A stretch of 64,000 bases of DNA. Source: Polynucleobacter sp. (GTDB lineage Bacteria > Pseudomonadota > Gammaproteobacteria > Burkholderiales > Burkholderiaceae). Below are positions 1 through 64,000 of the stretch, piece by piece. The translations under genes were made by a program, and so were the position numbers. The DNA lies in contig JAEMSI010000001.1 of the NCBI GenBank assembly GCA_016462905.1, positions 57,967-121,966 of the forward strand, given 5' to 3'. Every line of letters starts with the position of its first letter. The first letter of the stretch is position 1. Under the pieces are notes generated by a model. It was not told the DNA's origin and did no database searches. It saw nothing but the letters and a program-made list of their open reading frames with translations.

Positions 1-44
1 TAACTTATGAGATAACTTATGAGATAACTTATGAGTTAACTTAG
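1..44. repeat. Tandem repeat of about 3.7 copies of a 12-bp unit TAACTTATGAG(A/T), truncated by the window edge
   Basis: taacttatgaga / taacttatgaga / taacttatgagt / taacttag read directly; the last unit contains the soxC stop codon (tta, 41-43). Confidence 0.9.
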
Positions 45-1399
45 CCAACCTGAACATTACTCACCTCACCATTGCTATCAATTTTCCAAGATTGAATCGC
101 ATTATTGTGATAAATCGAACGAGTACCTCGCACTGCACGAAGCATCTTGATAGGCGGCTGAACATAAGCAGTTTCATCGATTGCACGCGATTGTAGAATA
201 CAGGGCGAACCATCCCAAACCCAATCGATATTAAAACGCGTTACGGCCTTACTTAAAATCGGTGTTTCTAAACGCGCAGTACGCCAGTGATTACCGCCGT
301 CAACCGAAACATCAACTCGTTTAATTTTCCCTCTGCCAGACCATGCCATACCGCTAATGTTATAAAACCCTTTATCAAGAAGTTGCTGACCTCCCGATGG
401 GGTGGTAATTACCGATTTGCATTCTTGAATCGAGGTGTACTGCCGATGCAAGCCATCGGGCATTAAATCAATGTAATGAATCGCCTCATCCTTGGTGGCA
501 TAGGGTTGATCGCCAACCTCGATACGGCGTAACCATTTGACCCAACTTACCCCTTGAACACCTGGCACCACCAAACGCAAAGGGAAACCATTTTCTGGAC
601 GCAACATCTCGCCATTCATGCCCCATGCCACCAATACATCATCCAATGCATTTTGCATAGCTATCGTTCGCGTCATTCCGGAGCCATCGCCACCTTCGGC
701 CAAAATATATTTCCCTGCCTTTAAATCGGCTCCACATAAATCCAGAAGCGTAGATAAAGGCACTCCAGTAAATTCACAGCAGGACAACATGCCATGCGTA
801 TATTGCACAGTAGGTACCGCAACATTGCCCCACTCTAAGCCCGTATTAGCCCCACATTCAATAAAATGAATACGTGATACCGATGGCAAACGCATTAAAT
901 CATTCATCGTAAAAACTTTACTATTCTTAACCAAACCATTAATCATTAAACGATGTAAATTCGGGTCTAAGTTGTACCAGCCTTGGTGATGACGCTCAAA
1001 ATGTAAACCGTTGGGAGTAATGATTCCAAATAAGCCTTGCAAGGGAGTGAATGCTACCGATGCCGCTGAAACCCGAGTTAAGCCAGGCGACTCCCGACGA
1101 ATTAAATTTTTTTCATACATTGAAGGCATGCCATACGGCTCGCTCGCCACATTTTTGCCTAGGGTAGTTTGCCATTCTTGCTTTTCTAATATGGCAGGAT
1201 CGCCATCTGCCGCTTGCGATAAACCCGTTACGCTCGCAGCGCCCCCAGCCAATGCAGCCAAAAACCCGTATTTTAAAAAACCTCGGCGCGCATCATCCAA
1301 ACCGTTTTTATTGACCTGATCGATAAAATCGGGGGGCAAGAAATGCTCTGGCGCTTTCTGCAAAGACGATTTTTCGGATGGCAAACCTAATTTAGACAT
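41..1399 (-). CDS. soxC: Sulfite dehydrogenase molybdenum subunit (SoxC-like, sulfite oxidase family) with Tat-type signal
   Basis: 452 aa; RRGFLKYGFLAALAGGAA Tat-like leader; Moco-binding motif IHFIECGANTG; dimerisation-domain-like C-terminus. Confidence 0.82.
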   Translation of the reverse strand: MSKLGLPSEKSSLQKAPEHFLPPDFIDQVNKNGLDDARRGFLKYGFLAALAGGAASVTGLSQAADGDPAILEKQEWQTTLGKNVASEPYGMPSMYEKNLIRRESPGLTRVSAASVAFTPLQGLFGIITPNGLHFERHHQGWYNLDPNLHRLMINGLVKNSKVFTMNDLMRLPSVSRIHFIECGANTGLEWGNVAVPTVQYTHGMLSCCEFTGVPLSTLLDLCGADLKAGKYILAEGGDGSGMTRTIAMQNALDDVLVAWGMNGEMLRPENGFPLRLVVPGVQGVSWVKWLRRIEVGDQPYATKDEAIHYIDLMPDGLHRQYTSIQECKSVITTPSGGQQLLDKGFYNISGMAWSGRGKIKRVDVSVDGGNHWRTARLETPILSKAVTRFNIDWVWDGSPCILQSRAIDETAYVQPPIKMLRAVRGTRSIYHNNAIQSWKIDSNGEVSNVQVG

Positions 1400-1781
1400 G
1401 AGCAGCTCGCTTAGCTCTTGGATTTTTTTTCTTACCGGAAATATTCATCTCATCTAAGATACGACCACAAATGGTCTGGCATATTTCAATAGTGGCTGGA
1501 TCCGCAATTGAATAAAAAACAGTAGTGCCCACTTTTTTGCGCGCCAAAATTCCACAGTCGTGTAAAGCCGTTAAATGGCGAGATACATTGGCCTGACTTA
1601 ATTCACATGCTGCAACTACCTCAGATACCGATTTTTCTCCCTTGCAAACCGTATATAAAATTCCTAATCGGGATGAATCGGCCAAGACCGAAAAAAATTG
1701 CGAAACTTTAGCAAACAAGGCGTTTTTCTCCTGATCGCCTAAATCGGATACCTTAACTGACGCTTTTAGTGAACTTGTCAT
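1392..1781 (-). CDS. ArsR/SmtB-family transcriptional regulator
   Basis: 129 aa winged HTH (SVSEVVAACELSQANVSRHLTALHDCGILARKKVGTTVFYSI); overlaps soxC start by 8 bp. Confidence 0.85.
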   Translation of the reverse strand: MTSSLKASVKVSDLGDQEKNALFAKVSQFFSVLADSSRLGILYTVCKGEKSVSEVVAACELSQANVSRHLTALHDCGILARKKVGTTVFYSIADPATIEICQTICGRILDEMNISGKKKNPRAKRAAHV

Positions 1782-1793
1782 AGCCTGATTCTC

Positions 1794-1827
1794 TTAATAT
1801 GCATATATACGTATATATCGATATTAA
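1794..1827. promoter_or_regulatory. 34-bp near-perfect palindrome, candidate ArsR operator
   Basis: TTAATAT-gc-ATATATACGTATATAT-cg-ATATTAA; 15 of 17 base pairs symmetric, 16-bp perfect core at 1803-1818. Confidence 0.7.
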
Positions 1828-1835
1828 TCTCAATT

Positions 1836-1877
1836 GAATTGATTTGCAAACCAAGGAAAACCCTAGTAAATCAATTC
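1836..1877. promoter_or_regulatory. Inverted repeat GAATTGATTT-N22-AAATCAATTC upstream of modB
   Basis: 10-bp perfect arms at 1836-1845 and 1868-1877. Confidence 0.5.
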
Positions 1878-1918
1878 CTATACACTTTCTATTCATTTTT
1901 TAATTAACTGGGAATACA

Positions 1919-2560
1919 GTGCTCGATTTTGAAGCCATTTATCTTTCTTTTAAATTAGCTTTTTGCACCCTCTTGCTGATTATTCCCTTGGGCATATGGG
2001 TTTCGCTCTATCTGGTCAATGCGGGGCGAATAAAGCCTTGGCTTGAAGGCTTTTTAGCTTTACCGCTGGTTTTGCCACCGACGGTTCTGGGATACTACTT
2101 TTTAGTCAGTTTTAGCGGTCAACACCTCTTTGGCCAACCCTTGGTTTTTTCTTTCTTAGGATTGCTGATCGCTTCCTTGGTTGTCAATTTACCATTTGCG
2201 ATACAACCTATCCAACGTGCTTTTGAAGCAATCCCAAAAGAGATTCGTGAAGCCGCGCAAATGAGCGGTTTAAATGCGTGGCAAACCTTTCGTCTGATTG
2301 AACTACCGCTGGCATGGAAAGGCATACTTAGCGCAGCTGTTTTAACTTTTGCTCATACGATCGGTGAGTTCGGCGTAGTACTGATGGTGGGCGGCGCCAT
2401 ACCAGGTGAAACGAAAACTGCATCGATTGCAATTTACGACCAAGTGCAATCGCTCGATTCTCAGGGCGCGAGCGCAATGGCATTGCTGCTCCTAATGATT
2501 TCCTTTATTGCAATTGCTCTCTCCTATGGAATTTTAGGACGCAAACGGAGTGTTTCCTAA
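1919..2560 (+). CDS. modB: Molybdate ABC transporter permease
   Basis: 213 aa; ModB/CysT permease EAA motif (EAAQMSGLNAWQTFRLIELPLAWKGI), HTIGEFGVVLMVGG; GTG start. Confidence 0.85.
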   Translation: MLDFEAIYLSFKLAFCTLLLIIPLGIWVSLYLVNAGRIKPWLEGFLALPLVLPPTVLGYYFLVSFSGQHLFGQPLVFSFLGLLIASLVVNLPFAIQPIQRAFEAIPKEIREAAQMSGLNAWQTFRLIELPLAWKGILSAAVLTFAHTIGEFGVVLMVGGAIPGETKTASIAIYDQVQSLDSQGASAMALLLLMISFIAIALSYGILGRKRSVS

Positions 2561-2565
2561 TTCCC

Positions 2566-3693
2566 ATGCTTAAACTTCATATTCAACAGACTTCGCCTAA
2601 TCCGATTCAATTGCAATTAGAGTGTGCTCCTGGCGAATTGCATGCCCTAGTGGGGCCATCGGGTAGCGGTAAAACGAGTACGCTTCGATTGATTGCCGGT
2701 TTACAGAAACCGCAGGGTGGTTACATTGAATGGGCCGGACAAGATTGGTTCAATACTGACAGCAAACGAGGTGCCCTTCTTTCGCAAAGTCCTGCGCAAC
2801 GCTCTTGCGGTTTTTTATTTCAGCAATACGCTCTCTTCCCTCATTTAAATGCCCTCGATAATGTGTTGATCGCTTTGTATAATTCGCCTCACAGCGAATC
2901 ACAACGACGCATTGCTGCCAAACAATGGCTCGATAAAATGGGGATCGGCGATTTAGCCCAGCGCTTACCTGCTGAATTATCAGGGGGGCAACAACAGCGT
3001 TTGGGTTTAGCCCGCGCCTTGGCAAAGGAACCCGGTTTGTTGTTGTTGGATGAACCCTTTTCGGCCATCGATACGCCCACCCGCCAACAGCTCTATCAGA
3101 CCCTAGCTGAAATTCGCCAACAGATGGGTATCTCCATCATCTTAGTCACGCATGATTTACGCGAAGCCAATTTATTAGCCGATCGCATTACGGTGATTGA
3201 TCAAGGCATTAGTTTACAAACCGCTAAGCCCGAGCATTTATTTAAAAAACCCCGTAACGCTCGCGTTGCCGAATTAGTCGGTATACCGAATATTTATCGA
3301 GGCGTTTTTAATCAGGGCCGTTTGCAATGGGCCAATACCTCATTTTCTTTTGGAGTGGTCGACAAAGGCAAAATTCCACCTGAAACTGAAGTGGCCTGGG
3401 TTATTCCCCAAGAAGGAATAGCGCTTGACACCCATCATTCTAGCGATGATGCGTTCACTCCCATACCAATCGAGGTGCGTCGAATTAGCGCCTTAGGACA
3501 AATTGCAGTGGTCCAAATGACCATTATTGGAACCGATCAGGAAATGACTTGGCAAGCGTCTAGTTCGGAGATAAAACGCCTTCAATTAAACGCAGGAATT
3601 AAAGCGACACTAAAACTCGATTGCCAGCAAATTCACATCATGCCCTTAAGACCGATTAATGACCCGCGGCTATTTAAGCAGACCGCCCTTTAA
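2566..3693 (+). CDS. modC: Molybdate ABC transporter ATP-binding protein
   Basis: Walker A GPSGSGKTS, signature LSGGQQQR, Walker B LLLLDEPF, C-terminal MOP-like region; 5 bp after modB. Confidence 0.85.
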   Translation: MLKLHIQQTSPNPIQLQLECAPGELHALVGPSGSGKTSTLRLIAGLQKPQGGYIEWAGQDWFNTDSKRGALLSQSPAQRSCGFLFQQYALFPHLNALDNVLIALYNSPHSESQRRIAAKQWLDKMGIGDLAQRLPAELSGGQQQRLGLARALAKEPGLLLLDEPFSAIDTPTRQQLYQTLAEIRQQMGISIILVTHDLREANLLADRITVIDQGISLQTAKPEHLFKKPRNARVAELVGIPNIYRGVFNQGRLQWANTSFSFGVVDKGKIPPETEVAWVIPQEGIALDTHHSSDDAFTPIPIEVRRISALGQIAVVQMTIIGTDQEMTWQASSSEIKRLQLNAGIKATLKLDCQQIHIMPLRPINDPRLFKQTAL

Positions 3694-4980
3694 ATCAGCA
3701 ATTAAATCATCCACGCTTTCCAAGCCGACCGCAATTCGCACTAATCCATCGACAATTCCAGCTGCTTTGCGTGCCTCAGGCGAAACCCGACAATGCGTCG
3801 TAGTCGCTGGATTGGTAATGGTTGTGCGCGTATCGCCTAGGTTAGCAGTAATCGAACACAAGCTGGTCTGATTAATTAAACGGAACGCTGCTTTTTTACC
3901 GCCTTTTAAAACAAAGGAAAGGATCGGCCCACCCTCCTTTTGTTGGCGTTTCGCCAACGCATATTGCGGATGTGACTTCAATCCAGGGTGATATACCCGC
4001 TCAATCGCAGGCTGCTTTTCTAACCATTGTGCTAATTTCAGCGCATTATGACTTTGTTGTGTCACACGCAGAGTTAAGGTTTCCAAACCTTTTAAAAAAA
4101 TCCAGGCATTGAAAGCCGACATGGTGGGTCCGGCTGTTCTCACCAAAGGAAATACTTTGCCCATCACAAATTCTTGATTGCCAACAATGGCTCCGCCTAC
4201 TGCACGACCTTGTCCATCAATGTATTTCGTAGCCGAGTGAATCACCACATCAGCGCCAAGTTCAAGAGGTCGTTGTAAAGCCGAAGTACAAAAACAATTA
4301 TCCACCACTAAAATCGATTGAGATTGATGCGCTAATTTAGCCAAAGCAGCAATATCGGCAATTTCCGTCAATGGATTAGAAGGCGTTTCTAAATAAAATA
4401 ATTTGGTATTGGGCTGCACCGCAGCGCGCCACGCTTTTACGTCGGATAAATCAACATAACTCACGCTAATATCAAAACGCGATAGGATGCTTGAAAATAA
4501 TTGAATGGTCGCGCCAAATACCGAGCGTGAACAAATCACATGATCGCCGGCTTTTAACTGCGCCATTGCGGTAGTCAAAATAGCGGCCATGCCAGATGCA
4601 GTAGCAATACAGGCCTCTCCCCCTTCTAAGGCAGCCAAACGATCCTGAAACATACTTACGGTAGGATTAGTGAAGCGCGAATAAATAAAACCTTCATCGG
4701 CATGAGCAAAACCATATTCCGCTTCTTCTGCTGAATTAAAACAAAAACTGGAGCTTAAAAAAATCGCCTCAGAGTGTTCTTGAAAATTATCACTCCGACG
4801 GGTTCCGGCACGAACCGCAATCGTCTCGCGGGCTAATTTTTTAAAATCCAAGGGTTTTCGTTTGGCGGCCGCTGGTTTCGCTTTAGACCCAGAAGATCCT
4901 GCGAATTGAGCTGTAGATACCTTGGTTGCCGATACCTTAGTGACTTTAGCTACTTTAGTTTTAATGGATGACTTCTTCAT
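3670..4980 (-). CDS. metZ: O-succinylhomoserine sulfhydrylase (Cys/Met metabolism PLP enzyme) with basic N-terminal extension
   Basis: 436 aa; PLP lysine motif VIHSATKYIDGQGR; SRFTNPTVSMFQDRLAALEGGE. Confidence 0.85.
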   Translation of the reverse strand: MKKSSIKTKVAKVTKVSATKVSTAQFAGSSGSKAKPAAAKRKPLDFKKLARETIAVRAGTRRSDNFQEHSEAIFLSSSFCFNSAEEAEYGFAHADEGFIYSRFTNPTVSMFQDRLAALEGGEACIATASGMAAILTTAMAQLKAGDHVICSRSVFGATIQLFSSILSRFDISVSYVDLSDVKAWRAAVQPNTKLFYLETPSNPLTEIADIAALAKLAHQSQSILVVDNCFCTSALQRPLELGADVVIHSATKYIDGQGRAVGGAIVGNQEFVMGKVFPLVRTAGPTMSAFNAWIFLKGLETLTLRVTQQSHNALKLAQWLEKQPAIERVYHPGLKSHPQYALAKRQQKEGGPILSFVLKGGKKAAFRLINQTSLCSITANLGDTRTTITNPATTTHCRVSPEARKAAGIVDGLVRIAVGLESVDDLIADLKGGLLK

Positions 4981-5012
4981 ACTGGTGGATCACTCGTTAA
5001 TAATTACTCTAT

Positions 5013-6560
5013 TTAATCATCATTTGCTAATTGCAAATGCAATTGCGAGCGAGCAAAGTCAGCGGTTTCGTTTTGATCTTTACCGCGCTCATCGCCCGCA
5101 CCTTCGGAATTACGCGCAGCCTCTAATGCATCTAAATAAGCCTCACTAATATCACCTGTAATATATTTACCATCGAAACAAGAAGCCTCAAAATCCCGAA
5201 TATTAGGATTAATATCGCGAACTGCTTGCTTCATGTCTTCTACACTCTGGTAAATCAATTGATCGGCACCAATCATTTGATTGATTTCATCGTGCGTTCT
5301 GCCATAAGCTACTAATTCACTGCGGGTTGGCATATCAATCCCATACACATTAGGAAAACGCACAGGCGGTGCAGCCGAAGCAAAAATCACTTTTTTTGCA
5401 CCCGATTCGCGAGCCATTTGAACAATTTCATACGAGGTGGTACCGCGCACAATAGAATCATCAATAATTAATACGGTTTTATCTTTAAATTCGACGCGCA
5501 TCGCATTTAACTTTTGCCGCACCGATTTTTTACGGACCGCTTGACCTGGCATGATAAAAGTACGACCAATATAGCGGTTCTTAAAAAAGCCTTCGCGATA
5601 GGCAATGCCAAGACGTTTGGCCACTTGCATTGCCGCTGGGCGGCTTGAGTCTGGTATCGGCATCACTACATCGATTTTGCTGATATCGGTTTCTGCACGA
5701 ATTTTTTCTGCTAAGTAATCACCCATTTTCATCCGCACGTTATAAACCGTCACGCCATCAATGGTCGAATCAGGACGAGCCAAATACACATATTCAAAAA
5801 TACAGGGGTTTAAAGTGGGATTGGTAGCGCAGATGCGCGAATGGAAATTGCCATCCATATCAATATAAATCGCCTCGCCAGGAGCTACATCACGGACAAA
5901 AGTAAACCCTAAACTTTCCAAGACGACCGACTCGGAGGTCAACATCCACTCGGGCCCTTCTTCGGTATCGAGGCGACCTAAACATAAAGGGCGAATACCA
6001 AAAGGATCTCGAAAAGCCAGCAAACCAAAACCAGCAATCATCGAAACGACTGAATAAGAACCCTTAAGGCGCTTATTTAAATTGGTCACCGCATTAAAAA
6101 TAGCCGAATCCGTTAAAGCAACGCTATTGGTTTCTTTTTGTAATTCGTCCGCTAATACGTTCAGCAATACCTCTGTATCGGATTTGGTGTTGATATGACG
6201 GCGATCACGATACGCCATTTCGCTTCGCAAAATAGGCGCATTGGTTAAGTTACCGTTATGAGCCAAAATAATGCCGAACGGCGCGCTGACATAAAAGGGT
6301 TGCGCTTCTTCTTCGCTACTCGCAGAACCAGCCGTTGGATAGCGAACCTGACCAATTCCCAGATTACCTGTCAAACTGCGCATATTGCGAGTTCGAAATA
6401 CGTCGCGAACTAAACCATTGGCCTTATGCATTGCAAATGAATTGCCTTGCATGGTGGCAATGCCCGCTGCATCTTGGCCGCGGTGCTGAAGGAGTAAGAG
6501 TGCATCGTAGAGCAGCTGATTAACCGGCTGATGAGAAATGGTTCCGACAATGCCGCACAT
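5013..6560 (-). CDS. purF: Amidophosphoribosyltransferase
   Basis: MCGIVG N-terminus (catalytic Cys after Met removal), VLIIDDSIVRGTTS PRPP motif; the ORF track start at 6590 is trimmed to 6560. Confidence 0.93.
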   Translation of the reverse strand: MCGIVGTISHQPVNQLLYDALLLLQHRGQDAAGIATMQGNSFAMHKANGLVRDVFRTRNMRSLTGNLGIGQVRYPTAGSASSEEEAQPFYVSAPFGIILAHNGNLTNAPILRSEMAYRDRRHINTKSDTEVLLNVLADELQKETNSVALTDSAIFNAVTNLNKRLKGSYSVVSMIAGFGLLAFRDPFGIRPLCLGRLDTEEGPEWMLTSESVVLESLGFTFVRDVAPGEAIYIDMDGNFHSRICATNPTLNPCIFEYVYLARPDSTIDGVTVYNVRMKMGDYLAEKIRAETDISKIDVVMPIPDSSRPAAMQVAKRLGIAYREGFFKNRYIGRTFIMPGQAVRKKSVRQKLNAMRVEFKDKTVLIIDDSIVRGTTSYEIVQMARESGAKKVIFASAAPPVRFPNVYGIDMPTRSELVAYGRTHDEINQMIGADQLIYQSVEDMKQAVRDINPNIRDFEASCFDGKYITGDISEAYLDALEAARNSEGAGDERGKDQNETADFARSQLHLQLANDD

Positions 6561-6564
6561 TCTC

Positions 6565-7116
6565 TTATCCCCTTGTGGACTGATACACAACAGCCGCCTT
6601 TTTCAAATCAAGTAGCTTGACCCAATCGGGCGGCAACCAGGTCTTAATAAGTCCCATGCCAGTCTCTAGTGTAGGTCTTAATACCGCCTGTTGCCAAGCA
6701 ATACTTTGCTGAATTCCCACTAAATTAGTGAGAGTAGCCAAAACCACCACAATCAGTGCGCCACGAAAAAAACCAAATAAGAACCCTAATAGGCGATCTA
6801 AAAAACCAAGACCAGCTGAAGAAATTAGTGTTTGCATTAATTTACCTATCAAGGCAGCGGCGATTAAAACCGTAATAAAGATGATTAAGAAAGCAGCGCC
6901 ATACTGTAAATCTCGATTTGGGATCACTGCAGAAATCCACTCACTGGCTAAATAAAAGCAATAATGGTAAGAAAGCCATGCGGCTGCAAACCAAGAGGCA
7001 AGCGAAATTAATTCTTTAAAAAGGCCGCGCCAAATTCCCAGCAATGCCGACAAAAGCAAAATAGCCAATGTAATGTAATCGATGATGGTTAATTGCAAAT
7101 GGGCAAGTGAGCTCAT
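6565..7116 (-). CDS. cvpA: CvpA family membrane protein
   Basis: 183 aa with several TM segments; immediately upstream of purF. Confidence 0.85.
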   Translation of the reverse strand: MSSLAHLQLTIIDYITLAILLLSALLGIWRGLFKELISLASWFAAAWLSYHYCFYLASEWISAVIPNRDLQYGAAFLIIFITVLIAAALIGKLMQTLISSAGLGFLDRLLGFLFGFFRGALIVVVLATLTNLVGIQQSIAWQQAVLRPTLETGMGLIKTWLPPDWVKLLDLKKAAVVYQSTRG

Positions 7117-7118
7117 TA

Positions 7119-7940
7119 TTATTTAGCTAACTCAATTAATCGCGGCGTTACACCCAAACTTTTTATTTTCTTTTCGGCACTTTCAGCCGCTTCGCGATCG
7201 TTATATGGATTGGTACGAACCACAAATAACTTACTACCATCAGGGTTGGTACGCGTTGTAATGCGGTTATTAATTTTTAATTCCTTCAGTTTTTCAGAAA
7301 TCGCTATTGCACCCTCTTCCGAACTAAAGCTACCCACTTGAACGACGTATTTGCTAGAGGATGTCGGTAGGCCAGCCGATGGCGCACTTGAGGTGCTAGG
7401 GACACTTGGGCTAGTTGCAGGGCTCTGCACTACCTCTTCTCCAGGCGCCAAAGCTAATTTTTTATTCGCTGCGTTTGGTTTGGGAGCACTTGTATTGCTT
7501 TCGGTGACAACTTCTGCGCTTGATTTACTCGCTGAAGATGCTGCTAGCGTTGCACTTGAAGTGCTTGCGGTGCTTGATGAGGGTGACGGCGAATTCGCCG
7601 GCGCAGAATTCGCCGGAGTAGGATTCGCCCCTACAATCGGATTAGGCAAACTCGTGACAATTTGTACTGCAATATCGTTACTTACTTTTTTAGGTTGGCT
7701 ATCGAGAATACGGGGTAATCCGACCACTGCGACCAAAACCAAGGCTGCTGCACCGATTAAGCGATGGCGCGCGCGTTGGCGCTCAGGATCTTCTAATAAA
7801 ACTTCGTCATCTTGGTTATCGGCAGATTTTGTAAGTCGTTTTCCGGCTTGTCGACGAATACCCATAGAGGGTTCAGAACGAGCTCGTACTGAGTTTGAAG
7901 CCGAGTGATCACGTCGAAAAAGTTTCGAAAAAAGATTCAT
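7119..7940 (-). CDS. SPOR-domain protein (DedD-like)
   Basis: Single TM, Ser/Ala/Pro linker, C-terminal SPOR domain YVVQVGSFSSEEGAIAISEKLKE. Confidence 0.8.
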   Translation of the reverse strand: MNLFSKLFRRDHSASNSVRARSEPSMGIRRQAGKRLTKSADNQDDEVLLEDPERQRARHRLIGAAALVLVAVVGLPRILDSQPKKVSNDIAVQIVTSLPNPIVGANPTPANSAPANSPSPSSSTASTSSATLAASSASKSSAEVVTESNTSAPKPNAANKKLALAPGEEVVQSPATSPSVPSTSSAPSAGLPTSSSKYVVQVGSFSSEEGAIAISEKLKELKINNRITTRTNPDGSKLFVVRTNPYNDREAAESAEKKIKSLGVTPRLIELAK

Positions 7941-7943
7941 GGA

Positions 7944-9278
7944 TCAATGTGCCCGCTTGTTTCGATAAGCCATTACGCCCGCTACTGTATAAAAGGATCC
8001 GAAGACCACAATTCTATCATTTTCACCCGCCTTGGAGAGGACTTCTTCAAATCCCAAAGCAGGACTTTTCGCACTGGAAACGCGCTTTGCCTCGCCTTTA
8101 ATCGCAAGCAGTTCTTCGACCAATAAATCGGCCAAGATCTCAGCCGAGGCAGCTCTTGAAATAGGCAAATCAACGCAAACCCAATAATCAATCAAGGGTA
8201 AAAGTGGTTTGATCACTCCCGCAATATCCTTATCAGCCATTGCCCCAAAAATTGCATAGGTATAAGGGTGATACCCCATCGAATCAAGACTTTGTGCCAA
8301 CACAGCGCTAGCATGTGGATTGTGAGCAACGTCTAAAACAATGCTGGGTTTGCCAGGTAAAACTTGAAAACGCCCAGGTAACTCGACTGTTGCTAAGCCC
8401 GTGCGGATATCTTGAGCGCTCACAGGCAGACGATTTTTTAGCGCCATTAATGCAGCAATCGCAGCCGATGCATTTAACAATTGATTAGCACCTCGCAAAG
8501 CTGGATAGGCTAAGCCCCCCATTTTTTTTGGGAGCCCAGATGCCGCTTCGGACCTACCAGACCAAGACCATTGTTGACGATCGCCCTCATAAGAAAAGTC
8601 TCGACCTTGCAACCATAAATCGCAAGCCAATTGATTGGCGTGAGCCAATAAACTATTTGGTGGCAGCGGGTCGGCGCAAATCGCAATTCCCCCAGAGCGG
8701 AAAATACCGGCTTTCTCAAAACCAATTTTTTCTCGAGTATCCCCTAAAAAAGCCATATGGTCTAAATCAATGCTGGTGACAATCGCACAATCGGCATCCA
8801 CAATATTGACTGCATCCAATCGCCCACCCATACCAACTTCTAAGATAACTGCATCCAAATCGCTGGCAGCAAATAGATGCATGATGGCTAAGGTCGTAAA
8901 TTCAAAATACGTTAGGCTGGGTGTCCCAGGCGTAGCGCAACGGGCTAATTCAACTTGCTTAAAGTGTTCCAACAATCGCGCGTCATCAACCGCCTGTCCT
9001 TGAATGCGAGCCCGCTCGTTAAATTTTAATAAATGCGGAGAGGTGTGACAGGCTACTTTATACCCTGCCGCCAATAAAATACTTTCAATAAAGGAACAGG
9101 TTGAGCCTTTACCATTAGTTCCGCCAACAGTAAAAACGGGGCATGAAAATGAAAGCCCCAATTGATTTTTAACTAAGGTAATACGCTCTAAACCCATGTC
9201 GATTCCGACTGGGTGGGCTACTTCTAAATGACTTAGCCAGGAGTCAAGCGAATTAAAAAGATCAGGCTGAGGAGCCAC
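7944..9278 (-). CDS. folC: Bifunctional dihydrofolate synthase/folylpolyglutamate synthase
   Basis: Mur-ligase motif VGGTNGKGSTCSFIESIL; GTG start directly after accD stop. Confidence 0.92.
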   Translation of the reverse strand: MAPQPDLFNSLDSWLSHLEVAHPVGIDMGLERITLVKNQLGLSFSCPVFTVGGTNGKGSTCSFIESILLAAGYKVACHTSPHLLKFNERARIQGQAVDDARLLEHFKQVELARCATPGTPSLTYFEFTTLAIMHLFAASDLDAVILEVGMGGRLDAVNIVDADCAIVTSIDLDHMAFLGDTREKIGFEKAGIFRSGGIAICADPLPPNSLLAHANQLACDLWLQGRDFSYEGDRQQWSWSGRSEAASGLPKKMGGLAYPALRGANQLLNASAAIAALMALKNRLPVSAQDIRTGLATVELPGRFQVLPGKPSIVLDVAHNPHASAVLAQSLDSMGYHPYTYAIFGAMADKDIAGVIKPLLPLIDYWVCVDLPISRAASAEILADLLVEELLAIKGEAKRVSSAKSPALGFEEVLSKAGENDRIVVFGSFYTVAGVMAYRNKRAH

Positions 9279-10181
9279 TCAGCTTGCACCATTCATGCCA
9301 TTAAGGGCTTTCGGCATTTTATCTTGAGGAATATTATTTAATAAACCCAAAAGCCGAGCAATTTCAGTGCGCATTTGGCGTCGATCGACAATCATATCGA
9401 TACCGCCTTTTTGCATCAAAAATTCAGAGCGTTGAAAACCTTCTGGTAATTTTTCACGAACCGTTTGCTCGATCACGCGAGGGCCAGCAAAACCAATTAA
9501 GGCTTTCGGTTCCGCCATCACCACATCACCCATAAAGGCAAAGCTTGCCGAAATACCGCCCATAGTCGGATCAGTTAAAACGCTAATATAAGGTAAACCT
9601 GCCTTCGATAATTTCGTCAGCATCGAATTAGTTTTCGACATTTGCAAAAGCGACAATAAACTTTCTTGCATGCGTGCACCACCCGTTGCAGTCACGCAAA
9701 TAAAAGCACACTTTTTATCGATTGCATGTTGCACACCACGCACATACCGTTCACCAACCACTGAACCCATCGAGCCACCCATATATTGAAATTCAAACGC
9801 GGCAATAACTGCTGGAATAGTTTCTATTTTTCCAGCGATTACCACCAACGCTTCAGTTTCGCCCGAAGCATCATCGGCCTGCTTTAAGCGATCAGGGTAT
9901 TTTTTAGTATCGCGAAATTTCAGGGGATCAGTTGGAAAAATATTGGCGCCAATTTCAAGTCGTGGCTTAGGATCTAATAAATGGTCGATCCGTTGGCGCG
10001 CAGAAATGCGCATATGATGCGCACATTTAGGACAAACGGATAAATTGGATTCAATATCTGCGCTGTATAAGACAGTCTCACAACCGGGGCACTTAAGCCA
10101 CAAGCCTTCGGGAACCGTTTTTCGATTAACCGAATCGTTTTGTTGAATTTGGGGCGGGAGTAATTTATCTATCCAGCTCAT
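9279..10181 (-). CDS. accD: Acetyl-CoA carboxylase carboxyltransferase subunit beta
   Basis: Zn-ribbon [30 protein letters not shown] motif. Confidence 0.95.
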
Positions 10182-10233
10182 AGCGGCATTTTACAGGGTG
10201 ACTTAGGATCGAAGCGAATTGCGAAAAACACCT

Positions 10234-11031
10234 TTAAGAATCAAGGGCTGTACGAATTTCTCGTATAAATACTTCTAATTTCTTGCTCGCTTCCTCAGGT
10301 TTAGCCTCCTCTAAAAGTTGCACAATTCGACTGCCAATCACCACGGCATCGGCCGTTTTGGAGACCGCTTTGGCGCTCGCCGCATCGCGAATACCAAAAC
10401 CAACCGCAATCGGAATCGAAGTAGCCGCACGAATGGCAGGAATCATACTGGCAACATCGCCTGTATTTAAATTACTAGCACCAGTGACACCCCGCAAAGA
10501 AACATAATAAATATAACCAGCTGCAATTTCTGCAGCGTGCTCAATCCGCTCTTTGGACGAGGTTGGCGCTAATAAAAAGATCGGGTCAATGCCAACAGCG
10601 CGCATTGCCTTAGCGAATTCACGGCACTCTTCGGGCGGGTAATCAACCACTAAAACACCATCAACTCCAACTGCACTTGCTGTCTTCGCAAAGTTAGCGT
10701 AGCCCATTTGCTCAATCGGATTAGCGTATCCCATTAAAACCACTGGGGTCGAAGAATCCGTTTGCCGGAACTCACTTACATTTTGTAAACACATTGTTAG
10801 AGTAACGCCCTGCGCTAATGCGCGCTCCGAAGAGCGTTGTATGACCGGACCATCTGCCATCGGATCGGAAAATGGAATTCCCAATTCGATAATGTTGGCG
10901 CCTCCTTTTACAAGGGCATGCATCACCTCAACGGTCATTGAAGGATGAGGATCACCCGCTGTAATAAAAGGAATTAAACCCGTTTTACCATCAGCTTTGA
11001 GTTGCGCCATCACAGCGCTAATTTTTGACAT
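10234..11031 (-). CDS. trpA: Tryptophan synthase alpha subunit
   Basis: [34 protein letters not shown]. Confidence 0.96.
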
Positions 11032-11037
11032 GATCGT

Positions 11038-12231
11038 CTAACCTTCTGAACCGGTTGCTTGGGCTACGGTATGCATATCTTTATCACCGCGACCTGAAAT
11101 ATTCACCAGAATGACTTTGTCTTTTGATAAGGTTGGCGCCATCTTGCACGCCTGTGCAATCGCATGCGCAGTTTCTAAAGCGGGAATAATTCCTTCAATT
11201 CGACAGCATTGGTGAAATGTATCCAAGGCCTCTTGATCGGATATCGCCACGTATTCAGCGCGCTTTGAATCTTTTAGCCACGCATGCTCTGGTCCAACAC
11301 CGGGGTAATCCATTCCGGCCGATACCGAATGCGTCTCAGCAATTTGACCATTTTGATCTTGTAATAAATAGGTGCGATTACCGTGCAATACACCCGGTGT
11401 ACCAGCACATAAGGCCGCTGAGTGATCGCCCAAGCGCATACCGCGACCCGCTGCTTCAACGCCGATTAATTTCACTTCAGGAAAATTAATATACGGGTAA
11501 AAAATTCCCATAGCATTCGAACCGCCACCCACACACGCCAATACATAGTCTGGCTGACGACCAATCATTTCGGGCATTTGCACCTTGCATTCTTCGCCAA
11601 TCACGCTTTGAAAATCACGCACCATCATCGGATAAGGATGCGGACCTGCTACCGTACCAATAATATAGAAGGTATTTTCAACATGGGTTACCCAATCGCG
11701 CATCGCTTCATTTAATGCATCTTTTAGTGTTTTACTACCCGACTCAACGGGCACTACTTTGGCACCCAGTAATTTCATGCGGTAGACATTTTGTGCTTGA
11801 CGAGCAACGTCGACCGAGCCTTGGTATACCGTGCAATCCAAACCAAAGCGAGCACAAATCGTGGCGGTAGCAACACCATGCTGGCCTGCCCCTGTCTCGG
11901 CAATAATGCGCGGCTTACCCATGCGCTTGGCTAGCATCGCTTGACCAATCACATTGTTAATTTTGTGAGCGCCGGTATGATTTAAATCCTCGCGTTTGAA
12001 ATAAATTTGTGCCCCACCTAATTGCTCACTCCACCGTTTGGCGTGATAAACCGGTGAAGGTCTCCCAACAAAATGTTTTAGTTCGCGATGAAACTCGGCA
12101 AGAAATTCAGGATCGTGTTGGTATTTTGCATACGCCTCTTTTAATTCATTTAAGGCAAACATCAAGGTTTCGGATACAAAAACTCCACCGTAGGGACCAA
12201 AGTGTCCACTGGAATCTGGCATGTCATACAT
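11038..12231 (-). CDS. trpB: Tryptophan synthase beta subunit
   Basis: [18 protein letters not shown] motif. Confidence 0.97.
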
Positions 12232-12257
12232 AGTAAGAACCTCTATTCAATTGTGCT

Positions 12258-12935
12258 TTATAAATACGCTGCATCGGCAGCATGCACAGCCTTGACAAAT
12301 GCATCGATTAAGGCTGGGTCTTTTACACCCTTAGATACTTCAACGCTGCTCGAGACGTCAACGGCTTGAGGGTGCAAACGAGCGATTGCCTCGCCGACGT
12401 TGTGCGCGTTCAACCCACCACTCAAAACGACCCGATGCGCGTTTGCGTTTACCCATGTTTGCGGAATAAGGTTCCAGTTAAAAGGCACCCCGCCCCCACC
12501 ATAGCCCTCAACTAGGGCGTCCAGCAAAAGTCCGGATGCATATCGGTATTGTAAGGAAAAATCATCAAAAGGGAATACCTCTCCAATTCGAGCTGCTTTT
12601 AGCCAGGGTTTATCAAGGGCTAAGCGGGCGCACTGGACTGGATCTTCATCCCCATGAAACTGCCATAGATTAACTTTGGCTAGCGTCTCAATGGCTCTTA
12701 ATTCGGCTGCACTAGGGTTCACTACCAAACCGACGGTATCAATTTGGGGGGGAATTCGTAGCATCAAACGTGCTGCCTGACCAGGATCAATGTAGCGTGG
12801 ACTCGGCTTATAAAACACAAAACCAATCGCGTCGACGCCTGCCTGAACAGCGGCTTGAATATCATCCGCTCGGGTTAGACCGCAAATTTTGATACGCGTC
12901 CGATGTGGATTACTGCTTGGCGTTAAAAGTCCCAT
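12258..12935 (-). CDS. trpF: Phosphoribosylanthranilate isomerase
   Basis: RIKICGLTRADDIQAAV; LSGGLNAHNVGEAI; VDVSSSVE. Confidence 0.93.
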   Translation of the reverse strand: MGLLTPSSNPHRTRIKICGLTRADDIQAAVQAGVDAIGFVFYKPSPRYIDPGQAARLMLRIPPQIDTVGLVVNPSAAELRAIETLAKVNLWQFHGDEDPVQCARLALDKPWLKAARIGEVFPFDDFSLQYRYASGLLLDALVEGYGGGGVPFNWNLIPQTWVNANAHRVVLSGGLNAHNVGEAIARLHPQAVDVSSSVEVSKGVKDPALIDAFVKAVHAADAAYL

Positions 12936-12968
12936 AGTTGTTGTCTTCTATCTGCTAGCCCTATACCG

Positions 12969-13787
12969 CTAGATTACCTTTAAAACTGAAACAGGCAGTA
13001 AAGAATGATTTAACCATGGTGCCGGAATGCCAAATGAATCAGGATAAGTCACTTTGGCCAGATAGAGGCCATCGGGGGCAAATGTGGGCGCAGCCAATTG
13101 TCGATTACGTCCCTCTAACACTGTTTTTAACCAAGCAGGATCCTCTCGGCCCACCGCAACCGCTAAAAGACTGCCCACTATATTGCGCACCATGTGATGT
13201 AAAAATGCATTAGCGCGAATGATGAAATACAAACAAGGCGCTTCGTCGATGATTTCAATCGAATGCACCGTCTTGATCGGTGTTTTGCTTTGACATTCAG
13301 AGGCACGAAACGATGAAAAATCATGTTCACCCACTAAAACCTGAGCGGCTTGTTTCATCGCCGTTATATCAAACCAATGGTCTGGTGGCAGCATGTAATA
13401 ACCAAAACGTTGCTGCAAACTCGGCGAGCGACAAGGACCCGCATGCAAAGCATAAATATAGCTCCGTTCGGTCGCCGAATAGCGTGCATCAAAATCATCG
13501 CCAACGGGTTTAGCCCAGTTCACCACCATCTTGTTCGGTAAAAACGAATTCAATCCTCTAACCCATGAAAATGGATCACGCTCAACGGGGCTATCAAAAT
13601 GAATGACTTGACCTAATGCATGCACGCCCGTATCGGTTCTTCCTGCAGCAATCACGCGGACGGGATCTTGTCCCATAAAATCGGCAATTGCTTTTTCCAA
13701 AGTACCCTGCAAAGTGGCTTGATCGGGCTGAACCTGCCAACCCGCATAAGCACTCCCTTCGTATTGCAGGCCTAGGGCAATTCGCAT
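12969..13787 (-). CDS. truA: tRNA pseudouridine synthase A
   Basis: [20 protein letters not shown]; start trimmed to [11 protein letters not shown] (13787). Confidence 0.93.
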
Positions 13788-13800
13788 ACAAAATTTCGTA

Positions 13801-15267
13801 TCAACTTGAAGCGGCAGATTGGCGTTCTTGAATCTCAGCGAGCAAGATCTGTGCCTGCATTTGCAAATCTGCGTCGATCGTGCCAACTGCTACTTTTAAT
13901 TGATCAATTACCTCATTGACTGTAGCAAGCGCTGCTTTGTAATCTTCAATGGTTAAATACGCTTTCGCTAAATTTAATTTAACTCGCAAAGCATCCCGAT
14001 TACTGTCTTTAGCAACAGGCTCTAGATTTAAATCCAAACTAGCGAGAATGGTAGCGGCTCGAGGAGGTACTTCAGCACCTGTAAAGCCAGTTGGCTGTGA
14101 CGCGATCGAATGATTTCCCTGGGCATTCAATATAGGCTCATTAAACTGCGGTAAGCCTTCTAATGTTGGGGTCAATTCGTTACGACGCGTAAACCGAGCC
14201 AAGAGCCACAATAAAATTCCCGTTAGCGCAAGCAAAGCAAGCCCTAAAAAAGCTGGGCCCCAGGCGTCCAAAACGGATTGCGATTTTGAGGTTTCGACGG
14301 TTGAAGCGGTTTTGCTAGCGTTTAATTCCTTTTTGGTATCCAATAATTTTTGTAGGTCAGCAATATTTTTTTCTAATTCAGCAACGCGCGCACGACTTTG
14401 CGTCAAGGCTGTTTCTTGTGCAACCAGTTCTTCAACATAGCGTTTTGAATCAGCATCAGGCGCTGCCCCAGGACCTAATTTCAAACGATCTTCACCAGGG
14501 CCCGTCTTGGCCATGGGAGTCTCAGCCGCCGGCGGCAATTTTTTTGCAGCGCTAGCCGCATCGGGTTTATCACTCGCAAGCCCTTTTTGTTCTAGCCAGG
14601 CTTTGTTGGTTTCAAGTGCAAAGTCTTTTGCTTGAGATGGTGTAATCGAACGCAATAATTCAGGGCCGGGCTTATTAATTTGTGCGCCCGCAATTAAGCG
14701 ATGAATACTACCGCCAGCAAACGCATCAGGATTGGCTTTATATAAAGCCAACATCGACTCGTCTAAACCGACTCCGCCTAATAAAGGGCTCATTTGAGCG
14801 GCTATTTCACTTAAAGTTTGCCCTGATTTCACAACCACTTTGCTGGTATCGCCCACCAAAATACTCAGTGTTTTGACTAAATTACCGTTAGGCCAACGCA
14901 CACTCACGATTAAGTCAATAAAGGGGTCATTCGACACATCTACCGCAGTGGCTGACTCGACCAAAAGAATCATTGCCCCAGAGTCCTTACCGGCCTGCAA
15001 TTGGATACTCGGGTTTAAATCAAGAATGCGACTCGATATACCCAATCGCTCATAAACGGCTTGATTCGGAATTTCTACGGTAATGGCGTCAAAAGACGAA
15101 TTAGCAGGTGCAATACGAATTGGAATTTCTACCCGTAAGGCCTCACCCGTTTTCGATAGTAATTTAGGCGAGCCTAAGGAAAGATTATTTTGCGCGCAGG
15201 CCGTTCCAAACCAAGCCAATAGGCAAATAAACGAAAGTCCTGTTCGGAAAATATGGCGCATTAGCAT
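13801..15267 (-). CDS. fimV: FimV-like/LysM-type protein, short form
   Basis: Signal peptide, FimV N-terminal domain ([22 protein letters not shown]), LysM-like segment, coiled coil, TM, TPR-like C-terminus; start trimmed from 15345. Confidence 0.75.
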
Positions 15268-15293
15268 GAATATTTTAATAACTTCACAAGCAA

Positions 15294-16463
15294 CTACTCT
15301 TGTAAAATTCGTAACATGCGCCGCAGGGGTTCGGCCGCACCCCACAATAATTGATCACCTACCGTAAAAGCACCTAAATAGTCTGGTCCCATCGCGAGTT
15401 TGTGTATCCGTCCAATTGGAATTGTCATCGTGCCGCTTACGGCTGCGGGTGATAAATCACGCTCGGTCTGTTCGCGATCATTGGGGATCACTTTAACCCA
15501 GGGATTATCTGCAGCAAGCATTTGCTCAATTTCAGCCAAGGGAATATCCTTTTTTAACTTGACTGTTAAACCTTGCGAATGACAGCGCATCGCACCCACC
15601 CGCACACAAATACCATCGATTGGGATACTGCCAGCACTCCGAAAGGGAGGGTTACCTAAAATTTTGTTGCACTCGGCGCCTGCTTTCCACTCTTCTTTGG
15701 TTTGACCATGCTCAACGGGTACATCAATCCAAGGAATCAAGCTACCCGCTAGAGCCGTATTACGAAAATTTTTCTTAGGAAAATCAGCAGAACGCAGTTG
15801 CGCGCTCACTTTACGATCGATATCTAATATCCAAGAAGCAGGATCTTTTAATTCGCTTGCCACGCTTTGATGCAAAACACCCATTTGCTCAAGGAGTTCG
15901 CGCATATTTTGTGCGCCCGCCCCCGATGCAGCCTGATAAGTCATGGCACTAATCCATTCCACTAAGCCAGACTTTAATAAGCCACCCATCGCCAACATCA
16001 TCAAGCTGACGGTGCAATTACCGCCAATCCAATTCTTAGCACCTGCCGCTAGTGCGCGGTCAATCACAGGGCGATTAATCGGATCTAAAATAATAACGGC
16101 ATCGTCTTTCATTCGCAAAGCGCTTGCCGCGTCAATCCAATGCCCTTGCCAACCGCTTGCTCTCAAAGCAGGAAAAACAGCATGAGTGTAATCGCCGCCC
16201 TGACAAGTCAAGATGATGTCGCAACGCGCTAAAGATTGAATATCATTGGCATCGTACAAGCGATTTTGATTGCTGCTTTGATGGGTACTGATACGTTGAC
16301 CCAAAATAAGAGGGACTTCTCCGCCCGCATTGCTGGTACTAAAAAAAATAGCTTCAATCAAATCAAAATCGCGTTCTTCAATCATGCGTTGCATTAAAAC
16401 GCTGCCCACCATACCACGCCAGCCAACTAAACCAACCAAGGGCTTATTTACTTTGTTTACCAT
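15294..16463 (-). CDS. asd: Aspartate-semialdehyde dehydrogenase
   Basis: [30 protein letters not shown] catalytic Cys. Confidence 0.93.
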
Positions 16464-16483
16464 GACTATTCATTCTCTTAAAA

Positions 16484-17557
16484 TTAAATCAATGCTTTCA
16501 CAACCGCATCACCCATTTGAACGGTACTCACTTGTTTTTTTCCCGCCGTCATGATGTCAGTAGTTCGCCAGCCTTGCGATAAGACGGTTTGTACGGCTGC
16601 CTCAATTCGATCAGCCTCAGCCTGCATCCCTAAGGAGTAACGCAACATCATCGCCGCCGATAAAATCGTTGCCAATGGGTTAGCAATTCCTTTGCCAGCA
16701 ATATCTGGGGCTGAACCATGACTCGGCTCATACAAACCCTTATTATTTTTATCTAAGGACGCTGATGGCAACATCCCAATCGATCCCGTTAGCATCGCCG
16801 CCTCATCAGACAAAATATCGCCAAATAAATTTCCAGTCACAATCACATCAAACGATTTAGGCGCCTTCACTAATTGCATCGCAGCGTTATCAACATACAT
16901 ATGACTTAACTCAATATCGCTATATTCCTTTGCGATGCGTATCATAACTTCGCGCCACAATTGCGAAGTTTCTAATACATTGGACTTATCAACACTACAC
17001 ACCTTGCGGCCCCGTTTGCGAGCCGCATTAAAAGCCACATGAGCAATCCGTTCAATTTCAGGTTCGCTATAACGCATCGTGTCGAAACCTTCGCGTGCGC
17101 CTGCAAATAAACCGTCGGGGGCTGAGCGGATTCCTTTGGGCGAGCCAAAATAAATATCGCCATTCAATTCCCGCACAATCAAAATATTCAATCCACCGAT
17201 AATCTCGGGTTTTAGACTTGAGGCTTCGGTGAGTTCGTCATAGCAAATAGCCGGACGTAAATTAGCAAATAAAGCTAAATGCTTGCGCAATCCCAAAATG
17301 GCTTGTTCAGGACGAAATTCGCGAGCCAGCGTGTCGTATTTCCAATCGCCCACTGCACCAAATAAAATCGCATCGGCATTTTTTGCTAAATCTAACGTGG
17401 CAGGAGGTAAAGGATGCCCAGCGATATCATAGGCAGCGCCGCCTACGGGGGCAGTCTCCATTGATAAAGGCAAATTCAACGCCTTCAGTACTTTAATTGC
17501 CTCGGCAATAATTTCAGGGCCAATTCCATCGCCCGGTAAAACTGCAATTTTCTTCAT
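16484..17557 (-). CDS. leuB: 3-isopropylmalate dehydrogenase
   Basis: [39 protein letters not shown]. Confidence 0.96.
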
Positions 17558-17595
17558 GAACGCTTTCTTAGCAAAAATGACCTAAGCTTTTTTAG

Positions 17596-17631
17596 ATCCT
17601 TTAATAGGCTTAAATAAGCCTAAAACAGGAT
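17596..17631 (-). other. Imperfect hairpin in the leuD-leuB spacer
   Basis: Core TAGGCTTA-aa-TAAGCCTA (17605-17622) with flanking ATCCT/AGGAT pairing. Confidence 0.55.
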
Positions 17632-17634
17632 TCC

Positions 17635-18282
17635 CTAAAAAAGATTGGGTGCAAGCCAAGGCATTCGCGCAATCCGCTCTGCCTCAAAGGCCTTTATTTT
17701 ATCGGCATGGCGTAAGGTTAAGCCAATATCGTCCAAGCCATTTAATAAACAGTATTTTCTAAATGGCGTGACATCAAATGAATAAGTTCGATTGTCTGGG
17801 GCAATCACCACTTGCTGTTCCAAATCGATGGTCAGCTGATAGCCAGGAAAAGCAAGCGTTTCATGAAATAAATGATCGACTTCCTGTTCTGACAGCACTA
17901 CCGGCAGCAAACCATTTTTAAAACAGTTATTAAAGAAAATATCAGCAAAACTCGGAGCAATGAGAGCTCTAAAACCATATTGCGACAAAGCCCAGGGTGC
18001 ATGCTCGCGTGAACTACCGCAACCAAAATTACGCCGCGCCAATAAAATCCCTGCGCCTTGATAGCGCGCCTGATTTAAAGCAAAGTCAGGATTAATCGGA
18101 CGTAACGAACAATCTTGCCCAGGTTCACCTGTATCTAAATAACGCAGGGCATCAAATAAATGCTGCCCAAAACCGGTCTTCTTAATTGATTTTAAAAATT
18201 GCTTGGGAATAATCGCATCGGTATCGACATTTTCTCGATCCAGCGGTGCAACCAGCCCTTTATAAACTGTAAAAGCGTCCAT
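17635..18282 (-). CDS. leuD: 3-isopropylmalate dehydratase small subunit
   Basis: [40 protein letters not shown]. Confidence 0.96.
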
Positions 18283-18285
18283 GAT

Positions 18286-18498
18286 TTATTTCACTGGTGT
18301 GGCAACGGCGTTACCAGAATTTCCGGGAGCGGTACTACCGCCCGATTGCGAGGAATTTGATTCCGCTGGCTTCGATTTTGAATCGCTGGGTTGGCCCATC
18401 GCCTGCAGATCTTTACCAACACCCACAATCGTATTGCTGCAGGCAAATAAGATAGAACTGGAAAACACTAAGACGATTTTAAAAAAAGTATTTTTCAT
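18286..18498 (-). CDS. Entericidin A/B-like small lipoprotein with Ser/Gly/Pro-rich tail
   Basis: 70 aa; lipobox-like ILFAC, then SNTIVGVGKDLQAMGQ resembling entericidin. Confidence 0.65.
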   Translation of the reverse strand: MKNTFFKIVLVFSSSILFACSNTIVGVGKDLQAMGQPSDSKSKPAESNSSQSGGSTAPGNSGNAVATPVK

Positions 18499-18519
18499 AA
18501 TAGTTACTATAGTTAAAGG

Positions 18520-19935
18520 TTACGCAATCTTGCGAATATCAACAAAGTGTCCTTCAATTGCAGCTGCGGCTGCCATCGCAGGACTAACTAAATGGGTACG
18601 ACCACCCGCACCTTGACGACCCTCAAAATTGCGATTCGATGTCGAGGCACAACGCTCACCCGGTTCTAGGCGGTCTGAGTTCATAGCTAAACACATGGAA
18701 CAGCCGGGTTCACGCCATTCAAAGCCTGCTGCCTTAAATACTCGGTCCAAGCCTTCACGTTCAGCTTGCGCCTTCACCAAACCAGAACCAGGAACTACCA
18801 TCGCTTGACGAACATTGGCAGCCACTTTTTTCCCTAAACGCTCGACGACTTTTGCGGCTGCACGAAGATCTTCAATCCGACTATTCGTGCAAGAGCCAAT
18901 AAATACCTTATCCAGATAAACCGAATCAATCGGCATATTAGGGGTTAATCCCATATAAACCAAAGAACGCTCAATCGCCGAACGTTTATTGGGATCGCGC
19001 TCTTGATCGGGGTCGGGAATCCGTCCGTCAATCGATAAAACCATTTCAGGCGAAGTGCCCCAAGTGACTTGCGGGTAAATATCTTCGGCACGTAATTCAA
19101 CCACCCGATCGAAAGTAGCACCAAGGTCGGAATGCAAAGTACGCCAATATTGCAAGGCATGACTTAACTCTAAACCTTTTGGTGAAAATGGACGCCCCTG
19201 AATATATTCAATGGTAGTTTCATCTACCGCCACTAAGCCTGCACGAGCACCAGCCTCGATGGCCATATTGCAAATCGTCATGCGGCCTTCCATCGACAAA
19301 TTGCGAATCGTTTCACCCGCAAATTCAATCGTATAACCCGTTCCGCCTGCGGTACCAATCACACCAATCACCGCCAAAACAATATCTTTGGCAGAGCACC
19401 CTGGTTGCAAACGACCATCGACCTTGACTAAGAAATTCTTACTTTTCTTCATTAACAGGGTTTGGGTTGCTAATACATGCTCGACTTCGGAAGTGCCGAT
19501 ACCAAATGCCAGCGCCCCAAACGCACCGTGCGTGCTGGTATGCGAATCACCACACACCACTGTCATGCCTGGCAAGGTTGCGCCCTGCTCGGGACCAATC
19601 ACATGAACAATACCCTGCCGCATATCGTTCATCTTGAACTGAGTAATCCCAAAGGTATCGCAATTTTTATCTAAGGTATCGACCTGTAATTTAGAAACCG
19701 GGTCGCTAATACCCAATTTACGATCGGTAGTAGGCACATTGTGATCGGAAACTGCTAAATTAGCCGAACCTCTCCACAAAGGACGCTGAGCCAATTGGAG
19801 CCCCTCAAACGCTTGGGGGCTGGTTACTTCATGCAATAAATGGCGATCAATATAAAGGGTCGCGGTACCATCCTCTTCCGAGTGCACCACATGTTCATCC
19901 CATAATTTATCGTACAAAGTCCGCTTCATTGCCAT
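18520..19935 (-). CDS. leuC: 3-isopropylmalate dehydratase large subunit
   Basis: Aconitase-family Fe-S motifs [29 protein letters not shown]. Confidence 0.96.
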
Positions 19936-19972
19936 CCTTATGCTGATTTAGCTTAAAACTAAATTTTAGGCT

Positions 19973-21286
19973 TTATTTTCGCTCAGAAAGCGTTGGTACA
20001 TTGCGACGCGTCGGTCCAATAAATAATTGACGCGGACGACCAATTTTATATTCAGGATCGGTAATCATTTCCTCCCACTGAGCAATCCACCCTACTGTTC
20101 TGGCTAAAGCAAAAACACAGGTAAACATTTCAGTCGGAATACCCAAAGCCCGTTGAACAATACCTGAATAAAAATCAACATTGGGGTACAGCTTGCGACT
20201 TACAAAATAATCATCTTCTAAGGCAATCTTTTCGAGGGTCAAAGCTAACTTAAACAAGGGGTCGTCGTGTAAACCCAGTTCAGTTAATACTTCATGACAG
20301 GTTTCACGCATTAATTTGGCTCGTGGATCGAAATTTTTATAAACACGATGCCCAAAGCCCATTAAGCGAACAGTCGAGTTTTTATCTTTTACTTGCGCAA
20401 TAAATTCCCCAATCTTTTCTACCCCGCCGCTCGCTTGAATATCATTGAGCATTTGTAAGCAAGCTTCATTAGCGCCACCATGAGCAGGACCCCACAAACA
20501 CGCAATACCAGCTGAAATTGCGGCAAATGGGTTAGTGCCCGATGAGCCCGCAAGACGAACCGTTGAAGTCGAGGCATTTTGCTCGTGATCGGCGTGCAAA
20601 ATAAAAATGCGATCCAAAGCCCGCACTAAAACTGGATTAACTTTATATGGCTCACATGGGGTTGCAAACATCATCCGCATAAAATTGGCGGTGTAGCTGA
20701 GAGAATTATCGGGATAAATAAAGGGTTGACCAACCGAATATTTATGCGACATGGCTACCAAGGTTGGCATCTTCGCGATTAAACGAATTTGCGCAATCTC
20801 ACGCGCTTTAGGTTCGCTGTAGTCGATTTCATCGTGATAGAAAGCAGCCATAGCACCAACTAAACCCGTTAAAACTGCCATGGGATGAGCGTCGCGCCTA
20901 AAACCACGCAAGAAGAATTGCATTTGCTCGTGCACCATGGTGTGATGAACCACCATTTCTTCAAAATCTTTTTTCTGTTTAGCGTTGGGCAACTCGCCGC
21001 CAATTAATAATTGGCAAACTTCCATAAAGTCACAATGGCTTGCTAAATCTTCAATCGGGTAACCGCGATAAAGTAATTCGCCCTTATCACCATCAATAAA
21101 TGTAATTTTGCTACTACAAGAAGCTGTCGATAAGAAACCAGAGTCGTACGTAAACTTACCAGTTTGGCCATACAATTTGCGAATATCAAGCACATCAGGG
21201 CCTAAGGTGCCTTTATAAATCGGCAAATCAATTGCTGGAGTGCCATCCGAAAAAGTTAATTTTGCTTTGATATCTGATTCAATCAT
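19973..21286 (-). CDS. gltA: Citrate synthase
   Basis: [45 protein letters not shown]. Confidence 0.97.
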
Positions 21287-21319
21287 GATTCGTTCCTAGT
21301 ATTCAAACTTTGTACAATT

Positions 21320-21577
21320 TTACTGCTTACGTAACATCGTTAAAACAGCATGCACATCCAACTTGTCGAGAGAGCCCGTGGGCTCGTTTCGACTTAACAA
21401 TAAGTCCAATAAATCATTGTCATCTAACTCTAATAATTGAGCTAATGCCATTCCCATCTCAGCACTTAATTCGTTTCCATAGCGATTAAAAAAACGCTGC
21501 AGAATCAAATCATTCTCTAGCAACCCGCGCCGTGCTGCGCTCCTAAGTTGGTAAAGCGTTTTGGCGTCCAAACTCAT
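21320..21577 (-). CDS. sdhE: FAD assembly factor SdhE
   Basis: 85 aa with AARRGLLENDLILQRF (RGxxE motif); between sdhB and gltA. Confidence 0.85.
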   Translation of the reverse strand: MSLDAKTLYQLRSAARRGLLENDLILQRFFNRYGNELSAEMGMALAQLLELDDNDLLDLLLSRNEPTGSLDKLDVHAVLTMLRKQ

Positions 21578-21584
21578 GAAGGCA

Positions 21585-22289
21585 CTAAACCGCCCTCTTC
21601 ACCATTAATTCTTTAATTTTTCCAATCGCCTTGGTCGGATTCAGATGCTTAGGACAAACATCGACGCAATTCATAATGGTATGGCACCGGAACAAGCGAT
21701 AAGGGTCTTCTAAATTATCGAGACGTTCTCCGGTTGCCTGATCACGACTGTCGGCAATAAATCGGTAAGCCTGCAATAAACCAGCAGGCCCCACAAACTT
21801 ATCTGGGTTCCACCAGAACGAGGGGCAAGCTGTTGAACAAGAGGCGCACAAAATACATTCGTAAAGACCGTTTAACTCATCACGCTCTTCAGGACTTTGC
21901 AAACGCTCGCGCTCGGGCGGAGGGCTTTGATTAATGAGATACGGTTTAATCGAAAGATACTGTTTAAAGAATAAAGTCATATCAACAATTAAATCGCGTA
22001 CCACGGGTAATCCGGGCAATGGGCGCAAGACGATTTTCTTTGGCAACGAACGCATATTTGTCAAACAAGCTAAACCATTTTTACCGTTAATATTCATGGC
22101 ATCCGAACCGCAGACACCTTCGCGACAAGAACGACGGTACGAAATCGATTCATCTTGTTTCTTTAAGGCAATTAAAGCGTCCAATAACATCCGCTCATGA
22201 TTCATTTCTAATTCGTAGGTTTCCATACGCGGCGCCCGATCAGCATCGGGGTCGTAACGGTAAATTTCAAAAATGCGGGTATCGCTCAT
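21585..22289 (-). CDS. sdhB: Succinate dehydrogenase iron-sulfur subunit
   Basis: SCREGVCGSDAMNINGKNGLAC; CILCASCSTACPSFWWN. Confidence 0.97.
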   Translation of the reverse strand: MSDTRIFEIYRYDPDADRAPRMETYELEMNHERMLLDALIALKKQDESISYRRSCREGVCGSDAMNINGKNGLACLTNMRSLPKKIVLRPLPGLPVVRDLIVDMTLFFKQYLSIKPYLINQSPPPERERLQSPEERDELNGLYECILCASCSTACPSFWWNPDKFVGPAGLLQAYRFIADSRDQATGERLDNLEDPYRLFRCHTIMNCVDVCPKHLNPTKAIGKIKELMVKRAV

Positions 22290-22304
22290 GAGTTTGGTCT
22301 CAAA

Positions 22305-24083
22305 TTAAAAAGTACGTTCTTTGGGAGGCACTGAATCGACTGTCAGCGGCTTCATTTGCACTGGCTTGTAATCGAGTTGATTACCATCCCTGTACCAAAG
22401 GGTATGCTTTATCCAGTTGGCATCATCTCGTTTAGGAAAATCGTCATGAAAATGCGCACCGCGACTTTCTTTGCGCGCTGCAGCAGAAATCATCGTGGCA
22501 TTTGCGGCTTCAATTAAATTAGAAACTTCTAAAGCCTCGATGCGGGCAGTATTAAAAATTTGCGATTTATCTTTTAACCAAATATGCTGAGCACGCTCTG
22601 TCAGCTGCGCCATTTTTTGCAGGCCCTCATCTAGCAATGATTGATTACGGAAAACGCCTGCATAGTGCTGCAAGGTAGCGCGTATATCGTTAGCGATGTC
22701 TTGTGCATATTCACCCGAAGTAGAAGCATTTAATTTGCTGATACGTTCCATGGTGAAGTCGCCAGCATCAACTGGTAATGCTTTGTGATCGCGTTGCTTT
22801 AAATGAGTATCAACAATATGGTTTCCGGCAGCACGGCCAAATACTAATAGATCGAGAAGCGAATTCGTTCCTAGCCGATTAGCGCCATGCACCGATACAC
22901 AAGCACATTCACCAATCGCATACAAACCATTGACGATCGAATTCGGATTGCCATTTTTAGGAACAACCACCTGACCGTGAATATTGGTGGGAATGCCGCC
23001 CATTTGATAATGAATCGTAGGAATCACTGGAATCGGCTCTTTAGTGACATCGATATTGGCAAAATTCATACCAATTTCATAGACTGATGGCAAACGCTTC
23101 ATAATGGTTTCGGCGCCAATATGCGTTAAATCCAGCAAAATGTGATCCGCCTTAGGACCGCAGCCTCTGCCTTCTTTAATTTCTTGGTCCATCGCGCGCG
23201 AGATAAAATCGCGCGGCGCCAAATCTTTTAAATGCGGAGCGTAACGCTCCATGAAGCGCTCGCCATCCTTGTTACGTAAAACTGCACCTTCTCCGCGGCA
23301 ACCTTCGGTTAATAAAACACCGGCACCGTAAACTCCGGTGGGATGAAATTGCCAGAATTCCATATCTTCCAAAGGCAATCCTGCCCGCGCGGCAATTCCC
23401 ATACCATCGCCTGTGTTGATGTACGCATTGGTTGAAGCATCCCAAATTCGCCCAGCGCCGCCTGTCGCAATCACAGTAATTTTGGCCTCTAGAATGTAAA
23501 TTTCGCCAGTTTCCATTTCGAGAGCAGTAACTCCAACTACATCACCATCGGCATCGCGAATTAAATCCAAGGCTAGCCACTCGATAAAAAAATGCGTTTT
23601 TGCTAATAAATTGCGTTGGTATAGGGTGTGTAACATCGCGTGACCGGTTCGATCCGCCGCAGCACACGCCCGTTGCACTGGCTTCTCACCATAGTTTGCG
23701 GTATGCCCACCGAAGGGGCGTTGATAAATCGTGCCATCGGGATTGCGATCAAACGGCATCCCAAAATGTTCAAGCTCATATACGACCTTTGGGGCTTCAC
23801 GGCACATAAACTCAATGGCATCTTGATCGCCCAACCAATCAGAGCCTTTAATCGTGTCGTAAAAGTGAAAGTGCCAATTATCTTCGCTCATATTGCCAAG
23901 CGAAGCGCCAATGCCTCCCTGCGCCGCTACCGTATGAGAACGAGTTGGAAAAACTTTAGACAACACCGCTACGCTTAAGCCCGCTTCAGAAAGTTGTAAA
24001 GCAGCGCGCATTCCTGAACCGCCTGCACCAATAATCACCGCATCAAAACGACGTCGTGGCAATTCTTTTTTAATCGCAGTCAT
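22305..24083 (-). CDS. sdhA: Succinate dehydrogenase flavoprotein subunit
   Basis: FAD motif VIIGAGGSGMRAALQLSEAG; SHTVAAQGGIGASLGN. Confidence 0.97.
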   Translation of the reverse strand: MTAIKKELPRRRFDAVIIGAGGSGMRAALQLSEAGLSVAVLSKVFPTRSHTVAAQGGIGASLGNMSEDNWHFHFYDTIKGSDWLGDQDAIEFMCREAPKVVYELEHFGMPFDRNPDGTIYQRPFGGHTANYGEKPVQRACAAADRTGHAMLHTLYQRNLLAKTHFFIEWLALDLIRDADGDVVGVTALEMETGEIYILEAKITVIATGGAGRIWDASTNAYINTGDGMGIAARAGLPLEDMEFWQFHPTGVYGAGVLLTEGCRGEGAVLRNKDGERFMERYAPHLKDLAPRDFISRAMDQEIKEGRGCGPKADHILLDLTHIGAETIMKRLPSVYEIGMNFANIDVTKEPIPVIPTIHYQMGGIPTNIHGQVVVPKNGNPNSIVNGLYAIGECACVSVHGANRLGTNSLLDLLVFGRAAGNHIVDTHLKQRDHKALPVDAGDFTMERISKLNASTSGEYAQDIANDIRATLQHYAGVFRNQSLLDEGLQKMAQLTERAQHIWLKDKSQIFNTARIEALEVSNLIEAANATMISAAARKESRGAHFHDDFPKRDDANWIKHTLWYRDGNQLDYKPVQMKPLTVDSVPPKERTF

Positions 24084-24086
24084 TGC

Positions 24087-24452
24087 TTACACTTTCCATA
24101 AAATTTGAATTGCATAAGCTGCGCATCCAACTAGCCATAACACGGTTAAAACTTGTAAGCCCAAGCGGATCCCAACGGGCTTCACATAATCCATCCAGAT
24201 ATCACGCACGCCAATCCAGGCGTGGTAAAACAAACTCAACCATGCTAGAAGCGTAAGTAGCTTCATCAATTGATTGCTAAATAAGCTAGACCAGCCCTCA
24301 TAACTCGGGTTTCCGCTCACCAAATAAGCCACTAAAAGCACAAGCGTGAACATCAGCATGACCACTGCGGTCACACGCTGAATGATCCATTCCTTTAAGC
24401 CATAATGAGCGCCCACTACTAAGCGATTAGGGCCGATATTTTTTCCAGTCAT
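24087..24452 (-). CDS. sdhD: Succinate dehydrogenase membrane anchor subunit
   Basis: Three TM segments; WIIQRVTAVVM; YHAWIGVRDIWMDYVKP. Confidence 0.88.
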   Translation of the reverse strand: MTGKNIGPNRLVVGAHYGLKEWIIQRVTAVVMLMFTLVLLVAYLVSGNPSYEGWSSLFSNQLMKLLTLLAWLSLFYHAWIGVRDIWMDYVKPVGIRLGLQVLTVLWLVGCAAYAIQILWKV

Positions 24453-24461
24453 CTGCTTTCC

Positions 24462-24863
24462 TTAAAACAACCCAAACATTTTTAAAGCAATCATCGCGCT
24501 TGCACCAAAACCTAAAAGTAAAACCAGAATGGCCGACCGACTCGAATTTGCTTTTTCAACCCCCACTTCTAAATCCAATAAGAGATAGCGAATTCCAGCA
24601 AAAAAATGATGCAAGAAAGACCAGATCAAAATAAGCAATACCAATTTAGCGAGTGGGTTAGAAACAAAACGGGCAAATTGAGCAAAGCTGACCTCCGATG
24701 CCAAGCTTTTATTAAACAGATACAAGATGAATGGCAAAGCCAGAAATAAAAGGGCTCCGCTAATACGGTGCAGGATAGAAACCTTTCCAGCCCAAGGAAG
24801 CCGATAACGAATAAGCTGAGTAATGCCAATATTGCGAAAAACCGGTCTAGGTGCGTTACTCAT
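24462..24863 (-). CDS. sdhC: Succinate dehydrogenase cytochrome b556 subunit
   Basis: SILHRISGALLF heme-b motif; HHFFAGIRYLLLD. Confidence 0.9.
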   Translation of the reverse strand: MSNAPRPVFRNIGITQLIRYRLPWAGKVSILHRISGALLFLALPFILYLFNKSLASEVSFAQFARFVSNPLAKLVLLILIWSFLHHFFAGIRYLLLDLEVGVEKANSSRSAILVLLLGFGASAMIALKMFGLF

Positions 24864-24994
24864 GGCTGGTTGGAACCCAATTTAAAGAAACCCATATTAA
24901 TAATTGTTGTGTTGCAACATATTCTATTGGAAACGTCAGGCAAATTGGACATTATTGGAAAAAAAATTAAGGATTCGATCAATTCAAGGCTTTT

Positions 24995-25723
24995 TTAACT
25001 GAGCAAATTAGCATAATGTTGCTGGCTAGTATGGTACTTGGCTAAGCGCAGCTCGACTGGCTTATTGCCATAGGTAAAGGATAAGCGCTCCACTTGCAGT
25101 AAAGCAGTCCCTTGGCTGATGCCTAATCTAGAACTTACATGAAGATCTGCCTCTATCGCTTTGATTTTCTCTTCAGCTCTCACCATATGGGTTGAAAATT
25201 CAGACTCAAAGAAGGCATACAAGGAGGTAGGCCAACGGTTTAACTCGTCAAGACTAATCCCCTTAAAACGACTGCTGAGTAACCAAATCTCCTCCAGTAC
25301 GATAGGCTTACCTTGCGCCAACTGAATCCGTTCAATCTGAATCACGCTATCGCCAGTTTGTATTTTTAGAGCCCGCGCTATCCAGCTTAAGGCTTTGACA
25401 CTTTTGCACGAAAGAAATTGATTTTGTAAAACTAAGGGGGCGTTGGCATCCGAAACTAAGCGGAGAAAACGGTATTCCTTATTGATTTCCTGATGACTGG
25501 CTACATAGGTGCCCTTGCCTTGCCTACGCGTTAATAGGTTATCGGCCGCCAAAGAATCAATTGCCTTGCGAACCGTGCCTTGGCTAACCTGAAAACGGGC
25601 TGCCAAATCCATCTCACTGGGGATTAAATCCCCTGGCTTCCACTCGCCTGACTGCAAACTAGTCATCAACAAATCTTTAATTTGTTGATAAAGGGGGCTA
25701 AATGAAGTAAACGTAGCGGGCAC
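24995..25723 (-). CDS. GntR-family regulator, HutC/UTRA subfamily
   Basis: GntR wHTH LIPSEMDLAARFQVSQGTVRKAIDSLAADNLLTRRQGKGTYVA plus UTRA-like C-terminal domain. Confidence 0.88.
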   Translation of the reverse strand: MPATFTSFSPLYQQIKDLLMTSLQSGEWKPGDLIPSEMDLAARFQVSQGTVRKAIDSLAADNLLTRRQGKGTYVASHQEINKEYRFLRLVSDANAPLVLQNQFLSCKSVKALSWIARALKIQTGDSVIQIERIQLAQGKPIVLEEIWLLSSRFKGISLDELNRWPTSLYAFFESEFSTHMVRAEEKIKAIEADLHVSSRLGISQGTALLQVERLSFTYGNKPVELRLAKYHTSQQHYANLLS

Positions 25724-25750
25724 GATCGGATTTTATAAAGAGTCATTCAA

Positions 25751-25762
25751 TCTTATATAAGA
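25751..25762. promoter_or_regulatory. 12-bp perfect palindrome TCTTATATAAGA, candidate GntR operator in the gntR/mdh divergent region
   Basis: Read directly; 28 bp from gntR start and 61 bp from mdh start. Confidence 0.6.
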
Positions 25763-25822
25763 CATGCGACTAGTGTAAATGTAAACTATTGGGATTCATC
25801 GATCTTTATCAGGAGTTAGTAA

Positions 25823-26812
25823 ATGGCAAAAAGCCCTATGCGTGTAGCGGTGACTGGAGCGGCTGGTCAAATTGGTTATTCCCTGTTATTTCGTATTGCC
25901 AATGGCGACATGCTCGGCAAAGACCAACCCGTGATTCTGCAATTATTAGAAATTCCAGACGAAAAAGCGCAAAAAGCCTTAAAAGGCGTGATGATGGAAA
26001 TTGACGACTGCGCTTTCCCTTTGTTGGCTGGCATGAGTGCGCATAGCGACCCAATGGAAGCCTTTAAAGATATTGACATTGCCTTATTGGTAGGTGCGCG
26101 TCCTCGTGGGCCTGGGATGGAACGCAAAGATTTACTGTCTGCGAATGCGCAAATCTTTACTGCCCAAGGCAAGGCCCTTGATGCTGTTGCCAAACGGACT
26201 GTGAAGGTCTTAGTAGTTGGAAACCCCGCCAACACCAACGCCTATATTGCGATGAAGTCGGCACCCAATTTACCCGCTAAAAACTTCACGGCCATGCTCC
26301 GACTTGATCACAATCGTGCGCTTTCGCAATTGGCAAGCAAAACTAACAAAGCTGTAGCCGATATCGAAAAACTAATCGTTTGGGGTAATCACAGCCCAAC
26401 CATGTACCCCGACTATCGCTTCGCCACAGTCAATGGTCAGTCAGTTAAAGACCTGATTAATGATGCCGCATGGAATAAAGAGGTATTTCTTCCAACCGTT
26501 GGCAAACGAGGCGCGGCCATCATCGATGCGCGTGGCTTATCTTCGGCTGCATCGGCCGCCAACGCTGCAATTGATCATGTGCGCGATTGGATCTTAGGTA
26601 CGAACGGTAAATGGGTCACGATGGGAATCGCTTCACTGGGTCAATACGAGATCCCCAAAGAGGTGATCTACGGCTTTCCCGTGACCTGCCAAAATGGCGA
26701 GTACACTTTGGTTGAAGGTTTAGAAATTGACGCTTTCTCCAGAGAGCGAATGACGCATACATTGAATGAATTACTCGAAGAACAAGCTGGAGTGAAGCAT
26801 TTGTTGATGTAA
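25823..26812 (+). CDS. mdh: Malate dehydrogenase
   Basis: [38 protein letters not shown]. Confidence 0.96.
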
Positions 26813-26853
26813 AACAGTACAAAAATAAAACGCCATTAAAGGGGGTTTGCCAG

Positions 26854-27306
26854 ATGAAACCGATACAGGGTACCGCGACTGTTTTTTGTTTGATGCTAAT
26901 GGCGAGCTCCGTAATGGGCCAACAAAATTCACAAAAAACCAATTCGCTAGCGACTCCAGTTTCATCAGGGAGCGCTTTGGCAGGCACAGAAGTGAATCTC
27001 AACGATGACCTGCATTTATGGACCTGCTCGAACGGAGAAAAGTTTCATACCAAAGGTATCTTTACTAAGATCGCGATGATTCTAAAATCAAAATCCTACG
27101 ACATGCAAAAAGAGATGTCTTTACCTGGAAGTTTGCGATATAAAAATCAAGAGCATGGGTATGATTTAGTCGTATTAGGCTCAAAAGCCATGCTGTTTAA
27201 TGTTAAAACCGGTTCACGTGTTGCCGATGACTGCAAAACAGCGGCTATGAAAGAAGGTAAAGAATCGCACCTGATTCAACAAGCCGATAGCATGATCAAG
27301 AACTAA
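26854..27306 (+). CDS. Small secreted protein with MliC/lysozyme-inhibitor-like pattern
   Basis: Signal peptide; WTCSNGEKF ... SLPGSLRYKNQEHGYDLVVLGSKAMLF ... ADDC resembles the MliC core. Confidence 0.45.
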   Translation: MKPIQGTATVFCLMLMASSVMGQQNSQKTNSLATPVSSGSALAGTEVNLNDDLHLWTCSNGEKFHTKGIFTKIAMILKSKSYDMQKEMSLPGSLRYKNQEHGYDLVVLGSKAMLFNVKTGSRVADDCKTAAMKEGKESHLIQQADSMIKN

Positions 27307-28514
27307 TGAAATAAGGGCTGTTGAGAGGGGGTATCTTCAGGCATTTCGGCGTGAACGATTTCCCCTAGACGGTCTGGAAACAAAGGGGCTCCGCAGTCGT
27401 CGCACAACTCTGGCGCAAATAACATCGCATGCCGAAATACATCTTCCACACCCGATTCATTTAAAGCATCGCAAATTCGTTTTACAAGGCTATCTTCATT
27501 AGACACATCGTTCAGTGCATCGCTAGGCACATTTTCGCGATCGTATAAAGGCCATATAACACCATAAATTACGTCAACAGAACCTTTTAAACTAAATGAA
27601 ATGCGATATTCATCTGCCTGATCTTCACCAAACGCAGCAACCACACAAGACAAACCGGCAGGCGAAAGACTTAAAGTAGTCTCTAAAAAATTGACTGCGG
27701 CGCGAATACTTAAAGGACGAACCTGCTTATCAGCCAAGCGGCAATTGGTGAAGTAAGCCTCGGGAAGTAATAATTCAAACTCACACCCCGGCAACAAAGC
27801 ACCAATCGGTTCTTGCATCGCAGCTTGCCACTCCATCAAACTCACGCCCCGTTCTTGTCGCTGAGGTAACTCAGCCTGCCAGCGAAATAAAGGCTGTGAA
27901 CTAGGCGCCGCAATCACGGCAATAATAAAGCGCGGATCAGCGAGTACGGCGATTGTCTCCGACATATCGCGTAGTTCCAACTTCATTTCACCACCCAACA
28001 CAGCGGCTTTCGCCAAGGTTTCTAAGAGCGTTAAGGTTTGAGTATGCGAATGGGGCATCTGATCAATACTGTAGAGCCAAGGAATAATCGCTAAACGTGT
28101 GCCATCTGCTGCAACTGAACTCTGCAGTGCTGCTGCGGTTGCCTCTATCACTTGGCTTGGTAATGGGCCAGATGGTATTTGGTAGCGCGTGTGAGCCACA
28201 ATGGGCATGGCAATCAATAAACAATCCCAGGCCTGATCTTCATGCTGAATCGTGATTGATTCTGCCAAGGTTTCGGCCGAATCAGCCAACACTTCAAAGG
28301 CAACAGTATTAATTTTGAAGGTTGCGTCTAACGCTAAATCGATGATATTTTGATGATGGCTTTTTAATAAGCGCATTAAACGTGCCCGCAATCGCCCCTC
28401 CCAAAACTGATCCTCAAGCCGACTTCCAGAGGCGGCCAAGGAAATCGAGTCGGCCACCAAACGCTCTGCTTCGGGTGATGAACGTTGGGAAGTTTTGGAA
28501 CGATGAACAGACAT
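27303..28514 (-). CDS. Hypothetical protein, possibly DUF2863 family
   Basis: 403 aa intact ORF; family recalled from length and betaproteobacterial context, not verified. Confidence 0.5.
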   Translation of the reverse strand: MSVHRSKTSQRSSPEAERLVADSISLAASGSRLEDQFWEGRLRARLMRLLKSHHQNIIDLALDATFKINTVAFEVLADSAETLAESITIQHEDQAWDCLLIAMPIVAHTRYQIPSGPLPSQVIEATAAALQSSVAADGTRLAIIPWLYSIDQMPHSHTQTLTLLETLAKAAVLGGEMKLELRDMSETIAVLADPRFIIAVIAAPSSQPLFRWQAELPQRQERGVSLMEWQAAMQEPIGALLPGCEFELLLPEAYFTNCRLADKQVRPLSIRAAVNFLETTLSLSPAGLSCVVAAFGEDQADEYRISFSLKGSVDVIYGVIWPLYDRENVPSDALNDVSNEDSLVKRICDALNESGVEDVFRHAMLFAPELCDDCGAPLFPDRLGEIVHAEMPEDTPSQQPLFH

Positions 28515-28542
28515 AGTCCTGATTCGATTTTAGGAATTTAAA

Positions 28543-29319
28543 TTAACTGGCTTTAGCACGACGAAATACGGGTTGATTTGGTTTTGATTCGCTCGCACTA
28601 TAACGATAGCCCTCAGCTTTAAATTGCTTTAAATCGCGAGGATCGTCAATTCGATTCTCAACTACAAAGCGCGCCATTAAACCCCGCGCTCTTTTGGCGT
28701 AAAACGAGATGATCTTGTATTTACCGTCTTTGGCATCTTGAAATACAGGCGAAATAATCTCATAACCCAAGTCTTTTGTTTGCACTACTTTGAAATATTC
28801 TTCGGAAGCTAAATTTAATAAGACAGGATTTTTTTGTTTAGCTAAAACCTGTTTTAGTGACTTTGTAATTCGGTCACCCCAAAACGCATACAAATCCTTA
28901 CCGCGCACATTCTTCAGTGCCGTGCCCATTTCCAAGCGATAGGGTTGCATTAAATCCAGCGGTTTTAAAGCGCCATACAATCCAGACAAAATCCGCACAT
29001 GATCTTGGGCAAAATCAAGGTCTTTGACAGTTAAGCTACTAGCAGCAAAACCTTCATAAACATCGCCATTAAATGCCAATAAAGCGGGTTTGCTGTTGGA
29101 GCTACTGAACTTGGTCGACCAATCACGAAAGCGCCCCACATTTAAAGCGGCCAATGAATCCGATACACCCATTAGCTTAGCAAGCTGCTGCGGTGATAAT
29201 TTTTTTAAGTCAGCAATTAATTGAGCCGATTCAGTAACAAAATCAGGCAAGGTATGCTTTTTTACCGAACTAGGCGTTTCGTAATCAAGCGATTTGGCGG
29301 GCGAAAGAACAATCAACAT
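28543..29319 (-). CDS. yaaA: Peroxide stress protein YaaA
   Basis: [36 protein letters not shown]. Confidence 0.93.
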
Positions 29320-29374
29320 AGGTCATATTTTTAGCTAAAACCTATTCTACTGACAAAAAATCAACGGCAGAAAA

Positions 29375-30655
29375 TTAAGGCTTTGAGCGTGGATAAAAAC
29401 GTTGAATGAATAAGGCGACAAAGATTCCCAAAAGAATGGCCCATTCCAGCGCAATCGTTAACGTGGCGATGGCAGTAATCACCATCGGCACCCACTCTCT
29501 GGGACCGCTATGAAATTCATGGCGCATTTGTTTAAAGTCAATTAATTTCCAAGCCACCGCCAATAAGCTAGCCGAGATCACTAAATAAGGTAGATATTCA
29601 GCCAGTGGGGCAATAAACAACAAAATAAGAATTAAAAAGACGGTAGCCATAACGCCCGATAAAGGCGTTTGAGCCCCTGCTGCCAAGTTCACGCCCGAAC
29701 GATTAAAAGAACCACTGACGGGGTAGGAAGAAAAAAAGGCGCCCGATAAATTAGCCAAGCCCTGCCCTAAAAATTCTTGATTCGCGTCGAAGCGATCTTT
29801 TGATTTAAGAGCAAGCGCCCGTCCAATCGACATCGCTTCGGTTGAGGCCAACAACACCATAATCAGTGCTGGGCCGAACAAAGAACGCAAGGATTCGAGA
29901 GAAAGGCTTGGCAAAGAAAATGGGGGGAAAGCACTGGGTACTGGCTCGACATAATTAATGCCTAAAAAATCAGGCCAATAGCGCTCTGAAATAAAAACCA
30001 CTACGCTCGCTACCACGATTGAAACCAGCATCGCAGGAATGTAGCGATTAAAACGACGCCATCCACGAATCATCAACAGTGTAAGCAAAATAATCGTGAG
30101 ATTTTCGGGATGCCATTGCTGCTGCCAAATCGACTCGGCTGCGGTCATCCAGGTTTTGTAGACGGATAAGTTTTTAGCCAGCCCAATACCCAACAATTGA
30201 CCGACTTGGCTATTCATAATCAAAATAGCGGCGCCAAAGGTAAAACCAAGAATCACCGAATGCGGGATTAAATCAACCCATTTACCCGCCTTGACCAAAG
30301 CCAAAACGATTTGCAAAATGCCGACTAACAATGTCAAGGTAAGAACTAGGGCAACGTATTCGTTTGATCCTGGCAAAGCCAAAGGCGCAATCAATGCCAT
30401 GGTAGTTAAAGAAATGGCATTAGCCGGGCCGGTCATCATTAAACGACTGGAGCCAAATAAAGCAGCGATCAAGCAAGGCACCATAGCTGCATACAAACCA
30501 TAATGCGGTGGCATCCCTGCCAGCATCGCATAGGCAATCCCCTGCGGCAACACCACTACTGCACCTGTTAAACCTGCAAAAACATCCGCACGGACAACGC
30601 CAGGACGTTTAAATTCTGGCCACCACTGCGCAAAAGGGAAAAAGCGCTTATTCAA
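29375..30655 (-). CDS. SulP-family inorganic anion transporter without a STAS domain
   Basis: DVFAGLTGAVVVLPQGIAYAMLAGMPPHYGLYAAMVP; ends at RFYPRSKP after the last TM. Confidence 0.85.
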   Translation of the reverse strand: MNKRFFPFAQWWPEFKRPGVVRADVFAGLTGAVVVLPQGIAYAMLAGMPPHYGLYAAMVPCLIAALFGSSRLMMTGPANAISLTTMALIAPLALPGSNEYVALVLTLTLLVGILQIVLALVKAGKWVDLIPHSVILGFTFGAAILIMNSQVGQLLGIGLAKNLSVYKTWMTAAESIWQQQWHPENLTIILLTLLMIRGWRRFNRYIPAMLVSIVVASVVVFISERYWPDFLGINYVEPVPSAFPPFSLPSLSLESLRSLFGPALIMVLLASTEAMSIGRALALKSKDRFDANQEFLGQGLANLSGAFFSSYPVSGSFNRSGVNLAAGAQTPLSGVMATVFLILILLFIAPLAEYLPYLVISASLLAVAWKLIDFKQMRHEFHSGPREWVPMVITAIATLTIALEWAILLGIFVALFIQRFYPRSKP

Positions 30656-30793
30656 AGTACGTTTGGAAACTAGTCTCTAATCGGATGAAACAAGGAATTA
30701 AGATCAACATGGCACAATCTGACCACTTAAATTAAGATCAAGAGGTATTGTAGCAATACTTATCAACTGTTAAATAAAATCTGAAGCTTAAAA

Positions 30794-31540
30794 ATGCCTA
30801 AAAAATCCAATCCAAAAACCAAAGCGATGATCGACGTTTATAGCTGGGCCACTCCCAATGGTCACAAAATTCACATCATGATGGAAGAATGCGGCTTCAA
30901 ATTAAATCGTGACTGGCGCGCCATTCCCGTCGACATTGGCAAAGGCGATCAATTTAAACCCGAATTCCTAGCGATCAGTCCCAATAATAAAATTCCTGCG
31001 ATTCTTGATCCCAATGGTCCAGATGGAAAACCCATTCATCTATTTGAATCGGGTGCTATCTTGTTATACCTTGCTAATAAAACAGGAAAATTTTTACCCA
31101 AAACAATTCGCGGCAAGTACGAAACCATGGAATGGCTGATGTTTCAAATGGGCGGTCTAGGACCGATGCTCGGACAAAATCATCACTTTCGTTTATATGC
31201 ACCCGAAAAAATTGAATATGCGGTTAACCGTTACACCAATGAAGCCAAGCGTTTGTATGGAGTCCTAAATGAACGCTTAAGTAAATCAACTTATATTGCT
31301 GGTAATACTTATACGATTGCCGATATAGCGATTTTTCCATGGACACGCGGCTGGGAAAAACAAGGGGTAAATATCAACGACTACCCTGATTTCAAAAAGT
31401 GGTTCGAAAAAATCAATCAGCGCCCTGCTGTCAAGCGGGGTGTTGAGGTTCTTACGGCCCTACGCAAACCCTTGATTGACGACCAAGCAAAAGACATTCT
31501 ATTTGGTAAGGGGCAATACGAAAAATCGAAAAGGAAATAG
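30794..31540 (+). CDS. Glutathione S-transferase (YfcG/YghU-like)
   Basis: SPNNKIPAILDP; FESGAILLYLANKTGKFLP; YTIADIAIFPW. Confidence 0.85.
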   Translation: MPKKSNPKTKAMIDVYSWATPNGHKIHIMMEECGFKLNRDWRAIPVDIGKGDQFKPEFLAISPNNKIPAILDPNGPDGKPIHLFESGAILLYLANKTGKFLPKTIRGKYETMEWLMFQMGGLGPMLGQNHHFRLYAPEKIEYAVNRYTNEAKRLYGVLNERLSKSTYIAGNTYTIADIAIFPWTRGWEKQGVNINDYPDFKKWFEKINQRPAVKRGVEVLTALRKPLIDDQAKDILFGKGQYEKSKRK

Positions 31541-31558
31541 CACTGGAATAATGCGCTC

Positions 31559-32860
31559 ATGAATGACCTATTTCATTCCAAGCCATTGCCGCCACTTGCT
31601 GAGGCAATGCGCCCTAGTACCATTGAAGAGATCGTCGGACAAACGCATTTACTCGGAATAGGTAAGCCTTTGCAATTGGCATTTGCCTCGGGTCAGCCGC
31701 ACTCGATGATTCTTTGGGGTCCGCCAGGAGTTGGCAAAACGACCTTAGCCCGTCTCTCAGCACAAGCCTTTCAACGCGCTTTCATTGCGATCTCCGCGGT
31801 TCTTGCGGGTGTCAAAGAAATTCGTGAGTCGATTGAACAAGCCGAACACAATATGGCGCAGTTTGGTAAACAAACGATTTTATTTGTCGATGAAATCCAT
31901 CGCTTTAATAAAAGTCAGCAAGATGCGCTGTTGCCACACATTGAATCAGGTCTATTTATTTTTATTGGTGCAACCACCGAGAATCCCTCCTTTGAAGTCA
32001 ACTCGGCCCTGCTATCGCGCGCGCAAGTTTATGTTTTAAAGTCGCTCAGCGCAGATGAATTACTGGAATTATTGAAACGCGCACGCCAACAAGTATTACC
32101 GAATATTGATTTTGATAGCGCCGCATTAAATACCATCGTGCACTATGCTGATGGCGATGCACGACGCTTAATTAATTTAATCGAACAAATTCAAAATGCA
32201 TTACAAGCTAGTCCATCGATACAAAAAATTGACCAAGCATTTGTTGAAAATGCCCTCACGATTGGCGCACGTCGTTTTGATAAAGGTGGTGATCAATTCT
32301 ATGATCAAATTTCTGCTTTACATAAATCCGTGCGTGGCTCACATCCTGATGCTGCGCTTTATTGGTTATGTCGCATGCTCGACGGCGGTGCTGACCCCCG
32401 CTATTTAGCGCGGCGCATTATTCGGATGGCCTGGGAAGATATTGGTTTAGCTGATCCACGTGCCATGCAACTGGCTAACGATGCTGCACAAACTTATGAA
32501 CGACTCGGCTCACCCGAAGGCGAACTCGCCTTAGGTCAAGCAGTCGTCTATTTAGCAATTGCTGCTAAAAGCAATGCTAGTTATCAAGCCTATAACGCGG
32601 CACGCGCCTTTGTTGCACAAGATCGCAGTCGTGAGGTCCCTGTCCATTTACGCAACGCACCTACCCAGTTGATGAAAGATCTTGGGCATGGGCATGCTTA
32701 TCGCTATGCTCATGACGAACCCCATGCTTATGCGGCTGGCGAAAGCTATTTGCCCGAAGGAATGCATGAGCCGAACTGGTACCAACCAGTCGAGCGGGGC
32801 TTAGAAATCAAAATTGCTGAGCGCATGGCATTTCTACGCGCTTTAGATCAAAAAAAATAG
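31559..32860 (+). CDS. rarA: Replication-associated recombination protein A (MgsA/RarA AAA+ ATPase)
   Basis: [17 protein letters not shown] Walker [23 protein letters not shown]. Confidence 0.95.
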
Positions 32861-32890
32861 TCCTAAAAGCGTATTTTGTGAAATATCCTA

Positions 32891-32910
32891 TACTGTATAA
32901 AAATACAGTA
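32891..32910 (+). promoter_or_regulatory. LexA (SOS) box TACTGTATAAAAATACAGTA
   Basis: CTGT-N8-ACAG palindrome directly upstream of umuD. Confidence 0.92.
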
Positions 32911-32911
32911 T

Positions 32912-33340
32912 ATGAAAATTACCGAACTAAGCCGTCAGGCCCTTTCTAATCAATCGCTTGCTTTACCGCTTTACTCTTGTTTGGCGCCAGCTGGCTTTCC
33001 CTCTCCCGCTGCCGATCACTACGATAAACGCCTCGATCTCAACGAATATTTAGTCCTACATCCCGAAGCGACTTTCTTTTTGCGTGTCAAAGGCGATTCG
33101 ATGTTGGGCGCTGGTATTCATGATGGCGATTTATTAGTAGTCGATCGCTCCACCGAGCCTTCTCATGGACGCGTCATCATTGCGGTACTCGATGGTGAAC
33201 TCACTGTAAAACGACTGCATCGTCAGCGCGGCAAAATTAGTTTGCGCGCCGATAACCCCGCCTATAGCGATATCGTCATTGCCGATGACCAAGAATTACA
33301 GGTTTGGGGTGTAGTGACGCACGTGATTCATAAACCATAA
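32912..33340 (+). CDS. umuD: UmuD-like translesion DNA polymerase V autoproteolytic subunit
   Basis: CLAPAGFPSPAADHYDKRLDLNEYL; GDSMLGAGIHDGDLLVVDRS; LexA-type S24 peptidase. Confidence 0.93.
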   Translation: MKITELSRQALSNQSLALPLYSCLAPAGFPSPAADHYDKRLDLNEYLVLHPEATFFLRVKGDSMLGAGIHDGDLLVVDRSTEPSHGRVIIAVLDGELTVKRLHRQRGKISLRADNPAYSDIVIADDQELQVWGVVTHVIHKP

Positions 33341-33361
33341 GACACTGCTGAGCCGATCCCT

Positions 33362-34681
33362 GTGCGTCCTCCATCTAAATCACAATTTGCCTTAGTGGAC
33401 GGCAATAACTTTTATGTTGCTTGTGAGCGTGTTTTTAACCCCCTCTTAGAAAATAAACCGGTTGTGGTGCTCTCGAATAACGATGGTTGCGTTGTGGCAC
33501 GTAGCCAAGAAGCTAAAGACTTAGGGATTCGCATGGGAATCCCCTTCTTCGAAGTAAAGCACCTGATTCAAAGTCACAACTTGCTTTGGTTTAGCTCCAA
33601 TTACACCTTGTATGGCGATATGAGCGCACGTCTAATGAGTCTTTTAGGGGAATTCTCACCGCACCAAGAAGTGTACTCAATCGATGAATGTTTTCTCGAC
33701 TTCGGTGGCATGACGCGCGATCCCATCGCCTACGCACAAGCGATTCGTAAAAAAACCAAACGGTATCTAGGTTTACCTACCTGCGTTGGTATTGGCAGTA
33801 GCAAAACACTAGCCAAGTTGGCTAATCATATCGCCAAAAAACGCCCCTCCTATAGCGGGGTATTTGATTGGGGGGCATGCGATAACCTAAGCGCCGATAG
33901 CCTGATGGCGCAAATTCAAGTGGGCGAAGTGTGGGGCGTAGGTCGTCGCCTAAACCAACAATTACAAGCGATGCAAATTCGTACAGTACGCGATTTAAAG
34001 TACGCCGAAGCCAGTTTAATTCGTAAACAATTTGGTGTAGTGCTTGAACGCACGGTCGCCGAACTGAATGGCGTTCCGTGTTTAGCTCTGGAAGATACGC
34101 AAAGTGCCGGCAACATTCGTAAACAACAGATTATTTCCAGTAAAAGTTTTGGTAAACCGATCCAGCATATTCAAGAATTACGCGAGGCAGTTGTTAGTTA
34201 CACAGTGCGCGCCGCCGAAAAATTACGTCAACAAAATTCGATGTGCACTCATATCTCAGTTTACATTCGCACCAATCCGTTTTCTCAAAAAAACCCGCCC
34301 TATTCCAATAGTATTACTTTGCCTCTAATCTTATCGAGTAACGATAGCCGACGTCTTTCTCAACTAGTCTGTGTTGGTCTTGAGCAAATTTACCGTCCTA
34401 ACTATTTCTATAAAAAAGCGGGGGTGATGTTATTAGGAATTCATCCCGAAAATCAATTCCAAGGTAATTTGTTTGAACCTAATCATCTTCAATCTAGGCA
34501 GCAACAGGCGCGCTCACAAATTCTAATGAAAACCATCGATCAACTCAATCAAACCTATGGTCAGAGCACTCTGATGCTTGCTGGCGCTGGTTTATATGCC
34601 CATTGGCGCATGCAAGCAAAACAACGCAGCCCGAACTACACCACAGCTTGGAATCAACTTGCACAAGCCCAAGCCAATTAA
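33362..34681 (+). CDS. umuC: DNA polymerase V catalytic subunit
   Basis: [31 protein letters not shown] start. Confidence 0.95.
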
Positions 34682-34730
34682 AACCAATACAATCCCATTC
34701 GTACCCTCATTTTTACTTAAAGGAAATAGC

Positions 34731-35300
34731 ATGCGCCAACGGATTCTTGCCCTGAGCCTCTTTCTAATTGCAGCACTCAGTGGTTTTAGCCAAACCGCTT
34801 TGGCTGGACCCAAAGTCGAATTTAAAACAAGCCAAGGTAATTTTGTGATTGAGCTCGATGCCGATAAAGCGCCCAAGACCGTTAATAATTTTTTAAACTA
34901 CGTTAAAAGTGGTTTTTATAACGGCACCATTTTTCATCGCGTCATTAATGGCTTCATGATTCAAGGAGGTGGCTTTACTGCCGATATGAATGAAAAACCA
35001 ACTCAGCCTCCAGTCGTATCAGAAGCACAAAATGGTTTAAAAAATCAAATCTATACCATTGCGATGGCCCGTACCGCAGATCCTGACTCAGCTTCGGCAC
35101 AATTTTTTATTAATGTGAAAGATAATCCAGCGCTCGATTATCCCAATGCGCGCGGCAATGGGTATGCGGTATTTGGAAAAGTCATTTCGGGTAATGACAC
35201 GATTGATAAAATCAAACAAGTTCCAACTGGGTCACGTGGTCGTTATGGCGATGTTCCTATCAATACCGTCACGATTGAATCTGCCACCCTATTAAAATAA
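34731..35300 (+). CDS. Periplasmic cyclophilin-type peptidyl-prolyl cis-trans isomerase
   Basis: Signal peptide; FHRVINGFMIQGGGF; start trimmed from 34578 to MRQRILALS. Confidence 0.9.
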   Translation: MRQRILALSLFLIAALSGFSQTALAGPKVEFKTSQGNFVIELDADKAPKTVNNFLNYVKSGFYNGTIFHRVINGFMIQGGGFTADMNEKPTQPPVVSEAQNGLKNQIYTIAMARTADPDSASAQFFINVKDNPALDYPNARGNGYAVFGKVISGNDTIDKIKQVPTGSRGRYGDVPINTVTIESATLLK

Positions 35301-35309
35301 GCCCAATCA

Positions 35310-37130
35310 ATGCTGCTGCTTGATGATGCAGAAAGTTCGGCCAAACAGCCTAGTAGTCGCTTATACGGCGAAGTACAGCAACAATGGCGTGCGCAAGAAT
35401 GGCAGGAGGTTCCAGCCTGCCTCGAGGCAATTGAAGCAGCATTAAAAAACCAGCACTATGTGGTTGCGGTTTTTGCTTATGAATTAGGTCTGCATCTCCA
35501 AAAAATACCGCTGCAATACCAAGCCAACACCCCGCTAATTCAGGCTTGGTCATTCAATTCGGTTGAAAAAATATCGAAGCAAGCGGTCGACGACTATCTC
35601 AGTATGCAAATCAATGCATTACAAAATGATTCACACATTAGCGGTATCTGCGACTTAAGTCATAGTGTCACGCAAGCCCAATTTGAAGATTCAATCGAGA
35701 CGATTCAAGAGTGGATACGCAAGGGTGACACCTATCAAATTAATCGCACCTATCAAATTCAAGGCAGTTTCTATGGCGCCCCATTAGCTCTCTATGCTCG
35801 TTTACGAAGCCGTCAACCGGGACGCTATGGCGCTTTTATCCAAATCGATGACACCTGCATCTTGTCCCAATCACCGGAATTATTTATTCAAAAAAAGAAT
35901 AATCAACTCGAGGCTAGACCCATGAAAGGGACTGCTGACGCTTTTCTGCAACAGGCCAGCGATCTTTCCGATGATCCTAAAAATCAAGCTGAAAACGTCA
36001 TGATCGTTGATCTCTTGCGCAACGATCTCAGCAAAATTGCTCTACCCAATAGCGTTAAGGTTCCTGCTTTATTTGAAGTCAATCGCTACGGCAATGTCTT
36101 GCAAATGACGTCCACCATACAAGCCGAAGCCAAACCAAAACTGTCTTTATTAGAAATACTCAAAGCCATTTTCCCCTGCGGTTCAGTGACGGGAGCCCCC
36201 AAAAAACGGAGTATGGAAATTATTCAAGCGCTTGAACAAACTCCACGTGGCTGGTATTGCGGTGCGCTAGGATGGTTTGATCCAGACGATCACTTTGCGC
36301 TGAGTGTGCCTATCCGAACTTTACAACTCGAGATGAATCCCGCTTCCGGAAAAAAGCACTTTATCTTGGGAATTGGTGCTGGCGTCACAATCGATTCAGA
36401 ACCTCGCCAAGAATGGCAAGAATGTTCAATTAAAGCAAAGTTTTTAACTGAACTCAAAGGCGAGATTGGTTTATTTGAAACTATGCGGGTGCAAGCTAAT
36501 AATCCAAACTCGCAGCGCATCCCTCTGTTACAAGCCCATTTAAACCGCCTAGAAAATTCAGCGCGGGCGCTGTGCATTCCTTTTTCACGCGATGCCGCCG
36601 AACTGTTAATCAATGAATTATTAAATATAGTGCCACCTGAAAAAAACGTTCGCCTGCGATTGGATTTAAGTCATCATGGCAAGCTCAGTTCAAATCATGG
36701 TGTGATCGACGATTTGCCAACACTGAATACTATTTTTTGGGCTAGCGATTTAATCCCAGATGCACGCATGCATTCCGAAAATGCTTTGCTGCTTCACAAA
36801 ACTACGCAACGCCAACTCTATGATCAAGCTTGGCAAACTGCCGAAGCACGCGGTGGTTTCGATGCGATTTTTGAAAATGAAAAAGGCTTTGTTACCGAAG
36901 GCGGAAGAACCAGCCTATTTATTCGTCCAGCTAACACTCAGGAATGGTTAACGCCACCCTTATCGGCTGGGGTTTTACCGGGTGTAATGCGCCAACATAT
37001 CTTGCAGGACCCCAAATGGAATGCCCATGAGGCAAACCTGACTAAAAAAGATGTTTCAATAGCAGAAGAAATGATGTTAACCAATGCCTTGCGCGGAACC
37101 ATATCTGTTGTTTTATCAAAACCCGAATAA
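35310..37130 (+). CDS. pabB: Aminodeoxychorismate synthase component I fused to aminodeoxychorismate lyase
   Basis: Chorismate-binding motifs (GDTYQINRTYQ, PMKGTAD, FPCGSVTGAPK) followed by a class IV aminotransferase-like domain (IGLFETMRV ... FVTEGGRTSLFI ... LSAGVLPGVMR). Confidence 0.88.
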   Translation: MLLLDDAESSAKQPSSRLYGEVQQQWRAQEWQEVPACLEAIEAALKNQHYVVAVFAYELGLHLQKIPLQYQANTPLIQAWSFNSVEKISKQAVDDYLSMQINALQNDSHISGICDLSHSVTQAQFEDSIETIQEWIRKGDTYQINRTYQIQGSFYGAPLALYARLRSRQPGRYGAFIQIDDTCILSQSPELFIQKKNNQLEARPMKGTADAFLQQASDLSDDPKNQAENVMIVDLLRNDLSKIALPNSVKVPALFEVNRYGNVLQMTSTIQAEAKPKLSLLEILKAIFPCGSVTGAPKKRSMEIIQALEQTPRGWYCGALGWFDPDDHFALSVPIRTLQLEMNPASGKKHFILGIGAGVTIDSEPRQEWQECSIKAKFLTELKGEIGLFETMRVQANNPNSQRIPLLQAHLNRLENSARALCIPFSRDAAELLINELLNIVPPEKNVRLRLDLSHHGKLSSNHGVIDDLPTLNTIFWASDLIPDARMHSENALLLHKTTQRQLYDQAWQTAEARGGFDAIFENEKGFVTEGGRTSLFIRPANTQEWLTPPLSAGVLPGVMRQHILQDPKWNAHEANLTKKDVSIAEEMMLTNALRGTISVVLSKPE

Positions 37131-37157
37131 CCATCTTGCGATTTCTATTTTCTCTCA

Positions 37158-37718
37158 ATGAACTATTGCTCTCTTTGCGGCGCTAAGGTCAAGCTTCAAA
37201 TTCCCTCAGACGATACGCGCGAACGTCATGTCTGTGAAGCGTGTGGAGAAATTCATTACTTAAATCCGAGAAATGTCGTTGGCACCATCCCTATTTGGCG
37301 TCAGCAAATTTTGCTCTGCAAGCGAGCCATTGAACCGCGTTTAGGTTACTGGACTTTACCGGCAGGATTTTTAGAAATTGGTGAAAGCACCACGGCTGGT
37401 GCGATTCGCGAAACCACAGAAGAAGCGGGTGCTCGGGTCCAAATTGGGCCCCTGTTCTCTTTGCTCAACGTGGCCCATGTAGAACAAGTTCATTTATTTT
37501 ATTTGGCTGAAATGCAATCGCCTGAATTTTCAGCAGGAGAAGAGAGTTTAGAAGTGGCTTTATTTGATGAAGCCGATATTCCATGGCAAGAAATCGCCTT
37601 TCCCACCGTAAAACAAACTTTGCAGTGGTTTTTAGAAGATCGCGCTGCAGGCCTTTTAGAAAAAGGCAAACCGACTCATGTCCATTCACGCGATATTGAA
37701 CGTGGCGAACGCATTTAA
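37158..37718 (+). CDS. Zn-ribbon Nudix hydrolase
   Basis: CSLCGAKV ... CEACGEIHY; Nudix box GFLEIGESTTAGAIRETTEEAGA. Confidence 0.88.
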   Translation: MNYCSLCGAKVKLQIPSDDTRERHVCEACGEIHYLNPRNVVGTIPIWRQQILLCKRAIEPRLGYWTLPAGFLEIGESTTAGAIRETTEEAGARVQIGPLFSLLNVAHVEQVHLFYLAEMQSPEFSAGEESLEVALFDEADIPWQEIAFPTVKQTLQWFLEDRAAGLLEKGKPTHVHSRDIERGERI

Positions 37719-37733
37719 GATGTCAGTATAAAA

Positions 37734-38477
37734 ATGACTCGTGCTAGCCGAATTCCTTGGCTGGGTCCACTGGACGCTTTTCCAGATCCCCGCACTCAAG
37801 CCGACCCAGACCCCGAGGTGCCTGGTTTATTAGCGGTTAGCGAACATTTAGAAGCACAGCAACTAGCAAGAGCTTATCGTCAGGGAATTTTTCCTTGGTA
37901 CTCCGAAAATCAACCCGTCTTATGGTGGTCCCCCAACCCAAGAATGGTGCTTTATCCGAAGGAATTTCATGTCAGCGAATCATTTCAGAAAACCTTACGG
38001 CAGATAATGAAAGACGAATCTTCTGAAATTCGCGTAGACGATGACTTTACTGCAGTGATTCAGGCCTGCGCAACTACCAGTCGCAAAGGTCAAGATGGCA
38101 CTTGGATCACCCACGAAATCGTCAATGCTTACACCACCCTATTTGAAAATAAGCTAGCCCACTCGATTGCGCTTTATCAAAACGAAGAAATACAAGGGGG
38201 CTTGTATTGCGTGGCAATGGGTCAAATGGTGTTTGGGGAATCGATGTTTAGCCGCAGCAGCGATAGCTCTAAAATCGCCTTGGCAGCTTTATGTGCTTGG
38301 TGCTACGATCTTGGTGTGGACCTCATTGATTGCCAACAAGAAACCCCTCATTTACGCTCACTCGGTGGCAGGCCAATTGATCGCACCGCCTTTTTAGATC
38401 ACCTTGCCAAAGCAACCGTCACTACTTCGAATCCGCACTGGCAATTTAATAAAGCGGTATTACAGCGTTGGCTATGA
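37734..38477 (+). CDS. aat: Leucyl/phenylalanyl-tRNA-protein transferase
   Basis: [42 protein letters not shown]. Confidence 0.95.
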
Positions 38478-39241
38478 GTCAGATTAAAGAACTCCCGCTT
38501 ACCGCGATCCAGTTTTATGCCACTGCGCCCTATCCTTGCAGTTACTTACCCAATCAATTAGCACGCTCACAGGTAGCTACCCCATCCCATGCGATTCAAG
38601 CGGATGTATACGGCGAGCTAGTCAATGCTGGTTTTCGACGCAGTGGATTATTTACGTATCGCCCTTATTGCGATTCCTGCTCGGCCTGTATTGCTACTCG
38701 CATACCCACATCCGCATTTCAAGCGAATCGCAGCCAACGCCGTGCCTTACAAAAGCACAGCGGCTTGCAAGTGGCAGTGCTTAGTTTGGCGTATTCCGAT
38801 GAGCATTACAGCCTGTACCAACAATATCAATCCAATCGACATAGCGGAAGCGATATGGAACGCGATGATCGCGAACAATATATGCAATTTTTATTACAAA
38901 GTCGGGTGAACTCGCGTTTAGTTGAGTTTCGAGATGGGCCAAATCATGCTCATCCTGGACGGCTTAGGATGGTCAGCATCATCGATATTCTCGAACAGGG
39001 TATTTCCTCGGTATATACCTTTTATGACACCGCTGATCAGTTGGCTAGTTATGGTACGTATAGTGTTCTGTGGCAAATCGAACAATGTAAGCAACTTAAA
39101 CTAGCTTATCTTTATTTGGGCTATTACATTGAGAACAGTAAAAAGATGTCCTATAAAGCAAAATTTCAACCGATCGAGGGTTTAATCGATGATCAGTGGC
39201 AAGCTCTAAAAAAGCCTGAAGCTAATTCCCCTGCCCGATGA
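38474..39241 (+). CDS. bpt: Arginyltransferase (aspartate/glutamate leucyltransferase)
   Basis: [42 protein letters not shown] at 38474 overlaps aat TGA; ORF track start is a TTG at 38468. Confidence 0.92.
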
Positions 39242-40269
39242 TCAATCCTTATTCATTTCTGCGCCCTTTACTGTTTCAGCTCGACCCCGAAGTGGCGCAC
39301 GACTTAGCGCTGAGCAATATGAAACGCGCCGAGCAACTGGGTTTATTAAAACACCTCACTCCATGCGTCCCGTCAGCGCCACTGCAAGTGTGCGGGATTG
39401 ATTTTCCGAATCCCGTTGGTCTCGCTGCCGGTTTAGATAAAGACGGTCGTTATATTGATGCACTAGCCGCTTTAGGATTTGGTTTTTTGGAAATCGGTAC
39501 GGTGACTCCGCTAGCCCAAGCAGGCAATCCAAAACCGCGCATGTTTCGCCTACCAAGTGCAAATGCCCTAATTAATCGTATGGGATTTAATAATGACGGT
39601 GTCACTGCATGCGTCGAACGCGTCAAGCAATCGCGTTATTGGCAAAACGGTGGTGTGCTAGGAATGAATATCGGTAAGAATGCCATCACCCCGATTGAAC
39701 GCGCCTCTGAGGATTACATCAAGGCAATGAATGCGGTTTATGAAGTCGCTACCTATATCACCGTCAACATTTCCTCGCCGAATACAAAAAATTTACGTGA
39801 TTTACAAAATGAAGAACAACTCAAACAACTCTTAAATTCACTGAACTTAGCTCGCACCCGCTTAAGTCAACAATATGGAATTCGTAAACCCCTCTTTTTA
39901 AAAATTGCACCCGACTTAAACGATGCTGAAATTCAGTTAATTGCCAATCTGTTACTTGAATATCAGATTGATGCGGTGATTGCTACTAACACAACAGTAG
40001 CGCGCGACGCGATCCAGGGTTTAAATCATAGTGAAGAAGTGGGCGGTCTTTCTGGGGCGCCATTAATATCGCTTTCGAATCGTGTGATTCAAACTCTGCA
40101 TCGCCACTTACAAAACCAAATTCCCATTATTGGGGTTGGTGGAATCCTCACTGGCAGCGATGCTAAGCAAAAGATCGATGCTGGCGCACGCTTAGTGCAA
40201 ATTTATACGGGCCTGATTTATCAGGGACCCCAATTAATTCAAGACAGCGTTCGCGCAATCCAAAACTAA
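39238..40269 (+). CDS. pyrD: Dihydroorotate dehydrogenase (quinone)
   Basis: [34 protein letters not shown]. Confidence 0.96.
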
Positions 40270-40279
40270 ATTAATCCGA

Positions 40280-41416
40280 CTACAACTGCAAACTATCGCG
40301 CGTTACTTCACGTATATCGGTATTGCCTGTTAGCGCCATCGTTACATCCAACTCCTTACGAATAATTTCCAAGGCGGTTGACACACCTGCTTCGCCCATC
40401 GCACCCAAGCCGTATAGCCATGCTTTACCGATCAAACAGCCTGTGGCCCCTAACGCAATTGATTTAAAAACATCTTGCCCACTTTGAATACCGCCATCTA
40501 TCCACACTTCAGTACGATCGCCAATTGCTTCGACAATTTTGGGCAAAGCTCGAATCGCAGGTGACGCTCCATCCAGCTGACGTCCGCCATGATTACTGAC
40601 TACCAAAGCATCGATCCCCACTTGCGCAGCCATGCGCGCATCTTGGACGTCGAGCACCCCTTTAACAATTAATTTTCCACCCCATAAGCTTTTCACCCAA
40701 GCCACATCATCCCAACTTAAAGTCGGATCAAATTGGCCTGCGATCCATTGCGATAAATTATTAATTCCAGTCGTGTCTTTCACGTACCCATCTAAATTCC
40801 CAAAGGTTTTCCGTTTGGTTGTCAGCATATTCATCGCCCAAGGAATTTTTTTGCACATATCGAGCGCATTCGACAAGGTCATGCGAGGTGGCACGCTTAA
40901 ACCATTGCGAATATCCATATGCCGCTGACCCTGAATTTGTAAGTCCATCGTCAGCATCAATGCAGAAACCTTGGCTCGCTTGGCGCGGGCAATTAAATCT
41001 GCCACAAAATCACGATCGCGCATGACATACAGTTGAAACCAAAATGGTTTGCTCACCGCAGCGCTCACGTCCTCAATCGAACAAATCGACATGGTTGATA
41101 AAGTAAACGGAATGCCTGCCTTTTCAGCAGCCAGGGCGCCTAAAATTTCACCATTCGCCCAATTTAGGCCAGTTAAACCGGTCGGTGCAATCGCCAATGG
41201 CATATTCACATCTTCACCGAGCATGGTTGTTTTGGTACTGCGATTTTCGACATTCCAACCCACTCGTTGACGTAGGCCAATTTCAGCAAAGGCAGCGCGA
41301 TTTCCGCGCAAAGTCTGCTCGTCGTAAGAACCGCGGTCGACGTAATCGAAAACCGCTTTGGGAACCCGACGACGTGCCATTTGGCGCAAATCTTCAATAT
41401 TGGTAATGACCGGCAT
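40280..41416 (-). CDS. lldD: FMN-dependent alpha-hydroxy acid dehydrogenase (LldD-like)
   Basis: VSNHGGRQLDGASPAI active-site motif; YVDRGSYDEQTLRGNR. Confidence 0.85.
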   Translation of the reverse strand: MPVITNIEDLRQMARRRVPKAVFDYVDRGSYDEQTLRGNRAAFAEIGLRQRVGWNVENRSTKTTMLGEDVNMPLAIAPTGLTGLNWANGEILGALAAEKAGIPFTLSTMSICSIEDVSAAVSKPFWFQLYVMRDRDFVADLIARAKRAKVSALMLTMDLQIQGQRHMDIRNGLSVPPRMTLSNALDMCKKIPWAMNMLTTKRKTFGNLDGYVKDTTGINNLSQWIAGQFDPTLSWDDVAWVKSLWGGKLIVKGVLDVQDARMAAQVGIDALVVSNHGGRQLDGASPAIRALPKIVEAIGDRTEVWIDGGIQSGQDVFKSIALGATGCLIGKAWLYGLGAMGEAGVSTALEIIRKELDVTMALTGNTDIREVTRDSLQL

Positions 41417-41479
41417 AAACCTTCCTTAAATTGAACTACCCACCAAAAAATAACAAAATCAAGCTAGATTATAGGGATC

Positions 41480-41495
41480 CATATTTCATAATATG
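41480..41495. promoter_or_regulatory. Inverted repeat CATATT-N4-AATATG in the lldD/iclR divergent region
   Basis: 6-bp perfect arms, directly read. Confidence 0.4.
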
Positions 41496-41527
41496 CAATT
41501 TTCTGCAAACTCGATACAATATCCATT

Positions 41528-42379
41528 ATGAACTCGGATCAAGCCAATCAGCCTTTAAGTACGCTTAGCAAAGCGCACAAGAACAACGGCGAGGCAAGCA
41601 AAACTGCGATTCAGGTAATTGAGCGGATGATGAATCTTCTCGACGCCTTGGCTGAACACGAAGAAGCAAGCAGTCTTAAAGACTTATCCAAGCAAACCGG
41701 TCTACACCCCTCTACCGCACACCGCATCCTCAATGATATGGTGGCATGCCGCTTAGTAGAGCGCGCAGATGGGGGTAGCTATCGCTTAGGCTTGCGCCTT
41801 CTCGAACTGGGTAATTTAGTGAAAGAACGTTTATCGGTTCGTGATGCCGCTCAACTACCGATGCGCGCCCTGCATAAACTCACTGGCGAGACCGTTAACC
41901 TCTCGGTTCGACAAGGCGATGAAATTGTTTATATTGATCGCGCCTACAGTGAACGCTCTGGTATGCAGGTGGTCCGTGCTATCGGAGGGCGTGCGCCTTT
42001 GCATCTCACTTCGGTTGGTAAATTATTTTTAGCTAGCGACGATCCCAATCAAGTACGAGCTTATGCCACTCGAACGGGGCTAGCTGGGCATACCCGTAAC
42101 AGCCTAACTCAAATCAATAAACTCGAAAACGAATTAAGCCATGTCCGCGAGAACGGTCATGCGCGTGATAATGAAGAATTGGAATTAGGGGTAAGTTGTC
42201 TGGCTGCTGGAATTCTGGATGATGCCGGCAAATTAGTTGCTGGTTTATCCCTCAGCTCACCAACCGATCGGATGCAGGCTGATTGGTTAAAGGCTTTGCA
42301 AGATACCGCCTTACAAATCTCTAAAGGCTTGGGTTATAAGGTCACTATCGGATCAAACCCATCTACATCAGTCGCCTAA
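41528..42379 (+). CDS. IclR-family transcriptional regulator
   Basis: SSLKDLSKQTGLHPSTAHRILNDMVACRLVER wHTH; IclR effector domain. Confidence 0.92.
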   Translation: MNSDQANQPLSTLSKAHKNNGEASKTAIQVIERMMNLLDALAEHEEASSLKDLSKQTGLHPSTAHRILNDMVACRLVERADGGSYRLGLRLLELGNLVKERLSVRDAAQLPMRALHKLTGETVNLSVRQGDEIVYIDRAYSERSGMQVVRAIGGRAPLHLTSVGKLFLASDDPNQVRAYATRTGLAGHTRNSLTQINKLENELSHVRENGHARDNEELELGVSCLAAGILDDAGKLVAGLSLSSPTDRMQADWLKALQDTALQISKGLGYKVTIGSNPSTSVA

Positions 42380-43355
42380 TTGCCTTCGGCTCTAAGGGGG
42401 CGTAATGCTCAATCCAATCTTTAACGCGTACCGCATCAGCAAAACGCGATTGCGTTCCCACCGAATCTAAAAAGACCAACAAAAATGGATGCCCGTTAAC
42501 ACGTGCTTGCATCACCAAGCACTTACCAGCCGCGGAAATATACCCTGTTTTTTGAAGACCAATATCCATATCCCCCGAACGCACCAGTCGATTGGTATTT
42601 AAAAATGTTTGCGGACGATTCTGAATCATCAAGGTTAAATCAGGCCAGGTCGAAAACTCACGAATTAACTCATATGCATATGCTGCATTTAGCATGCGCG
42701 TTAAATCCTCTACTGTAGAAACATTTTCACTTAATAAGCCAGTTGGGTCAGCAAACTTCGATTGATGCATCCCTAGGTCTTGAGCCTTGGCATTCATCGC
42801 GGGTATAAAAGCCTGTAAGCCCCCAGGATAATTGCGCGCCAAAGTATAGGCAGCCCGATTTTCGGATGACATCAAGGCTAAAAGCAGAGCCTCTTGTCGC
42901 GTTAATTTAGTCCCTAAGCCCAGCCTTGACTTGTTGTATATCTTGACGTCCTCGGGATTAATGGTGATGACTTCATCTAAAGGCAAATTTGCATCGAGCA
43001 CCACCATGGCTGTCATCAGTTTTGTAATCGAAGCAATCGGTAGTGCTACGCCAGGGTTCTTTTCGAATAAAACGTCTTTTGTTTCTTGTGAAACTACCAT
43101 GGCGGCGCTCGATTTAAGATTCAACTCGTCGGACTGGCCGCGCAAGCCCACTACAGCCGCTGAAGAAGGACGCACTGCTTGAGTTTTTGCCGCCGCCTTA
43201 GTTACTGTGACACGAACTGGTTTTTTAGTGGCCGCCTTTTCAGCGGCATTTTGAGCGCGCTTGGTAACGGTTTGCGCCAGCACAGGCGAACCGGTGAATA
43301 CCGAGAACAGAAGGAAGGCCAATAGCGCTTGAAATACAGACGTTTGTTTCATCAA
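42363..43355 (-). CDS. pbpG: D-alanyl-D-alanine endopeptidase (penicillin-binding protein 7-like)
   Basis: Serine peptidase S11 motifs PIASITKLMTAMV (SxxK), SSENRAAYTLA (SxN), LQKTGY (KTG). Confidence 0.92.
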   Translation of the reverse strand: MMKQTSVFQALLAFLLFSVFTGSPVLAQTVTKRAQNAAEKAATKKPVRVTVTKAAAKTQAVRPSSAAVVGLRGQSDELNLKSSAAMVVSQETKDVLFEKNPGVALPIASITKLMTAMVVLDANLPLDEVITINPEDVKIYNKSRLGLGTKLTRQEALLLALMSSENRAAYTLARNYPGGLQAFIPAMNAKAQDLGMHQSKFADPTGLLSENVSTVEDLTRMLNAAYAYELIREFSTWPDLTLMIQNRPQTFLNTNRLVRSGDMDIGLQKTGYISAAGKCLVMQARVNGHPFLLVFLDSVGTQSRFADAVRVKDWIEHYAPLEPKAIRRLM

Positions 43356-43442
43356 TTAAATATCAAGATGGGCTATGGGTATTGGCAAAAGCATCATTAT
43401 CACCGATCTAGGTAATTTTGTAAGTAATTGAATTTAATACTT

Positions 43443-43473
43443 TTTTTATTTGTTGCAATGCAACAAATAAAAA
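43443..43473. promoter_or_regulatory. 31-bp perfect inverted repeat upstream of phasin gene, candidate PhaR-type operator
   Basis: TTTTTATTTGTTGCA-A-TGCAACAAATAAAAA, 15-bp arms with 1-nt centre. Confidence 0.65.
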
Positions 43474-43561
43474 GATATAATTCGTTCAGGCTTCAAAAAA
43501 TCAGTAACACTACCAAGAAACAACAGACCCAACCCCAATATCCCAACAAACGGAGTAAGTA

Positions 43562-44113
43562 ATGAACCTAACGCCAGAACAAATCGCTGCAGCACACAAA
43601 GCTAATTTAGAAACCCTAACCGGCCTCACTACTCAAGCCCTCAAAAGCATCGAGCAATTGGTTGAGTTAAATATGCAAATCGCTAAGTCCACCCTCACCG
43701 ATAACGTCGAAAAAGCAAAAAAAACGCTTGAAATTAAAGATGTTCAACAATTGATTCAACATCAATCCGATATGGTTCAACCGATGGCTGAAAAAATTAT
43801 GTCATATAGCCGTAGTTTGTATGAGATTGCTCAAGAAGCCCAGCAATCCATGACCAAGGTCGCTGAGTCTGAAATCAAAGAAACCCAGAAAAAGATGCAA
43901 GAGATGATGGAAAATTGGCAAAAAAATGCACCCGCTGGATCAGATGCTGCTGTTCAAGCTATGAAACAAGCGATTGCTGCTGCAACCAACACATTTGAAA
44001 GCAGTCAAAAGGCAGTAAAGCACGCTATCGATGTTGCTCAAAATAATATGAATTCAGCGACCGAAAGCCTAACTAAAGTCGTGAGCTCTGCAGCCAAAGC
44101 TAGCAAAAAGTAA
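43562..44113 (+). CDS. phaP: Phasin family protein (PHA granule-associated)
   Basis: MNLTPEQIAAAHKANLETLTGLTTQALKSIEQLVELN, typical phasin N-terminus. Confidence 0.9.
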   Translation: MNLTPEQIAAAHKANLETLTGLTTQALKSIEQLVELNMQIAKSTLTDNVEKAKKTLEIKDVQQLIQHQSDMVQPMAEKIMSYSRSLYEIAQEAQQSMTKVAESEIKETQKKMQEMMENWQKNAPAGSDAAVQAMKQAIAAATNTFESSQKAVKHAIDVAQNNMNSATESLTKVVSSAAKASKK

Positions 44114-44137
44114 ACTCTTAGCCCCCAAGCTAACAAT

Positions 44138-44167
44138 AAAAAGGTCGCTCATCGAGCGACCTTTTTT
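44138..44167. terminator. Bidirectional Rho-independent terminator between phaP and lpdA
   Basis: aaaaaGGTCGCTC-atc-GAGCGACCttttt. Confidence 0.93.
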
Positions 44168-44207
44168 CATACTAGTCAATACTTTAGCGCTCTGTAGTGA
44201 GTGCCTA

Positions 44208-46013
44208 TTATTTTTTCTTGACTGGCGGTAAATCAGTGCAATGCCCATGAGCCGCTTCGGCGGCCAATCCCACTGACTCACCCAGAGTAGGATGAGGGTG
44301 AATTGTTTTACCAATATCAACTGCGTCAGCGCCCATTTCAATCGCCAAACACACTTCGCCAATTAGATCACCCGCATGAGTCCCCACAATACCACCACCA
44401 ATAATACGGTGAGTATTGGCATCAAATAGTAATTTAGTAAAGCCCTCGTCGCGTCCATTAGCAATCGCGCGGCCGCTAGCAGCCCATGGAAATAATCCTT
44501 TTTCATAAGCAATACCCTGAGCCTTACATTGTTCCTCGGTTAAACCTGCCCAAGCCACTTCTGGATCGGTGTAAGCAACTGAAGGAATTTGCTTTGCATC
44601 AAAATACGACTTTTGTCCGGCCGCCACTTCAGCCGCAACATGACCCTCATGCACCGCTTTATGAGCCAACATCGGTTGACCAATAATGTCACCAATCGCA
44701 AATAGGTGAGCAACATTGGTGCGCATTTGTGAGTCCACTGGAATAAAACCACGCTCATCGACCTGAACTCCAGCCAAACTGGCATCGATTTTCTTACCGT
44801 TGGGGGTTCTGCCCACCGCAACCAAAACTAAATCATAGATCTGTGGAGTGGCTGGGGCCTGCTCGCCTTCGAAGCTGACTTCGATTCCCTCTGATTTTGC
44901 TTCTGCTTTAGTGGCACGCGTTTTTAACATCACCCGATCAAAGCGATGCGCATTCATCTTATCCCACACCTTTACTAAGTCGCGATCAGCTCCCGCCATT
45001 AATCCATCCATCATTTCGGCAATATCGACTCGAGTTCCTAGCGTGCTATAGACGGTGGCCATTTCCAAACCAATAATGCCGCCGCCAATCACCAACATCC
45101 GCTGGGGAATGGTATTTAGCAACAGGGCTCCTGTGCTATCAACAATGCGAGGATCTTTTGGTAAAAAAGGCAAGCTAACGGGCTGACTTCCAGCTGCAAT
45201 AATGGCTTTTTGAAAACGAATCACTTCTTTCTGACCATTGAATTCTTGTCCACTACCCTCAGTCAAATTGACTTCAAGGTGATGGGCATCAATAAAACGC
45301 CCAAGACCTCGAACGGTAGTTACTTTTCTTGCTTTAGCCATTCCTGCCAGACCACCCGTTAATTTAGCTATCACACCGTCTTTATAACTACGCAATTGGT
45401 CTAGATTAATTTTAGGTGCGCCAAAATCAATTCCATGCTTTGACATGGCTTTCACTTCATCCATGACTGCAGCAGTATGCAAAAGTGCTTTCGAAGGAAT
45501 ACAGCCGACATTTAAACAAACACCGCCCAATGTGGCATAGCGCTCCACTAAAATCGTATTTAAACCTAAATCGGCGGCTCGAAATGCAGCACTGTAACCG
45601 CCAGGACCAGAACCCAAAACTAAGACTTCACATTCGCGCTGAACTGGTCCACTGTAACTCCCTGCTGGAAGTGGTATCGGTGGAGCCGATGCGGATTGGT
45701 TTGCAGCAGAAGCAATTGATGGGGTTGCCGCAATCGGAGGAGTTGTTGGAGTTGCGCTTGCCGATGCCGCGGCGCCACTTAATTCCAATTGAGCAATGAT
45801 TGAACCTTTGCTGACCTTATCTCCTACTTTGACATTGAGACTAATCAAGGTTCCAGATTGATCCGATGGCACTTCCATGGTGGCCTTATCCGATTCAAGA
45901 ACAATTAAAGCCTGTTCTTTTTCGATCGCATCACCAGGCTTAACCAAAACCTCAATCACAGGCACATCGTCAAAATCACCAATATCAGGAACTGCAATAC
46001 CGTGCTGAGCCAT
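44208..46013 (-). CDS. lpdA: Dihydrolipoyl dehydrogenase (E3) with N-terminal lipoyl domain
   Basis: Lipoyl motif VLESDKATMEVPS; redox motif GGVCLNVGCIPSKALLH. Confidence 0.95.
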   Translation of the reverse strand: MAQHGIAVPDIGDFDDVPVIEVLVKPGDAIEKEQALIVLESDKATMEVPSDQSGTLISLNVKVGDKVSKGSIIAQLELSGAAASASATPTTPPIAATPSIASAANQSASAPPIPLPAGSYSGPVQRECEVLVLGSGPGGYSAAFRAADLGLNTILVERYATLGGVCLNVGCIPSKALLHTAAVMDEVKAMSKHGIDFGAPKINLDQLRSYKDGVIAKLTGGLAGMAKARKVTTVRGLGRFIDAHHLEVNLTEGSGQEFNGQKEVIRFQKAIIAAGSQPVSLPFLPKDPRIVDSTGALLLNTIPQRMLVIGGGIIGLEMATVYSTLGTRVDIAEMMDGLMAGADRDLVKVWDKMNAHRFDRVMLKTRATKAEAKSEGIEVSFEGEQAPATPQIYDLVLVAVGRTPNGKKIDASLAGVQVDERGFIPVDSQMRTNVAHLFAIGDIIGQPMLAHKAVHEGHVAAEVAAGQKSYFDAKQIPSVAYTDPEVAWAGLTEEQCKAQGIAYEKGLFPWAASGRAIANGRDEGFTKLLFDANTHRIIGGGIVGTHAGDLIGEVCLAIEMGADAVDIGKTIHPHPTLGESVGLAAEAAHGHCTDLPPVKKK

Positions 46014-46022
46014 TCAATTTCC

Positions 46023-47372
46023 TTAAAGAACAGCGCGGCGAAAATCGGCCAAGAGCTGAGCAATATAAACAGTGAAGCGGGTTGCTAAAGCACCGTCAAT
46101 CACGCGATGATCTGCGGTTAATGACAGTGGGCAAATTAAGCGAGGAACAAATTCCTTACCATTCCAAACGGGTTTCATTGCTGCCTTGCTAACCCCCAAA
46201 ATGGCCACTTCAGGGGCATTAATAATCGGGGCAAAATATGTTCCACCAATACCACCCAAAGAAGAAATCGTAAAACTAGCGCCCTGCATTTGATCTGGCT
46301 TCAGTTTTCCATCGCGCGCCAAGGCGGCTAATTCGGCCGTTTCGCGAGCAATCTCGAAGATTCCTTTTTGATCCACATTGCGGATCACAGGTACTACCAA
46401 ACCATTTGGGGTATCTGCAGCAAACGCAATATGAAAATACTTTTTTAATACCAATTCATCACCATCGAGTGAGGAATTAAATTCAGGGTATTTTTTTAAT
46501 GCTGCAACCGAAGCTTTCATTAAGAAAGCGAGCATCGTAATTTTGCTTCCCTGCTTTTCATTTTCTTTATTGGTCGAAACGCGAAACGCTTCTAAATCGG
46601 TAATGTCAGCGTCTTCATGAAAAGTTACCCCAGGAATCATGACCCAATTGCGTGCTAAATTGGCCGATGATAATTTCTTAATCCGCGATAAAGCCTGACG
46701 TTCGGTAGGACCAAACTTATTGAAATCAACTTTGGGCCACGGTAATAAATTGAATCCACCTAAAGATCCGCCACTGCTAGCAGCGCCACCTAAACTTTGA
46801 GCGCCACTCATCACTGATTTTACAAATGCTTGTACATCATCTTGCAAAATCCGACCCTTTGGACCGCTACCGCTAACTTGAGAAATAGTCACGCCCAATT
46901 CACGTGCAAATTTTCGAACCGAAGGACTAGCATGAGCTGAACCAGCAATAGCCTGAGCCGTATTGGGTACGGCAGACGGAGCACTGATTTCTGTTTTGAT
47001 CAATTCCTTACTTGGCACCCCCGCCATTACTTGGGGGCTGGGCTGCGGTGGCGCGAGATTCACTACAGGCGTAGGAACTGGCTGGTTTACTGAAGAAGAG
47101 GATGCTGGGGCAGACTGACTTGATGCTGCCTCGGAAATCTCCATCAAAACAATGATTTTGCCTTCCGCTACAGTATCGCCCACCTTTACTTTGATCTCTT
47201 TCACGATACCCGCATGCGAAGAAGGCACATCCATCGTGGCTTTATCCGACTCTAGCGTGACTAGAGATTGATCTTGATCAACGGTATCGCCTACTTTAAC
47301 CAATATCTCAATCACGGGGACGTCGGCAAAATCACCAATATCCGGAACCTTCACTTCAATCAATTGACTCAT
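46023..47372 (-). CDS. aceF: Pyruvate dehydrogenase E2 (dihydrolipoamide acetyltransferase), single lipoyl domain
   Basis: VTLESDKATMDVPSS; peripheral subunit-binding domain SPSVRKFARELGV; LTADHRVIDGALATRF. Confidence 0.95.
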   Translation of the reverse strand: MSQLIEVKVPDIGDFADVPVIEILVKVGDTVDQDQSLVTLESDKATMDVPSSHAGIVKEIKVKVGDTVAEGKIIVLMEISEAASSQSAPASSSSVNQPVPTPVVNLAPPQPSPQVMAGVPSKELIKTEISAPSAVPNTAQAIAGSAHASPSVRKFARELGVTISQVSGSGPKGRILQDDVQAFVKSVMSGAQSLGGAASSGGSLGGFNLLPWPKVDFNKFGPTERQALSRIKKLSSANLARNWVMIPGVTFHEDADITDLEAFRVSTNKENEKQGSKITMLAFLMKASVAALKKYPEFNSSLDGDELVLKKYFHIAFAADTPNGLVVPVIRNVDQKGIFEIARETAELAALARDGKLKPDQMQGASFTISSLGGIGGTYFAPIINAPEVAILGVSKAAMKPVWNGKEFVPRLICPLSLTADHRVIDGALATRFTVYIAQLLADFRRAVL

Positions 47373-47387
47373 GATTAACTCGTTCCC

Positions 47388-50090
47388 TTAAACCGTCATT
47401 GGATTTGGTTTTTGTGTATCGATCTGGTATTTTTGAATCGCTGCCGCCACTGTCGATCGATCAATCTCGCCAGAATCTGCCAGAGCCTTTAAGGCAGCCA
47501 AAACTACCCAATGCCGATCTACCTCAAAAAAGTGGCGCAACTGTTCGCGCGTATCCGAACGACCAAAACCATCGGTGCCTAATACTTCGTAACGACGGCC
47601 GAGATTCTGAATCGCAGGTCGAATTTGTTCAGCAAACATGCGCATATAGTCGGTTGCGGCAATGACAGGACCTTTTGTATCTTTTAGACAGGTTTCAACG
47701 TGCGACAGCTTTGGCTCACCCGCTGGATTTAAAAGATTATGGCGATTCACCGTATTCCAATCGCGACCTAATTCATTAAAGCTGGGACATCCCCAAATAT
47801 CGGTGGCAATACCCCAATCGTGTTGCAATAAGTCGGCCGCTGCGATCACTTCTCTGAAGATCGTGCCGCTACCTAGTAATTGCACACGCGCTTTAGCGTT
47901 AGCATCACCAACCGTGCTTAACTTATACATCCCTTTAATAATGTCTTGCTCCACTCCAGCAGGCATTGCTGGGTGAGGATAATTTTCATTCATTAAAGTA
48001 ATGTAGTAATACACGTCTTCTTGATCGGTCAACATACGGCGCATACCATCTTGAATTACCACGGCCAACTCAAACGAGAAAGTCGGGTCATAGCTAATGC
48101 AATTCGGTACCGCTGAACTCCAAATATGGCTGTGCCCATCTTCGTGTTGCAAGCCTTCACCATTTAAGGTGGTTCGACCAGCAGTACCGCCTAGCAAGAA
48201 ACCGCGAGTCCGCATATCGGCCGCAGCCCAGGCTAAATCGCCAATCCGCTGAAATCCAAACATCGAATAAAAAATATAAAAAGGCAGCATCGGTACGCCG
48301 TGGGTTGAATAGGAGGTGCCAGCAGCAATCCAATCGCACATCCCCCCCGCCTCATTAATACCCTCTTGCAAAATCTGACCTTGCTGATGCTCCTTATAGA
48401 ACATCAATTGATCATGGTCTTCGGGCGTATAGAGTTGTCCAAATTGATGCCAGATACCTAATTGCCTAAACATGCCCTCCATCCCAAAAGTACGTGACTC
48501 GTCGGGAATAATCGGCACAACGCGTTGACCCATTCCTTTATCCCTAACAATAGTATTTAGCAAACGCACAAAAACCATCGTAGTAGAAACTTCACGTCCT
48601 TCGGCAGTTGCTTCCAATAAGCCCGAAAAAGTACTGAGTGCAGGTACTGGCAAACTTTCGGCTTTGGTACGTCGCTGCGGCAAATAACCCCCCAACTCCA
48701 TACGACGCTGCTTCATATACTCCAACTCAGGGCTTCCCTCGGCAAATTGCACAAAAGGAATCTCATCCAAGTCTTCGTCTTTTACAGGAATATTGAAACG
48801 ATCGCGGAAATTACGCACATCACTAGCGCCCATTTTTTTAGTATTGTGGGCGGTATTCATTCCCTCACCCGATGCGCCCATGCCATAACCTTTAATGGTC
48901 TTTGCCAAAATCACCGTAGGTTGACCTTGATGATTTACAGCGGAATGGTATGCAGCAAATACTTTGTGGGGATCGTGTCCGCCGCGATTCAAATTCCAAA
49001 TATCGTCATCACTCCAATCGGCTACCAAGGCTTTTAGTTCGGGAGTATTAAATACCACCTCGCGAACATAGGCGCCATTTCTTGACTTTAAGGTTTGATA
49101 TTCACCGTCGACGATTTCGCCCAGACGTTGCATTAAAAGACCTTTTTTATCGCGTGCGAACAAGGCATCCCAATGACTACCCCAAACCACTTTAATCACA
49201 TTCCAACCTGCTCCACGGAATTCGCTTTCTAATTCTTGAATAATTTTTCCATTACCGCGCACAGGGCCATCGAGGCGTTGCAAATTGCAGTTCACGACAA
49301 AGATTAAGTTATCCAACTTCTCGCGACCCGCCATACCAATAGCACCCAAAGATTCGGGTTCGTCGGTTTCGCCATCACCTAAAAAAGCCCATACCTTTCG
49401 GCCATCGGTTTTGGCAAAACCACGATCGCGCAAGTAACGCATAAAACGGGCTTGATAAATTGCCATAATCGGCCCCAGTCCCATTGACACCGTTGGGAAC
49501 TGCCAAAAATCAGGCATCAACCAAGGATGAGGGTAGCTCGATATACCTTGCCCACCCACTTCTTGGCGGAAATGATCGAGTTGAGCGTGGCTTAATCGAC
49601 CCAGCATATAGGCTCTAGAGTAAACACCGGGCGCCGAGTGGCCTTGAACAAAAACTAAATCGCCGCCGTGAGAATCAGATGGGGCGTGCCAAAAATGATT
49701 AAAACCAACATCATATAAAGTAGCAGCCGATTGAAAGGAAGAAATATGACCACCGACATTGGTCGTTTTATTGGCACGCAATACCATCGCCATCGCATTC
49801 CAGCGAGTATAAGAACGAATCTGATGCTCAATATTTTGATCGCCCGGAATCCGTGCTTGCAACTCCACTGGGATGGTATTGATATAAGGGGTTTCAGCAT
49901 GGAAGGCTTGGTTAACTCCATTTACTCTAGCGTGCGATATTTGCTGGTCGATTAAATAAGCAGCTCGCTCTGGACCTTCATTTTTAATGACCCCATCGAG
50001 GGCCTGAAGCCATTCTTGGGTTTCGCCGGGATCCTTATCCTCGCTTAGGCCCATGGTGTTAATGGGTAGATTCTCTGGAACTGCTGCCAT
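47388..50090 (-). CDS. aceE: Pyruvate dehydrogenase E1, homodimeric
   Basis: GDGETDEPESLGAIGMAGREKLDNLIFVVNCNLQRLDGPVRGNGKIIQELE. Confidence 0.97.
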   Translation of the reverse strand: MAAVPENLPINTMGLSEDKDPGETQEWLQALDGVIKNEGPERAAYLIDQQISHARVNGVNQAFHAETPYINTIPVELQARIPGDQNIEHQIRSYTRWNAMAMVLRANKTTNVGGHISSFQSAATLYDVGFNHFWHAPSDSHGGDLVFVQGHSAPGVYSRAYMLGRLSHAQLDHFRQEVGGQGISSYPHPWLMPDFWQFPTVSMGLGPIMAIYQARFMRYLRDRGFAKTDGRKVWAFLGDGETDEPESLGAIGMAGREKLDNLIFVVNCNLQRLDGPVRGNGKIIQELESEFRGAGWNVIKVVWGSHWDALFARDKKGLLMQRLGEIVDGEYQTLKSRNGAYVREVVFNTPELKALVADWSDDDIWNLNRGGHDPHKVFAAYHSAVNHQGQPTVILAKTIKGYGMGASGEGMNTAHNTKKMGASDVRNFRDRFNIPVKDEDLDEIPFVQFAEGSPELEYMKQRRMELGGYLPQRRTKAESLPVPALSTFSGLLEATAEGREVSTTMVFVRLLNTIVRDKGMGQRVVPIIPDESRTFGMEGMFRQLGIWHQFGQLYTPEDHDQLMFYKEHQQGQILQEGINEAGGMCDWIAAGTSYSTHGVPMLPFYIFYSMFGFQRIGDLAWAAADMRTRGFLLGGTAGRTTLNGEGLQHEDGHSHIWSSAVPNCISYDPTFSFELAVVIQDGMRRMLTDQEDVYYYITLMNENYPHPAMPAGVEQDIIKGMYKLSTVGDANAKARVQLLGSGTIFREVIAAADLLQHDWGIATDIWGCPSFNELGRDWNTVNRHNLLNPAGEPKLSHVETCLKDTKGPVIAATDYMRMFAEQIRPAIQNLGRRYEVLGTDGFGRSDTREQLRHFFEVDRHWVVLAALKALADSGEIDRSTVAAAIQKYQIDTQKPNPMTV

Positions 50091-50204
50091 AAAGCCTCCA
50101 ATAGTGGTTCATCGTTGCTGAGTATTGCATCGATTCTTTTGCCAGTAAATTGTGTTTACCGAATGCCTAGCATTTTAAGAATGCCAAAAATGCTTGACAA
50201 GAAA

Positions 50205-50243
50205 TATTTCATATAACGGGATTATTTGTCATATTATGAAATA
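50205..50243. promoter_or_regulatory. Inverted repeat TATTTCATA-N21-TATGAAATA between aceE and histidine kinase
   Basis: 9-bp perfect arms at 50205-50213 and 50235-50243; additional TGACAA/TTGTCA pair at 50195-50200 and 50227-50232. Confidence 0.45.
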
Positions 50244-50292
50244 ATATTGCAGTGCAGAGGCGCCTAAGGTAAAACGCTAAACTATTGAAATC

Positions 50293-52911
50293 GTGAAAAA
50301 AACCTCACCCAAAACAGCCATGCCAAGCAATCAGCTAGCTTGGGTCGAGCGCTTAAAGAAGATACTGACTCTTCAGCGCGTCATCGGTAGCAAAATTATT
50401 TACACGCCATTATTGGCGATTATCTTATTTGTTTTGGTGATGGGGGTGATCTTAGGTACCCTCCAATTACAAGAACGCCAACAACAAGAAGGCGCCCTAT
50501 TTAGAGAGCTCGCATTAGTTCAGCAACGCATACAACTGCGCTTTGTATCCAATGGCGAAATCATCGAATCGATTGCGCGCGACCTTGGCAATTCTCAAGG
50601 TGATACTTCTTTACGCAAATCCGTACTCGAGAAATCGCTCTCCTTTGTCATGAGCAATCAAGAGGTTGTTCAAATCATGTGGCTCAATGAAAATGAGTGG
50701 CGGCAATGGATGATTCCAGCCGCCTCAAAAAGTAATGAGTGGCTCGATCGAGCCCCCAATTCTGAAGCCTTGCAGCAACAATTACGCCGCGCTATTTACC
50801 TCAGTCGCGAAACCAATCGTGCCTCTTATAGTCAAATGGTGCAACTCCAATTTACTAAAGATGAACCCTATATGCGCGATTATCAATCGGTATTTTGGGA
50901 AGTAGTACCCACCACCAAAAATGGCGAGATATCGGGCGCCCTAGCTGTTCTCTACTCAGGGCAGGGAATTTTAAATTACATCATCCCCAGCGAAATTAAA
51001 AACCAATATCGCTTTTCTTTAATCAACCAAAATAATGAAGTCTTGGCGATTTCCTCCGATCGAGATACCCCTTTTCGCGCATTAAGTAGCGAAACCATGT
51101 TAGATTTTGGCGCGCTGGGACCGAATGTCACGTTACGCGTAGATACTTATCCGCCACCAACGAATTTAACCTTACGCATGCTATTGGGGGTTGTGATTTG
51201 CTTAAGCCTGTTTGTGGTCTGGAGTTTATGGTCTGTGTTGAAACAAATTCAAGTCCGTCAACAAACTGAAGCAAACCTACGAACCGAAACTAGTTTTCGC
51301 CGAGTGATTGAAGATTCAACTCCGATTGGCATCCGCGCTCATGACATGGAAAAACGCATTACCTATGTGAATCGCTCCTTTTCAGAATTAACCGGTTGGC
51401 AACCCGAAGAGTTGATTGGTTTAAAACCACCATTCCCATTCTGGCCCGCCGAACATCAAGAAGAACTGATGGAGAAAATGGAGTACGCTCTGAGTTCAAA
51501 TGATAAGCGCGCTATTGACGGAACGATTCAAAAACGCGACGGCACTCGAATTGCAACCCGCACCTTTGTTGCGCCCCTGATTAATGAAAAAGGCCAACAA
51601 ACTGGTTGGGTTACCTCCTTAATTGACGTTTCTGAACCAAAACGAATTCGCGAAGAGTTAACAGCAACCCAAGAACGTTTTGTAACAGTACTTGAAGGAT
51701 TGGATGCAGCAGTATCAGTAGTCTCGATCGAAAACGGTGATCTCTTGTTTGCCAATCGCTACTATCGCGAACGGTTTGGTGAAACTTCGGTCGGCCATAT
51801 TGATTTAGCGGGTCATGAAATGGATCCTAGCTCGATGATGGGTTTGGGAGACGACACTATAGATGCTTTAGCTGGATTGCCCGCCTCTATTTTGGAAATA
51901 AATCGTAGTTCGGAAACCCAAGAAATTCAATTACGTAGTGATGCAAATCGCTGGTATGAAGTACGTCGACGTTTTATTCCATGGGTCGATGGTCACTTGG
52001 CTCAACTGTTGATTGCTACCGACATTACCTTACGAAAAAACACTGAGGCACTGGCTAGGCAACAGGAAGAACGCATGCAATTTACCAGTCGCTTAACTAC
52101 CATGGGTGAAATGGCATCGTCGCTGGCGCACGAACTCAACCAGCCGCTTTCGGCAATTACAAACTATTGCAATGGAATCGCCAAACGCTTGTCTGGAAGC
52201 AGTAGCGACTTAGCCCAAGAACTATTGCCTGCTCTTAAAAAAGCAAGCGAACAAGCGCATCGGGCCGGAACCATCATTCAGCGCATTCGAAGCTTTGTGA
52301 AACGCAGCGAACCACAAAACAAACTTAGTCGAATTGAAGACATTATTGCGGATGCAGTTGGCTTAATTGAATTAGAAGCAAATCGTCAAGGATTCAAAAT
52401 TAGTAGCGAGCTTGATCCACGTTTGCCCGAGGTTGAATTAGACCCTATCTTGATTCAACAGGTTTTAGTTAATCTCTTAAAAAATGCTATCGATAGTATG
52501 CGTGATACTTACCCCAGTTCCGCGCGCTGGACAACGTCGCCGATTAAAATTAAGGCTGATATTGAAAGTACAACCGCCACCCCGATGCTACGAATACAAG
52601 TAAGCGATTCAGGAGGCGGTATTTCAGCAGTGGCCAACGAAAAAATGTTCGAACCTTTTTTTAGCACTAAAACCGACGGGATGGGGATGGGGTTAAATAT
52701 TTGCCGCTCGATTATTGAGTCCCATCATGGCCGGCTTTGGGCCCAAAACCTAACCCATTCTGAAACTCAGCGTTTAATGGGCTGCACCTTTACAATCCTT
52801 CTACCGCTAGAATTTAGTACAGAAGCAAAAAAACAGGTTATTGCCACCAAAATGCAGTTAAATGAGAACCCAAATGAATCTAAGCAATCCCTTGAAAACG
52901 AACCTAACTGA
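50293..52911 (+). CDS. PAS-domain sensor histidine kinase (FixL/DctB-like)
   Basis: Two TM segments, PAS repeats, SSLAHELNQPLSAITNY H-box, GGGISAVANEKMFEPFFSTKTDGMGMGLNICRSII. Confidence 0.92.
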   Translation: MKKTSPKTAMPSNQLAWVERLKKILTLQRVIGSKIIYTPLLAIILFVLVMGVILGTLQLQERQQQEGALFRELALVQQRIQLRFVSNGEIIESIARDLGNSQGDTSLRKSVLEKSLSFVMSNQEVVQIMWLNENEWRQWMIPAASKSNEWLDRAPNSEALQQQLRRAIYLSRETNRASYSQMVQLQFTKDEPYMRDYQSVFWEVVPTTKNGEISGALAVLYSGQGILNYIIPSEIKNQYRFSLINQNNEVLAISSDRDTPFRALSSETMLDFGALGPNVTLRVDTYPPPTNLTLRMLLGVVICLSLFVVWSLWSVLKQIQVRQQTEANLRTETSFRRVIEDSTPIGIRAHDMEKRITYVNRSFSELTGWQPEELIGLKPPFPFWPAEHQEELMEKMEYALSSNDKRAIDGTIQKRDGTRIATRTFVAPLINEKGQQTGWVTSLIDVSEPKRIREELTATQERFVTVLEGLDAAVSVVSIENGDLLFANRYYRERFGETSVGHIDLAGHEMDPSSMMGLGDDTIDALAGLPASILEINRSSETQEIQLRSDANRWYEVRRRFIPWVDGHLAQLLIATDITLRKNTEALARQQEERMQFTSRLTTMGEMASSLAHELNQPLSAITNYCNGIAKRLSGSSSDLAQELLPALKKASEQAHRAGTIIQRIRSFVKRSEPQNKLSRIEDIIADAVGLIELEANRQGFKISSELDPRLPEVELDPILIQQVLVNLLKNAIDSMRDTYPSSARWTTSPIKIKADIESTTATPMLRIQVSDSGGGISAVANEKMFEPFFSTKTDGMGMGLNICRSIIESHHGRLWAQNLTHSETQRLMGCTFTILLPLEFSTEAKKQVIATKMQLNENPNESKQSLENEPN

Positions 52912-53506
52912 AGTGGTTTATGTCGTCGATGACGATGAGGCTGTTCGTGACTCCCTAACCTGGCTACTTGAAAGCAATGGTTACACCGTTCGTACTCATG
53001 CCAGTGCTGAACGGTTTTTACAATCACTGCAAAATACCGACAAATCGACTGTATCGTGTTTAATTTTAGATGTCCGTATGCCGGGCATGTCGGGTCTGGA
53101 GTTACAAGAACGCTTGCTTTCTGAAAATCTACCCATGCCGATTTCATTTATTACGGGTCATGGCGATGTCACCATGGCAGTTTCAACTATGAAAAAAGGT
53201 GCGGTTGATTTCATCGAGAAACCATTTAAAGAGAGTGAACTTTGCACGCTAGTTGAACGGATGCTCAGTAAAGCCCGAGTTGATTTTGCTCAAGCCGATC
53301 ATCGCAAAATAACCCAATCGCTTTTAGGGAAACTCACCAGTCGTGAGCGCCAAGTATTGGAACGAATTGTTGCGGGTCGACTCAATAAACAAATTGCCGA
53401 TGATCTCAATATTTCCATTAAAACGGTTGAGGCACATCGTGCCAATATCATGGAAAAGCTCAATGTGAACACAGTTGCCGATCTATTGCGACTCGCCTTA
53501 AGCTAA
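52874..53506 (+). CDS. FixJ-type response regulator (receiver plus LuxR HTH)
   Basis: [72 protein letters not shown]; start trimmed to MNLSNPLK. Confidence 0.93.
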
Positions 53507-53511
53507 TTACG

Positions 53512-54387
53512 ATGCCAGCCAGAATCATTGACGGGGTTCAACTCTCGAAAAAAATTCGCGCTGAAATCGCAACCCGTTCAGCGATTCTGACAGCTAAAGG
53601 GGTAAGACCTGGTCTAGCAGTCATCATGGTCGGCGAGAACCCGGCTAGTGAAGTCTATGTTCGCAATAAAGTAAAAGCGTGTGAAGATGTTGATTTTCAT
53701 TCGGTTTTGGAACGCTACGCTGACGACCTCGAAGAAAATGAGCTCTTAGCGCGCATTGCCATTCTGAATGCCGACCCCAGTATTCACGGCATCTTAGTGC
53801 AACTCCCTTTACCCAATCACATTTCGGCTGAACGTGTGATTGAGTCCATCGCTCCCGAAAAAGATGTCGATGGATTTCATATTGCTAATGCAGGCGCACT
53901 AATGATTGGTAAACCCTTATTTAAACCCTGCACCCCATACGGCTGTATGAAAATGTTAGAAAGCATTGACTACCCTTTGCGCGGTGCTCGTGCAGTGGTC
54001 GTTGGCGCCTCGAATATTGTGGGCAAGCCCATGGCCATGCTGTTATTGCAAGCGGGCGCGACCGTCACCCTCTGCAATAGTAAAACGAGAGATCTGGGGA
54101 GTGTTACCAAAGATGCCGATGTTTTAGTGGTTGCTACTGGTAAGCCAAAAATGATTATGGGCAATATGGTGAAGCCCGGTGCGGTTGTGATTGATGTCGG
54201 TATCAATCGCTTACCCGATGGCAAATTGTGTGGAGATGTCGATTTTGATACGGCCAAATACGTCGCCGACTGGATTACCCCTGTACCTGGCGGTGTAGGT
54301 CCGATGACCATTACGATGCTATTAATGAATACCCTCGAGGCAGTAGAACATAGCCTCACTCATCATAAACATGGCGCACACAAATAA
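53512..54387 (+). CDS. folD: Methylenetetrahydrofolate dehydrogenase/cyclohydrolase
   Basis: [37 protein letters not shown]. Confidence 0.97.
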
Positions 54388-56467
54388 TCCACTCCTCTCC
54401 TTTGGCAGAGAAATTGCTGACTACGCGAGCGTCAAACCAACCGATATTCAAGCTGCGATCGAGCAATTATTAGTCGAGGCAGAAATCGCAGTTCATCATG
54501 CGCTCGACCCCAATACACCAGCAAATTGGAATCAACTATTAGAACCGCTTGAGGATGCTACTGAAGCATTGAGCCGGTCTTGGGGCGTAGTAACCCACCT
54601 CAATAGCGTTGCCGATACACCCGAGTTACGAGAGGCATATGGCAGCATTCTTCCTAAAGTAACTGCTTTTTATGCGAGCCTTGGACAAAACTTACCCTTA
54701 TTTGAGCGCTTTAAAGAATTACAAAAAAATCCTGAATTCAAAAACCTCAAACCAGAACAAAAAAAGGTGATTGAAAACTCCTTGCGTGATTTTCGCTTAG
54801 GTGGCGCTGAATTAAGTGCTGAAAAAAAAGTGCGCTTTGCCGAAATCCAAGATCAACAAGCCATTTTAGGTAAGGCTTTTTCAGATCACGTACTAGACGC
54901 TACTGATGCATTTGTTCATGTGATTCATGATGAATCGCAAATGAGAGGTCTGCCCAATGATGTGATTGCCGCTGCAGCTGATACGGCTAAGCAAAAAGAC
55001 CTACTGGGTTGGGCTTTTACCCTGCACTTTCCGTCCTACTACCCTGTCCAACAATATTCCGAAAATCGAGCTTTACGAAAATTAATGTACGAGGCTTATG
55101 TCACACGTGCCTCAGAACTCGGTAAACAATATGGACAAGGGGATAGCGCTTGGGACAACACCGAGAATATGCTGCAGCAACTCCGACTGCGCAAAGAAGA
55201 GGCACAGTTGCTTGGCTTTAAAAATTATGCCGAATTAAGTCTAGCCCCCAAAATGGCCAATAGCGTCATCGAGGTTGATCAATTTTTAACAGACTTTGCT
55301 AAACGCGCTAAACCATTTGCCCAGAATGACTGGGACGAGCTAAATCAATTCGCCCGTGATGAATTAGGAATCGATCGGATTGAACCGTGGGATATTGCGT
55401 ATGCATCCGAAAAATTAAAACAACAACGCTATGCATTCTCAGAAAATGAACTGAAACAATATTTTCCCTTGCCCAAAGTGCTCGAGGGCTTATTTCGTGT
55501 GATTCAAACCCTTTTCTCAGTTGAAATTAAGCCAGCTACCTTGCCCAAGTGGCATCATGATGTGCAATCGTTTGCCTTAATAAACGAAAAACAAGAAACC
55601 ATTGCTTTCTTTTATTTAGATCCCTATGCTCGGCCAGGTAAACGGGGCGGAGCTTGGATGGACGATGCTCGAGGCCGACGCGTCTTACCCAATGGTGATG
55701 TGCAAATACCCGTCGCCTATTTAGTCTGTAATTTTGCGGCACCTGCCGAAGTCAATGGTCAACTCATGCCACCTACGATTACGCACGACGATGTCATTAC
55801 CCTGTTTCATGAAGCGGGACATGGAATGCATCATTTGTTGACTCAGGTTGGCTCGCTTGGGGTTTCGGGCATTAATGGTGTTGAATGGGATGCGGTTGAA
55901 TTACCCAGTCAATTGATGGAGAACTTCTGCTGGGAATGGGAAGTTCTTGAAAAAATGACAGCGCACGCACAAACACAAGCTGCTTTACCCAAAGAACTAT
56001 TTGAGAAAATGCTAGCAGCAAAAAATTTCCAAAATGGCCTTACTACCATGCGTCAGTTGGTGTTCTCGTTAACCGATTGGCGTTTACATTCCACTTTTAA
56101 TGCCGAGGTCTCGTCTCCCCAAGGCATTCTTGAATTAGCTCGTCAAACCAACGATGAATACCATGTGTTTTCACAACCCATTTTGTCGCGCTGGCCTAAT
56201 AGCTTTACCCACGTCTTTGCTGGAGGGTATGCAGCGGGCTATTACAGTTATAAATGGGCCGAAGTCTTATCGGCTGATGCCTACGCAGCATTTGAGGAGG
56301 CCGCCAAACTCAGTGGCACAGTACTCGACAAAGAAACGGGTAAACGCTATCACCGCGAAATTTTGGCAGTAGGCGGAAGTCGTCCCGCAGCCGAATCGTT
56401 TAAGGCATTTCGTCAGAGGGAACCTCAAATCGAAGCCCTTCTTCGTCACGGTGGCATGCTGAAGTAA
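54371..56467 (+). CDS. prlC: Oligopeptidase A (M3 metallopeptidase)
   Basis: [14 protein letters not shown] zinc motif; overlaps folD by 17 bp. Confidence 0.94.
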
Positions 56468-56491
56468 AAATCCTTCCGCATTCACCTTGAT

Positions 56492-57373
56492 TTAAATGTG
56501 TTTACGCTTTTCCACCATCGTCATAAACTTTTCATACTCTTTATCGTCTACGGAGTAACTGTGGTCGTCATCAGGAAAAGTACCGCCTTTCACATCGGCA
56601 ATGTACTCCTGAATGCCCTTAACGGCAACCTCGGTCAAATTCGCATAGCGCTTAGTAAATTTGGGCTTAAAGTCTGAAAACACACCTAATAAATCATGGC
56701 ACAGTAATATTTGACCATCGGTGCCAACCCCAGCCCCAATCCCAATCGTTGGAATATCCAATTGCTTTGATATCACTGCGGCAATCTTGGCAGGGACAGC
56801 CTCAAATTCCAACATAAAACAACCAGCATCCTGAATTGCAAAAGCATCTTCTAAGATTTTCATCGCGGTATCAGCCGTACGACCCTGTATTCGGAATCCA
56901 CCGAACATGGCCACCGTATGAGGTGTCAATCCAATATGCGAAGCCGTTGGAATGCCAGAACTCACCATCGCTTTTAAAATATGCGCCTGTGATTTTCCGC
57001 CTTGAGGTTTGACTGCATCCGATCCCCCTTCTTGCATAAAACGGGTGGCGTTTTTCAAAGCAATCTCGACGGTGTGATAACTTTGGTAGGGCATGCATCC
57101 CAACACAAAGGTGTTCGGTGCCCCGCGACGAATTGCCGCAGTATGCATCACCATCATATCCATCGTGGCAGGAATTGTATTGGGGTGCCCATGCGCAATC
57201 ATCGCCAAGCTATCACCCGCAACCGCCACATCCACTCCAGCCGCTTCAGCCCATTTAGCCGAGGTGTAATCGGGCACCGACATGTACACCATTTTTTCGC
57301 CTGTCTTTTTCGAATCGTAAATCTCTCCGATATTGCGTTTCTTTTTATCTACAGTTGCGGCAGGCTGATTCAT
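56492..57373 (-). CDS. Divergent PanB-like protein (ketopantoate hydroxymethyltransferase superfamily)
   Basis: VAVAGDSLAMIAHGH, HTAAIRRGAPN, HIGLTPHTVAMFGGFRIQGR, IGIGAGVGTDGQILLCHDLLG; the usual LLADLP and KIEGG motifs read VLGCMP and KPQGG. Confidence 0.85.
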   Translation of the reverse strand: MNQPAATVDKKKRNIGEIYDSKKTGEKMVYMSVPDYTSAKWAEAAGVDVAVAGDSLAMIAHGHPNTIPATMDMMVMHTAAIRRGAPNTFVLGCMPYQSYHTVEIALKNATRFMQEGGSDAVKPQGGKSQAHILKAMVSSGIPTASHIGLTPHTVAMFGGFRIQGRTADTAMKILEDAFAIQDAGCFMLEFEAVPAKIAAVISKQLDIPTIGIGAGVGTDGQILLCHDLLGVFSDFKPKFTKRYANLTEVAVKGIQEYIADVKGGTFPDDDHSYSVDDKEYEKFMTMVEKRKHI

Positions 57374-57392
57374 TGCTTCTCCAGTTTAAAAA

Positions 57393-58256
57393 TTACATGG
57401 CTCTCACGCTGGGGTTGGCCAAATTGGCATCGTAACTATCCACTTTGGTTCCTTTATACAGAATTTTGGCACTTTTCTCGGTAATCGTCTGATGCAACTC
57501 AACAAAAGCCGGCTCCATCTCGATCGATGGTTTCGGTTCGTGAACAAACGTATTGAAGGTATCAACGCCCCTTACCAAGGTGGCCGAATCATCGCCCTCC
57601 AATTGGCGCACATAAGTCGGTATATAGCGAATCGCAAAACCAATTCTGCGTTGATTCGATTGATTCGGTGGCGAGCCATGAACAATCCTGACATGGTGCA
57701 AAGACATTTCACCAGGCTCCAGTTCTAATGCCACAGCCTTACTTTTATCAATCTCAACGGCCACTTCTTGGCCGCGCGTTAACAGATTGTTTTTGCCAAA
57801 GGTATCTTGATGCGGAATTTGATCCATTAAATGCGTGCCGGGAATCACTTCCATGGCTCCATTGCTGCGATTGCTAGGAGATAAAGCAATCCACGCGGTC
57901 ACCACATCGGGTGTTGATAAACCCCAATAAGTGGAATCTTGGTGCCAAGAGACAAAAGCGGGATCATTCGCTTCTTTAATAAAGAAATTGCTGGTCCAAC
58001 ATAAAATATGGTGGCCATATAAATCTTCAATAGCATCGACAATTTTTTCTTGCCGAACTAGCTCATTAAGCCAAGGAAATAATAAATGCGTCTTATGCCG
58101 TTGCGAACCATGCAAAGGCTCACCCTGTTTTTTTTCAAAAGCTTCTAATTGTTCTCGAATTTCAAGAGCGCTTGCTTCATTTAATACTCGCAAATTCGAT
58201 AGATAACCATCTCTCTTAAATTGCTCAATTTGGGATCCACTTAAAAATAAACTCAT
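57393..58256 (-). CDS. Phytanoyl-CoA dioxygenase (PhyH) family protein
   Basis: 287 aa; WHQDSTYWGLS (HxD), PGTHLMDQI, HHVRIVHGSPPNQSNQRRIGFAIRYIP distal His/Arg. Confidence 0.88.
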   Translation of the reverse strand: MSLFLSGSQIEQFKRDGYLSNLRVLNEASALEIREQLEAFEKKQGEPLHGSQRHKTHLLFPWLNELVRQEKIVDAIEDLYGHHILCWTSNFFIKEANDPAFVSWHQDSTYWGLSTPDVVTAWIALSPSNRSNGAMEVIPGTHLMDQIPHQDTFGKNNLLTRGQEVAVEIDKSKAVALELEPGEMSLHHVRIVHGSPPNQSNQRRIGFAIRYIPTYVRQLEGDDSATLVRGVDTFNTFVHEPKPSIEMEPAFVELHQTITEKSAKILYKGTKVDSYDANLANPSVRAM

Positions 58257-58954
58257 GCGGCACCTCTCATCGATAAATGGGATTGTTTTTTTGCCTCTTC
58301 CACCGAACCAACAAAAACGATTTCACCACGCTCGATTACATAAACGCGATCAGCATAATCAGGAATATGAAAGGCATTCGATTCGGCCATCAAAATAGCT
58401 CTACCCATTTTGCGAATCGACGATAAACCTTCATTAATCAAGGGGATAATAGCAGGGGATAAACCCTCAAATGGTTCATCCAAAATGAGTAATTTAGGAT
58501 CTAAAGTTAAGGCACGGGCAATCGACAGCATTTTTCGTTCACCACCGGATAAATGATTACCACCGCGTTCGCGATACCCTTCTAGTTTTGGAAAAATACG
58601 ATAGGCTAAAGCAATCCGCTCTTGATTCGATAATTCGGTTTGAATCGTCCAGGTCGACATCTCAATATTTTCAGCAACCGTTAAATCACCAAAAACTTCG
58701 CTTTCCTCGGGAGCAAAACCAATTCCTTGACGTGCGATATCAAATGTTTTTTTACCCAGAATCGATTTGTTATCTAATAGAATATTGCCTGTTTTTGGTT
58801 TTAGATAGCCCATCACGCTCTTTAAGGTAGTTGTTTTACCGGCACCATTTCTGCCTACCAAACACACTAATTCGCCCGCTTTGATTTCAAGGCTAATGGC
58901 CCGCAGTATTGGGCTATTTTGAATATCGACCGAAATCGCCTGAATTTCAAGCAT
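58253..58954 (-). CDS. livF: Branched-chain amino acid-type ABC transporter ATP-binding protein
   Basis: GRNGAGKTTTLKSVMGYLKP; LSGGERKMLSIARAL; start trimmed from 59077 to MLEIQAISVD. Confidence 0.92.
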   Translation of the reverse strand: MLEIQAISVDIQNSPILRAISLEIKAGELVCLVGRNGAGKTTTLKSVMGYLKPKTGNILLDNKSILGKKTFDIARQGIGFAPEESEVFGDLTVAENIEMSTWTIQTELSNQERIALAYRIFPKLEGYRERGGNHLSGGERKMLSIARALTLDPKLLILDEPFEGLSPAIIPLINEGLSSIRKMGRAILMAESNAFHIPDYADRVYVIERGEIVFVGSVEEAKKQSHLSMRGAA

Positions 58955-59711
58955 GCTGCACTCGCTTTCCAATAATCTTGGCTTGTAGCTCTTCACTAGC
59001 GAAAAATTCCTTGGGCGGTAAATCAGCCAATAATTTACCCTCGGCCAAAGCGACGATCCGAGTTGAGTATTCCGCAACTAATTCCATATCGTGCTCAACC
59101 AGTAACATCGTCTTAATGCCTGCTAACTTAGCAGCCGTCATTAAGGTATCCATAATCCCACGCTTATCAGCAGTCGAAATGCCGCTAGTAGGCTCGTCTA
59201 ATAAAATTACTTGAGGACTTAAAGCAAAAGCACTAGCAATATCTAGTAATTTTTTCTCCCCTTGCGAAAGATAAGAAGCCTGCCAGTCCATTTTTTTATC
59301 TAAATTAAAGATCTTCGCCACCTCGAAAGCGCGCTCGACCATCTCGGTTTGACCAGCAGCTTGGGACCAAAAGTTATATTGCGTATTGCGCTGTGAGATC
59401 ACGGCAGACATGATTGTCTCTTCAACTGTCAATTGCGGAAAAATTTGTACCAGCTGAAAAGCCCGCGCCATGCCCAACTGGGCCAATTTGACTGGCCCCA
59501 CCCCCGCAATCGAATTACCTAAAAAATGAACCTCGCCAGAAGTAGGCTTTAGTAAGCCGGTTAAAACATTCACAAAGGTAGTTTTACCAGCGCCATTGGG
59601 GCCAACGATAGCGACAATTTCATTTTCATAAAATGGCAAAGTGACATCTTGTAAAGCTTTAAAAACACCGTAATGCTTTGATACGCTGGTGGCTTCGAGA
59701 ATCGGTTTCAT
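58947..59711 (-). CDS. livG: Branched-chain amino acid-type ABC transporter ATP-binding protein
   Basis: GPNGAGKTTFVNVLTGLLKP; LSQGEKKLLDIASAFAL; LLVEHDMELV. Confidence 0.92.
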   Translation of the reverse strand: MKPILEATSVSKHYGVFKALQDVTLPFYENEIVAIVGPNGAGKTTFVNVLTGLLKPTSGEVHFLGNSIAGVGPVKLAQLGMARAFQLVQIFPQLTVEETIMSAVISQRNTQYNFWSQAAGQTEMVERAFEVAKIFNLDKKMDWQASYLSQGEKKLLDIASAFALSPQVILLDEPTSGISTADKRGIMDTLMTAAKLAGIKTMLLVEHDMELVAEYSTRIVALAEGKLLADLPPKEFFASEELQAKIIGKRVQHA

Positions 59712-60673
59712 GATTCAATCTCTCTTTGGGGCATTTTTTTCTTACTAAAGATGCCCATAATTCCATTGGGCAATAAAATCACCAGCAAAACTAAAACAAC
59801 GCCCAAGGCAAAACGCCAATAGGGAGTTAGGGTCACCAATTGATCTTTTAGTCCAATAAAAACAAAAGCGCCAATAATCGGACCAAAGAAATTATTAAAG
59901 CCGCCCAAAATCGTCATAAAAACAATATTTCCAGATTGCGTCCAATACGCTAGCTCGGGATCTGCTAAGCCGACTGGTACGATCAATAAAGCTCCGCCTA
60001 CCGCTCCGTAGACAGCCGAGATAACAAATGAAATCAAACGGAATTGATGAACTTTAACCCCGAGATACTCGGCCTTACGTGGGTTATCACGAATTGCTTG
60101 CAAATGGAGCCCTAAGGGCGAACGCACGATGCGCCACATTAAATAACCAAAAATCAACATGACCACCAAGGAATAATAAAAAAAAGGGCCAATTAAAAAA
60201 GCAGTCTTATCTAATTCACTTAAATCCTGGCCTAGTAAATTAGGGCGTACAACCTTAATGCCGGAATCGCCACCCGATAAATCATAAAACTTGAACAAGA
60301 TGGAATGAAACAACATTCCAAAAGCTAGGGTTAGCATGCCAAAGAAAATACGTACATAACGAACGCATAAAATACCAATCGGGATCGAAATCAATAAGCT
60401 CACGCCAATCGAAGCCAGAATATTGAGTTCCATACTTTTAATACCCAAGCGGCTGGTGAGAATGGCTACCGTATAAGCCCCTAAAGCAATATAAAGCGCA
60501 TGACCAAAGGATAGTAAGCCGGTATACCCAAAGAGCAAATTAAAACCCAACAAAATCACGCTTGAGGCAATCGCAGGTAATAATAAAATCACATAATACG
60601 GTGGTAGAAAAAAAGGAGCGGCACACAAAACAAGCAATGCACCCAAAACAATTAGTTGTGTACGGAAATTCAT
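59708..60673 (-). CDS. livM: Branched-chain amino acid-type ABC transporter permease
   Basis: LLFGYTGLLSFGHALYIALGAYT; LGVKVHQFRLISFVISAVYGAVGGAL. Confidence 0.92.
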   Translation of the reverse strand: MNFRTQLIVLGALLVLCAAPFFLPPYYVILLLPAIASSVILLGFNLLFGYTGLLSFGHALYIALGAYTVAILTSRLGIKSMELNILASIGVSLLISIPIGILCVRYVRIFFGMLTLAFGMLFHSILFKFYDLSGGDSGIKVVRPNLLGQDLSELDKTAFLIGPFFYYSLVVMLIFGYLMWRIVRSPLGLHLQAIRDNPRKAEYLGVKVHQFRLISFVISAVYGAVGGALLIVPVGLADPELAYWTQSGNIVFMTILGGFNNFFGPIIGAFVFIGLKDQLVTLTPYWRFALGVVLVLLVILLPNGIMGIFSKKKMPQREIES

Positions 60674-61551
60674 TCGGCTGCCTTTCCGTATAAACCATTT
60701 GGTTTAAAAATTAATACTGAAATCACGATTAAATAAATTAATAATAATTCGAGCTCAGCATAAAAATGGATCGTAAAGGCGCGCATTAATCCGACTACGA
60801 GAGCCCCCACTAGGGCTCCGCGCATACTGCCCAAACCGCCAATCACCACCACCGCAAAGGCTTCGACTACCACCTCTGAAATCATTTCTAATGAAGCGGC
60901 TGAGGTAGGTACCACCAAAGCACCTCCGATGGTTCCTAAAATAGCACCCAGCGTGAAAATAATTACGTTAATCCAAACGACATTGACTCCTAGCGCCTCA
61001 CTCATGCGGCGATTTTCAGCAGTGGCACGAACAATCCGCCCAAAATTGGTTTTTTGTAGCATCCAACCCATGCCAAGTGCCAAAACAAGGCTCGAAAAAA
61101 TGACTAGTACTTTATATACGGGCAGAGAAACTGCCCCTAGGCTCACTTGCCCATAAACCATCGATAAATTACCTAGGGTCATGGGAGTTGCCCCCCAAAT
61201 CATGCGTATTAAATCTTCTAATAACAACATCACTGCAAAGGTTAGCAGTAGCTGAAAACCCTCTTCTCGGTCATACACTAAACGCAATAAGCGCTCAATC
61301 GCAATCCCCACTAAACCAATCCCAATTCCTGAGCCTAATAAAATCAAAATTAAAAAGTAAGAAGGGATGCCATATTTAATTGCTACCCCTACCATCGTGA
61401 TGCCAAAATAAGCACCGAGCGCATAAAAAGCGCCGCACGCTAAATTAACAATTTTTTGCACGCCAAAAACTAATTGCAATCCTCCTGCAATTAGAAATAA
61501 AACTGCGGCATGAAAAATACCGCTTAAAAATAGATCAATATAGGCTGTCAT
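60670..61551 (-). CDS. livH: Branched-chain amino acid-type ABC transporter permease
   Basis: GLQLVFGVQKIVNLACGAFYALGAY; ALGVNVVWINVIIFTLGAILGTIGGALV. Confidence 0.92.
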   Translation of the reverse strand: MTAYIDLFLSGIFHAAVLFLIAGGLQLVFGVQKIVNLACGAFYALGAYFGITMVGVAIKYGIPSYFLILILLGSGIGIGLVGIAIERLLRLVYDREEGFQLLLTFAVMLLLEDLIRMIWGATPMTLGNLSMVYGQVSLGAVSLPVYKVLVIFSSLVLALGMGWMLQKTNFGRIVRATAENRRMSEALGVNVVWINVIIFTLGAILGTIGGALVVPTSAASLEMISEVVVEAFAVVVIGGLGSMRGALVGALVVGLMRAFTIHFYAELELLLIYLIVISVLIFKPNGLYGKAAE

Positions 61552-61556
61552 AACTT

Positions 61557-61591
61557 AAAAAAGAAAACCGAAGCGCATTACACGCTTCGGT
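61557..61591 (-). terminator. Rho-independent terminator-like hairpin between livK and livH
   Basis: Minus strand ACCGAAGCG-TGTAATG-CGCTTCGGT followed by TTTCTTTTTT. Confidence 0.85.
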
Positions 61592-61601
61592 GGTTACCTG
61601 A

Positions 61602-62897
61602 TTAAAGGGTAATTTTGGCGGTCTCCAACCACTGCCAAAAATCCATTCCAGGTGGTTTTTGTAATTCACTGCTGAATTTCTTGTCCACAGGGTTGGAAGT
61701 AACAAAGTCATATTTATTTTTATGCGTCGTTAAACCCTGATAGAAAGTCTGTTCGGCAATATGATCTTTGCGCATTTTTCCTGGTCCGCCTAAAGACTCA
61801 ACCTCAATACCCTCGATTGCAGCTGCAATCTCCTCCGTTTTCGGCCAAGATCCACCCTTGGCTTTCTGAGCTTTTTCAGCGCCAGCCTTAAATACTTGCA
61901 TTGCAAAATAGGCGCGATCAGCTTCCCAGTTCGGATAATCTTTGTACTTGTCAAAGTAATGCTGAACAAACTCTTTCTGCAAAGGTGATGCATTCGGATA
62001 ATTAAAATCAAGCGTATTTGATCCAAACACGATACCCTCAGGCGTAAACTCTTTTTTCAATAAAGTTTGTTGGAACCCAGCTGCTGGCATTACAAACTTG
62101 GTATCTTTAGTTAAGCCAGCTGCATGAGCGTTTTGCATAAATACTGGTAAATCCGCAAATAGCAGTGAGGAAAAAATCAAATCAGGCTTTGCGGCTTTTA
62201 GTGAGGCAATATGACTTGATAAATCCATCGTACCAACCTTAGGCCATTGCTCAGCAACTACCTTCACTTCAATACCAAAGCGCTTCAACAAAGCTTGGAA
62301 AGCAGCCCAGTTATTTCGACCGTATGAATAATCGGGGTTAATACCAGCGATCGTGGCAAACTTCCCTTTGTAATATTTAATCGCTAGTAACGATGCCATC
62401 ACGGCTTCGCACTCATTATCGGTTGAGCGGAATAAATATTTTGGATTAGGAATCGTTTCTTTAACACCGTCCTGAGAGGTACCATCCCAATAAATCGTTA
62501 AGGCCTTCATCTCCTCAACAGTCGGACTCATTGCCAACGAAACCCCTGAAGATACTAAGCCCTGCACACAGTCGACCTTATCTTGCAGAACCAATTTACG
62601 GAAACGTTCGGTGGTATCTTTGGCATTCGTTTCTTCTTCGATCACTAATTCCACTTTACGACCACCAATACCGCCTGCTTTGTTAATCCTTTCTACTGCA
62701 AATTGAGTGCCTCGTAAACCACAGACACCAATCGTACCGGCAATCCCCGCCTGCGGCGCAAGAATGCCAACTTTTAAAGGCGTATTTTGTGCAATCGCAG
62801 GAAATCCCCAGCCACCACCAGCCGCCAAAACCGAAGCGGCGCCAATTCCTTTAATTACGGTACGGCGATTTTCATTTTGAATCTGCTTCTTCTTCAT
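61602..62897 (-). CDS. livK: Branched-chain-type ABC transporter substrate-binding protein with Tat-like leader
   Basis: NRRTVIKGIGAASVLAAGGGWGFPAIAQ leader; KVGILAPQAGIAGTIGVCGLRGTQFAVERINKAGGIGGRKVELVIEEE. Confidence 0.9.
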   Translation of the reverse strand: MKKKQIQNENRRTVIKGIGAASVLAAGGGWGFPAIAQNTPLKVGILAPQAGIAGTIGVCGLRGTQFAVERINKAGGIGGRKVELVIEEETNAKDTTERFRKLVLQDKVDCVQGLVSSGVSLAMSPTVEEMKALTIYWDGTSQDGVKETIPNPKYLFRSTDNECEAVMASLLAIKYYKGKFATIAGINPDYSYGRNNWAAFQALLKRFGIEVKVVAEQWPKVGTMDLSSHIASLKAAKPDLIFSSLLFADLPVFMQNAHAAGLTKDTKFVMPAAGFQQTLLKKEFTPEGIVFGSNTLDFNYPNASPLQKEFVQHYFDKYKDYPNWEADRAYFAMQVFKAGAEKAQKAKGGSWPKTEEIAAAIEGIEVESLGGPGKMRKDHIAEQTFYQGLTTHKNKYDFVTSNPVDKKFSSELQKPPGMDFWQWLETAKITL

Positions 62898-62957
62898 GTT
62901 GTCTCCTCTTATTAAAGTTGAATCAATTCTTACGGCGTCTTACTACAATACTCCAGC

Positions 62958-63647
62958 TTAATTCTCAGCAAAGAAAGTGTTTCGAGTGCACTCTTCGATG
63001 TAATCCAACAACTTATCTAATGCAATTCCCGCCTGTTTTTCTTTTCCTTGAGCAATCTCCTCAGCTAATATCGCATGCAAGTTAGCCGATTCGACTAAAT
63101 CAGTATGTTGCTGCAGATGCCCAAACCAAAAACGACGTGACATCCCATGCAGAGAAGACATAGCTGCTGCGGCAAATTCATTGCGAGCCGCAATCACTGT
63201 AAAGTCATTAAGTTCTTTATCAATCTTTAAAAATAAAGTGTTATTTTTGTCGCGCGCTGCCCGCCGAAACTCCTTAGCTAAACGCTCAAATTCTTTTTTA
63301 TCTTCGGCATTGGCCCGTTTAGCTGCTTTTTTGCAAATTAAACGCTCTAACTCTCGCCGCGTTTCTAAAACACGTAATTGTTTTTGAGCATTGACATCGG
63401 TAATAAAAACTCCCCGTTTTGGCAGAATGGTAACCAAATGCTCGCGGCTCAAGCGTTGTAAGGCTTCACGAATCGGGGTTCGACCAATATCTAAAAGAGC
63501 AGAGAGCTGGCTTTCGGAGATGGGCGTACCTGGGGCCAATTGGTTTGTCACAATCAGTTCCTCAATCTGACGATAGGCCAAATCGGATAACGACTGATCT
63601 TCTGGATTAATTACTAAGGCTAAATTCGTGAATCGTCGAGAGGCCAT
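62958..63647 (-). CDS. GntR-family regulator, FadR/FCD subfamily
   Basis: GTPISESQLSALLDIGRTPIREALQRLSREHLVTILPKRGVFI wHTH plus all-helical FCD-like domain. Confidence 0.9.
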   Translation of the reverse strand: MASRRFTNLALVINPEDQSLSDLAYRQIEELIVTNQLAPGTPISESQLSALLDIGRTPIREALQRLSREHLVTILPKRGVFITDVNAQKQLRVLETRRELERLICKKAAKRANAEDKKEFERLAKEFRRAARDKNNTLFLKIDKELNDFTVIAARNEFAAAAMSSLHGMSRRFWFGHLQQHTDLVESANLHAILAEEIAQGKEKQAGIALDKLLDYIEECTRNTFFAEN

Positions 63648-63662
63648 CTGAATAAAAAGCCC

Positions 63663-64000
63663 TTAAGCAAACTGTTGCGGAGCTTCGGCTCGATCAAACA
63701 TGCCGTAATCACGGCATACCTCAAACCAACGTAAATCAATCTCTGCGCCGAGTTGCGAAGCCTTCAATGGCATCGCCTCAGCACCCTGTTCAATACTTAA
63801 ATCACACAAGGCAATACCTCTTTGGGGATTAATAATGCCTTTAAATAAACGCGGCTGGCGTAACTGCATATCAGCTTGTTTCACTAATGCGTTAATTTTT
63901 TCAAAATCACCGACCAAAACAGCAAGGCCTTCACGAGCCCGATTCGGTGGAGCAAAGTCATCGGCTGTTTTCTCTTCACCCACCCGTAAGCGATAATCCT
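63663..64000 (-). CDS. Partial ORF running off the window edge, possibly a VOC/glyoxalase-fold protein
   Basis: Frame open to position 64000; GLAVLVGDFEKINALVKQADMQLRQPRLFKGIINPQRGIALCDLSI loosely resembles a VOC half-module. Confidence 0.35.
   Translation of the reverse strand, partial: DYRLRVGEEKTADDFAPPNRAREGLAVLVGDFEKINALVKQADMQLRQPRLFKGIINPQRGIALCDLSIEQGAEAMPLKASQLGAEIDLRWFEVCRDYGMFDRAEAPQQFA

Follow-up and report, generated by a model that had tools for sequence, protein, structure and literature searches.

The window, by which we mean the whole 64,000-nucleotide stretch of DNA analyzed here, carries close to its end a run of genes that all lie on the minus strand. The gene of interest (56492..57373) encodes a 293-residue PanB-like protein, in which the positions of the PanB active site are occupied by D54, C93, K122, Q124, H146, and E191. 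Beside it is a PhyH-type dioxygenase (57393..58256), whose HxD motif (H105, D107) and distal His/Arg are invariant in a cluster of seven; relatives of this dioxygenase adjoin a sister-clade PanB-like gene in other genomes. Transport genes come next, comprising a LivF-like ABC transporter ATPase (58253..59077, the real start of which is probably internal, at ∼58954, from comparison with locus L036), a LivG-like ATPase (58947..59711), branched-chain-type permeases resembling LivM (59708..60673) and LivH (60670..61551), and a Peripla_BP_6 substrate-binding protein (61602..62897). These are followed by a GntR/FCD regulator (62958..63647) and a 196 amino acid ABM-domain protein (63663..64000), which is cut by the window end and continues to ∼64253.

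Beyond the window, the ABM-domain gene is followed by a membrane hydroxylase-like gene (∼64277–65116; L043:4244–5083). Beside the latter is an apparent malonate decarboxylase (mdc) cluster (L043:5188–12223), which includes a Bug-type binding protein and was identified from a reading of the ORFs.

Fold and metal site of the PanB-like protein

The window protein matches PF02548 (Pantoate_transf) across the full domain (4.6e-93), scores 287 bits against the NCBIfam panB equivalog TIGR00222 (cut-off 207.6), and aligns through residues 22–273 with E. coli PanB (1m3u; 1.3e-57), to which it is 38% identical. These alignments bear out the full-length match to PanB that the original prediction had made by eye. 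An AlphaFold2 model built with 40 clade and sister sequences (pLDDT 82.9, pTM 0.84, with low confidence in the lid loop, residues 151–158) has only PanB proteins as its nearest solved structures (3vav and 1m3u; TM 0.79–0.80 by query and 0.88–0.89 by target), and the next matches are PEP mutase and methylisocitrate lyase.

Residues D45, D84, K112, E114, H136, and E181 of E. coli PanB correspond to D, C, K, Q, H, and E in the window protein, with D45 paired to D54, D84 to C93, E114 to Q124, and E181 to E191. The pairing is consistent across HMM, MAFFT, and tree alignments, and it agrees with the original prediction at every position named there: the first metal Asp and the catalytic Glu are kept, while D84 has become Cys and E114 has become Gln. 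Computed from the ORF start at 57373, the Cys93 and Gln124 codons lie at 57095..57097 and 57002..57004 on the minus strand. S46, K112, and H136 are also retained. The protein thus has the family score and fold of a functional PanB together with K112, H136, and E181, but reads D, C, Q at the metal-site trio D45, D84, and E114, and the equivalog model TIGR00222 over-calls it. In E. coli PanB, E114 contacts the metal through a water molecule, so “metal-site acid” is a safer name than “ligand” for this position.

Among species-representative genomes, 186 relatives were detected, and the 80 best loci (79%–87% identity) were retained; further relatives were taken from other genomes within the genus and the order, as well as from the Methylobacterium nodulans plasmid pMNOD02. 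More than 80 Cys/Gln orthologs come from Alpha-, Beta-, and Gammaproteobacteria (76%–87% identity). All 85 clade sequences have Cys at position 93, and all 91 sequences, sister group included, have Gln at position 124 (two records are counted twice). Such invariance means that the two substitutions reflect neither chance nor sequencing error. Between the window gene and its orthologs dN is ∼0.1 with synonymous sites saturated, which indicates strong purifying selection. Mean column identity is 84%, and the active-site Lys, His, Glu, and Asp are retained in nearly all sequences. All 31 canonical PanBs compared, including those of E. coli and M. tuberculosis, retain D, D, E.

By maximum likelihood, the Cys/Gln proteins form one clade (support 100/99) that joins the sister group (99/98), with canonical PanB apart (93/80); the tree is midpoint-rooted with some long branches, and it shows grouping, not the direction of residue change. 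The sister group has Ala or Ser at E. coli position 84 and Gln at 114 (for example, L045:13215–14078 and L090:2112–2975), and its genes share a locus or contig with a Cys/Gln gene in several genomes. Two of the metagenome-assembled genome (MAG) records, L045 and L064, are titled Bordetella parapertussis; the clusters nearest to theirs are from freshwater Burkholderiales, and the species label is probably wrong. A more distant PF02548 relative (L166, G069:C1:298805–299359; 27% identity) has D, A, F, and N at E. coli positions 45, 84, 112, and 114, so the family holds yet more metal-site variants. A panB on an Enterococcus plasmid (44.5%) was rejected as a candidate, as it belongs to a normal pan operon and keeps D, D, E.

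Outside the metal site, the clade shows near-fixed differences from canonical PanB at T23S, Y25P, L32W, V133T, Q142H, and V214L (E. coli numbering). The Q142H change introduces an invariant His (H152) in the lid loop, and V214 is among the residues altered in PanB engineering (PMC7610986). Among the clade-specific positions there is no conserved acidic residue that could compensate for those lost.

Conserved neighborhood and the other PanB genes

The GntR regulator adjoins the PanB-like gene in 62 of the 80 loci. The membrane hydroxylase-like protein is present in 58, and at least one of this protein and a PhyH dioxygenase in 62; transport genes of the TRAP or branched-chain type occur in 53. 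Corrinoid or one-carbon genes are found in 17 loci, 8 of which have MtrH-, RACo-, or MetV-type genes. The neighbor maps use a conservation-weighted choice of ORFs, and some ORFs, such as cluster 14, are probably antisense artifacts. As a control, we compared 15 canonical panB regions of 12–20 kb from the same genomes. The hydroxylase-like protein was found in 26 of 30 loci versus 0 of 15 control regions, GntR in 25 of 30 versus 0 of 15, and corrinoid genes in 9 of 30 versus 0 of 15. Regulator, oxygenase, transport, and corrinoid genes were all absent from the 15 control regions, with the exception of a DctM-like permease in two. Twelve His are invariant among 60 hydroxylase-like sequences. The protein passes Pfam FA_hydroxylase in relatives, whereas the copy in the window genome does not reach E 0.1.

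Several other genes accompany the cluster. At L036:7467–9860, two genes come directly after the PanB-like gene, one for a PanE-family reductase and one for a second protein that resembles PanE very distantly; this arrangement is seen in several Polynucleobacter-type loci. A cysteine-dioxygenase-like CDO_I cupin lies near the gene in nine loci (including L047:11613–12239 and L037:7903–8535), and its recurrence may hint at a sulfur compound. DUF6166, of ∼100 amino acids, accompanies the cluster in 25 loci (for example, L098:4116–4418 and L034:11595–11885), and does so too where the PanB-like gene is missing, on plasmids of Halomonas and Hydrogenophaga.

In the window genome, PF02548 is represented by three genes. 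One is a canonical panB (D, D, E) on contig C49, where it adjoins folK, near dnaJ and a partial pcnB-like ORF (gene names read from the ORFs), and panC is on the same contig. The pairing of panB with folK is typical of canonical copies (PMC4814558). The second, canonical panB that the original prediction proposed looking for is present. A canonical panB also occurs in 15 of 20 genomes carrying the Cys/Gln protein. Among the five without it, two Stella genomes and Fodinicurvata also have no panC, while in the MAGs G063 and G072 panC is present and a canonical panB was not found, so a residual role in pantothenate synthesis may persist in some genomes. Within the genus, the Cys/Gln gene is accessory (3 of 37 genomes searched). 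Given the separate canonical panB, the three genomes without panC, and the differing neighbors, the gene appears not to be tied to pantothenate synthesis.

The third PF02548 gene, on contig C71 (L041, G000:C71:22000–40000, at 8730–9602), retains D, D, E but has SDT in place of GDS. Its neighbors are a Rieske oxygenase, a ferredoxin and reductase, sulfonate-type ABC transport, TauE, a GcvT-domain protein, and a molybdopterin oxidoreductase, with FTHFS and a second FolD close by; this looks like a separate C1/sulfonate catabolic cluster. Despite the transporter, we do not claim methanesulfonate as its substrate, because the Rieske ligand spacing is an ordinary 17 residues and the nearest PDB oxygenases are ring-hydroxylating. 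In methanesulfonate monooxygenase this spacing is longer than ordinary.

Candidate functions

The canonical panB elsewhere in the genome, the separate clade, the lack of a compensating acid, and the catabolic neighbors all support the original prediction of a neofunctionalized PanB-fold enzyme outside the pantothenate pathway. We consider it probable that the window protein is not an ordinary pantothenate enzyme.

PanB transfers the hydroxymethyl group of methylene-THF to 2-oxoisovalerate, and a divalent metal drives enolization (PMC7770189). From the oxygenases, transporters, and one-carbon genes nearby, we infer a catabolic retro-aldol transfer to THF, and tentatively favor a one-carbon (hydroxymethyl) lyase or transferase that acts after an oxygenase. 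In this scheme, the cell would import a small carboxylate resembling a 2-hydroxy or 2-oxo acid, and the membrane di-iron hydroxylase or the PhyH dioxygenase would hydroxylate a methyl group to hydroxymethyl. Running in the retro-aldol direction, the PanB-like enzyme would then pass this carbon to tetrahydrofolate as a formaldehyde-level unit, to be oxidized by FolD. The enolate would be stabilized by a changed or metal-free site in place of the Asp/Asp/Glu Mg site, with the retained PanB residues presumably handling the substrate carboxylate and the hydroxymethyl group. A hint of the substrate type comes from the TRAP binding protein of L037, whose nearest matches carry deposited names for the binding of solutes, sorbitol/mannitol, lactate, and ketoacids. 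The C71 paralog, with its Rieske oxygenase, GcvT, FTHFS, and FolD, fits the same one-carbon theme. Also in favor of the scheme are the invariant His of the hydroxylase-like protein, the HxD motif of the PhyH proteins, and the PanE-family reductase behind the gene in L036.

In some relatives, a corrinoid module may supply further methyl groups to the same folate pool. The complete module comprises UroD/B12 two-domain proteins, a methyl-THF:corrinoid methyltransferase, RACo, MTHFR, and a DUF1638 protein, and its layout is similar to that of CmuA, CmuB, and MetF2 in the chloromethane pathway (PMC3621897), in a paper whose main text does not mention panB. Unlike these relatives, where the module lies beside the gene, the window genome has no RACo, the corrinoid reactivator, so the module is not part of the pathway there. 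B12-binding_2 occurs in only two places in this genome, one of them in a 932 amino acid frame that may be MetH. The absence of RACo, and the presence of corrinoid genes near only 17 of the 80 loci, count against the folate-linked reading, as do two further points: the membrane hydroxylase might have a lipid substrate with no connection to the PanB-like enzyme, and the loss of two metal-site acids makes a conventional class II retro-aldol reaction of a 2-oxo acid less easy to account for.

It is also possible, if doubtful, that the protein is a neofunctionalized PanB-fold C-C lyase, isomerase, or decarboxylase whose substrate is an organic acid taken up by the cell and which works like members of the PEP mutase/isocitrate lyase superfamily, with neither folate nor formaldehyde chemistry. 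PEP mutase and methylisocitrate lyase are the structural neighbors next after PanB, the pocket is altered outside the metal site (Y25P, V133T, Q142H, V214L), and a context of transport and GntR regulation would suit any acid; retention of all of K112, H136, and E181 and the recurrence of one-carbon genes near the gene argue the other way. Ketopantoate synthesis, with the protein as an additional or back-up PanB whose metal site is relaxed or different, appears improbable, since the whole clade has lost both of the acids that canonical PanB keeps without exception, the window genome has its own canonical panB, the Cys/Gln protein is the sole family member in the three genomes without panC, and the neighborhood is unlike that of canonical panB; these points stand against the score above the equivalog cut-off, the MAGs G063 and G072, and the PanE-family gene that directly follows in some loci. 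Least probable of all is a catalytically dead relative serving as a binding or regulatory protein for the ligand of the operon, as the loss of two metal-site acids might suggest, because so tightly kept a pocket is not expected of a dead enzyme.

The folate-linked retro-aldol reading extends to a broader proposal that we put forward as speculative and rather unlikely: a new class of PanB-fold enzymes forming the second half of an oxygenase-coupled demethylation, with transfer to THF without the classical Mg site, and with parallel versions in the Ala/Ser-Gln sister group (with PhyH) and the third paralog (with a Rieske oxygenase). Literature searches on PanB paralogs, on panB with sterol desaturase or TRAP genes, and on panB with corrinoid genes found nothing on the Cys/Gln clade, and homarine catabolism, considered as a lead, gave nothing usable.

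Significance and comparison with known systems

The window gene is conserved, of the PanB type, probably mis-annotated, and likely to have a new function. At least 80 species-level genomes carry a clade protein, and those checked are annotated panB, as in the M. nodulans record. Since the protein probably has another function, a panB annotation can mislead when it is used to predict vitamin B5 prototrophy: Stella and Fodinicurvata, for example, have the Cys/Gln protein and no panC. The clade marks an uncharacterized catabolic cluster of Proteobacteria from freshwater, soil, and the sea, with methylotroph genera among them, and is a natural experiment on the purpose of the PanB metal site.

The PEP mutase/isocitrate lyase superfamily, although the next-best structural match, is only 10%–16% identical (TM ∼0.55–0.6), and PanB structures fit the window model far better. 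The sister group is closer, at ∼45%–52% identity, and shares E114Q, W32, P25, and H142 with the window protein, often at the same locus, but has Ala or Ser in place of Cys and occurs together with a window-type PhyH. Canonical PanB (PF02548, TIGR00222; 1m3u, 1oy0, 3vav) has the same fold and length, with D45, S46, K112, H136, and E181 in common. In contrast to canonical PanB, the clade combines Cys at 84 and Gln at 114 with the changes Y25P, L32W, V133T, Q142H, and V214L, catabolic neighbors, and an accessory distribution.
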